Assembly: GCA_028293825.1 (NCBI GenBank)
Contig: JAQGNY010000055.1
Location: 1-41,385, forward strand
Reading direction: 5' to 3'
DNA: 41,385 nucleotides
Source of the DNA: Verrucomicrobiaceae bacterium
GTDB lineage: Bacteria > Pseudomonadota > Gammaproteobacteria > Pseudomonadales > CAMLJR01
The notes beneath the pieces are model-generated. The model was given only the letters and a program-made list of their open reading frames with translations, was not told the DNA's origin and made no database searches. This document shows positions 1 to 41,385 of this stretch, one piece after another (the stretch's first letter is position 1; each line of letters begins with the position of its first letter). The translations under genes were made by a program, and so were the position numbers.

Positions 1-1
1 T

Positions 2-265
2 TCATTAGCGGACGGCGCCGTTATTTACGACATTAACAGCGATTACGTTATTGTGCGACGGGGCGAGCAAATGGAGAAATTGCCATTGCATGCTGGCGAC
101 CCCGTGGTCTATACAGCGACCCGCCACAGCACCGCTAAAGACACAGTGGTTGAGACTACTCCCCAATTACAGCCGGCCACTTCCTCAACCCCTGTCACAG
201 CACAAACAGTCTATAAAGGCTTGGAAGATCGCTTAGCTATGATTCGTCAAAATAAGAGTTCTTAG
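2..265 (+). CDS. gspC: Type II secretion protein GspC, C-terminal fragment (5' end outside window)
   Basis: This is an open frame entering from the left edge and ending at TAG 263-265. Its first visible residues (ADGAVIYDINSDYVIVRRG) look like the end of the GspC homology-region domain, the inner-membrane/periplasmic part that contacts the GspD secretin. After it comes a Thr/Pro-rich linker and a charged helical tail, VYKGLEDRLAMIRQNKSS. The identification rests mainly on context, since gspD and gspE follow directly in the canonical C-D-E order. The N-terminal membrane segment is outside the window. There is no visible PDZ domain after the homology region, so the tail replaces it or the protein is a short GspC/XcpP type. 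The tail is repeated almost residue for residue in the 98-aa protein at the end of this operon. Confidence 0.75.
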   Translation, partial: SLADGAVIYDINSDYVIVRRGEQMEKLPLHAGDPVVYTATRHSTAKDTVVETTPQLQPATSSTPVTAQTVYKGLEDRLAMIRQNKSS

Positions 266-297
266 ATATTTTAAAAAAAAAGTAGTTCGCGACGCTC

Positions 298-2436
298 TTG
301 CTTCGTTGCGTTAGATATTCAAGCTTGCCTGACCGGACAACGACGTTGATTGCTTTAAAGTATTTTAATAATTTCAAAAAAACCAAATCGTTTCAGCTGC
401 TCCAAAGAAGAGTTTTAAATACTGCAGTGTTGTGCCTCGGTATTGGCGGAAATTTTTCGTTGTGTGCAACGGCCGATCCCATCGCGCCTCCACCAATTCC
501 TACAACGACGTCACCTGCAAACCCAAACGGTGAGCAAATCACACTCGCGCTTGAAAATGCCGATATCAAAGAATTAATTCGTTGGGCGGCAGAGCACATC
601 AATAAAAACATTATTTTGCATCCGGATGTAAAGGGTCAAGTCACCGTCATTTCCGGCTCACCCCTTACGCGCGATCAAGCGTATGAAGTATTTTTATCGA
701 CACTGCAAGCGTATGGATATGCGGTCGTAGAAAGTAATGGCGTATTGCAAGTTGTTCCCACCGAAGTAGCCAACCAAACCAGCGTGCCCGTGTTGGAAAA
801 AGGCAAAACACATTCCGGCGAAGACGTCGTCGTTCAAATTGTTAAAACCAATAATATCGCTGCGACACAACTCGCCAATTTATTGAAACCGATGTTGCCG
901 GCATCAGCGTTGCTCACACCGTATTCCGACAGCAATTTATTATTAATCAGTGCACGCGCCAATCAGATCGAACGTCTACGCGCCATCATTGCTCGACTCG
1001 ATCAAGGCGGCGGGACCGATATTGATATGCTTACTTTAGATTTTGCGCGAGCGAAAGATGTCGTGCAAATTATTAACACGTTGCTGAATAAAGGCGGTAC
1101 ACAAGCGAGCAGTGGCGCAGGCAACTTTACGCTCACAGTGGACGAGCGCAGCAACAGCGTATTAATGAGCGGCGACTCGATAGTGCGCCAACAAGTACGC
1201 AGCTTGATCGAGCGACTCGATAAACCTAAAAGTGGTGAAGGCAATACGCAAGTGCTGTTTGTGCGCTTTGCTGCGGCAGAAACATTGGCCCCTATTTTAC
1301 AGGGCGTAAGCAGCAGCTTTTTAAAGGGCGATAAAGATCAAGCCAGCGCCAATATCGATACCAAGATTGAAGTGAGTAAAGAAAATAATGCGTTGATTAT
1401 TACCGCCGCACCAGCATTGCAAGAAGTGCTTCGCGGCGTTATCCGTCAATTGGATGTGCGTCGACCACAGGTCATCGTCGAAGCCATCATCGTCGAAGTG
1501 AACGACGACATTCTTAATAATATCGGTGTGCAATGGAATTCCGGTGTACCTGGTAGCAATGGTGTCTTTGCGGGCGCTAGTACTTTCGCCGACGGAACAT
1601 CGACGCCGACGCCGCCGGGATTGGGTGCAGGGTTAACACTGGGCTTCTATCACAGCGGTGATTTACGCGGATTGATTCGTGCGCTGAAATCCAACACGTC
1701 GGCGAATTTATTATCGACGCCCACCATCGTCGCGCTCGACAACGAAGCCGCACAAATTTTGGTGGGCTCGAACGTACCGTTTATTACGGGCCAATCGACG
1801 AGCGCAGCTTCTTCAACAACTACACCCTTTCAGACGATTGAACGCAAAGACATTGGCGTTACGCTGAAAGTAAAACCGCGTATTAACGATGACAGCTCCA
1901 TCACCATGGAAGTGGATCAAACCGTAGAGAGCATTGCGCCCAGTAATTCGAAAGCAGCCGATATCGTTACCAACAAACGCAATGTCACTACCCGGGTACT
2001 GATTGAAAACGATCAAGTGTTGGTATTGGGTGGACTCTTGCAAAACGATATTACCGATCAACAATCCAAGGTACCGTTGCTCGGCGATTTGCCTATCATT
2101 GGCCGTGCATTTCGCAGCACCAATACCGAGGTCACTAAAAAGAATTTAATGGTATTTATTCATCCGCGTATTTTGGCCACAGCGGATGATGCGCGCGCAT
2201 TGTCTTCCGATCGCTATCAAAATATTCGCGGCAAACAACAGCGCTTAAATCAAAATTTAGATCGCATTTTTATTCCAGAAAGTGCACCGCTGTTGCCGGC
2301 CATTGATAATACGGCCACACCGAAAGCGCCTGTACCGGCCGCCAGCGCGTCACCGGCGACACCAATGGCAGAGACAACGAATACAGCCGCAGCATCGGTC
2401 GTGCCGACTTCGGCGACCGCTCCTGCGGTTCAGTAA
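298..2436 (+). CDS. gspD: Type II secretion secretin GspD
   Basis: GspD is the outer-membrane secretin that forms the exit channel of the type II system. Visible are the N0 domain (LENADIKELIRWAAEHINKN and on), then N1-N3 repeats with the VxQIxx pattern, then the secretin core with the late motif VPLLGDLPIIGRAFRS near residue 600, and a Pro/Ala-rich C-terminal tail of about 50 residues. The length of about 700 aa fits the family. The start is uncertain. The frame is open only after a stop at 283-285, there is no ATG or GTG before the signal-peptide region, and TTG codons at 298, 325 or 346 are the candidates. I give the longest. A basic stretch (KKTKSFQLLQRR) followed by a hydrophobic run would then serve as the signal peptide. 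The gene ends one base before gspE. Confidence 0.93.
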   Translation: MLRCVRYSSLPDRTTTLIALKYFNNFKKTKSFQLLQRRVLNTAVLCLGIGGNFSLCATADPIAPPPIPTTTSPANPNGEQITLALENADIKELIRWAAEHINKNIILHPDVKGQVTVISGSPLTRDQAYEVFLSTLQAYGYAVVESNGVLQVVPTEVANQTSVPVLEKGKTHSGEDVVVQIVKTNNIAATQLANLLKPMLPASALLTPYSDSNLLLISARANQIERLRAIIARLDQGGGTDIDMLTLDFARAKDVVQIINTLLNKGGTQASSGAGNFTLTVDERSNSVLMSGDSIVRQQVRSLIERLDKPKSGEGNTQVLFVRFAAAETLAPILQGVSSSFLKGDKDQASANIDTKIEVSKENNALIITAAPALQEVLRGVIRQLDVRRPQVIVEAIIVEVNDDILNNIGVQWNSGVPGSNGVFAGASTFADGTSTPTPPGLGAGLTLGFYHSGDLRGLIRALKSNTSANLLSTPTIVALDNEAAQILVGSNVPFITGQSTSAASSTTTPFQTIERKDIGVTLKVKPRINDDSSITMEVDQTVESIAPSNSKAADIVTNKRNVTTRVLIENDQVLVLGGLLQNDITDQQSKVPLLGDLPIIGRAFRSTNTEVTKKNLMVFIHPRILATADDARALSSDRYQNIRGKQQRLNQNLDRIFIPESAPLLPAIDNTATPKAPVPAASASPATPMAETTNTAAASVVPTSATAPAVQ

Positions 2437-4011
2437 ATGGCCGCGCTAGAGATCAACAATGCAGACGTGAACACGTCGGTGCCGTACGCGTTTGCCAAAC
2501 GTTTTCGTTTGGTTGTCGCTGAGCGGCCAGCGAGCACGTTAGACGATACCGATACGGCAATCACTTCAACCGCACTGCGAATCCTCATTACAGAACGCAC
2601 ACCACCGGAAGCACTGCTCGAAATTCGTCGCTTCCTCGCTTGCCCGGTCGTCTTTGATCTCACCGATGAGCCCACGCTTGATGCGGCCATCATGTTTACC
2701 TATGAGCGCAAAACCGGTGCTGCACAGCAAGCGGCCACGGATGCCGACGAAACGCTTGATCTGACGCGGCTAGCCGAACTCACACCGACCAGCGAAGACT
2801 TGCTCGAAAAAGATGACGACTCACCGATCATTCGTTTGATCAACGCCATGCTCAGCGAAGCATTGCGCGAAGGCGCGTCCGATATTCATATCGAGACGTT
2901 TGAAACGCGCGTCGCCGTGCGCTTTCGGGTCGATGGCGTACTGCGCAGTATTCTTGAACCGCAGCGTGCTTTAGCGCAGCTGTTAGTTTCACGCATCAAG
3001 GTGATGGCACGGCTCGATATCGCTGAAAAACGACTGCCGCAAGACGGGCGCATTTCACTGCGTATCGGCAATCGCGAAGTCGATGTACGGGTGTCGACGA
3101 TTCCTACGCGTCACGGCGAACGGGTGGTAATGCGTTTGTTGGAAAAAAATACCGATCGCATTGATCTCAGCGTGCTCGGTATGTCGGACACTGATTTAGT
3201 CACACTGCGCCAATTAATTACACGCCCCCACGGCGTTGTCCTTGTGACGGGACCCACCGGCTCCGGTAAAAGCACAACCCTATACGCGGGATTAAGTGCG
3301 CTCAATGATGGCTCGCGTAATATTTTAACCATCGAAGACCCCATCGAATATGACGTGGAAGGAGTGGGTCAAACACAGGTTAACGCGAAGGCAGGAATGA
3401 GTTTCGCGCGCGGCTTGCGGGCCATTTTGCGCCAAGACCCCGACATCGTCATGATCGGGGAAATACGCGATACGGAAACAGCGGACATTGCGATCCAAGC
3501 AAGCTTAACCGGCCATTTGGTGTTATCGACTCTACACACGAACACCGCCATTGGTGCAGTCACACGTTTACTTGATATGGGGGTCGAGCCGTTTTTATTG
3601 TCATCCAGTCTCGCTGGATTAATTGCGCAGCGTCTGGTGCGGCAGCTATGTCTCGCGTGTAAACAGCCCTACGAAGCGGATGACGCAACGCGAACCTTAT
3701 TGCGTAGTGAAACTATCGATACAGTCAATGCCGACGTCTGTGCTCCTGCACAAAGAGCTCCGTTAGTTCTTTATAAAGCAGTGGGCTGCTCCGAGTGCCA
3801 TGGCCTGGGTTATCGCGGACGTACTGGTGTCTACGAAATTATTTCAGTTGATGAAGCCTTACGAACGCTTATCCATACCGGGGCCGGAGAACAAGCCTTA
3901 ACGCAACGCGCCCGTATGACGAGCACCGATATGCTGCAGGACGGCATCAATAAAATTAAAGCCGGCATTACCTCTGTCGATGAAGTGTTGCGAGTTATTC
4001 ATGCGCACTGA
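2437..4011 (+). CDS. gspE: Type II secretion cytoplasmic ATPase GspE
   Basis: GspE is the hexameric cytoplasmic ATPase that powers pseudopilus assembly. The sequence shows an N-terminal region of about 130 residues (N1E-like), the N2 region (SDIHIETF), Walker A GPTGSGKST starting near residue 272, the Asp box (IEDPIEY), Walker B (DPDIVMIGEIRD), the His box (TLHTNTA) and a tetracysteine zinc site (CLAC and CSEC). The 524-aa length is normal. The ATG follows the gspD stop with no gap, which implies translational coupling. The stop lies inside or next to the start of gspL. GspF, which normally follows GspE, is absent here and is replaced by gspL. Confidence 0.97.
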   Translation: MAALEINNADVNTSVPYAFAKRFRLVVAERPASTLDDTDTAITSTALRILITERTPPEALLEIRRFLACPVVFDLTDEPTLDAAIMFTYERKTGAAQQAATDADETLDLTRLAELTPTSEDLLEKDDDSPIIRLINAMLSEALREGASDIHIETFETRVAVRFRVDGVLRSILEPQRALAQLLVSRIKVMARLDIAEKRLPQDGRISLRIGNREVDVRVSTIPTRHGERVVMRLLEKNTDRIDLSVLGMSDTDLVTLRQLITRPHGVVLVTGPTGSGKSTTLYAGLSALNDGSRNILTIEDPIEYDVEGVGQTQVNAKAGMSFARGLRAILRQDPDIVMIGEIRDTETADIAIQASLTGHLVLSTLHTNTAIGAVTRLLDMGVEPFLLSSSLAGLIAQRLVRQLCLACKQPYEADDATRTLLRSETIDTVNADVCAPAQRAPLVLYKAVGCSECHGLGYRGRTGVYEIISVDEALRTLIHTGAGEQALTQRARMTSTDMLQDGINKIKAGITSVDEVLRVIHAH

Positions 4012-5317
4012 AATGCCATCCATTTTTTTATATTGGCAACACGCCGATCAGCCCTTAATTGTCGATGCGCTTGCGTGGGCAATGACCGATCAACACCTTA
4101 TTTTGCAAAGCGGGCTGGGCTTAGATTCGCTGATTCAGCAGATTAATACTTTAAATAATCCAGCGCTTTCACTATCGAATAACAGCAGTCACGGTAACTT
4201 GGCCATTACGCTAATCGTGCCTGCAGAAACCGTTTTAATAAATTCTGTTTCAGTTCCTTCATCTAAATTGCAGCATATCCGTGCTGCAGTACCGCACCTT
4301 GTCGAAGACTGGAGTGCAGCAGAAATTGAGACATTGCACATTGCCACAGCCTCTCGTGCAGACAACGGCAAAGTTCCCATAGCGGCTATTAGTAAGGAAT
4401 TATTAACTCACTGGTTAGCCGCTCTGGAAACAGCCGGTCTGCGCTGTGAGCAAATATATATCGATGCACTGCTACTGCCCTCCTCTTTCGATACGCTCGC
4501 ACTGTTCGTTGATAAAAATAGAATTTTGTTGCGATGGGCTGCGCACAATGCCGGTGCGATTAATATCGACTCGCTTGAGCCTCTACTGAGGTCTTTGTTA
4601 AAGCACGGCGACATACGCAAAATTCAATGGAGTGCTGAGGCCGCGACCGATGTAACGGTTTTAGAACGAGTACAAACGCTGCTAGCTGACTTACAGCATC
4701 GACATGAAATCACCGTTGATCGCGATCACGCCGTTACCACTTTCTGGCAGTTACTCAGTAAAAAAACTATTGGCGGTGGCTTACCACTCATCAATCTTCG
4801 CCAAGGTGTTTTTGCTGTACCTGATAGGCATCAAGCATCGTGGCGACGCTGGCGGCCGACCGTGCTAGTGGCGAGTTTTTTTGCGGTGGCGATTTTTATG
4901 TTGAACGCTATCGGCGGGATCGTATTGAATCACCGTGCCAGCATTGCGCATGCTCAAAATGAAGCGCTCTATCGAGAGCTATTTCCGCAAGACCAGCGGC
5001 TGGTTAATGTGGCGCAGCAGTTCCGCGCCCATTTAGCCACGGCCTCGAACGATGGCCACGCTCCGTTTTTACTCCTATTTAGTCAACTGGCTGAGACCAT
5101 TAAAAACAACAATACCGAACCACCGCTTCAATTGCGCTCGCTGGTTTTCGATGCGGCCACCGGCGTCTTACAAGTTGAGTTAGTCACACCCAATATTCAA
5201 ACGCTGGATACCTTGCAGAAACAACTCAGCGCGCAGCATTTACGCAGTAAGGTGATTTCCGCCATTAAAGAAAACGGCTCTCTGATCGGTCGTCTCAGCA
5301 TCGTGAGTGGTGCTTAA
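4001..5317 (+). CDS. gspL: Type II secretion protein GspL
   Basis: GspL is the bitopic inner-membrane protein that holds the GspE ATPase at the membrane and partners with GspM. The N-terminal cytoplasmic actin-like part contains the family pattern LIVPAETVLINSVSVP followed by LPHLVEDW-like residues. The pattern INLRQGVFAV precedes one transmembrane segment (about residues 285-310, VLVASFFAVAIFMLNAIGGI), and a ferredoxin-like periplasmic domain follows. The start is uncertain. ATG 4001 overlaps the end of gspE by 11 bases and ATG 4013 is just after the gspE stop; neither has a strong ribosome site. A TTG at 3980 would give a longer overlap. gspM starts two bases after the stop. Confidence 0.9.
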   Translation: MRTEMPSIFLYWQHADQPLIVDALAWAMTDQHLILQSGLGLDSLIQQINTLNNPALSLSNNSSHGNLAITLIVPAETVLINSVSVPSSKLQHIRAAVPHLVEDWSAAEIETLHIATASRADNGKVPIAAISKELLTHWLAALETAGLRCEQIYIDALLLPSSFDTLALFVDKNRILLRWAAHNAGAINIDSLEPLLRSLLKHGDIRKIQWSAEAATDVTVLERVQTLLADLQHRHEITVDRDHAVTTFWQLLSKKTIGGGLPLINLRQGVFAVPDRHQASWRRWRPTVLVASFFAVAIFMLNAIGGIVLNHRASIAHAQNEALYRELFPQDQRLVNVAQQFRAHLATASNDGHAPFLLLFSQLAETIKNNNTEPPLQLRSLVFDAATGVLQVELVTPNIQTLDTLQKQLSAQHLRSKVISAIKENGSLIGRLSIVSGA

Positions 5318-5319
5318 TC

Positions 5320-5823
5320 ATGATTTATCAAAAGCTACAACATATAGAGCGACTGAATAAATGGTATCAGCTGCGCTCTGAGCGCGAGCGCAAGCAGCTT
5401 CTCATCGTATTTATTGTAGTGGTAGCGCTGGTGCTTCCCTTTACGCTAATTAAATCGGCGTGGGATTTTGCACAGCATGCACGCACGGGACTCGACAACG
5501 AACAAGCCCTTACCAGCTTAATTCAAAGCCACGCGGATGAAATCCGCGCGCTAAACACTGCACGCCAAGCAAAAACGGGGCAAGACACGTCATTGTTAGC
5601 GCTGGCCTCGAAAACAGCTATCGATCACGAATTGACGTTGGAGCGTTTCGAGCCCGGCCCTGATGGAAAGTTAGCGGTGTGGTTAACCGATACTGAATTT
5701 AGCAAATTGCTCGATTGGTTAAATCAAATAACACAGCAATACGATGTGCAAATTAATCGCATTGCACTAAACCAATCGCCAACACCCGGTAAGGTTGAAG
5801 TACAGCTGATATTGCGGCAATAA
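5320..5823 (+). CDS. gspM: Type II secretion protein GspM
   Basis: This is a 167-aa protein with a short basic cytoplasmic N-terminus, one transmembrane helix (LLIVFIVVVALVLPFTLI, about residues 27-45), a helical stretch and a small periplasmic alpha/beta domain. This is the architecture and size of GspM, the inner-membrane assembly-platform protein that dimerises with GspL. The position right after gspL supports it, and the tightly spaced junctions (2 bases upstream, 1 base downstream) place it in one transcription unit. Primary sequence conservation in this family is low, so the call rests on architecture and context. Confidence 0.85.
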   Translation: MIYQKLQHIERLNKWYQLRSERERKQLLIVFIVVVALVLPFTLIKSAWDFAQHARTGLDNEQALTSLIQSHADEIRALNTARQAKTGQDTSLLALASKTAIDHELTLERFEPGPDGKLAVWLTDTEFSKLLDWLNQITQQYDVQINRIALNQSPTPGKVEVQLILRQ

Positions 5824-5824
5824 G

Positions 5825-6121
5825 ATGGTCAATTCAAAAAAACAGGAGAGCACGGTGAGGACTCAAAAATTAATCACGATTGGCGTGGCCATTATTGTCA
5901 TTGCGGGCATCGCGTTTATCGCCAACAACGCATTTTATATTTACCACCATCCGTTAGCATCGACGAATAACGTACAAGAAAGCGCCGGAGGTACTGCAAC
6001 AACAACCTCTGCGCAACGCGCCGCGGCGCCGAGTATGCCGCAAGATAAAGAACATGCTGTTGTTTATAAAGAGCTGGAGGAGCGACTTAAAGTGATCCGC
6101 GAGAATCAAAGAAAACCCTAA
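5825..6121 (+). CDS. Small membrane protein with a GspC-like C-terminal tail, last gene of the T2SS operon
   Basis: This is a 98-aa protein with one transmembrane helix at about residues 16-37 (LITIGVAIIVIAGIAFIANN), a low-complexity Ser/Thr/Ala/Pro linker, and a charged helix VYKELEERLKVIRENQ. That helix closely matches the GspC tail VYKGLEDRLAMIRQNK in this same operon. The gene therefore looks like a GspC without its homology-region domain: membrane anchor, linker and tail only. It occupies the place where gspN sits in other operons but shows no resemblance to GspN. A role in binding the same partner as GspC, or in regulating assembly, is inference. No clear terminator follows the stop. 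Confidence 0.75.
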   Translation: MVNSKKQESTVRTQKLITIGVAIIVIAGIAFIANNAFYIYHHPLASTNNVQESAGGTATTTSAQRAAAPSMPQDKEHAVVYKELEERLKVIRENQRKP

Positions 6122-6181
6122 AAACGATAGAAAAATTGATACTTTCGACGTCGCAATGCAAGGTGTTGGATTATGCATCCA

Positions 6182-6281
6182 ATTGACCCAGCTAATAGAA
6201 TAATGCCGGAATGCACTGACCCGCTGGCATCGAATTAATCTATTGATCCAGCGACTTTTAAATGTTGCCCACTGGGTCAAT
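6182..6281. repeat. Array of TTGACCCAGC-like motifs, three direct and one inverted
   Basis: Copies are TTGACCCAGC at 6183-6192, CTGACCCGCT at 6216-6225, TTGATCCAGC at 6243-6252 and, on the other strand, TTGACCCAGT at 6271-6280. The outer two form a perfect 10-base inverted repeat, ATTGACCCAG (6182-6191) and CTGGGTCAAT (6272-6281). Start-to-start spacing is about 33, 27 and 28 bases, near three helical turns. Just before it lies TTGGAT-TATGC-ATCCAA (6167-6183). Regularly spaced motifs at the edge of a recombinase module could be protein-binding sites for the recombinases or a repressor; this is inference. Confidence 0.5.
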
Positions 6282-6401
6282 GCCCCTTGGAAACGTGGGA
6301 TCAAATACTCTCGGCAATCAACAATCAAGGGGCCAGACATAAAATGCTCATTCGATCGCAACGACGTTCAAGCGAACATTCGCCTGTTAGTGTCACGGTG
6401 C

Positions 6402-6548
6402 CTGGGAAAAGGTTCCAGCGCGGGCAGAGAAGAGCGGCAAGAGGGCTTATCAATAGAATATGCCCGTTGCTTTTAGGGGCGAGAGATAATCGATAGCAGG
6501 AGCTCAGTCTTCCTTCGTGTATTGAAGAAGGGACTCGCCCCCGGGGGC
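6402..6548. other. Cluster of GC-rich hairpins, candidate structured RNA or folded recombination site
   Basis: Four pairings lie next to each other: CTGG(G)AA-AAGG-TTCCAG at 6402-6418; GGGC..GCCC with further internal pairs at about 6443-6465; an 8-base perfect stem GGGGCGAG (6476-6483) with CTCGCCCC (6534-6541) enclosing a 50-base loop that has its own small CTTC/GAAG hairpin; and the 12-base palindrome GCCCCCGGGGGC (6537-6548), which competes with the long stem. The local GC content is clearly higher than in the recombinase genes next to it. No known RNA family is recognised and the strand is undetermined. Confidence 0.3.
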
Positions 6549-6602
6549 ATGCTTGCGCAGAGGTCACACCGGGAGCACTCATTGTCTATTATAGCGTCAA
6601 GT

Positions 6603-6634
6603 GTTGAGACCGTCCAAAACTGATGGTCATCAAC
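6603..6634. other. Hairpin downstream of the recombinase operon, possible weak terminator
   Basis: GTTGAGACC (6603-6611) pairs with GGTCATCAAC (6625-6634) through nine base pairs with one bulged A, around a 13-base loop. It lies about 85 bases beyond the stop of the last recombinase gene. There is no T-tract on either side, so a classical intrinsic terminator is not supported. Confidence 0.25.
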
Positions 6635-6717
6635 AGTGGCGAGTTTGAAGCGGTATTAGTGACTGTTTTCATTGAATACGCTGACTTTGATTAAGGTACA
6701 TTAGCCGCAAGGCTTCT

Positions 6718-8088
6718 TTATGACTCAACTGAAACCTTGGCCAACGCCTCCATATATCGAAGAGTGACATCACTAATTTGGGCAGAGACTTCTGGATCGA
6801 CGGAGTCAGTATTCCGAACGCTGGAGCATAATGACTGAAGAGTTCTAAACAGTGCATCAGCTTCAAAGCGATGTGACAGCTTCGCATCGACCGCATTCCA
6901 AATACCGATTTCATTAAACGCTAAATCTACATAACCCCAGAGACTGTCAATTGACTTATGCCCCGTCAGTGAAGCCACATTGGTTAATATAGTGGTGGTA
7001 ATATCGATTGGTATTTTTCGATCTTGATATGCCCGGAATCGCTCAGCTACCTGGATAGTAATCCAACGGTGGCGCAGCATGTGTGCGGTTGCCGGCTGCG
7101 CTATATGAGCGGTTTTTCTTAATCGCGCAATATCCTGGGTTATTGTTTCAGAATTTAATATCTCCCCCCGAATTGTTAAAAATAACCACTGCGGCTCCTC
7201 TGAAATTATGCCAAGCGATAATAATCGATTAACCAGCATAGCGCGCTGAGTTTCAATGAACGAAAGTGCAGCATCCACTGTCGCTTCCGGTACCGGTACC
7301 AATCTTAAAAATTCGTCAACTCGCTTAGCCGTGCGCAAAACCAATCGCCCGCTGTCTTTAGCCTGCAGGATATCATTCACAGTGAGCATCGATGCTTCTG
7401 AACGCCTACAACCCGTATCAGCTAAAATACCAAGAAGAACCCGCATTCTTAATTGCACATAACGTGATTTTGCTAACTGGTCACATGCATCGAGTAGCTG
7501 CAAGAAAATCGTTCTGCCCATCGGCAAAACGTCTTTTGGCACATCGCGCGGCGCCATACTGCCATGCCATAAATAACGTGACACACGCCCTTTTTTTTGT
7601 AACTTTCTCTCCTCTACAACAATAAGTGGATTCATAAAATGAGAACCTACGAGTATTTGCTCTTCGGGCAGGCGAAAGCGCTGGTACCAAGTTAGAAAAG
7701 AAATCGCACGACCAATAAGTTTATTAATCTGTCGGCCGGCTCTTTTTCGCTGAAAATCATATCGCCTATGAGGCTCACCCTCTAACCAATTTCGGAACTC
7801 GTAAAGCACTCCATCATCGACTTCGAAAAATGTTGCCTGCTTCAGTGATAAATAGTTACAAAAAACACTAAGCTGGCTCGCGTAGGTATTCACCGTTTGC
7901 AAAGCAGCGCCCCTCTTAAAAAGAGAAATTATGTACATTGAAGGAAACCAATTGACCGTCCCATCTGGCCGCAGCAGCACCCGTAAACCAAAGGCATTTC
8001 TAGTCTTCGAAAGTAAGCTGCCTTCATAAATCGCAATATCACAATCCGCAGATGCAGAAACCCAAGATTTAGCTTTTTGCCTTCTCAA
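6718..8088 (-). CDS. Tyrosine recombinase, 456 aa (fourth gene of module)
   Basis: This is a site-specific DNA recombinase with a complete catalytic set by my count: Arg228 in GCRRSEA, a candidate Lys255 in the following beta-hairpin (TAKR), His336 and Arg339 in HMLRHRW, His377 in GHKS and nucleophile Tyr386 in WGYVDLA. The His-to-Tyr spacing of 9 is typical. An N-terminal core-binding (SAM-like) domain spans about residues 45-135. About 65 residues follow the tyrosine, longer than in minimal integrases. Size and completeness recall Tn554 TnpA or the GmtY recombinase of gamma-mobile-trio islands, but which it is closer to cannot be decided by eye. Its ATG overlaps the stop of the upstream 177-aa gene by four bases (ATGA type), so translation is probably coupled. 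Confidence 0.88.
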   Translation of the reverse strand: MRRQKAKSWVSASADCDIAIYEGSLLSKTRNAFGLRVLLRPDGTVNWFPSMYIISLFKRGAALQTVNTYASQLSVFCNYLSLKQATFFEVDDGVLYEFRNWLEGEPHRRYDFQRKRAGRQINKLIGRAISFLTWYQRFRLPEEQILVGSHFMNPLIVVEERKLQKKGRVSRYLWHGSMAPRDVPKDVLPMGRTIFLQLLDACDQLAKSRYVQLRMRVLLGILADTGCRRSEASMLTVNDILQAKDSGRLVLRTAKRVDEFLRLVPVPEATVDAALSFIETQRAMLVNRLLSLGIISEEPQWLFLTIRGEILNSETITQDIARLRKTAHIAQPATAHMLRHRWITIQVAERFRAYQDRKIPIDITTTILTNVASLTGHKSIDSLWGYVDLAFNEIGIWNAVDAKLSHRFEADALFRTLQSLCSSVRNTDSVDPEVSAQISDVTLRYMEALAKVSVES

Positions 8089-8618
8089 AGCTGGGAACCA
8101 TTCAGATCAAGATGAGAAATTTTTTCGGGGTAAGCTCTTCGATGCTTTCGAAGTAAATCGGCAGCTAATTTATTTTGTGGTGCTAGAGTGGCTACCCGTT
8201 CTAGCAGATCAGCATATTGCATGCTCATATGAATCACTGAGTCAACGAGTCGCTGCTTTCTACGCTCTAGATCTTTTACTTCCTCAACTAACGCAGCCTT
8301 ACTCCCTTTAGAAGAAGCAACAACGGGAGCAGAAATATTCTTTCTATCTTGCTCAAACTGAGTCAGCCCGCCCTCATATAGCATTTCAATATTCTTACGA
8401 AGAGTATTGATAGATTGCGGCCTCACACCAAGTTCGATCGAAGACCAATTAGCCAAGGCAACCTGAGTTTTAAAATTCTCCAATATTTGAGGAGAATATG
8501 ACTGAGATTTGTGAAGGAGGTGAGAAAATATTTCTATGATACGCAGAGTAGACTCAATACCCTTGGCGTTTTTTGCTGCGATTCCTCGTGCAATTTCACC
8601 CTTCGTCAATCGTGGCAT
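8085..8618 (-). CDS. Small HTH/coiled-coil accessory protein of the recombinase module
   Basis: This 177-aa soluble protein lies between two recombinase genes and overlaps both (23 bases upstream, 4 bases downstream). Residues about 55-80 (ELGVRPQSINTLRKNIEML) look like a helix-turn-helix of the kind that recognises DNA. Residues about 105-145 are a Lys/Glu/Leu-rich predicted coiled coil (VEEVKDLERRKQRLVDSV). Size and position recall TnpC of Tn554 (DUF6262-like) and GmtX of gamma-mobile-trio islands, both small partners of large recombinases. A role as directionality or DNA-bending factor is inference. No catalytic motif is seen. Confidence 0.75.
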   Translation of the reverse strand: MPRLTKGEIARGIAAKNAKGIESTLRIIEIFSHLLHKSQSYSPQILENFKTQVALANWSSIELGVRPQSINTLRKNIEMLYEGGLTQFEQDRKNISAPVVASSKGSKAALVEEVKDLERRKQRLVDSVIHMSMQYADLLERVATLAPQNKLAADLLRKHRRAYPEKISHLDLNGSQL

Positions 8619-10788
8619 AAGGCACCCGAGTAAGCTGGATAACGATTACAGTTTGTTGCCCGTCAGCTGTAATGATGGAGCGAGGGAATACTGTAAAAAG
8701 TCCTTCTCTATGCTTTAATTCTAAGAACTCTTCAATATCTTCAGTCGCAATTAAATCCAATCTGTCGGCATTAAAATGCCGTTGCAAAATTTTTCGCAAG
8801 TCGATCACGCCCTTATCCGCGCCTTCGGCTTGGTAAGTCATGACTGCCTCTATCGCCATTGCAGCCTCTATCTCGCTAATTTCGCTGCCCGTCAAATCTT
8901 CCTTAATATATCGCCAAGTATGGGAAATGTCTGAGTGTCCGAGAAACCAACTCAATGTTGGCAAAGTATTTTCTTGTCCGCTTAATCTAAAAAAACTAAG
9001 CGCTCCAAACCGGCGACATTCATGGAGACGCAAATACCAACGAGCCCCGTTTAAATCCAATGGCACACGAATCCAGTCACAAAACATATCTAAACTTTCA
9101 TTAATCGTTGACGCGCACGGCGAGAAAAGAAGATTTTTATTACCACATTGCAATGCAAGAACTTTCCATAAACGATCATCGGTCCTTACATGATTTTGAC
9201 TATCTATTGCTCGCAATCGTAATGTGAATTTACGCTGTAAATTCAATCCGTCATAAAGCAAACGAGGAATGGGCCGGCGAATTCGTGGGTTTATTCCATC
9301 GCTGCCTTTCTTTTCGCATTCGACATCTATGTAACATCGACCGTTAATTTCACACAACGAAAAAATATCTAACCGGGCTACTTCCCCGTGTCGGCGCATC
9401 GTAAACGCAGCAGTTAATCCGACCAACACAGCTAGGTTCAGCCGAAGAGCGTCCATTAGCCCCATTCCTTGATACTGCTCCGCCCCAATGCCCGCTTCTT
9501 GAGGTTCAGTCCAAAAATTTCGAGGTGCATTTTTTCTATTCGCCGCTGTGGCGAACTGATCGATGCCGAGAGGTTGAAGATTGTGAGGAATAGGATTTTC
9601 TTTAAAAGCTTTCGCCTCATTCACACCATACCTTGCTCGCGGCATGGATCGGTATTGCACTACTATTTCACCAACATATTCGAACAACGGAGCTGTATAG
9701 TTTAAAACCCAATTAAGCATGCGATCGTACATTAACAATGCAATGGGCATGGGCAGCGTTGGCGTACGGCCTCTAGTGCCGCCGTGTAAGGGGAGGCTGA
9801 TCTGAAAAAAATCGGCTTGTGCGAGCGGCGAGTCTTTAAGTGATGAAATGGATTTTGCGAAATTTGGTAAATCGCACATTTTGTCAAATAGAATACGTTG
9901 GCTGCTCTGAGTTATTCCGCGCTCAACTTGCGCTAGAGCTGTGTGCTGCCTAACGCTAACTTTCGCACGCCTGCTTGAAGAATTGAGCCGATTTATCTGG
10001 GAGAGATTCCGTATCTCAAGAGCCTCAAGAAAGAAGTTGAGTCGAAGTTTCGACCGGCCAATACGTGAAAAATCTACGTCAATCGCATGAGCAATTTTCG
10101 AAAATGAAATTTTTCCCGCAGAGCTGAACCAATTGAGTTGACGCAGCCTAACTACCACTTCATCGATTTCGCTTTCATCTAATCCTTCAATCAAAAACTC
10201 TCTGGCCGGAAAAGTTTTATTTGTAGTTATTAACGTCGGAGTTTTAGTAAAGATAAACTCCTGTCCTTTTAAGTTGAGCAAACTACGAAAGAAGTTTCGA
10301 AGGCGATGCAGCCAAGCACCTGTCCCGGCGATACCCATAACAATATGATCAGCGCAAAATCTTTCTATCTCGGTAGGGGTAATAAATGACAGCCCCTCTT
10401 CGGCTACTTGATCCAGGTAGTGAATAATCAAATGCTCACATAGAGCCATAAGATGGTTGCAAAATGTCTCAAGTGACCGGGGTGTGGTTGCCGTAGCATT
10501 TGGCGCTTCAAGACTCGCTACTGCCAAGAGTTTTACGTGAGTCAATAGCCGTGCCCATCGGCCGTGAGTGAGAAAACCTCCGGGCAACTTGAGCGCCCAG
10601 TCCACTAGTAATGTCCGATGCCATTTATTTTCGGAGAAGTAGCTCAAACCTGGAATCTTAATCTGCCAACATTCGGCGCTAAAATTAGTTACTAGCCAAG
10701 ACGGGCTCGAATCGGCAGTGATTAAGACTTCGCCCCGATCTAGAAAACTTTCAAGTTCTTCGGGCAAAAAAACCTTCATTGAATCCAT
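8596..10788 (-). CDS. Large tyrosine recombinase, 730 aa (second gene of module)
   Basis: The C-terminal half carries a full tyrosine-recombinase set by my count: Arg466 in MRRHGE, Lys493/494 in CEKKGSD, His589 and Arg592 in LHECRRFG, His618 in GHSD and Tyr627 in WRYIKED, again with nine residues from His to Tyr. About 440 residues precede the catalytic domain, far more than in phage integrases, as in Tn554 TnpB or the GmtZ-type integrases. About 100 residues follow the tyrosine. It overlaps the upstream 697-aa gene by 13 bases and the downstream small gene by 23 bases, so the module is one coupled operon read away from radC. It is probably active, given the intact residues. Confidence 0.85.
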   Translation of the reverse strand: MDSMKVFLPEELESFLDRGEVLITADSSPSWLVTNFSAECWQIKIPGLSYFSENKWHRTLLVDWALKLPGGFLTHGRWARLLTHVKLLAVASLEAPNATATTPRSLETFCNHLMALCEHLIIHYLDQVAEEGLSFITPTEIERFCADHIVMGIAGTGAWLHRLRNFFRSLLNLKGQEFIFTKTPTLITTNKTFPAREFLIEGLDESEIDEVVVRLRQLNWFSSAGKISFSKIAHAIDVDFSRIGRSKLRLNFFLEALEIRNLSQINRLNSSSRRAKVSVRQHTALAQVERGITQSSQRILFDKMCDLPNFAKSISSLKDSPLAQADFFQISLPLHGGTRGRTPTLPMPIALLMYDRMLNWVLNYTAPLFEYVGEIVVQYRSMPRARYGVNEAKAFKENPIPHNLQPLGIDQFATAANRKNAPRNFWTEPQEAGIGAEQYQGMGLMDALRLNLAVLVGLTAAFTMRRHGEVARLDIFSLCEINGRCYIDVECEKKGSDGINPRIRRPIPRLLYDGLNLQRKFTLRLRAIDSQNHVRTDDRLWKVLALQCGNKNLLFSPCASTINESLDMFCDWIRVPLDLNGARWYLRLHECRRFGALSFFRLSGQENTLPTLSWFLGHSDISHTWRYIKEDLTGSEISEIEAAMAIEAVMTYQAEGADKGVIDLRKILQRHFNADRLDLIATEDIEEFLELKHREGLFTVFPRSIITADGQQTVIVIQLTRVPYATIDEG

Positions 10789-12869
10789 TTTGGAAAAACC
10801 ACCTTGCCTCTTAGGTCATTGAGTCTCTCTTTCGCTTTTTCTACCAGCTGCACCAAGGGTCGCTGGACATCGAGCTTTGGAGTGAGGAGAGCATCTGCAA
10901 AATCGAGCCATAAACGGGGAGCGGTTTTAGTTGCTGCATCGGGAATATCTAAAGCTGATGGGTAGGATTCGAGAAGATGTTCCCTATAGAGAAACAGCAA
11001 TGCAATAGGATCTGGATTTTCTGCCATGACCAATTTCCCACTGCACTCAGCTTTAAATTTTTCAACCTGAAAAGACTCAACTCTTTGAGCGATTATCGGT
11101 AATCGATCGGACATCGTTGTAGAAGATAGTGGACTCACCGCTGAATCGGAAAAAAATGAAGAAATAAAAACATGAAGCTCCTCTGTGGTGGAAAAATCCG
11201 TCGCCTCAAGAAGATAATCTTTACCAACGGCGGCGGCACAAATCAAAATATTTTGCCAGCGACGAATCTGTTGTTCATACATAGCTGCTTGCAAAGGTTG
11301 CGGAATGTAATGGCCCAACGTCGTTTTGATATCTTTGTGACCAAACGCTTTCGCTGCAGTCTCAATATCGCCTTTGGATTGAAACCATTTGTAAACTCCA
11401 GCGGAGACTCGAAGACTCTTCAAAGTCGCGGTAGTGGCCCACGGCATCAAAGAAGGGTGACTTTCTATAAAGGAAGGAAGGGAACGTGTTGATCGCGGCT
11501 TTAAGGTTCTCTCGTAAACTTCTTTCTTTTTAATAGATCGGGAAAGAGGAACCCTGAACGCATTGCGTAAATTATTAATAGACAATCTACCAATTGTATA
11601 GGTCTTAGACTGTACAAACCCTATCCATAAATATTGGGCTTCCTCAAAACGACCCTCATTTATCAGCCGCTCCCTAATCGGTCGAGTCCACTCAATCACT
11701 AAATTCAAATAGCTCACTGCATTCTTTGAAAGGATGCTATGCATCTGGCTTTGTGCACGCGGTTTATCGACAGAGATTCGGAAATCCTCGCCTTCGCCAG
11801 CATTTGATATGAGAATTTCCTGTCCTTGAGAATTCACGATTTTTGCGGACAACAGCGACGCCACATTAACCCGAGGATTCTCTATCATGATTAAAACGAT
11901 TATGGGAATCGCACTCCTTGCATTCATTAATCCCAGATAAGGCAGCACTTTATCTTTACCAAATGCTGCGAGAGCCCTCGCTCCTTTTATCGGAGCACCT
12001 GTAAGTTTAAGCTTTGAAATATAAGGCAATGGAAAGCAATTCATTTCACTCTTAACAACTCTCAAGTGATCGGCGATAAATGGCAGCGAGGCCAATTCAT
12101 TCGCATTAAAATTAGACGCCTCTAGATTGGCACTGGCCACGAACTGGGATCGATCGGAATCTACATCGTTTGATATATTCTCTATAAAACCTTTGCCCAA
12201 CTCGCTTTTAAATTGCATTTGCTCGCATTCTTGCAATGCCTTATTTCTGAACTGATCCAGCGCGTCGCCGAGTTTCTTTTCATATTCATCTAAATACTCT
12301 TGATGATTTAAATGGAGCGATAGGGGGACTAATAGATCTGTGTGAAAGGCATCGCTTTCAACACTTAATTTTTTAGGAATCATCCGTAGATCGGTGACCA
12401 CATTCGCCCGCACCGCCTCTCTGAGTTCGCCAGGATCACGATTAGGAAAGGCTTTGTACGCCCCTGAATTCCAATCGACATACGGCAACAGTTTCTGCTC
12501 GCATAAGTGCTTGCAAAGGATAATCAAACCAAGCCACTGACCACTCGCATAGGACAACGACACGCGACTAGATCCAATTTGTTCGTAACACGCACGCCGA
12601 AGATTTTTAAGCAGGGTATGAAACGTAGCGGAGGAGGTTGGAAGGAGCGGAAACTGTTCAGGATTTCTTTGATTCTCAGCAATCCAGAGCAGCGTTGCAG
12701 AGCGTGCCGAATAAACCGGCGCCGGGCTGGCGTAGCGCAAAGCAAATTTTTGGACCTGCTCAAACCATTTGCCCCTAATCCTGAGGGGCAAACAGCTAAT
12801 GAGGGGAAATGACACCATGCTAGAACCATCTAGCGTCGTCGGGTTATTACAATGGATGTAATATTTCAC
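10776..12869 (-). CDS. Degenerate tyrosine-recombinase-like protein, 697 aa (first gene of module)
   Basis: This is the gene nearest the radC junction. The C-terminal fold is recognisable (AFGHKDIKTTLGHYIPQ, with His511 and Tyr521), but the first box reads ENPRVNVASLL (Arg333 kept, usual Glu lost) and the H-x-x-R box reads K484-S-L-R487, so the first His is replaced by Lys. It may be a structural or DNA-binding partner rather than a full catalyst. After the tyrosine come about 175 further residues ending in a basic segment. The start is GTG at 12867-12869 without a clear ribosome site; an ATG at 12818 is the alternative. This extra recombinase is what separates the module from a plain trio with three genes. 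Confidence 0.75.
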   Translation of the reverse strand: MKYYIHCNNPTTLDGSSMVSFPLISCLPLRIRGKWFEQVQKFALRYASPAPVYSARSATLLWIAENQRNPEQFPLLPTSSATFHTLLKNLRRACYEQIGSSRVSLSYASGQWLGLIILCKHLCEQKLLPYVDWNSGAYKAFPNRDPGELREAVRANVVTDLRMIPKKLSVESDAFHTDLLVPLSLHLNHQEYLDEYEKKLGDALDQFRNKALQECEQMQFKSELGKGFIENISNDVDSDRSQFVASANLEASNFNANELASLPFIADHLRVVKSEMNCFPLPYISKLKLTGAPIKGARALAAFGKDKVLPYLGLMNARSAIPIIVLIMIENPRVNVASLLSAKIVNSQGQEILISNAGEGEDFRISVDKPRAQSQMHSILSKNAVSYLNLVIEWTRPIRERLINEGRFEEAQYLWIGFVQSKTYTIGRLSINNLRNAFRVPLSRSIKKKEVYERTLKPRSTRSLPSFIESHPSLMPWATTATLKSLRVSAGVYKWFQSKGDIETAAKAFGHKDIKTTLGHYIPQPLQAAMYEQQIRRWQNILICAAAVGKDYLLEATDFSTTEELHVFISSFFSDSAVSPLSSTTMSDRLPIIAQRVESFQVEKFKAECSGKLVMAENPDPIALLFLYREHLLESYPSALDIPDAATKTAPRLWLDFADALLTPKLDVQRPLVQLVEKAKERLNDLRGKVVFPKWIQ
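12845..12863. repeat. Perfect 7-base inverted repeat at the first recombinase start
   Basis: TATTACA-ATGGA-TGTAATA lies across codons 3 to 9 of the 697-aa gene. The geometry (short arms, five-base centre) resembles TTGGAT-TATGC-ATCCAA at the left side of the module. It could be an operator or recombinase site at the element's right end, or chance. Confidence 0.25.
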
Positions 12870-12880
12870 GTACTTAAATG

Positions 12881-12888
12881 CCTTAATC
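12881..12888. repeat. Right copy of possible terminal inverted repeat CCTTAATC
   Basis: CCTTAATC here is the exact reverse complement of GATTAAGG at 6689-6696. The pair brackets the four recombinase genes, 12 bases before the first start and 22 bases beyond the last stop. Around it, CTTAAATGCCTTAA (12873-12886) is an imperfect inverted match to TTAAGCATTATGTAAG (12902-12917), which reaches nearly to the radC junction. The short length makes this only suggestive. Confidence 0.3.
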
Positions 12889-12901
12889 GATCTATTTGCA
12901 G

Positions 12902-13450
12902 TTAAGCATTATGTAAGGGAAAGCCGTGGTTGTGAGCGACAATTACGGCCGCCGCGTTGTGGCGCAGACAGCGCTTGACCACTTCTCGTGGATATACGGC
13001 CGCGCCGTCGATGGTGCCGTAAAACATCGGCTCGAACGCGAGCACGCGATGGCGGGTATCAAGAAATAATACGGCGAATACCTCGCGCGGCTCGTCGCGC
13101 AACTGCGCGCGTAAATATTGTTGTGTCAGCGCCGGACTGGTCAGCACATCGCCGGCTTGCAAGCTTTCGTGCAAATGCCGGCGCGCCATTTCCAGCACCG
13201 CCTGTAGTTGTGAAAACTTAGCCTCGCCCAGGCCGTGCGCCGCGCAAAATTCGCTAGCCGACGCGTTCAGCAAATGCCGCAAACCGCCAAACCGCTCCAG
13301 CAAATCGCGTGCGAGATCGACAGCCGTTTTGCCGGCGACGCCGGTGCGTAGAAAAATAGCGAGCAGTTCGGCATCGGATAATGCATTGGCGCCGCGTGCG
13401 AGCAGTTTTTCGCGCGGGCGTTCGGCGGCGGGCCAATCGGTAATTGCCAT
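12902..13450 (-). pseudogene. radC: radC, truncated by the mobile element inside its JAMM motif
   Basis: RadC is a helix-hairpin-helix plus MPN/JAMM-domain protein of uncertain role in DNA repair, often about 224 aa. Here the frame starts at ATG 13448-13450, behind a strong AAGGAG, and reads normally ([18 protein letters not shown] region; MPN domain) up to VIVAHNH. It then continues with GFPLHNA and a stop, where the family has VIVAHNHPSG followed by about 40 residues. The last seven residues come from the inserted element. The remaining JAMM Ser and Asp are lost, so any metal-dependent activity should be gone. The other half of the gene is not in this window. It is divergent from coaBC, as in Pseudomonas. 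Confidence 0.93.
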
Positions 13451-13765
13451 CTCACTCTCCTTGTGAATTGTGGGCCTTGTGATTTCCGGGCCCTTTAGAC
13501 TTGCGGACTTTGTGATTTTCGAGCCCGGTGATGTGCAGCCCTTGCGTGTTTGCGCAAACGCATTCCGGACGCGCGTGAAATTCAAAATTTATCGGATTTA
13601 TAGACGATACTGTTGGTTGAAAACGCGCTGTTGAATTTGCGCGCCGCGCGTTGATGAACCTCCCAATGCGGCCGGCGCAGCTACTTGCGGACCGACTCGG
13701 GGGCCTCTCGGCGAGGCGCAAACAATGCTATCTTAACCGCACTTTTTATCCCACCGGACGCAGTC
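13451..13765. promoter_or_regulatory. Divergent radC/coaBC intergenic region with a 12-base palindrome
   Basis: About 315 bases between the two divergent starts. It contains a perfect palindrome GTTTGCGCAAAC (13548-13559) and two imperfect copies of CTTGTGATTTCCGGGCCC (near 13473 and 13510, the second reading CTTTGTGATTTTCGAGCCC). No gene is seen. Both promoters should lie here; the palindrome could be an operator, but no regulator is identified. Confidence 0.35.
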
Positions 13766-14971
13766 ATGGGCAACCTCACCAATCGGCAAATTGTGCTGGG
13801 CATCACAGGTGGCATCGCCGCTTATAAAGCCGCCGAATTGGTGCGGCGCTTGGGTGATCGCGGCGCAACGGTGCATGTCGTGATGACCAAGGCGGCGCAG
13901 CAATTTATTACGCCGCTGACTTTGCAGGCGTTGTCGGGCAATCCCGTCCATACCGATCTGCTCGACCCCGCCGCCGAAGCGGCTATGGGCCACATTGAAC
14001 TCGCGCGCTGGGCCGATCTGGTTTTAGTCGCGCCGGCCAGCGCAGATTTTATGGCACGGCTCGCGCACGGCCATGCCGACGATTTATTAACGACGCTGTG
14101 CCTTGCCACATCGGCGCCGATTGCGTTGGCGCCGGCGATGAACCAAGGCATGTGGCGCGACGCCAGCACACAGGCGAATGCGGCGTTATTGCGCTCGCGT
14201 TCGATTGCGCTGTGGGGACCGGCCGAGGGCGAGCAGGCCTGCGGCGATATCGGTCCGGGTCGTATGCTTGAAGCCGAGCAGTTGGCACAGCACGCCGCGA
14301 ACAGTTTTGCCTCACGTATTCTCGATGGCAAACGCGTGTTAATCACCGCCGGACCGACCCGCGAAGCGATCGATCCGGTGCGCTACATCAGCAATCACAG
14401 CTCGGGCAAAATGGGTTTCGCACTGGCACAGGCCGCCGCCGATGCCGGCGCGCACGTCACCGTGATCGCGGGCCCAGTCGCGCTAAAAACACCCGAACGC
14501 ATTGAACGCATCGATATCGATAGCGCGCAGCAAATGTTCGATGCAGTGCTTGAGCGTGTCGATGCGTGCGACATATTTATCGCCGCCGCCGCCGTCGCCG
14601 ACTATCGTCCCGCCGCTGTTGCCGACGACAAAATTAAAAAGCAGCACGCCGCGATGACGCTCGAATTAGTGCGCAACCCCGATATCGTCGCCAGTGTGGC
14701 GCAGCGCAAACCAAAACCTTTCACGGTAGGCTTCGCGGCGGAAACCACACAAGTGGCCGAATACGCGCGCGATAAACTCGAACGCAAAAATTTAGACTTG
14801 ATCGTCGCCAACGATGTGTCGCAGCCCGGCATTGGTTTTAACAGCGACGACAACGCGGTATTGGCTTTGTGGAGTGACGGCGAAATGCACATCGATGCGC
14901 GCTCGAAAACACAAATCGCGCGTGAGTTGATCGAGCTGATCGCGCGCCAGACGCATTTGCAAATTGCATGA
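13766..14971 (+). CDS. coaBC: Bifunctional phosphopantothenoylcysteine decarboxylase/synthetase CoaBC
   Basis: This enzyme makes 4'-phosphopantetheine from 4'-phosphopantothenate, cysteine and CTP in coenzyme A synthesis. The N-terminal CoaC flavoprotein shows the start motif GITGGIAAYKAAELVRRL, the active-site His in GHIELARWADL, the PAMN motif and the catalytic Cys in ACGDIGPGRM. The C-terminal CoaB begins at GPTREAIDPVRYISNHSSG. At 401 aa it has the usual length. I chose ATG 13766 because MGNLTNRQIVLGITGG matches the family N-terminus; an upstream ATG at 13685 would add 27 unrelated residues. In Pseudomonas a dut gene follows; here algC follows after 72 bases. Confidence 0.96.
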   Translation: MGNLTNRQIVLGITGGIAAYKAAELVRRLGDRGATVHVVMTKAAQQFITPLTLQALSGNPVHTDLLDPAAEAAMGHIELARWADLVLVAPASADFMARLAHGHADDLLTTLCLATSAPIALAPAMNQGMWRDASTQANAALLRSRSIALWGPAEGEQACGDIGPGRMLEAEQLAQHAANSFASRILDGKRVLITAGPTREAIDPVRYISNHSSGKMGFALAQAAADAGAHVTVIAGPVALKTPERIERIDIDSAQQMFDAVLERVDACDIFIAAAAVADYRPAAVADDKIKKQHAAMTLELVRNPDIVASVAQRKPKPFTVGFAAETTQVAEYARDKLERKNLDLIVANDVSQPGIGFNSDDNAVLALWSDGEMHIDARSKTQIARELIELIARQTHLQIA

Positions 14972-15043
14972 ACGCGTAAGTGAACGGACAAAATAAATAC
15001 GCACCCGGATGCAACGACAATAATCGGAAATAACGAGGGTTAA

Positions 15044-17485
15044 ATGGCCAAGGCGGCAAAGGGAAAATCAAAAACAACGCAGGCAGCGCCCAACGCTCAA
15101 AACAGCCTGATCCGGATTATCGTGCGCGGCGCGGCGGTGGGCTTGGTCACGCTGATCGCCTGCTTCGTCTACCTGATTCTGTTTTATTTGCCCGAGCGCA
15201 ATCAGCAAATCGCGCAGACGTTGACGACCGAGTTGGTCAGCAGTCAGGCGCAACTTGTCGACGAGTTATTGCAACAGGTCAACACGCGCCTGCGCAGTGC
15301 CGCGACCAGCAAAGAATTACTCGATAATTTTTCCGTCGCCACGCCCGATCTCGCCGCTGCGACCACTAATTTAAAGCGCACATTCCCCGAGGCGAGCAGC
15401 CTGCGCTTAATTACGCTGGGACCGCTCGGCATCGCCAACGTCGATAACAATCAGGCCGGTCTGCGCAACAATATCGAAGCCGATTTGCTGCGCCGCGTTT
15501 CCACCGGCGAAAGCACGCAGCCGGAAGCGTACGCCATCGATAACAGCTGGCTGATTTCCTTCGCGCAGCCGGTCATCGCGCCCGGCAGTAAATTCGCCGC
15601 CGGTGCCATTTTGCTCACGCTGCCGGCCAAACAGTTTCAGGACATCTTGTCGCGGCAATTAGATGCCCGCGCGCAAACCCTGCTGCAACAATTGAGTGGC
15701 CCGAAGGTTACGCAGTTCGTCAGCGCCGGTAGCGGTAACGAAACAAACTTCGCCTTTGCAAAAAAACTCAACAACGCCAACTGGCAATTACAGGTAACGC
15801 CGGCGAGCAGTTGGCTCGATAAATCGCGCGAATCGCCGCTGATTCTGCTGTTAGTACTCGCCATTAGCGCTGCTGCGATTCTGTTCGGCATGTTGATTTG
15901 CGCGCACGATTTTCGCCGCGCATTGGAACGCAGTCTGCAGGCACTGCTCGGTTCGCATGCGCCCGAGCTGCCCGGCTTTGTGGAAGCGCGCGAGCAATTG
16001 CAGCGCAAATACGCCAGCGCCATTGCGAAAGAACAGGCCGCGGAAATTGCAGCTGCAAAAAAGAGCGAAGCAGACGCACCCGAGCTGATCGAAGATGCGG
16101 GAGAAGTACCGCTGCAATTGCCGGACGCTATTTTTCGAGCCTACGACATTCGCGGTATCGCTGCGCATCAGCTCACCGATGAAATCGTTTATCAGATTGC
16201 GTTGGCCATCGGCAGCGAAGCATTGGAGCGCGGGCAGCAGGAAATCATCGTCGGTCGCGACGGCCGCGGCAGCAGCGAGACCATCACCAACACATTGATC
16301 CGCGGCTTGCGCGATACCGGCCGCAATGTCGTCGATATCGGTTTGGTGCCGACGCCGGTGCTGTATTTCGCCACCCATCAACTCAGCACGCAGAGCGGCG
16401 TGATGGTAACGGGCAGTCACAATCCGGCCGAATACAACGGCCTGAAAATCGTGCTCGGCGGTAAAACGTTGTCAGGGCGCGCGATTCAGGCGCTGAAAGA
16501 ACGCATCGCGCAGCGCCACTACAGCAAGGGCAAAGGCAGTTACCGCGTCGAGCATATTCAAGAGCAGTACGTCGAATACATCGTCAACGATGTGGCGATC
16601 GCTCAGCCGCTAAAAATCGTCATCGACGCCGGCAATGGCGTGACCGGCACTATCGCACCGCAATTATTCGAGCAGCTCGGCTGTGAAGTTATTCAGCTGT
16701 ACTGCGATATCGATCCGGCCTTTCCGAATCACGATCCCGATCCGACCGTCGCCAAAAATCTACGCGATCTGGTACAGCTGGTGCGCGAAAACGGCGCCGA
16801 TCTCGGTATCGCTTTCGACGGCGACGGCGATCGTGTCGGCGTGGTCACGGCTACCGGCGAAATTGTCGCGGCGGATCGCTTGCTGATGATTTTGGCGCAG
16901 GATGTGGTCGCGCGAAATCCCGGCGCCGATGTGTTGTTCGACGTGAAATGCAGCCGCAGTTTAAATAATGTCATCAGCAGCTTTGGCGGCCGTCCGATCA
17001 TGTGGAAAAGCGGCCACTCGTACATGAAGGAAAAAATGGTGGAAACCGGCGCACTACTCGGCGGTGAATTCAGCGGCCATATTTTCTTCAACGAGCGCTG
17101 GTTCGGCTTTGACGACGGCATGTACGCCGCCGCGCGCCTGATCGAAATTCTCAGCACCACCGATCCGGATCTCGACAACCATCTCGACAATCTACCGCCG
17201 ACCGTGGCGACGCCGGAATTAAAAATCGACACCACCGAGCAGAGCAAATTCACGCTGATGGAGCAATTGTCGGCAGGCGCTAATTTCGGCGAAGGAAAAC
17301 TCACCACGCTCGATGGCATTCGCGTCGATTTTCCAGACGGCTGGGGTTTAGTGCGCGCCTCCAACACCACGCCCGCGTTGACGCTGCGCTTTGAAGCCGA
17401 CAACGACGACGCACTAGAGCGCATTCAAACATTGTTCCGCGAACAGCTGCGCGCGATTGATCCGGCGCTGCCAATTAGTTTTTAA
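15044..17485 (+). CDS. algC: Phosphomannomutase/phosphoglucomutase AlgC with membrane-anchored N-terminal extension
   Basis: The C-terminal part (from about residue 360, FRAYDIRGIA) is the alpha-D-phosphohexomutase that interconverts mannose or glucose 6- and 1-phosphates for exopolysaccharide, lipopolysaccharide and rhamnolipid precursors. It has the phosphoserine loop TGSHNP, the metal loop DGDGDR and the sugar loop GGEFSGH. The first 280 residues add a transmembrane helix (about 27-49), an extracytoplasmic segment and a second helix (about 266-287, LILLLVLAISAAAILFGMLI), then a charged linker. The total of 813 aa corresponds to the long AlgC form seen in several Pseudomonas and marine relatives; the P. 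aeruginosa enzyme I remember best is the short 463-aa form. A strong hairpin terminator follows. Confidence 0.94.
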   Translation: MAKAAKGKSKTTQAAPNAQNSLIRIIVRGAAVGLVTLIACFVYLILFYLPERNQQIAQTLTTELVSSQAQLVDELLQQVNTRLRSAATSKELLDNFSVATPDLAAATTNLKRTFPEASSLRLITLGPLGIANVDNNQAGLRNNIEADLLRRVSTGESTQPEAYAIDNSWLISFAQPVIAPGSKFAAGAILLTLPAKQFQDILSRQLDARAQTLLQQLSGPKVTQFVSAGSGNETNFAFAKKLNNANWQLQVTPASSWLDKSRESPLILLLVLAISAAAILFGMLICAHDFRRALERSLQALLGSHAPELPGFVEAREQLQRKYASAIAKEQAAEIAAAKKSEADAPELIEDAGEVPLQLPDAIFRAYDIRGIAAHQLTDEIVYQIALAIGSEALERGQQEIIVGRDGRGSSETITNTLIRGLRDTGRNVVDIGLVPTPVLYFATHQLSTQSGVMVTGSHNPAEYNGLKIVLGGKTLSGRAIQALKERIAQRHYSKGKGSYRVEHIQEQYVEYIVNDVAIAQPLKIVIDAGNGVTGTIAPQLFEQLGCEVIQLYCDIDPAFPNHDPDPTVAKNLRDLVQLVRENGADLGIAFDGDGDRVGVVTATGEIVAADRLLMILAQDVVARNPGADVLFDVKCSRSLNNVISSFGGRPIMWKSGHSYMKEKMVETGALLGGEFSGHIFFNERWFGFDDGMYAAARLIEILSTTDPDLDNHLDNLPPTVATPELKIDTTEQSKFTLMEQLSAGANFGEGKLTTLDGIRVDFPDGWGLVRASNTTPALTLRFEADNDDALERIQTLFREQLRAIDPALPISF

Positions 17486-17496
17486 TAGCGCCACCG

Positions 17497-17524
17497 CGAG
17501 CTTCGCCAAGCGAAGCTCGTTTTT
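17497..17524 (+). terminator. Intrinsic terminator after algC
   Basis: CGAGCTTCGC (17497-17506) and GCGAAGCTCG (17510-17519) form a perfect 10-base stem with a three-base loop, followed directly by five T (17520-17524). It lies 11 bases after the algC stop and separates algC from argB. Confidence 0.9.
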
Positions 17525-17683
17525 AAATCAGCTCGATACTTTTAACACCTGAATTCAGCGACAAAATTTCAGCACCAGAACCTCAGCGCCAGAATCCTTA
17601 ACGATTGTTTCTTTACCGGGCACTCGCTGTTGCAGCGTCTTTCTCCGCTGCAACGCCCTCCCAATAGATTTATTTTTAAATAG

Positions 17684-18595
<912 letters not shown>

Positions 18596-18658
18596 TGTCG
18601 GCGCGCGTCGATTTCTGCTTGAATTGGCGCGGCTTGAATCAACCGATTTCGCATGGAG

Positions 18659-18680
18659 CAGGCCGGCCTGATCTGGCCGG
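18659..18680. promoter_or_regulatory. Palindrome upstream of slmA
   Basis: CAGGCCGGCCTG (18659-18670) is a perfect 12-base palindrome; overlapping it, CCGGCC-TGATCT-GGCCGG (18663-18680) can form a 6-base stem. It lies 18-39 bases before the slmA start. It may be an operator or may serve as an argB terminator, although no T-run follows. It does not match the known SlmA binding consensus. Confidence 0.3.
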
Positions 18681-18697
18681 TCACTGACTAAAAAATA

Positions 18698-19312
18698 ATG
18701 ACGATGAACACTACCATTTCGCGCCGCGATCAAATTCTGCAAGCGCTGGCACATATGCTGGAGATGAGCCCGGGCGAACGTATCACCACGGCTGGCCTGG
18801 CAAAAACCGTTGGCGTGTCGGAAGCGGCGCTGTATCGGCATTTTCCCAGCAAGGCCAAAATGTTTGATGGCTTGATCGAATTTATCGAAGAGACCATTTT
18901 CGAGCGCATTGCATTTATTTTGCGCGACGATAATTCGGCGATGAGCCGCTGCGAAAAAATTCTCGGCATGCTGCTGACATTTGCCGAACGCAATCCCGGC
19001 ATCAGCCGCATTCTCACCGGCGACGCATTGACTGGCGAAACCGAGCGGCTGCGCACACGCATCAGCCAGTTTTATGACCGACTGGAGTCGCAAATAAAAC
19101 AAATTCTGCGCGAAGCGGAATTGCGCGAAGGCGTGCGCACCGCAGTGACTGTTTCCACCGCGGCGAATTTATTGATGGCGATTGTCGAAGGGCGTATCGG
19201 GCAATTCGTGCGCAGTGGCTTTAAGCGCCGGCCCACTGAATATTGGCAGGATCAATGGCCGGTATTGATGGAAGGTTTTTTCAAAGTGGCGGCAACGTCC
19301 GGCGCGCATTGA
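18698..19312 (+). CDS. slmA: Nucleoid occlusion factor SlmA (TetR family)
   Basis: SlmA binds chromosomal sites and blocks FtsZ assembly over the nucleoid. The N-terminal HTH reads [20 protein letters not shown], followed by [17 protein letters not shown], which is a close match to E. coli SlmA ([15 protein letters not shown] and on). [20 protein letters not shown] and the closing [14 protein letters not shown] also match the family. The length is 204 aa. Position next to pyrE is also seen in E. coli. ATG 18698 or 18704 could be the start. Confidence 0.93.
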
Positions 19313-19332
19313 TTTTTAGTGCGCGCAATTAA

Positions 19333-19986
19333 TTAATTTTTATCGTCGCCAGCCGTCGAATTAAGGCGTCGATACTCGACCACATCCTGCAAGGTTTTAA
19401 AGCGCTCGATATCGCGCTGAAAACTGGCGCGCGTATTTTCTTTTTCCTGCACCCGCTCGACCACCGCGCTTTCGATGCTCGCCACTTCCAACTTCAATTT
19501 ATCGATATTGCTGGAAATCGCTTCGGGCACCTTGCCGCCTTTGCGCTCGATGTCGGCGGCTTTTTCCTGCTCGCTTTCCACCTGCGCTTTAGCCGACGAC
19601 AAATTGCTGCGCAGAATGCTGGTGCGTACATCGATTTCACGCAGCGCACGATCACGTGCGGCGGCGATGTCGTCAGTGGTGCTGTAACGCAGCAATAAAT
19701 TTTTGTCCCATTCGCGCAGACGTTTTGCTTCGGCATCGGCAGCGCGTTTGCGTGCGCCCTCCTCACCAGTCAACTGGCGCGACACGCTTTCCAGTACGCG
19801 GCCATCCGGCGATAAAACTTCGTAGCCGTTTTTAACGAATTCCGGTGGCACATGATCGTCGACCGCCACCACGCCTCGATCGGTGGTGTAGCGATACAGC
19901 TTACTTGCCGCGTGCGCAGCCGATCCGGTAGCCAATAACAGCGTAAAACCTATCGCCCACACTGTTGCGTTGCGCGTTATCGTCAT
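19333..19986 (-). CDS. Exported DUF4124-type protein with long coiled coil
   Basis: This is an unrecognised protein of about 217 aa. ATG 19986 gives a clean signal peptide (MTITRNATVWAIGFTLLLAT.., cleavage after AHA). Then comes a short DUF4124-like module (KLYRYTTDRGVVAVDDHVPP), a fold common in small periplasmic proteins of Proteobacteria. The rest is almost entirely charged helix with coiled-coil character (AKAQVESEQEKAADIERKGG and onwards). The frame can be extended upstream to 20022, but those residues do not look like a signal peptide. It is downstream of pyrE in the same direction with a gap of 46 bases. Function unknown; a periplasmic structural role is a guess. Confidence 0.7.
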   Translation of the reverse strand: MTITRNATVWAIGFTLLLATGSAAHAASKLYRYTTDRGVVAVDDHVPPEFVKNGYEVLSPDGRVLESVSRQLTGEEGARKRAADAEAKRLREWDKNLLLRYSTTDDIAAARDRALREIDVRTSILRSNLSSAKAQVESEQEKAADIERKGGKVPEAISSNIDKLKLEVASIESAVVERVQEKENTRASFQRDIERFKTLQDVVEYRRLNSTAGDDKN

Positions 19987-20032
19987 CACAGAGTTCACCT
20001 GGTCGCGATTCGTTATTTGCAATTTTTTTCGC

Positions 20033-20713
20033 TCACACGCCGTATTGCGCGCGATAACTTAGCACGCGCTCGGCGTCTGCGGCTGCACCTTGCGTCTGCA
20101 AATAGTGCAGCACATGTTCGAGGCTGACGATGCTAAAAACCGGAATGCCGTAATCGCGCTCGACTTCCTGAATGGCGGACAATTCGCCGCGACCGCGCTC
20201 TTGGCGATTAAGCCCGATGACGACGCCGACCGGCTCCGCGCCAGCGGCGCGAATAATTTCGACGACTTCGCGCACGGCGGTACCGGCGGTAATGACGTCA
20301 TCGACAATCAACACGCGGCCGAGCAACGGCGCACCGACCAGCGTGCCCCCTTCGCCGTGATCCTTGGCTTCTTTGCGGTTGTAGGCGTAAGGCACGTCGC
20401 GCGAAAATTTCTCCGACAATGCACACGCGGTTGCCGCCGCCAGCGGAATGCCTTTGTACGCCGGACCAAACAGCACATCGAATTGCACATTCGCGGCGAC
20501 TAAGGTTTCGGCGTAACACTGCCCCAACTGCCACAGCGCAGCGCCCGAGGAAAATTTGCCGGCGTTGAAAAAATACGGACTGGCGCGACCTGATTTCAGA
20601 GTGAATTCACCAAAACTGAGCGCCTGTTGCGCCACGGCCAATTCAATAAAACGCTGTTGATGTGCCTGCATGAAAGTCTTCGCGTTGCGGTTGATTTGAG
20701 AAAGCGTCGGCAT
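20033..20713 (-). CDS. pyrE: Orotate phosphoribosyltransferase PyrE
   Basis: PyrE converts orotate and PRPP to orotidine 5'-phosphate in pyrimidine synthesis. The family N-terminus [19 protein letters not shown] and the PRPP-binding loop [16 protein letters not shown] are intact. Two starts are possible. ATG 20713 has a good ribosome site (TGAGGT six bases before), while ATG 20671 ([13 protein letters not shown]) matches the usual 213-aa family start. The longer form adds 14 residues. The gene is divergent from crc, as in Pseudomonas; the 115 bases between hold both promoters. Confidence 0.95.
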
Positions 20714-20828
20714 TTTACCTCAGCAGTTCATAAAACGAACGCAGCAAATCGGCATTTCATCGCCGCAGAGTTTACGCAGACGCCGCCGCCTCAGGTATCA
20801 TGGCCGCCTACGTTAATCCGAGGCCCCT

Positions 20829-21617
20829 ATGCGTATCATCAGCTTTTGCGCCGATTCTATTCGCAGCGCAGCCAAGCGCGGTTTTTTTGATTGGGTAATC
20901 GAGCAGGATGCGGATTTTATCTGTATCCAAAATTTGGGCGCCCAAGAATACGACTTGCAGGAGCCGGTGTTTTTTCCCGAGGGATATAACGCCTACTTTT
21001 TCGACGCGGCCGAAAAAAATACCAATGGTGTGGCGATTTATTGCCGCGGCATGCCCAAGGCGATTATGACCGGCCTGGGTTTTGCCGATTTCGATATGGA
21101 AGGCCGCTACATTCAGGCGGATTTCGATCGCATTAGTATCGGTTGTCTGCTCGCGCCCAGCGCACATCCCCAGAGTAGAGAGGGGCAGGATGCCGAACAG
21201 CAGACGCGCAAGAATCGCTTCTTCGAGCAATATCAGGCGCACCTGAATAAAGTGCGCAACAAGCGTCGCGAGTTTTTCATTTGCGGCAATTGGAATATCG
21301 CACGCAACGATGACGATCTTCAGGATCCCGAACGCAATCGCGGTATTTCCGGCACGCTGCCGGAAGAGCAGCAATGGATGGATACGCTGCTGACCGATTT
21401 GAATTACGTCGATGCTTTTCGCGAAGTGAATGGCGATCCCGACGAGTTCACCTGGTGGCCCGACGAAGATCGCACCGACAACGGCTGGCGCGTCGACCAT
21501 CAAATCATTTCAGCGAGCCTGCGCTCGAAAGTGGAGTACGGCGCGATCTACAAAAATCAGGTCTTCGCCCAGCACGCACCGTTGATCATGGATTACGACT
21601 ACGAGCTATTTCCGTAG
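20829..21617 (+). CDS. crc: Catabolite repression control protein Crc
   Basis: Crc works with Hfq to repress translation of catabolic mRNAs in Pseudomonas. The fold is that of exonuclease III/AP endonuclease, but nuclease residues are lost. The usual FNxN start reads SFCADS, the metal-binding Glu (LQET) is Asn in CIQNLG, and the GDxN box reads GNWN. Late Asp (RVDH) and His (AQHAPL) remain. The pattern GRYIQADFDRISIGCLLAPS and ending QHAPLIMDYDYEL match Crc rather than ExoIII. Position between pyrE and rph is the Pseudomonas position. At 262 aa it is close to the 259 aa of the P. aeruginosa protein. Confidence 0.92.
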   Translation: MRIISFCADSIRSAAKRGFFDWVIEQDADFICIQNLGAQEYDLQEPVFFPEGYNAYFFDAAEKNTNGVAIYCRGMPKAIMTGLGFADFDMEGRYIQADFDRISIGCLLAPSAHPQSREGQDAEQQTRKNRFFEQYQAHLNKVRNKRREFFICGNWNIARNDDDLQDPERNRGISGTLPEEQQWMDTLLTDLNYVDAFREVNGDPDEFTWWPDEDRTDNGWRVDHQIISASLRSKVEYGAIYKNQVFAQHAPLIMDYDYELFP

Positions 21618-21647
21618 TCGTTGGTCATGAGAAGCTAGAAGCTGGCG

Positions 21648-22367
21648 TTAACGCGCCAGCGCCTCTCTCTGCAATACATTCAGTTCGTTAATTCCTGTCC
21701 GCGCCAAATCCAGCATCGCCTGCAAATCGGTCGCCGAAAATGGCGCGCCTTCCGCGGTGCCCTGCACTTCGACAAAACCGCCGGCTTCGGTCATCACCAC
21801 GTTCATATCGGTTTCGGCAGTGGAATCTTCCGCGTAGTCGAGATCCAGCACTGGCTGTCCATTCACCATGCCCACGGAAACCGCCGCGATCATTTGCTGC
21901 ATCGGATTCTGCTTGATCGCGCCGCGCGCATGCAGGCCATTCAGTGCATCGGCGAGCGCGACGCAGGCACCGGTGATCGCCGCCGTGCGCGTGCCGCCAT
22001 CCGCCTGAATTACATCGCAATCGATGGTGATGCTGTGCTCGCCGAGCAGCGTCAAATCGACCGCCGCGCGCAATGAACGACCGATCAAACGCTGGATTTC
22101 CACCGTGCGGCCACCCTGTTTGCCGCGCGCGGCTTCGCGATCCATGCGCGAGCCGGTCGAGCGCGGCAGCATGCCGTACTCGGCAGTGACCCAGCCCTTG
22201 CCGCTGCCGCGTAAAAAGCGCGGCACGTCTTCGGCGACACTCGCCGTGCAAATGACTTTGGTCTCGCCGAAACTGATCAATACCGAACCTTCGGCGTGGC
22301 GGGTGAAATGGCGAATGATGGAGATATCGCGCAACTGGTGCGGCGCGCGGCCACTGGGTCGACTCAT
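21648..22367 (-). CDS. rph: Ribonuclease PH
   Basis: RNase PH is a phosphorolytic 3' exoribonuclease that trims tRNA ends. The start [13 protein letters not shown] is the family start (RP.GR..DQLR), so I use ATG 22367; an upstream frame to 22421 adds 18 unrelated residues. The phosphate-binding segment [19 protein letters not shown] and the catalytic core [18 protein letters not shown] are intact. The length is 239 aa. It is divergent from yicC, with 135 bases between. Confidence 0.96.
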
Positions 22368-22502
22368 GTTGTTCTCGGCACTGACTGGGAAAGGGCGGCC
22401 ATTATACAGACGCACCGACATTCACCGGCGCCGATCAATTGTCGATTGCGACAAACCAATCCGGCTAGAATGGCACCCCGATGTACCCAAAGGATGCGTT
22501 TG

Positions 22503-24046
<1,544 letters not shown>

Positions 24047-24116
24047 GGCGATTTTGTTACACTGCCGGTCTTATTTTGTGTAAACGCTGCACAAACGTAC
24101 CCTCCAGGAGCACAGC

Positions 24117-24392
24117 ATGGCCCGCATTACCGTTGAAGATTGTTTAGACAAGGTGGACAACCGCTTTGAACTGGTGATGGTTGCCAGCAAGCGCGCCCGC
24201 CAACTCGCGGTAGGCGGCAAAGATCCTTTGGTGCCGGAAGAAGGCGACAAACCGACTGTATTGGCGCTGCGTGAAATCGCCGAAGGCCGCATCAATCGCG
24301 AAGAAATTCTGCGCGTCGAGCACGAAGTGAAAGAAGAGCAGCAAACTATCGTTACCGCTGCTGTCGAAATACTGGACGAGCCGCTGGAATAA
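24117..24392 (+). CDS. rpoZ: RNA polymerase omega subunit
   Basis: Omega helps assemble RNA polymerase and forms part of a ppGpp site. [20 protein letters not shown] and the following [12 protein letters not shown] are near-identical to the family. The length of 91 aa is exactly typical, and CCAGGAG precedes the ATG. It lies 70 bases after gmk and 41 bases before spoT. Confidence 0.98.
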
Positions 24393-24433
24393 TTTCCCCG
24401 AATTAAACTGACATTTCCGAGCGGGAGGACCGA

Positions 24434-26599
24434 ATGCACCAATTCAGCATTTTCCCGCAAAAGTCAGCCAACTTTCGCGGTCAATCGATCGATACTCTAA
24501 GCGACACGCTCGCCAGCTATCTCGCTAAAGAACAAATCGATCAAGTTCGACGCGCCTACTTTTACGCGGAGCAGGCGCATGTCGGGCAGCGCCGCCGCAC
24601 CGGCGAGCCGTACGTCACGCACCCACTGGCAGTCGCCGGCATCCTCGCCGAAATGCATATGGACCATCAAAGCCTGATGGCCGCCATGCTGCACGACGTT
24701 ATCGAAGACACCGGCATCAGCAAAGCCGCGCTCGGAGCCCAATTCGGCGATGCCGTCGCTGAGTTGGTCGATGGCGTATCGAAGCTCACCCAAATCGAAT
24801 TCCAATCGCGCGCCGAAGCGCAGGCCGAAAACTTTCAAAAAATGGCGATGGCGATGGCGAAAGATATTCGCGTCATCCTGGTTAAACTCGCCGATCGCCT
24901 GCACAACATGCGCACGCTCGGCGTTTTGAAACCGGATAAACGCCGCCGCATCGCGCGCGAAACGTTAGAAATTTACGCGCCCATCGCGCAGCGTCTCGGC
25001 ATGCATAACATGCGCGTCGAGTTCGAAGACCTTGGGTTTTCGGCAATGCATCCAATGCGCGCGGATCGTATTCGCGCCGCAATCAAAGGTGTGCGCGGCA
25101 ACCGCCGTGAAATCGTCGAAAAAATTCGCGGCTCGATCGAACATAATTTGCAACTCGAAGGCCATCAGGCGCGCGTGATCGGCCGCGAAAAACATCTGTA
25201 TTCGATTTATCGAAAAATGAAAACGAAGCGGAAATCGTTTTCCGAAATCATGGATATTTACGCGTTCCGCATCATCGTCGACAGCGTCGACACGTGCTAT
25301 CGCGTACTCGGTTGCGTGCACAGCCTGTACAAACCGGTGCCCGGCCAATTCAAAGATTACATCGCGATACCGAAAGCAAACGGCTACCAATCGCTGCACA
25401 CGGTGTTATTCGGCATGCAGGGCGTGCCGATCGAAATTCAAATTCGCACCGAAGAAATGGAAGAGATGGCGAACAACGGTATCGCCGCACACTGGTTGTA
25501 CAAAACCAATACTGGCGAACCGACTAACAGCAGTCACGCGCGCGCACGGCGCTGGGTGCAGGGCTTGCTGGAAATGCAACAACACGCCGGCGACAGTTTG
25601 GAATTTATCGAAAACGTAAAAATCGATTTATTTCCCGACGAAATTTATGTGTTCACACCGCGCGGCGATATTAAAGAATTGCCGCAGGGTTCGACCGCAG
25701 TGGATTTTGCATATGCGGTGCATTCCGATGTAGGCAATGCCTGCGTGGCGTGTCGAATCAATCGGCGCTTAGCGCCGTTGTCAGAACATTTGCAAAGCGG
25801 CCAGACCGTCGAAATTATTACTGCGCCCGGCGCGCAACCGAATCCATCCTGGCTCAACTTCGTCGTCACTGCGAAAGCGCGCACATCGATCCGGCATTTT
25901 TTGAAACACTGTCGCAAAGCCGAATCGCTGTCGCTCGGCAAACGCTTACTCGACACCGCACTGAACAGCCTCGACACCAGTCTCGCCCAAATTTCCGACG
26001 AACAAAAACAACGTTTGCTGCGCGCCACCGGCGTCGATCAATTCGATAAATTGCTGGAAGAAATCGGTCTCGGCAATCGCGCATCGTTTATTACCGCGCG
26101 CCAGCTCGTCAGCCGCGCCGGCGATACTAGCGCAACCAATAAAGCCGCTCACCACGAAGCGCTCGCCATTCACGGCACCGAAGGTTTATTAATTAATTTC
26201 GCGAAATGCTGCCATCCGATTCCCGGCGATCCGATCGTCGGTTTAATCAGTTCGGAAAAAGGCATGGTTGTGCACATGGTGAATTGCCACAACAGCGTCG
26301 AAACTCACGACAAGCCAGAGCGTTCGATTTCGCTGCGCTGGGCCGACGATGTGCAAGGCGAGTTCGGCTGTGAAATTCGCGTCGATCTGGAAAAAAGTCG
26401 TGGCGTAATCGCCACGCTGGCAACGCGCATTACCAGCCTCGATGCCAATATCAAACGCATAACCGCCGATGACGATAATCCGCGTATCAGCATCGTGCGC
26501 ATGATTATCGGGGTGCACAATCGCGTGCATTTAGCGCGCATCATGAAACGCGTGCGCACCATTCCCGGCGTCGCCAAAGTCGCGCGCATTCGTCACTAA
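24434..26599 (+). CDS. spoT: Bifunctional (p)ppGpp synthetase/hydrolase SpoT
   Basis: SpoT degrades, and to a lesser degree makes, (p)ppGpp. Order of domains: HD hydrolase (HDVIEDT near residue 87, intact), synthetase (about 240-350, with YRKMKTKRKSFSEIMDIYAF, FKDYIAIPKANGYQSLHT and EIQIRTEEME), TGS (DEIYVFTPRGDIKELPQG), a helical/zinc-finger region with CCHPIPGD, and a C-terminal ACT domain. The 721-aa length fits. The intact HD motif separates it from RelA. The ribosome site GGGAGG is strong. It closes the gmk-rpoZ-spoT group. Confidence 0.97.
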   Translation: MHQFSIFPQKSANFRGQSIDTLSDTLASYLAKEQIDQVRRAYFYAEQAHVGQRRRTGEPYVTHPLAVAGILAEMHMDHQSLMAAMLHDVIEDTGISKAALGAQFGDAVAELVDGVSKLTQIEFQSRAEAQAENFQKMAMAMAKDIRVILVKLADRLHNMRTLGVLKPDKRRRIARETLEIYAPIAQRLGMHNMRVEFEDLGFSAMHPMRADRIRAAIKGVRGNRREIVEKIRGSIEHNLQLEGHQARVIGREKHLYSIYRKMKTKRKSFSEIMDIYAFRIIVDSVDTCYRVLGCVHSLYKPVPGQFKDYIAIPKANGYQSLHTVLFGMQGVPIEIQIRTEEMEEMANNGIAAHWLYKTNTGEPTNSSHARARRWVQGLLEMQQHAGDSLEFIENVKIDLFPDEIYVFTPRGDIKELPQGSTAVDFAYAVHSDVGNACVACRINRRLAPLSEHLQSGQTVEIITAPGAQPNPSWLNFVVTAKARTSIRHFLKHCRKAESLSLGKRLLDTALNSLDTSLAQISDEQKQRLLRATGVDQFDKLLEEIGLGNRASFITARQLVSRAGDTSATNKAAHHEALAIHGTEGLLINFAKCCHPIPGDPIVGLISSEKGMVVHMVNCHNSVETHDKPERSISLRWADDVQGEFGCEIRVDLEKSRGVIATLATRITSLDANIKRITADDDNPRISIVRMIIGVHNRVHLARIMKRVRTIPGVAKVARIRH

Positions 26600-26654
26600 T
26601 TTAACTGAATCAAAATCCTAGCCACTGATAAAAACTGTTAGAAGGAAATTCGCT

Positions 26655-27041
26655 TTGAGTAAGCAACGTACGATTATCGCCACCGAAAAAGCGCCAGCCG
26701 CGCTTGGTCCATATTCGCAGGCCGTTAAAGTCGGCGGTACAGTTTATTTATCCGGCCAGATTCCGCTCGACGCGAAAACCATGCAATTGATTGAAGGTGA
26801 TATCACCGCACAGACCACGCAGGTATTTAATAATTTGGCCGCCGTGGCAGACGCCGCCGGCGGCACCTTGAACGATGCGGTGAAGGTAAATATTTCGCTG
26901 ACCGACTTAAATGACTTCGCTCGCGTCAACGATGTGATGAAGCAGTTCTTTCAAGAGCCCTACCCAGCGCGCGCCTGCGTGCAAGTCGCGGCGCTGCCAC
27001 GCGGCGCGGCCGTAGAAATCGAAGTGATTCTTGAGTTGTGA
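26655..27041 (+). CDS. ridA: RidA family enamine/imine deaminase
   Basis: RidA hydrolyses reactive 2-aminoacrylate and other enamines/imines produced by PLP enzymes. The pattern APAALGPYSQAVKVGGTVYLS near the N-terminus, and the closing ARACVQVAALPRGAAVEIEV with the catalytic Arg, are the family signatures. The length is 128 aa. The start is TTG with a strong AGAAGGAAA site. Position after spoT is conserved in many gammaproteobacteria. Confidence 0.96.
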   Translation: MSKQRTIIATEKAPAALGPYSQAVKVGGTVYLSGQIPLDAKTMQLIEGDITAQTTQVFNNLAAVADAAGGTLNDAVKVNISLTDLNDFARVNDVMKQFFQEPYPARACVQVAALPRGAAVEIEVILEL

Positions 27042-27117
27042 AAATTCAATTTAAAATTATTCGCCACATCGAATTTTGATGCGGCATAAATAATTAATTT
27101 ATTGGGTTTATAGCGCT

Positions 27118-27149
27118 AAAAAAACGCACCGTTTATTGGTGCGTTTTTT
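27118..27149. terminator. Bidirectional terminator after ridA
   Basis: AAAAACGCACC and GGTGCGTTTTT form a long stem around the loop GTTTATT (27131-27137), with an A-run on the left and a T-run on the right, so it can act from both strands. It lies between the convergent ridA and the small exported protein gene. Confidence 0.93.
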
Positions 27150-27159
27150 ATTGTGCTTT

Positions 27160-27516
27160 TTAAAATTTAAATTCGAATAACTTCAAACGCGGTTGCGGAT
27201 TGCGCGGATCGCGCAGCTCCTGTGAGCCGTCGCGCTCTTCTTTGTCGTAACGCGGCGCCCATTGCAGTCGCGACGGATTTTCCGGCGGCGGCATTTCAAC
27301 TTTTGGCTGTTCCCAGCGCGGAGCTTGTTTCTGCCAATACGGCTCGCGCCCGGTGACAATAACTTGATCGAGCGGCGTGCGATATTCATCGCGTCCGAGT
27401 ACCGGCGTCTCCGGTTTGTTATTTTCGGCAGCCAAGTTTTTATTATCGACAGCTAAACTCGATCCGCTGAGTAGCAGCAGCGCGATAGCAATGCGGCATT
27501 TCTGCGAGCGCATCAT
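27160..27516 (-). CDS. Small exported protein of unknown function
   Basis: This 118-aa protein has a signal peptide (KCRIAIALLLLSGSSLAV). The mature part is short, rich in Pro, Arg, Gln and Trp, with the segments QVIVTGREPYWQKQAPRWEQ and PSRLQWAPRYDKEERDGSQ and a positively charged, aromatic end (LKLFEFKF). I recognise no family. Its start overlaps the end of the solute-binding protein gene by four bases (ATGA), so the two are probably co-translated. It may be an extracytoplasmic partner of that protein; this is inference. Confidence 0.65.
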   Translation of the reverse strand: MMRSQKCRIAIALLLLSGSSLAVDNKNLAAENNKPETPVLGRDEYRTPLDQVIVTGREPYWQKQAPRWEQPKVEMPPPENPSRLQWAPRYDKEERDGSQELRDPRNPQPRLKLFEFKF

Positions 27517-28340
27517 TTCGCGATTTTTTCCTGCCAGCTCAAACTTTCAAACCAATATTTGTGCGTGCTGATCAACCATGCATCGGCATCGCGTGCGACC
27601 AGCCATGCATTTAAAAAATTCACGAAATCGTTATCGCCTTTGCGCACGGCAAACGCTTCACGCGTCGCTACCAACGGTTTTGAAATCGGCACGTCGACCT
27701 CCTTCGGATGGCGCAGTGCAATAAAACGCGGCACCGGATCGCCGCGCACATACGCGTGCAAAAGGCCTTTCACCAGCGCGTCCTCGGCTTTGTCTTCTTC
27801 GGTAAATAATTTGATGCTGGCCTTTGGAAACACCTGCCGCGCTACGTCTTCCGATACGGTGCCGCCGATGGCGCCTATTGCCACATCGGCGCGATTCAGA
27901 TTTTCGATGCTGCCGAAATCGGATGTGAGTTTGATATTGGTGGCGATGCCGACACCGGAGTTCGAATACGGATTACTGAAATAAACCTGCAACGCACGCT
28001 CGGGCGTAATCGATAAACCAGCGACGATGATGTCGATGTCACCGCGCTGCAATGCCGGAATCAATTGATCCCATTCCAGCGTTTTTATTTCTAGCGTCGC
28101 GCCGATGTCTTTGGCGAGGCGCTGCGCGATATCGATTTCCGAACCGGTTAAATTGCCATCGGCGGCTTTCAACGCGTACGGAATCGACAGATAAGTACCG
28201 ACGCGTAATTTATGTGTCGCAACAATTTGTGCAAATGTCGGCGCCGAATTCGGTGCCGCTGCCACTTTGTCCGCGGCGTGCAGCGTCGGAGCGGCAAATA
28301 ACAAAACACTGCTGAGCAGGGCTGTCAGAAGAGTGCGCAT
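27513..28340 (-). CDS. Periplasmic amino-acid-type solute-binding protein (family 3)
   Basis: This is a 275-aa protein with a cleavable signal peptide (LLTALLSSVLLFAAPTLHA). The bilobed binding fold is visible: LRVGTYLSIPYALKAADGNL, TGSEIDIAQRLAKDIGATLE, QRGDIDIIVAGLSITPERA, then the second lobe from AIGAIGGTVSEDVARQ. These are the hallmarks of family 3 polar amino acid binding proteins. No permease or ATPase gene is next to it, so it is an orphan binding protein here; it could serve a remote transporter or act as a sensor/enzyme of the same fold. The ligand cannot be told. Confidence 0.85.
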   Translation of the reverse strand: MRTLLTALLSSVLLFAAPTLHAADKVAAAPNSAPTFAQIVATHKLRVGTYLSIPYALKAADGNLTGSEIDIAQRLAKDIGATLEIKTLEWDQLIPALQRGDIDIIVAGLSITPERALQVYFSNPYSNSGVGIATNIKLTSDFGSIENLNRADVAIGAIGGTVSEDVARQVFPKASIKLFTEEDKAEDALVKGLLHAYVRGDPVPRFIALRHPKEVDVPISKPLVATREAFAVRKGDNDFVNFLNAWLVARDADAWLISTHKYWFESLSWQEKIAK

Positions 28341-28526
28341 ATTTTTTGATGCCTTGAGAAAATTAATCGAACGCTCGTGAATGAGCGCAAGCGGCGTCGC
28401 CGCGAAACCGAATGCAGTGCTGAACTATTCGGCCGCCAGATTGGTAGCGGCCCATTATTCGCGCATCATTTCGTCGCCGCAAGCGCTGGCAGTTATGCGG
28501 CGGATAACGATTGGCGATGAATAACG

Positions 28527-29372
28527 TCACGCCAACAGCGTGGGCAGACCTTCGCGATACGTCGGGTAGCGAAATCGATATCCCAACGCTTGCAGCCGCG
28601 CGCTGTCGCAGCGTCGATTGCCGCCGCGCTGCTCGCCGGCCTGTTCCGTCAACGCGAAATAATTCAGCCCCAAATAATGACTGAACCACTCTTCCACCTG
28701 CGCCAACGGCGCCGGATCGGTATCGACGCCGACGTAAATAGCGTCCAAGCGGCCATCTTCCGCTGCGGTTTGGAGCAGGAACTGCAAAATGCCGACGGCG
28801 TCATCGCGATGAATTCGATTGCTGTGCCGCACCGGCAGCGCCGGCGTGCGCGTACCACCGCGCAATTGCCGCAGCAAACGCGATCGCCCGGGGCCATAAA
28901 TACCGCCGAGCCGCACAATCGTGTGAGGAAAACCGCTGGTGCGAATAACATCTTCCGCTTCCAGCAGGCGCTGGCCGGAAAACCCACTCGGCTGCGCCGG
29001 GCTATTTTCATCGATCAGACTGCCGTCGTCCTGGTGATAGACGCTGGTGCTCGACACCCAAAATACGCGGCGCAAATTCGCGGTGTTTAAGCGCGCGAGA
29101 CAGTTTTTCGCTCCCTCGACATAAACGGCGCGATAGCGCTCGTCGGTGAAGGCGCCGGGAGTCAGCACAAACAGCACGAAGTCGGGCGCCTGCTCGGCCA
29201 ATACATCTAATGTCGCCGGTTCGGTGATATCCGCCGCAATCATCGCGACGCCAGCGCGCTCCGACTGTTGGCGCCGCACGCCGGTCACGCGCCAGCTTTC
29301 GGCGGCGAGAAAATCCGCGACCGCGCCGCCGAGGTCGCCACAGCCGATCACCAACAAAGAAGGTTTACTCAC
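28527..29372 (-). CDS. NAD(P)-binding epimerase/dehydratase-like protein (YeeZ type)
   Basis: This is an extended SDR-like Rossmann protein. It opens with LLVIGCGDLGGAVADFLA, the nucleotide-binding glycine motif, and includes VFWVSSTSVYHQDDGSLIDE, a typical active-site Ser/Tyr region, and TIVRLGGIYGPGR. I prefer GTG 29372 as start because it sits behind AAGGTGGAG, while the upstream ATG 29402 has no good ribosome site. The length is then 281 aa. It is divergent from oxyR. The exact substrate is unknown; the YeeZ-like sub-family has been discussed as sugar-nucleotide or quinone-related, which I cannot resolve. Confidence 0.8.
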   Translation of the reverse strand: MSKPSLLVIGCGDLGGAVADFLAAESWRVTGVRRQQSERAGVAMIAADITEPATLDVLAEQAPDFVLFVLTPGAFTDERYRAVYVEGAKNCLARLNTANLRRVFWVSSTSVYHQDDGSLIDENSPAQPSGFSGQRLLEAEDVIRTSGFPHTIVRLGGIYGPGRSRLLRQLRGGTRTPALPVRHSNRIHRDDAVGILQFLLQTAAEDGRLDAIYVGVDTDPAPLAQVEEWFSHYLGLNYFALTEQAGEQRGGNRRCDSARLQALGYRFRYPTYREGLPTLLA

Positions 29373-29559
29373 GATTGACTCCACCTTTAAAAAACGGCTC
29401 AATACATAGCGAATCCAAATGAAGCCCGGCCCATTCGCTGCACTTAATTCTGTATACGTACCAAGTCACCGGTTATACCGATTAAGGTGCGGGGCCGCGC
29501 AAGATAACACCGTCGCCAGCACTAATCTCCCGCCGTTACTCAATGGACGCCTCGACGCC

Positions 29560-30480
29560 ATGACGCTTACCGAATTGCGCTATATCGTTGCGCTGCATCA
29601 GACCGGTCATTTCGGCAAGGCGGCCGATCGCTGCCATGTCAGTCAGCCGACGCTCAGCATCGCGATTAAAAAGCTCGAAGACGAATTGGATGTGCCGCTA
29701 TTTGAGCGCAGCCGCAATCACATTCGCGCCACCCCGCTCGGTCTGAAAATCATCGAGCAGGCGCAGACTGTGCTGGATCAAGCGCATCAAATTCACGAGT
29801 TGGCCGACCAGGGCAAAGATCCGCTCGGCAGCCGGCTGTCGGTCGGCGCGATTTTTACCGTCGGCCCGTATCTGTTCCCGTGCTTCATTCCCGAGCTGCA
29901 CAAGCTGGCGCCGAGTATGCCGCTGTATATCGAGGAAAGTTACACCGCCGTGCTGCGCGAAAAACTGCGCAGCGGCGAGCTCGACGCCATCATCATCGCG
30001 CTGCCGTTTACCGAGCCCGATGTGGTCACTCAGCAACTTTATGACGAGCCATTCGTGGTGGTAATGCCGGGCGATCACCCACTCGCCCGCTTCGACAAAA
30101 TTACTCAAAACGTACTCGCCGAAGAAACCGTGCTGCTGCTCGGCGAAGGGCACTGCTTTCGCGATCAGGTGCTCGCCGCCTGCCCGGCGATCAAGCGCAC
30201 GCTCAGCAATGCCGACGCGCAGCTGCAATCCGTGGTCGAAGGCAGTTCGCTGGAAACACTGAAGCACATGGTCGCGTCGCGCCTGGGCATTACCATCCTG
30301 CCGCTGTCGGCTGCGCAGATTATTCCCTACGGCGAAGGCACGCTGGCGATTCGCCCGTTCGCGGCGCCGGTGCCGATGCGCACGGTGGCGCTGGCGTGGC
30401 GCGCCAGTTTCCCGCGCCACCGCGCCATCGACATTGTCAGTCAGGCGATTCGCCTGTGCCCGTTGCCGCTCAAACACTGA
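29560..30480 (+). CDS. oxyR: Hydrogen-peroxide-sensing regulator OxyR
   Basis: OxyR is a LysR-family activator that senses peroxide through a disulfide. MTLTELRYIVALHQTGHFGK is the HTH start, and both redox cysteines are present at the E. coli positions: Cys199 in GEGHCFRD and Cys208 in AACPAI. At 306 aa it is of normal length. An upstream frame to 29419 adds 47 unrelated residues and is rejected. recG begins two bases after its stop, the same oxyR-recG pair found in Pseudomonas. Confidence 0.96.
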   Translation: MTLTELRYIVALHQTGHFGKAADRCHVSQPTLSIAIKKLEDELDVPLFERSRNHIRATPLGLKIIEQAQTVLDQAHQIHELADQGKDPLGSRLSVGAIFTVGPYLFPCFIPELHKLAPSMPLYIEESYTAVLREKLRSGELDAIIIALPFTEPDVVTQQLYDEPFVVVMPGDHPLARFDKITQNVLAEETVLLLGEGHCFRDQVLAACPAIKRTLSNADAQLQSVVEGSSLETLKHMVASRLGITILPLSAAQIIPYGEGTLAIRPFAAPVPMRTVALAWRASFPRHRAIDIVSQAIRLCPLPLKH

Positions 30481-30481
30481 C

Positions 30482-32551
30482 TTGAACGACGCGCCGACGC
30501 TCGACCGGATCGACGTCACCGCGCTGCGCGGGGTCGGCCCACATCTGGCGCAAAAGCTGGCCGCGCTCGGCATTCACACCGTCCAGGATTTGCTGTTTCA
30601 TCTGCCGCTGCGCTATCAGGATCGCACCCGCATTACGCCGATCGGCGCGCTGCAACCCAGTGTCGACGCGGTCATCGAAGGCGAGGTACGCGCTGCCGAC
30701 ATCGTGTTCGGCCGCCGCCGCAGTTTGTTGTGCCGCTTGCAGGATGGCAGCGGCACCATTTCGCTGCGCTTCTTTCATTTCTCCGGCGCGCAAAAAGCGC
30801 AGTTGCAGGCCGGCTCGCGGCTGCGCTGTTACGGCGAAGCGCGGCGCGGCGCCAGCGGCCTGGAGCTTTATCACCCTGAATACCAACTGCTCGATGCCGA
30901 TACGCCACTGCCGGTGTCGACCACGCTGACACCAATCTATCCGACCACCGAAGGTCTGCAGCAGGCGAGCTGGCGCAAGCTCTGCACCGCCGCGCTGGAT
31001 CTGCTGACGCCCGCGAGCCTGATCGATTATCTGCCGGCCGGTCCGCGTACAACGCCGCTCAGCAGTGCATTGCGCTACCTGCATCAACCGCCGCCGCAGG
31101 CGGCGCAGGCGCAATTGCTGGCCGGCGCGCATCCATTTCAGCAGCGGCTGGCGTTCGAGGAGTTGCTCGCGCATCAGCTCAGCATGCTGCGGCTGCGCGA
31201 GCAGATGCGCAGTCACGGCGCGCCGCGCTGTGGCGGCAACGCGGCGCTGCAACAACGCTTTCTAAAGCAACTTGGCTTTGCGCTGACCGGCGCGCAGAAA
31301 CGCGTGGTCGGCGAAATCGAACACGATCTCAAACAGCCGCAGCCGATGCTGCGCCTGGTGCAGGGCGACGTCGGTTCCGGCAAAACAGTGGTAGCGGCGC
31401 TGGCCGCTCTGCGCGCCATCGCCAGCGGCTATCAGGTGGCGTTGATGGCGCCGACCGAAATTCTGGCCGAGCAGCACCGCGATAATTTCGCGCGCTGGAT
31501 GCAGCAGCTGGGCATTGCGGTCGGCTGGCTCTCCGGCAAAGTCAAAGGTCGGGCGCGCGCCGCGCAGCTCGAAGCCATCGCCAGCGGCGCCGCGCAGTTA
31601 GTGATCGGCACCCACGCGCTGTTTCAGGCCGATGTGATTTTCCACAAATTGGGGCTGGCGATCATCGACGAGCAGCACCGCTTCGGCGTGCATCAACGCC
31701 TCGCATTGCGCGAGAAAGGCCACGGCGCGCAGCCGCATCAGCTGATCATGACGGCGACACCGATCCCGCGCACGCTGGCGATGAGCGCGTATGCCGATCT
31801 CGACACCTCACTGATCGACGAACTGCCGCCGGGACGCAAGCCGATTCTGACCGCCGTGCTCGGCATCGAGCGGCGTGTCGAATTGATGGAGCGCATACGC
31901 CACGCCTGCGCCGAAGGCCGGCAGGCGTACTGGGTGTGCACGCTGATCGAAGAATCCGAAACATTGCAGGCGCAGGCCGCCGAAGTGAGCTGGCAGGAAC
32001 TGCAGGCAGTGCTGCCGGAGCTGAAAATCGGCCTGTTGCACGGGCGCATGAAGCCGGTCGAAAAAGCCGCGACGATGGCAGCGTTCAAAAGCGGCGAGCT
32101 GCAATTGCTGGTGGCGACGACGGTGATCGAGGTCGGCGTCGACGTGCCAAACGCCAGTCTGATGATTATCGAAAACGCCGAGCGGCTCGGTCTGGCGCAA
32201 TTGCATCAACTGCGCGGGCGAGTCGGACGCGGCAGCGCCGAGAGCTTCTGCCTGCTGGTGTACCAGTCGCCGCTGTCGCAACAGGGCAAAGCGCGCCTGC
32301 AAGCGCTGCGCGACAGCAACGACGGCTTCGTTATCGCCGAGCAGGACTTGGCGCTGCGCGGCCCGGGCGAGGTACTCGGCACGCGTCAAACCGGCTTGCT
32401 GCAAATGCGCATCGCCGATTTACAGCGCGATGCGGCGCTACTGCCGGCGGTGCGCGATAAGGGCCGCGAACTGGTGGCGGAAAATCCGGTCGCGGCGGAC
32501 GCGCTAATTCGACGCTGGCTATCCGGGCGCGAACAATACGGTCAGGTTTAA
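30482..32551 (+). CDS. recG: ATP-dependent DNA helicase RecG
   Basis: RecG reverses stalled forks and processes branched DNA. The wedge domain shows VTALRGVGPHLAQKLAALGI; the helicase part has Walker A QGDVGSGKTVV, Walker B IIDEQHRFG, motif III TATPIPRT, and the later LRGRVGRG motif, followed by the TRG-like helical hairpin region. TTG 30482 gives 689 aa, in line with other RecG proteins, and sits right after the oxyR stop; an upstream TTG at 30434 would overlap oxyR by 47 bases. Coupled translation with oxyR is likely. Confidence 0.97.
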   Translation: MNDAPTLDRIDVTALRGVGPHLAQKLAALGIHTVQDLLFHLPLRYQDRTRITPIGALQPSVDAVIEGEVRAADIVFGRRRSLLCRLQDGSGTISLRFFHFSGAQKAQLQAGSRLRCYGEARRGASGLELYHPEYQLLDADTPLPVSTTLTPIYPTTEGLQQASWRKLCTAALDLLTPASLIDYLPAGPRTTPLSSALRYLHQPPPQAAQAQLLAGAHPFQQRLAFEELLAHQLSMLRLREQMRSHGAPRCGGNAALQQRFLKQLGFALTGAQKRVVGEIEHDLKQPQPMLRLVQGDVGSGKTVVAALAALRAIASGYQVALMAPTEILAEQHRDNFARWMQQLGIAVGWLSGKVKGRARAAQLEAIASGAAQLVIGTHALFQADVIFHKLGLAIIDEQHRFGVHQRLALREKGHGAQPHQLIMTATPIPRTLAMSAYADLDTSLIDELPPGRKPILTAVLGIERRVELMERIRHACAEGRQAYWVCTLIEESETLQAQAAEVSWQELQAVLPELKIGLLHGRMKPVEKAATMAAFKSGELQLLVATTVIEVGVDVPNASLMIIENAERLGLAQLHQLRGRVGRGSAESFCLLVYQSPLSQQGKARLQALRDSNDGFVIAEQDLALRGPGEVLGTRQTGLLQMRIADLQRDAALLPAVRDKGRELVAENPVAADALIRRWLSGREQYGQV

Positions 32552-32679
32552 CGCGCTGGAAACACTCAGGCGGACTGGTGAAACAGAAAGGGCATAGTGG
32601 AAAGTCGCGCGAGCTAAATCGAGGCGGCTAGCTACACTGAAGCTAATCCCGACGAAAAGACAACTGACGAGAGTAATGC

Positions 32680-34050
32680 ATGGTTATCCCCGCCTCCGTG
32701 GACTCGCTTCTGCGCAAACAAAATATCGATTTTAGTGTTGAAGAGCTGGCCGCCACCGACACCGTTCCCCCGGATATGCTGCGCTCCATCCTGTTGCAGG
32801 ATGGCAGTAACAAACTGCACGTGGTGCTGGCGCCCGATTCGCTGCTCGATCTGAGCGCGGTCTGCCAAATCACCGGCTGGCAATTGCGTGCGATGACCGC
32901 CGCCGATATGCACCGCTTCTGTCAGCAGCATCAGTTTCAAAGTTTGCCGGCGCTACCGGCTTCACTCGGCCTGCCGACGCTGGTCGACCGCAACGTGCTG
33001 GAACGCGAGACCGTCGCGCTGAGTTCGGGCGATCGCACCCGTGTACTGCGCATGAGCGGCGAGCAATTCAAACAGAGCTTGAACGGCGCCATGATCGGCG
33101 ATTTCGCGATCAATATTGAGGGCCTTCGCCACGGCAAATTCGATCATATCGACGATCTGGCCGATATCAGCCGCGCCATCAGCAACTTCACCCAATTGCG
33201 GATGCGGCAGCGGCTGGAAGAAACGCTCGAAATTCCGCCACTGCCCGATACCGCTCAACGCATCATTAAATTGCGGGTCGATCCGTATGCCGATATGCGC
33301 GCGCTGACCACCATCGTCGAACTCGATCCGCCGCTGGCCGCGCAAGTGGTCAGCTGGGCGGCGTCGCCATATTACGCGGCGCCCGGCAAAATCAAATCGG
33401 TCCACGATGCCATCGTGCGCGTGCTTGGTTTCGATCTGGTGTTGAATCTGGCACTGGGTTTGGCGCTCGGCAAATCGTTGAGTCTGCCGAAGGACGCGCC
33501 GAAAGGTTATTCGCCCTATTGGCAGCAGGCGGTCTATGCGGCGACGGCGGTTGAAGCGTTGGTCGGCTGCATTCCGGCGAACAAGCGCCCGGTAGTCGGT
33601 CAGGTTTATTTGACCGGCTTACTGCACAACTTCGGTTTGCTGCTGCTGGCGGAAGTATTCCCGCCGCATTTTTCCAGTTATTGCCGATTGCAGGAGGCCA
33701 ACCCGACGCTCAGCTATTCGGTGATCGAGCGCTTCCTGCTCGGCGTTACCCGCGATCAAATGGCGAGTTGGTTAATGAGGCTGTGGTCGATTCCGGAAGA
33801 GGTTTGCGACGGGCTGCGCTATCAGAACGAGGCCAACTACGATGGCCCCAATCACGCTTATGCCAATCTGATGTTTATCGCGATGCGCTTGTTGCGTCGC
33901 CATGGTATCGGCAATGCGCCGCTCGAAGCGATTCCCAACGAGATGTACGAACGCCTGCACCTCACCCCCGAACAGGCCATGCAAGCCATTCAAAACGTGG
34001 TCGATGCCAGCGACGAGATCAAATCTATCGCTTCGAGTCTGGCGGCCTGA
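32680..34050 (+). CDS. HDOD-domain protein with N-terminal YbaK-like domain
   Basis: This is a 456-aa protein. Residues about 5-150 look like an aminoacyl-tRNA-deacylase/YbaK-type fold (SVDSLLRKQNIDFSVEELAA, LPASLGLPTLVDRNVLERET). Residues about 185-400 are an HDOD domain (LEIPPLPDTAQRIIKLRVDP, VQVVSWAASPYY-like residues, VYLTGLLHNFGLLLLAEVFP). HDOD proteins are usually signalling scaffolds without phosphodiesterase activity. A homologue follows recG in Pseudomonas genomes. Its final bases overlap the convergent downstream gene by 26 bases. Confidence 0.85.
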   Translation: MVIPASVDSLLRKQNIDFSVEELAATDTVPPDMLRSILLQDGSNKLHVVLAPDSLLDLSAVCQITGWQLRAMTAADMHRFCQQHQFQSLPALPASLGLPTLVDRNVLERETVALSSGDRTRVLRMSGEQFKQSLNGAMIGDFAINIEGLRHGKFDHIDDLADISRAISNFTQLRMRQRLEETLEIPPLPDTAQRIIKLRVDPYADMRALTTIVELDPPLAAQVVSWAASPYYAAPGKIKSVHDAIVRVLGFDLVLNLALGLALGKSLSLPKDAPKGYSPYWQQAVYAATAVEALVGCIPANKRPVVGQVYLTGLLHNFGLLLLAEVFPPHFSSYCRLQEANPTLSYSVIERFLLGVTRDQMASWLMRLWSIPEEVCDGLRYQNEANYDGPNHAYANLMFIAMRLLRRHGIGNAPLEAIPNEMYERLHLTPEQAMQAIQNVVDASDEIKSIASSLAA

Positions 34051-34813
34051 CATCACCTTGCAACACAGCCGTCAAACCCTGACGGCTGATATCTAGCAGC
34101 CATTGCAGCTGCGCATCTTTTAATAAATCGCGATACGACGCCAGCTCTTCGTCGCGCAAATATCGATAGGCATACAGCGAATAATCCGCCGTCAATGGCG
34201 CGAGAAAACGTTGCCGCTCTTCGATTTCCGCCTGCAATACCGTGTCATCACTAGCTGGATCGCCAGCGGCGCGGCGCACGCGTTCGCTGATGCCGGTTTG
34301 CATCACCGCCGCCAGCAGCGACGTGCCGCCAACCGCATCGATCTCCTGCACCAAGCCGCGCCGGGTTGGCGATGGCTCGGTATGCATTTGCGCGCGCAGA
34401 TCGGACACGCTCTTGGCGGTGCCGGGCTGGGTCATCGCCAAATCGAAATAGCGCACGCGCTTGGTCAGCGGCTCCTGCAGAATTTGCGCGACGCGCTGGA
34501 AAGTGTCGGCGCGGTAGCGCTCGGCGACGTAATAAATCAGACCCTGCTGCATTTGCTGCTGCTTCATTCGGGGCTCCAGCTCGCGCCGCCACGCCTCTAC
34601 CTGGGCTGGTGTGGCGTTGCGAAAGTGCGCTTCGGCCTCAATGCTTACGTTCAACGCCTGCGGCATTTGCTCGAGCAATTGGATAAACCCGAGCCAGTCG
34701 AGTAATTGTCGCGTCTGCTGCAACACCTGCGGATTTTGCGCCTGCGTCGCGCTTGCTAGCAGCGCAAACACGGCGAACAGCAGCGGCGCCAATCGTGGTT
34801 TAGTTTTTTTCAA
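34025..34813 (-). CDS. Exported protein of unknown function (DUF2059-like)
   Basis: About 262 aa. A TTG start at 34813, with GGAACGAG upstream, gives a neat signal peptide (LKKTKPRLAPLLFAVFALLA, cleavage after TQA). The longer frame to 34891 adds 26 residues before it. The mature part is helical, with QVLQQTRQLLDWLGFIQLLE, YYVAERYRADTFQRVAQILQ and LYAYRYLRDEELASYRDLL, which resembles the DUF2059 pattern of periplasmic proteins. Function unknown. The last codons overlap the 3' end of the HDOD gene on the other strand. Confidence 0.65.
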   Translation of the reverse strand: MKKTKPRLAPLLFAVFALLASATQAQNPQVLQQTRQLLDWLGFIQLLEQMPQALNVSIEAEAHFRNATPAQVEAWRRELEPRMKQQQMQQGLIYYVAERYRADTFQRVAQILQEPLTKRVRYFDLAMTQPGTAKSVSDLRAQMHTEPSPTRRGLVQEIDAVGGTSLLAAVMQTGISERVRRAAGDPASDDTVLQAEIEERQRFLAPLTADYSLYAYRYLRDEELASYRDLLKDAQLQWLLDISRQGLTAVLQGDVRPPDSKR

Positions 34814-34909
34814 AATACTCGTTCCATACGCGAGCGGTGGGAGAAAATGACCGCTGCGATGATGCCGTGCGTTGTTAGCGAGGTCCAGCATCGTCGCTGG
34901 TTTGAGCGA

Positions 34910-35479
34910 TTAAGTACCGGCGTGAATCTTGGCCAGGCGCAGCTTTACCTGTTCCAAACCGAGTGCTTGCAGGTGGTCGATATTGCGTTGTGGAATCGCT
35001 TCGGGTTCCGGATAGTTATCCAGTACCCGTGTCAGCGCGGATTCGCGCAGAAAATGCAGCATCGGAAACGGCGCGCGATTAGTGAAATTACTGACGTCAT
35101 CCACCGCCGCATCGGCAAAGCAGTACTGCGGGTGGAAGCTTGCGATCTGCACGATGCCGTCGAGCTCGCAGGCTTCCAGCAGCTCTTCCGCCAGCGCGAC
35201 AAAATCGAGATAGCGTTCGAAGTCCTGCAGCGTGTGCGGAAATACCAGCACGCTGGTGGCCAATTCGGCCTCCGGCGCGCGCTGCATCAGCTCCAGCTCG
35301 TCGAGTACCGACAGCGCCAATTCGCGATCGTCATGCGCTTCATTTACCGCGATGCACAACTGATTCTGCCGCAGCACGGGCGCTGCGAACGGACACAGGT
35401 TTTCGGCGATAACGAATTGTTCGATCCAGCGGCGCGTCAACGCGGACACTGCGGCAGTATCTCCAGCAGCGGCAGTCAT
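34910..35479 (-). CDS. DUF1415 family protein
   Basis: This 189-aa soluble protein has the pattern RRWIEQFVIAENLCPFAAPV near the N-terminus, which is characteristic of DUF1415, and the later IASFHPQYCFADAAVDDVSN. Function is unknown; conserved Cys and His residues (LCPF, FHPQY) could bind a metal or act catalytically. It starts four bases after the stop of the HU gene, so the two are likely one transcript. The pairing with HU and the HDOD gene is also seen in Pseudomonas. Confidence 0.85.
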   Translation of the reverse strand: MTAAAGDTAAVSALTRRWIEQFVIAENLCPFAAPVLRQNQLCIAVNEAHDDRELALSVLDELELMQRAPEAELATSVLVFPHTLQDFERYLDFVALAEELLEACELDGIVQIASFHPQYCFADAAVDDVSNFTNRAPFPMLHFLRESALTRVLDNYPEPEAIPQRNIDHLQALGLEQVKLRLAKIHAGT

Positions 35480-35483
35480 GGCG

Positions 35484-35756
35484 TTATTTCAAGGCGTCGC
35501 GCAGTGCTTTGCCTGGCTTGAAACCGACCGTGGTGCTGGCGGCGATATCGATCGCTGCACCCGTTTGCGGATTTTTGCCAGTGCGCGCGCTGCGATTGCG
35601 CCGCTCGAAGGTGCCGAAGCCGACCAGGCTGACGCTGTCGCCACGGCTGAGCGCATTGGTGATTTCGTCGAGAATGGCGCCAACCAGTTGATGGGCTTTG
35701 TCGTTGGAAATATCGGCTTTATCGGCAATGAAGGCAGCCAAATCGGGCTTGCGCAT
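35484..35756 (-). CDS. HU-family DNA-binding protein
   Basis: This 90-aa histone-like protein bends and compacts DNA. It shows the HU/IHF helical start (MRKPDLAAFIADKADISNDK), GDSVSLVGFGTFERRNRSAR and the DNA-contacting arm RTGKNPQTGAAIDIAAS, with TVGFKPGKALRDAL at the end. GGGGAAG precedes the ATG. It resembles the extra HU gene that accompanies recG in Pseudomonas rather than the hupB gene near lon, so I give no symbol. Confidence 0.93.
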   Translation of the reverse strand: MRKPDLAAFIADKADISNDKAHQLVGAILDEITNALSRGDSVSLVGFGTFERRNRSARTGKNPQTGAAIDIAASTTVGFKPGKALRDALK

Positions 35757-35841
35757 GGTCTTCCCCTTGTAACAAGTAGTTAGTTGTTATTGTTGATCCG
35801 ACGCGTCCGTGAACACATTACCGCGCTGATCCAGACGCCGG

Positions 35842-35900
35842 TCGGCGTAATTCGCCGAGTGTTAGAACGGGCTCCGACTACTTGCCTCCAGAACCCGTTC
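35842..35900. other. Two hairpins between rubredoxin and HU genes
   Basis: TCGGCG-TAATT-CGCCGA (35842-35858) is a six-base stem. GAACGGG (35865-35871) pairs with CCCGTTC (35894-35900) across 22 bases. They lie 45-103 bases beyond the rubredoxin stop, which is on the minus strand, and before the HU start. They could terminate rubredoxin transcription, but neither has a T-run. Confidence 0.35.
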
Positions 35901-35944
35901 GTATTTATTCGTTGCTGCTTACATTTGCCGCTCGTTGAAACCGC

Positions 35945-36106
35945 TTAATCGAGTAGCATGAAATCCGCTTTGGTGACGCCGCAATCGGGACACAACCACG
36001 CTTCCGGTACATCGGCCCACAGCGTTCCCGCCGCTACGCCATTCTCAGGATCGCCATTCGCTTCATCGTAAATGTGACCACAGATCATGCATTCCCACTT
36101 AGCCAT
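35945..36106 (-). CDS. rubA: Rubredoxin
   Basis: This 53-aa electron-transfer protein begins MAKWECMICGHIYDEANG and has the two CxxC iron ligands (CMIC near residue 6, CPDC near residue 39). WADVPEAWLCPDCGVTKADF is the classical second half. The single iron is held by the four cysteines. In Pseudomonas rubredoxins in this neighbourhood serve alkane hydroxylase or reductase partners; no partner is next to it here. The gene is short and easy to miss. Its ribosome site is weak (GAGGTATTAGCAGTA before ATG). Confidence 0.95.
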   Translation of the reverse strand: MAKWECMICGHIYDEANGDPENGVAAGTLWADVPEAWLCPDCGVTKADFMLLD

Positions 36107-36254
36107 TACTGCTAATACCTCGTCTGCTCGCTCTTGCGCGTCGCCAGAGCATCACGCATGCTGCGCGCTGCATTAAAACCGCTACCGATTCCCTCACCCA
36201 ATACGCAACAGCCAGTGATAAATGGCGCGGTAGCCTGTTTTTGGAAGCTGCGGA

Positions 36255-36854
36255 TTGTACGCCGAAAGATCAACTCGACACCATAGCGAAACCCGCGCCC
36301 TTGCTCGCTCCATACGGTGGTTTGACCACTCTCTTAACACGCCCACTCGCACCCCTTTATCGCTGCGGCCATGGCTGTTGGCGGAAGGTTCGCTGACCCA
36401 ACATTTGCTGCATTTAAGCGGCGGCGATTTTCGCGTTGAACGCATCAGCCAGCGCTGGTGTCGGCCGACCTTATCCGAAGCGCTGCTGTTAAATATCGCG
36501 CCTGATCAATGGGCATTAATTCGCGAAGTGATTTTGTGGGGCTGCGGCGAACCGTGGGTGTATGCGCGCAGCGTGATGCCGGCAAGCAGTTTGCGCGGCG
36601 ATCTGCAGCGGCTGCGGCGACTGCGCAATACCTCGCTCGGCGCACTGTTGTTTAAATATCCGCAACTGCAACGCGCGCCGTTCGAACTGGCGCAAATCGA
36701 CGCAGCGTTACTGCCGCAATCATTGCGCGGCGCGAATACGGTGTGGGGACGACGCTCGCGCTTCAGCGTCGACGCTCGCCATCTTATCGTCGGCGAAATT
36801 TTTCTCGATGCATTTGTACAAGCCGCTACGCAATCACTGTATCGACCACAGTAA
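36255..36854 (+). CDS. ubiC: Chorismate lyase UbiC
   Basis: UbiC cleaves chorismate to 4-hydroxybenzoate and pyruvate, the entry step to ubiquinone. The protein has LLAEGSLTQHLLHLSGGDFR near the start, REVILWGCGEPWVYARSVMP in the middle and NTVWGRRSRFSVDARHLIVG with EIFLDAF at the end, all typical of the family. TTG 36255 is preceded at seven bases by GGAAG. The length is 199 aa. ubiA follows after about 190 bases in which no gene is seen. Confidence 0.93.
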   Translation: MYAERSTRHHSETRALARSIRWFDHSLNTPTRTPLSLRPWLLAEGSLTQHLLHLSGGDFRVERISQRWCRPTLSEALLLNIAPDQWALIREVILWGCGEPWVYARSVMPASSLRGDLQRLRRLRNTSLGALLFKYPQLQRAPFELAQIDAALLPQSLRGANTVWGRRSRFSVDARHLIVGEIFLDAFVQAATQSLYRPQ

Positions 36855-37048
36855 ACGCACGTCCGCGATTAAAGAACTGATCCCAATCAATAGACGTACG
36901 TAATAAATAGCTGGCGACGATAATTATCGCTTGCAATAAATTTGGCGCGGAACAGCGCGCTAAAAATGATTTCACGCACGCTGTCGCAACGCGCGCTATT
37001 GATATACTGCGGCACTAATTTCGCGCCACTTGCCCAAGGCCTTCGTCG

Positions 37049-37918
37049 ATGGAACTGTCGCTGCAGCGATTGCCGCTTTATCTGAAATTAATGCGCGCCG
37101 ATAAACCCATCGGCACCTTGTTATTGTTGTGGCCGACGCTGTGGGCATTGTGGATTGCAGCGGGCGGCTGGCCGCAATGGCATCTGCTGTTTATTTTTAT
37201 CGCCGGTGTATTTTTAATGCGCTCCGCCGGCTGCGTAATCAACGATTACGCCGACCGAAAAATCGATGCGCATGTGCAACGTACCGCGCAACGTCCGCTG
37301 GCCACCGGCGCGGTCAGTAAGCGCGAAGCATTACTGCTGTGCGCCGGATTGTGTGCGCTGTCATTTATTCTGGTTTTGTTTACCAATCGGTTGACGATTT
37401 TGCTGTCGTTCGGCGCGCTTGCGCTCGCCGGCGCGTATCCGTTTATGAAGCGCTACACGCATTTGCCGCAATTGGTACTGGGCGCTGCGTTCGGCTGGAG
37501 TATTCCGATGGCGTTCGCTGCACAGAGCAACAGCTTGCCTGCGGGCTGCTGGATTTTATTTATCGCCAATTTATTGTGGACGGTCGCTTACGACACGTTT
37601 TACGCGATGGTCGATCGCGACGACGATTTAAAAATCGGCGTTAAATCGACCGCGATTTTATTCGGCGACGACGATCGCTTGATCACAGCCGGTTTACAAA
37701 TATGCACATTGATCGCGTTGGCGCTGGTCGGTTCGCAATTTAAATTAGGTTACTGGTATTTCGTCGCGCTGATCGGCGCGGCGGCATTGTTCGGCTATCA
37801 ACAATATTTAATTCGCTGGCGCCGACGCGAGGATTGTTTTCGCGCGTTCCTGCATAACAACTGGGTTGGCGCTACGGTATTTACCGGAATTTCTTTGCAT
37901 TATTTTTTATCGCGTTAA
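37049..37918 (+). CDS. ubiA: 4-hydroxybenzoate polyprenyltransferase UbiA
   Basis: UbiA attaches the polyprenyl chain to 4-hydroxybenzoate in the inner membrane. The first Asp-rich motif is NDYADRKID and the second is around [34 protein letters not shown] also matches. About eight or nine hydrophobic helices are visible across 289 aa, the usual size. The pair with ubiC is a pathway pair. Confidence 0.97.
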
Positions 37919-38035
37919 TCTTTAAATTTTTTTGCTGTTGCAACTGATAGGAACGCGTCAATTTTTATTGCAGCTCCTGCATGCATAGCCTTTTTACCGT
38001 TGCAATAGCTTGTTCGCTGTTGCGGAGCCACCGCA

Positions 38036-39184
38036 GTGAAAATTGAATTTATCGATAGTCTCTCCGCCATTTCCGCGGCGGCATGGAACGCGGTGGCGGG
38101 CACCGATTATCCATTCACTCGTCACGAATTTTTATACGCGCTCGAACAAAGCGGCGCCGCCGATGCCGATAGCGGTTGGCAACCATTGCACGCGCTGATT
38201 AAGCGCGACGGCGAATTAATTGCGGTAATGCCGCTTTATTTAAAGTATCACTCGTACGGCGAATATGTATTCGATTGGGCCTGGGCGGATGCGTATCAGC
38301 GTTACGGGCGGCGCTACTATCCGAAATTACTCGGCGCCATTCCGTTCACTCCCGCCACCGGACCGCGTCTGTGCGTTTTAGCCGGCGAGGACAGCGCGTT
38401 AATTGCGGCGCAATTAATTGCCGCACTGCGCAAAAAAATCGACTCCACCGACATTTCATCGCTGCATATTTTATTTCCCAATGCACTGGCTGGCGAAAGT
38501 TTCGCGCAGGCGGGCATGAGCGAACGCTGGGGCGCGCAGTATCACTGGTTCAATCGTGGCTATTCCAACTTCGATGATTTTTTAGCGACATTCGCTTCGC
38601 GTAAACGCAAAAATTTACGCAAAGAACGCGAGCGCGTGATTGAGCAGGACATCACTATCACCGTTTTGGACGGCGAGCAAATCGGCGCGGCCGAGTGGAA
38701 GTTATTTCATCATTTTTATGAATTAACGTACGCCAAGCGCAGCGGTCACGGCGGCTATTTGAATGCGGAATTTTTTCGGCGCATCGGCGCGGCGCTGCCG
38801 CAACACATTGTCATGACGCTCGCTTACTGGCGCGGCGAAGCCATCGGCGGCGCGTTATATTTTCGCGACAGCACTACGCTGTACGGCCGCTATTGGGGCT
38901 GCGTGCGCGAATTCGATTTCTTGCATTTTGAAGCGTGCTATTACCAAGGTATTGAATACTGCATTCGTCATCAGCTCGCGCATTTCGATCCAGGCGCACA
39001 GGGCGAACACAAAATTCAGCGCGGCTTTGAGCCAATCAAAACACTGTCGTATCACTGGCTGAAAGATAAAAATTTTCGCCATGCTATCGACGATTTTTTG
39101 CTGCGCGAACAGCCAACGATTACCGAACATATCGCCGCGGCAGCCGAGCTACTGCCGTTCAAGCAAACGCAAAACGATAATTAA
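38036..39184 (+). CDS. GNAT/FemAB-like protein (DUF482, peptidoglycan-related acyltransferase family)
   Basis: This is a 382-aa soluble protein starting at GTG 38036. Segments ASRKRKNLRKERERVIEQDI, HHFYELTYAKRSGHGGYLNA, YFRDSTTLYGRYWGCVREFD and PGAQGEHKIQRGFEPIKTLS are characteristic of the DUF482 family, which adopts a double GNAT fold like FemABX aminoacyl transferases. It has a predicted acyl- or aminoacyl-transfer role; the substrate is unknown. It lies 117 bases after ubiA. Confidence 0.85.
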   Translation: MKIEFIDSLSAISAAAWNAVAGTDYPFTRHEFLYALEQSGAADADSGWQPLHALIKRDGELIAVMPLYLKYHSYGEYVFDWAWADAYQRYGRRYYPKLLGAIPFTPATGPRLCVLAGEDSALIAAQLIAALRKKIDSTDISSLHILFPNALAGESFAQAGMSERWGAQYHWFNRGYSNFDDFLATFASRKRKNLRKERERVIEQDITITVLDGEQIGAAEWKLFHHFYELTYAKRSGHGGYLNAEFFRRIGAALPQHIVMTLAYWRGEAIGGALYFRDSTTLYGRYWGCVREFDFLHFEACYYQGIEYCIRHQLAHFDPGAQGEHKIQRGFEPIKTLSYHWLKDKNFRHAIDDFLLREQPTITEHIAAAAELLPFKQTQNDN

Positions 39185-39220
39185 AAGCGCAAACAATAAA
39201 TTCGCTAAATAATATTCGGA

Positions 39221-39994
39221 TTAAATAATTTGTTGCTGCGCTGAAAATAACGGCGCCGCGCCGAATAATTGTTGATGCACATTGCCGTACAAACCCTGCA
39301 GCTCGCCGTTCCAGCCATTTACTTCGTGTTGAAAGCGCTCGCCGGTAGTCATAAATACCGCGCGGCTGCCGTAGTATTCAAAGGTTGGGCTGATTTGATC
39401 GACACGCACGCTGAAGCGTTGCAGATGGCGCTGCAGGCGCGGCTCCACCACCATAAATATCCAGCGATATTGCCGCTGCAATACCTGCGCAATCACGGCG
39501 TGGTAGAGCGACACCGCGATAAACGGAAAGCGGCGATTGGTGAAGCTGTCGGAGTCATCGATATCGGCGATGCCTTCCGGATTATTAAATTCGCCGTTGC
39601 GGCGGCGAAAATTTGAAGCGACCGCCAGTCGCGAAATTTCGCAGCAGCGCGTCGAATCGATTTGCTTCCAATCGAACAACTGGCGATCGACATAGCGCAG
39701 ACCAAAACTTTCGAACGGCAAGCCACCGCCATCCGCCAATGGCAACACCAGACGCACACAACCGGTGTCGAGTCCGCTGGCGCGGTGCTGCAATAAACAA
39801 TGAATGCTTTGATTGTCGTAAGCGTCGGCTTCCAGTGCGCCGTCGTTCTCCATCGCGTAACCAAGCTCTTGGCAAAACACTTGATGACGCAATCGATATA
39901 CGCGAGCGCGCAATGCGTCGGTATCGGCAATGATGATTTCAAACGTGCGGGCAAAATCGTCGGCGAGAGAGAGAAGCGAAGTAGCTGCGGGCAT
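39221..39994 (-). CDS. PEP-CTERM/exosortase system-associated acyltransferase
   Basis: This 257-aa GNAT-like protein has RARVYRLRHQVFCQELGYAM near residue 28, ENDGALEADAYDNQSIHCLL, CCEISRLAVASNFRRRNGEF and FMVVEPRLQRHLQRFSVRVD. This is the pattern of the acyltransferase family (TIGR03694) that occurs with exosortase/PEP-CTERM systems and resembles acyl-homoserine-lactone synthases in fold. By association it may modify an exported protein or make an acylated signal; no exosortase is in this window. It is on the opposite strand to the GNAT/FemAB-like gene. Confidence 0.88.
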   Translation of the reverse strand: MPAATSLLSLADDFARTFEIIIADTDALRARVYRLRHQVFCQELGYAMENDGALEADAYDNQSIHCLLQHRASGLDTGCVRLVLPLADGGGLPFESFGLRYVDRQLFDWKQIDSTRCCEISRLAVASNFRRRNGEFNNPEGIADIDDSDSFTNRRFPFIAVSLYHAVIAQVLQRQYRWIFMVVEPRLQRHLQRFSVRVDQISPTFEYYGSRAVFMTTGERFQHEVNGWNGELQGLYGNVHQQLFGAAPLFSAQQQII

Positions 39995-40068
39995 GATCGA
40001 TCCTTAATGGGGAATCGAAAGTTATGCCGCAGCCTGACACTATTAATCGCGCAAGAATGTGCGCGCGC

Positions 40069-41385
40069 TCACGGCGAACCGTGATATTGAATCTCCAACG
40101 CGATTTGGCGGGGAATATCGGCAACGCCGCCGTTACTGTTGACGACCGAAGGCCATACGTTATCGCGATTAAAGATATTGCGCATCGACAACTGGCCCTG
40201 CCAATGAGCGCCCCACAATTGGCGTAACGAAATATCGCTGCGATAGAAAAGCCCTGCGTCGGTGACATTGCCGCGCTGGGTGTCGTCGCCGGTGCGCACG
40301 TTATCGTGCACGTGATTGCTCCAGAATAATTCCAATCGCTGCGCCGGCCAGCGATAACCGACGCCGGCCGAAACGATCCATTTGGGGAACATATTCGGAT
40401 CGCAGCCGCACGCGCGCACCGGACCTTCGATGGTTAAATTCTGAATGCGCGCGCCGCTCAATTCGAACAGCCAGCTTTCGAAATCGAACTTGGCGGATAA
40501 TTCCGCGCCGCGCGATTCGCTCTCGCCGGCATTCGTATAGGCGCGGTTCACCAATAAAATCCGATCGTGCCAGCGCGTTTTGAAACCGACCAATTGCACC
40601 ACGCCTTTGCTGAATAGTCGCGTTGCGGTCAGCTCGTAGTTGTCGAGCGTTTCCGGTTTCAAATCGAGATCGCCGCTGGCGAAATTGGTGCCGCGCAATT
40701 CGTTGGCATTCGGCGCGCGGAACGCTTTGCCGTAAACTGCTTTGAAGCTGTACAGATTCGACGGCATCCAAATGATGCCGGCGCGCGGCGAGGTCTGCGA
40801 ACCAAACGTCGAATAGCGATCGAGCCTTCCGCCGTAAATCAATTGCCAGCGCCCGTCTTGCCACTGCGTTTTGCCTTCGAGCGAAGCGCTGTTAATTTCC
40901 TGCTGCAAGCCTTCGTAATTCGGCGTCGGTACACCGAACACTTTGTAGACCTGACTGGTGACATCGTGATCGTCGATGGCCTGCCGTTCGGTGCCCGCAC
41001 TCAATGCCAATTGCGTGCGCGCGCCGAGCCCTTCGATATCGGCGCGTTTAAACGTCAGTCGCGAGCCGTAGCGGTGTTCGACGATTTGCTGATCTTCTTC
41101 GGAAAAAGCAAAGGTGCTGGTCGGCGGAAACGGCAGCAACAGCGAATACGTTTGGCCGTAGTCGTTATGCCAGTAGTAGTTGTCCCAATGCCATTCCCAA
41201 CTGCTGCCGAGTTGGCCGTCGAGCTGACCCTTAATCATCCACAGATGCGAGTTGCGATCGGCGATGTCGCGATCGCGCACATCGAAAATAAAGGTGCCCG
41301 CGCCCGGAAATTTATTGGCGCTGGTCTGATCGGTAAATACTTCGAGTTGATAGCCGACGTCCTGCGCCCGCCCTTCCCAGCGCAC
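40069..41385 (-). CDS. TonB-dependent outer-membrane receptor, C-terminal part (5' end outside window)
   Basis: This is at least 438 aa of an outer-membrane beta-barrel. YGKAFRAPNANELRG, LKPETLDNYELTATRLFSKG, ESRGAELSAKFDFESWLFEL and SMRNIFNRDNVWPS are signatures of the FepA/BtuB-type barrel. The plug and signal peptide would lie to the right of the window. It ends in YHGSP rather than the usual final aromatic residue. Ligand (siderophore, vitamin or sugar) cannot be judged from this half. Confidence 0.9.
   Translation of the reverse strand: MRWEGRAQDVGYQLEVFTDQTSANKFPGAGTFIFDVRDRDIADRNSHLWMIKGQLDGQLGSSWEWHWDNYYWHNDYGQTYSLLLPFPPTSTFAFSEEDQQIVEHRYGSRLTFKRADIEGLGARTQLALSAGTERQAIDDHDVTSQVYKVFGVPTPNYEGLQQEINSASLEGKTQWQDGRWQLIYGGRLDRYSTFGSQTSPRAGIIWMPSNLYSFKAVYGKAFRAPNANELRGTNFASGDLDLKPETLDNYELTATRLFSKGVVQLVGFKTRWHDRILLVNRAYTNAGESESRGAELSAKFDFESWLFELSGARIQNLTIEGPVRACGCDPNMFPKWIVSAGVGYRWPAQRLELFWSNHVHDNVRTGDDTQRGNVTDAGLFYRSDISLRQLWGAHWQGQLSMRNIFNRDNVWPSVVNSNGGVADIPRQIALEIQYHGSP

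Follow-up and report, generated by a model that had tools for sequence, protein, structure and literature searches.

The window, that is, the whole stretch of 41,385 nucleotides that was analysed, carries on its minus strand four consecutive genes for proteins of 697, 730, 177 and 456 aa (Table 1). Neighbouring genes overlap by 13, 23 and 4 bases in the open reading frame list and all four reading frames are open, in agreement with the gene number, strand, sizes and overlaps given by an earlier note on this DNA. The complete R-K-H-R-H-Y set that this note had ascribed to two of the proteins was located at R466, K493, H589, R592, H618 and Y627 of the 730-aa protein (IntB) and at R228, K255, H336, R339, H377 and Y386 of the 456-aa protein (IntA). 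It is conserved throughout the family alignments, in 20/20 IntB homologues with the exception of H618 (19/20) and in 21/21 IntA homologues with the exception of H377 (19/21), and by these residues both recombinases are catalytically complete. The profile sets hold 21 sequences each, or 20 for IntB, from which the split frame of L066 was left out; near-copies, broken or cut copies, distant relatives and reading frames below the length or score limits are omitted (L001, L041, L042, L047, L048, L052, L059, L060, L061 and L069).

Table 1 Features of the radC island and its left flank in the window
Feature	Coordinates	Strand	Remarks
697-aa Tfp-like protein	10776..12869	-	GTG start; first operon gene, adjoins radC junction
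730-aa large tyrosine recombinase, IntB-like	8596..10788	-	Profile match to SE IntB 95.9%
177-aa small protein, Srap/GinD/TnpC position	8085..8618	-	N-terminal part helical; long coiled coil
456-aa tyrosine recombinase, IntA-like	6718..8088	-	TTG start; last gene; Pfam PF00589 5.1e-13
Host radC 5' part	12902..13585	-	Encodes N-terminal domain, and JAB domain as far as HNH
Element left end (attL side)	12870..12925		56 bp, radC junction to 697-aa gene start
Cargo gspD	298-2436	+	Secretin (Pfam)
Cargo gspE	2437-4011	+	T2SSE (Pfam)
Cargo gspL	3980-5317	+	T2SSL/GspL_C (Pfam)
Cargo gspM	5320-5823	+	T2SSM (Pfam)
163-bp dispersed repeat	6162..6323	+	Downstream of quartet

The 697-aa protein keeps R487 and Y521 in 21/21 homologues of the family alignment and has no complete catalytic set: the box II His position is occupied by His in 0/21 homologues, and the presumed box I Arg is present in four (the window, two P. 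aeruginosa copies and L062) and absent in 17. A third working recombinase was therefore ruled out (box II His 0/21, box I Arg missing in 17/21), and the 697-aa protein, counted by the earlier note as an extra recombinase, turns out not to be an additional working one, the set being incomplete across the 21 homologues. The window copy is itself among the four that have this Arg. VIA-align rows 1–38 for the 697-aa model are tyrosine recombinases or members of the same superfamily (Z 6.8–10.3), the matches covering about residues 175–545 of a poor model (pLDDT 57.8), while Foldseek alone gave no match at E<=0.001 among the matches listed, either for this model or for that of the 177-aa protein. 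No Pfam or NCBIfam family matches the 697-aa protein above the family's own cut-off; nor does any NCBIfam family, GmtY included, fit this protein together with 16 homologues (17 proteins), which answers the earlier note's question of whether it is a known member of a recombinase trio. Sequence and model together assign the 697-aa protein a predicted tyrosine-recombinase fold that is catalytically degenerate. It most likely corresponds to the degenerate recombinase-fold partners Tfp of the strand-biased circularising integrative elements (SE; PMC10214605) and GinC of GInt, the latter according to the available part of its description (PMC5385486). The 177-aa protein (model mean pLDDT 86.3, helix 107–145) belongs to a family with a conserved SLNTLK-type motif.

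The quartet adjoins an interrupted host radC. Host radC sequence starts at 12926, with the reading frame continuing into the element to 12902, and RadC profile positions 2–73 lie in the window and 74–121 on contig C36 (55618–55761); when joined, the two flanks give a continuous in-frame RadC with AHNHPSG. Host identity ends after CACAACCAC at the left end, and the right end lies on C36 beside CCGTCTGG. The junctions are base-precise: no target bases are visibly lost or duplicated there. The two window ends show a weak direct similarity, which was noticed by eye only. G+C is 44.5% in the element, lower than the 56.7% of the flanking chromosome. Because the radC halves lie outside, on C37 and C36, the type II secretion genes at 298..5823 are placed inside the radC insertion. 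Assembly of the window's island is interrupted by a gap between C37 and C36. The 163-bp repeat recurs on C36 (93.3%), close to the right end of the element, and the genome holds five copies. The island that interrupts radC has the quartet as its recombination module.

A genome scan with IntB only returned 21 loci, and all 20 with room for the four genes have tfp-intB-srap-intA on one strand. Since 20/20 of these loci share genes, order and strand, the arrangement is beyond chance; the comparison of same-order genomes proposed in the earlier note thus yielded consistent four-gene co-occurrence. The hosts are Beta- as well as Gammaproteobacteria. In a set of 72,556 plasmid records, relatives of Tfp and of IntB occur in an identical group of 17, all but one of which also hold an IntA relative (16 records, E<=1e-10). 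Class-wide protein and profile searches found the 697-aa protein in 1/369 genomes, its own, and because it is absent from the other 368 class genomes sampled the family is thinly spread; an initial genome scan that used just the 697-aa protein gave 29 stretches, none of which was confirmed. One quartet version occurs as near-identical copies in records of several bacterial orders, the Providencia quartet having 99.83–99.97% DNA identity over 6.5–8.2 kb to loci of Thalassolituus, Colwellia, Neiella and Acinetobacter. Part of this near-identity between genera could stem from contamination of draft assemblies. The earlier note had held that homologues occurring without the other three genes would speak against a distinct system: no 697-aa homologue stands alone in the genome scan, but a distant relative on a P. 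putida plasmid has tfp-intB-srap with no intA found.

Two four-gene systems had been overlooked by the earlier note, which took Tn554, RIT and the gamma-mobile-trio as the known kinds of multi-recombinase element: SE (PMC10214605) and, as far as its accessible description goes, GInt (PMC5385486). SE have the order intA-tfp-intB-srap, a reported median size of 15.7 kb and a reported distribution limited to Gammaproteobacteria (PMC10214605). Like the quartet, they combine site-specific insertion with a four-gene operon at one end that encodes ordinary and large catalytic tyrosine recombinases, a degenerate recombinase-fold protein and a small coiled-coil accessory, and two of the traits by which SE are recognised are found in the window: complete IntA and IntB, and a Tfp with recombinase fold lacking the full RHRY set. 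The quartet could on these grounds be a divergent SE whose intA moved to the operon end, a reading that we consider unlikely. It accounts for the four shared roles and for the profile matches of IntA (96.3% probability) and IntB (95.9%), which at the level of sequence mark both as distant relatives of SE IntA and IntB. It also gains from a weak match of Tfp to the protein in second place of four Pseudomonas plasmid quartets with SE order (81.2% by hhalign; 2e-6 by hmmsearch for two of them), quartets that themselves join SE at 97.2–99.8%, and from a PA7 operon, whose proteins are mostly closer to the SE-like set, yet whose intA is last. Compared directly, however, Tfp matches five SE Tfp at only 1.4% (hhalign), and the small protein matches SE Srap at 1.2% (BLASTP E 1.2; best hmmsearch E 0.019) and the Srap-like protein of the four SE-order Pseudomonas quartets at 1.3%; on sequence, we regard a link of Tfp to SE as borderline and see no clear one between the small protein and Srap. 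The order tfp-intB-srap-intA, found in the window and in 20/20 testable loci, differs from that of SE, where intA comes first, and the trees part the two groups: a branch with support 100/99 in the IntB tree separates the new quartets from all 10 SE-order quartets, as does a branch with support 100 in a quick tree of IntA. Further differences from SE are the size of six new islands (39–64 kb, against a median of 15.7 kb) and the occurrence in Beta- as well as Gammaproteobacteria. The Pseudomonas plasmid quartets (L134–L137) were also considered as GInts and rejected, their second protein being degenerate and their third IntB-like; since each of their four proteins matches the SE profiles at 97.2–99.8%, these quartets are SE-like. 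An SE is present on pAQU1.

A GInt (ginABCD; Tn6571 and Tn6488 are names for this group in the available part of PMC8865565) in another gene order is, in our judgement, an improbable reading. It would fit three recombinase-like proteins, one of them degenerate, with a small fourth, the large cargo, the site-specific insertion in conserved genes, an island size similar to the GInt median of 34.9 kb (PMC10214605) and the defence-carrying GInts reported in E. coli in the accessible portion of PMC10121019. The available part of the GInt description (PMC5385486) gives the order ginA-ginB-ginC-ginD at the 5' end with the intA-like ginA first, flanking imperfect direct repeats of 10–17 bp, and ssb or ABC-transporter genes as common targets. 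Set against this description, the intA-like gene is last here (20/20 loci), the degenerate protein is first instead of third, and the targets are radC, comM and hrpB. Alignments L138 and L141, checked as GInt candidates, contained no GInt.

Tn554, which also targets radC, resembles the quartet in pairing an ordinary recombinase with a large one and adding a small accessory (tnpA-tnpB-tnpC) and differs in gene number and order, the 697-aa recombinase-fold gene being present here in the window and all 20 testable loci. The gamma-mobile-trio comprises GmtY, GmtZ and GmtX, two recombinases and a small protein. Its defence-rich cargo, reported in the available part of PMC12715929, recalls the defence genes in the cargo of the present islands; the NCBIfam GmtY model scores 15.4 bits against the 456-aa protein (cut-off 340), and the matches listed for the remaining three proteins include no Gmt model. 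Tn554 is without a Tfp counterpart, and RIT have three recombinases, 315–410 aa in the archetype and all with the catalytic Tyr (PMC10214605); RIT share with the quartet several recombinase genes per operon, whereas here they encode 697, 730 and 456 aa, one without the full catalytic set, and stand beside a small non-recombinase. Gene content and the NCBIfam results rule out membership in Tn554, RIT and the gamma-mobile-trio, as the earlier note had supposed. A decayed remnant, with the radC split as an old immobile rearrangement, is very improbable: the unassembled right part of the island on another contig and the dispersed repeat at both ends would suit it, but four open frames, full catalytic residues in both recombinases, base-precise junctions and relatives at 99.83–99.97% DNA identity in different genera argue against it.

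We favour, with a probability of roughly 85%, the reading that the quartet is a self-contained site-specific recombination module of the radC island, composed of two working and two accessory proteins, and that it forms a lineage separate from the SE-order quartets. In this reading, IntA and IntB would nick the strands at the target and at both ends of the island and exchange them. The Tfp-like protein of 697 aa would be a recombinase-fold partner without catalytic activity and the 177-aa coiled-coil protein an accessory, both of them most likely binding the ends and determining strand choice and orientation. By analogy with work on SE, GInt and Tn554, the module may proceed through a circular intermediate and strand-biased copy-out and may need all four proteins. 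Judged by sequence and gene order (intA last, first in SE), the family is separate from the SE-order quartets; it may also be distinct from GInt, whose described gene order differs. The new subtype that the earlier note had thought possible therefore stands as far as SE-order quartets are concerned, but its four-gene architecture is already known from SE and GInt. The mechanistic class is thus known and the lineage apparently undescribed: in the literature covered, which lies outside subscription papers, preprints and the SE and GInt supplements, no description of the order tfp-intB-srap-intA was found, and the tfp-srap lists of the SE survey could already contain members.

Profiles, gene order and target sites are now given for islands whose first gene, in the window, matches no Pfam or NCBIfam family. 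Between the new quartets and the SE order, tfp-intB-srap is constant as a block and the position of intA varies; a second, independently ordered quartet makes (i) core membership among the four proteins and (ii) the role of the catalytically incomplete recombinase in such systems testable.

New quartets were found in radC, comM and hrpB; a pattern search for the other hrpB half gave 0/3 genomes. In 6 of 12 genomes, chosen for the comM search, comM is split by islands of about 39–64 kb (six measured), five inserted just after the LFLDE(L/F) codons and one at an NPCPCG site. Host bases of comM are accounted for as far as the intact comM of relatives shows, and the radC and comM junctions could be read, the boundary of the last bases being ambiguous relative to the 6-bp footprint that SE have next to the intA-distal end. 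Two of the targets, comM and radC, are conserved DNA-processing genes linked to natural transformation. Insertion in both fits the idea, put forward in the available part of PMC4774983, that mobile elements escape curing by inactivating the genes for transformation. We see about even chances that the quartets form a separate four-protein lineage (not SE and possibly not GInt, with intA last, in Gamma- and Betaproteobacteria) whose subfamilies are specialised on catalytic-motif codons of DNA-processing genes; if so, insertion would shield the island from removal by transformation and bring in defence-gene cargo. Cargo was scanned in 100 reading frames chosen from 157 listed (the 157 include quartet genes), with the G407 island left out. 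PADLOC matches were pooled, over two islands in one list and three in another, and given for the 25 largest families; most of them are therefore not assignable to one island. In this pooled cargo of five islands, the matches listed include Zorya, Ssp, Gabija-type and restriction proteins, and the defence cargo that the earlier note expected of such elements is thereby seen in some relatives.

In the window, which is the entire contig C37 of a genome of 4.34 Mb and 56 contigs, we confirmed the four overlapping minus-strand open reading frames (697, 730, 177 and 456 aa; overlaps of 13, 23 and 4 bases) that an earlier note had read as a recombinase operon of a possible new subtype. The 456-aa protein (IntA) is the sole member of this quartet above the Pfam cut-off (PF00589, 5.1e-13); the 697-aa (Tfp-like) and 730-aa (IntB) proteins gave no Pfam match at E<=1; the 177-aa small protein gave six weak matches, all below cut-off, the best being ZapB. 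Residues, whose box names follow the tyrosine-recombinase literature, were compared across the family: (i) IntB keeps R466, K493, H589, R592 and Y627 in 20/20 sequences and H618 in 19/20; (ii) IntA keeps R228, K255, H336, R339 and Y386 in 21/21 and H377 in 19/21; (iii) homologues of the 697-aa protein keep R487 and Y521 in 21/21 and H511 in 15/21, with Arg at the presumed box I position in 4/21 (window and the related loci L002, L049 and L062) and a box II His in 0/21.

The AlphaFold model of the 697-aa protein is poor overall (pLDDT 57.8) and gave no significant Foldseek match. In VIA-align, rows 1–38 are tyrosine recombinases and members of the same superfamily, aligned over model residues of about 175–545 with Z of 10.3 to 6.8, where values of 7–8 can arise by chance; the first unrelated row has Z 5.9. 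Two type IB topoisomerases and SroF are among the superfamily members in these rows. Together with the residue counts, they indicate that the protein most likely has a recombinase fold, in which the Tyr and one Arg are kept and the full active site is not. In the predicted structure of the 177-aa protein, a long coiled coil follows a helical domain, and the structure search found no clear relative of this model.

A genome scan with one genome per species and the IntB alignment alone as query returned 80 stretches with a match, and 21 loci, from Gamma- and Betaproteobacteria, were confirmed. HMMs for the four proteins recovered tfp-intB-srap-intA on one strand in 20/20 loci with room, so that the four-gene co-occurrence which the earlier note had named as a check holds consistently and the quartet is confirmed as a real, conserved module; a contig end cuts the 21st locus where tfp would lie. 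Frames are split in two of the 20 (tfp in L059, intB in L066), and merging near-copies leaves about 15 distinct quartets. The 697-aa protein is rare, since a class-wide sample contained it in 1/369 genomes, the window's own.

By tblastn against 72,556 plasmid records, Tfp relatives were found in 14 records with the window query and 16 with the query from a Providencia plasmid (17 combined). IntB relatives occur in the same 17 and IntA relatives, at E<=1e-10, in 16 of them, the exception being an Acinetobacter defluvii plasmid, where a fragment of IntA adjoins an IS element. The gene order is the same in annotated regions of seven of these records, except that the P. koreensis quartet is in pieces and pF068 has tfp in two frames. 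A laxer IntB search with a different query adds plasmids of P. putida and Rhodovastum: L047 of P. putida carries a more distant relative in which intA was not found, and in L048 of the alphaproteobacterium Rhodovastum IntB is the sole significant match and a recombinase gene lies roughly 5 kb away. The Providencia-plasmid quartet shares 99.83–99.97% DNA identity over 6.5–8.2 kb with loci in records of Thalassolituus, Colwellia, Neiella and Acinetobacter. This near-identity across genera points to recent spread between orders; contaminated draft assemblies may also lie behind part of it. Immediately to the left of the Providencia-plasmid quartet, the annotation has a gene for a class A beta-lactamase, which falls within the stretch that the plasmid shares at 99.8% with the Colwellia and Neiella loci.

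We compared the quartet with strand-biased circularising integrative elements (SE; quartets of pAQU1 and relatives), whose order is intA-tfp-intB-srap instead of tfp-intB-srap-intA. BLASTP of pAQU1 against the window proteins gave nothing significant (best E 0.033). Profile-profile comparison with SE gave 96.3% for IntA, 95.9% for IntB, 1.4% for Tfp and 1.2% for the small protein; against four SE-order quartets from Pseudomonas plasmids, the values were 98.1, 98.1, 81.2 and 1.3%, and Tfp hmmsearch matched two of these four (2e-6 and 2.7e-6). The Pseudomonas-plasmid quartets had been candidates for GInt (ginABCD elements) and were counted SE-like instead because all four of their proteins match SE at 97.2–99.8%. 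In the IntB tree, 20 new sequences and 10 SE-order sequences lie on opposite sides of one branch (100/99; 100% of 200 bootstrap trees), and a quick IntA tree gives the same separation (SH-aLRT 100); the position of L051 within the new group is unsure because of its long branch. In this sample, phylogeny and gene order thus agree. In PA7, a second, five-gene operon has IntA- and Tfp-like proteins closer to SE-like profiles, yet intA comes last; it is possibly another gene-order variant, and 'intA last' alone does not define the family. At L139, in the Serratia genome of L056, an SE-order set lies about 1 kb after a new-type quartet, giving two different modules in tandem.

In SE, according to PMC10214605, end joining depends on each of intA, intB and srap, and no tfp knockout could be obtained; in GInt, all four genes are required (PMC5385486). 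By analogy with these requirements, IntA and IntB would do the chemistry, and the Tfp-like and 177-aa proteins would organise the ends. Mechanistically, the quartet stands beside SE and GInt as a sibling; its gene order is its own, and so is its sequence lineage, as judged against SE by sequence and against GInt by published description. In title and abstract searches of the open literature we found no published description of the family, members of which may already stand in the supplementary lists of the SE paper.

Location of the features discussed
Feature	Location	Details
RadC profile positions 2–73	C37:12926-13141	profile match
RadC profile positions 74–121	C36:55618-55761	profile match
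Known parts of window island	C37:1-12925; about 1.7 kb of C36	unassembled gap between
gspD-E-L-M block with the small-protein C-termini on either side	window 1-6121	
Dispersed repeat	window 6162-6323; C36:55829-55978; C34:206594-206751; C15:79370-79518; C15:80655-80803	150–163 bp, 93–97% identical
Providencia plasmid, stretch with beta-lactamase gene beside quartet	L039 3091-11322; L058-L060	
P. putida plasmid	L047 5117-9321	tfp-intB-srap
Rhodovastum plasmid	L048 3805-8679	
PA7 five-gene operon	G402 C1:76186-83269; L142:2687-9770	784-aa tfp-like, 700-aa intB-like, 314-aa srap-like (weak), 128-aa unknown, 435-aa intA-like
L139 tandem	G414:C10:159500-167500	new-type intA ends 2423; SE-order intA 3414-4703, tfp-like 4669-6426, intB from 6423
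P. aeruginosa PA7 island	comM, at NPCPCG site	about 39.7 kb
Betaproteobacterial MAG island	comM, just after LFLDE(L/F) codons	39 kb
Polaromonas island	comM, just after LFLDE(L/F) codons	64 kb
P. cyclaminis island	comM, just after LFLDE(L/F) codons	46 kb
Curvibacter island	comM, just after LFLDE(L/F) codons	40 kb
P. grimontii island	comM, just after LFLDE(L/F) codons	46 kb; comM also divided over two contigs
HrpB-like helicase gene	L064	CON_HrpB
HrpB-like helicase gene	L062	Helicase_C
HrpB-like helicase gene	L063	78.5% DNA similarity to L062

Directly upstream of the quartet lies radC, truncated after its HNH motif. A profile search found exactly two RadC matches in the genome, and the joined flanks form one unbroken frame (...AHNHPSGVAEPSQ...) that agrees with 30 uninterrupted radC loci from related genomes, which indicates that the element entered radC between the HNH and PSG codons and left no visible sign of duplicated or lost target bases. 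The island holds the quartet and a type II secretion block (gspD, E, L, M), and its C36 part an ORF for a putative serine beta-lactamase-like hydrolase. G+C is 44.5% in the quartet and 56.7% in the chromosome beyond radC. The genome has five near-full-length T2SSE matches, the window's secretion ATPase among them, so the block may be an extra secretion set. Two small-protein C-termini that resemble each other (...YKGLEDRLAMIRQN and ...YKELEERLKVIREN) flank the block, a pattern suggestive of one gene duplicated at its two ends. The dispersed repeat occurs in five places, one copy just after the quartet, one near the island's right end on C36, and both C15 copies <3 kb from an integrase-like frame. 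G162, a genome of the same order, has one full radC and partial RadC matches on C33, C8 and C38 (profile spans 81–121, 81–120 and, twice, 2–36), which could represent radC copies that other insertions have disrupted.

Related islands split comM in 6/12 genomes behind the loci, searched for the Mg-chelatase family and chosen partly for comM-like left flanks. LFLDE(L/F) is the Walker B motif. Set against intact comM from other genomes, the junctions show no apparent loss or repetition of host bases; the Polaromonas junction is preceded by one base that deviates from the usual codon. In three Pseudomonas loci, an HrpB-like helicase gene adjoins the quartet, and its other half was found in 0/3 genomes searched. 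PMC4774983 discusses both comM and radC as sites, linked to transformation, where mobile elements insert, and also states that transformation does not always require RadC; an anti-transformation role of these insertions is an attractive possibility.

The suggestion in the earlier note that such elements often carry defence or secretion-linked cargo holds for defence genes in some relatives, by PADLOC matches among 100 chosen cargo ORFs from five islands, scanned in two pools. Matches in the pool of the PA7 and betaproteobacterial islands (40 ORFs) included ZorA, ZorC and ZorD (the last in the PA7 island), Ssp C/F/G/H, ShosT, mad2 and type I restriction proteins. The pool of P. cyclaminis, Curvibacter and Polaromonas (60 ORFs) gave three helicases of GajB type, possibly general UvrD helicases. 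It also contains domains for copper resistance and efflux, and its P. cyclaminis island has a type IV restriction match.
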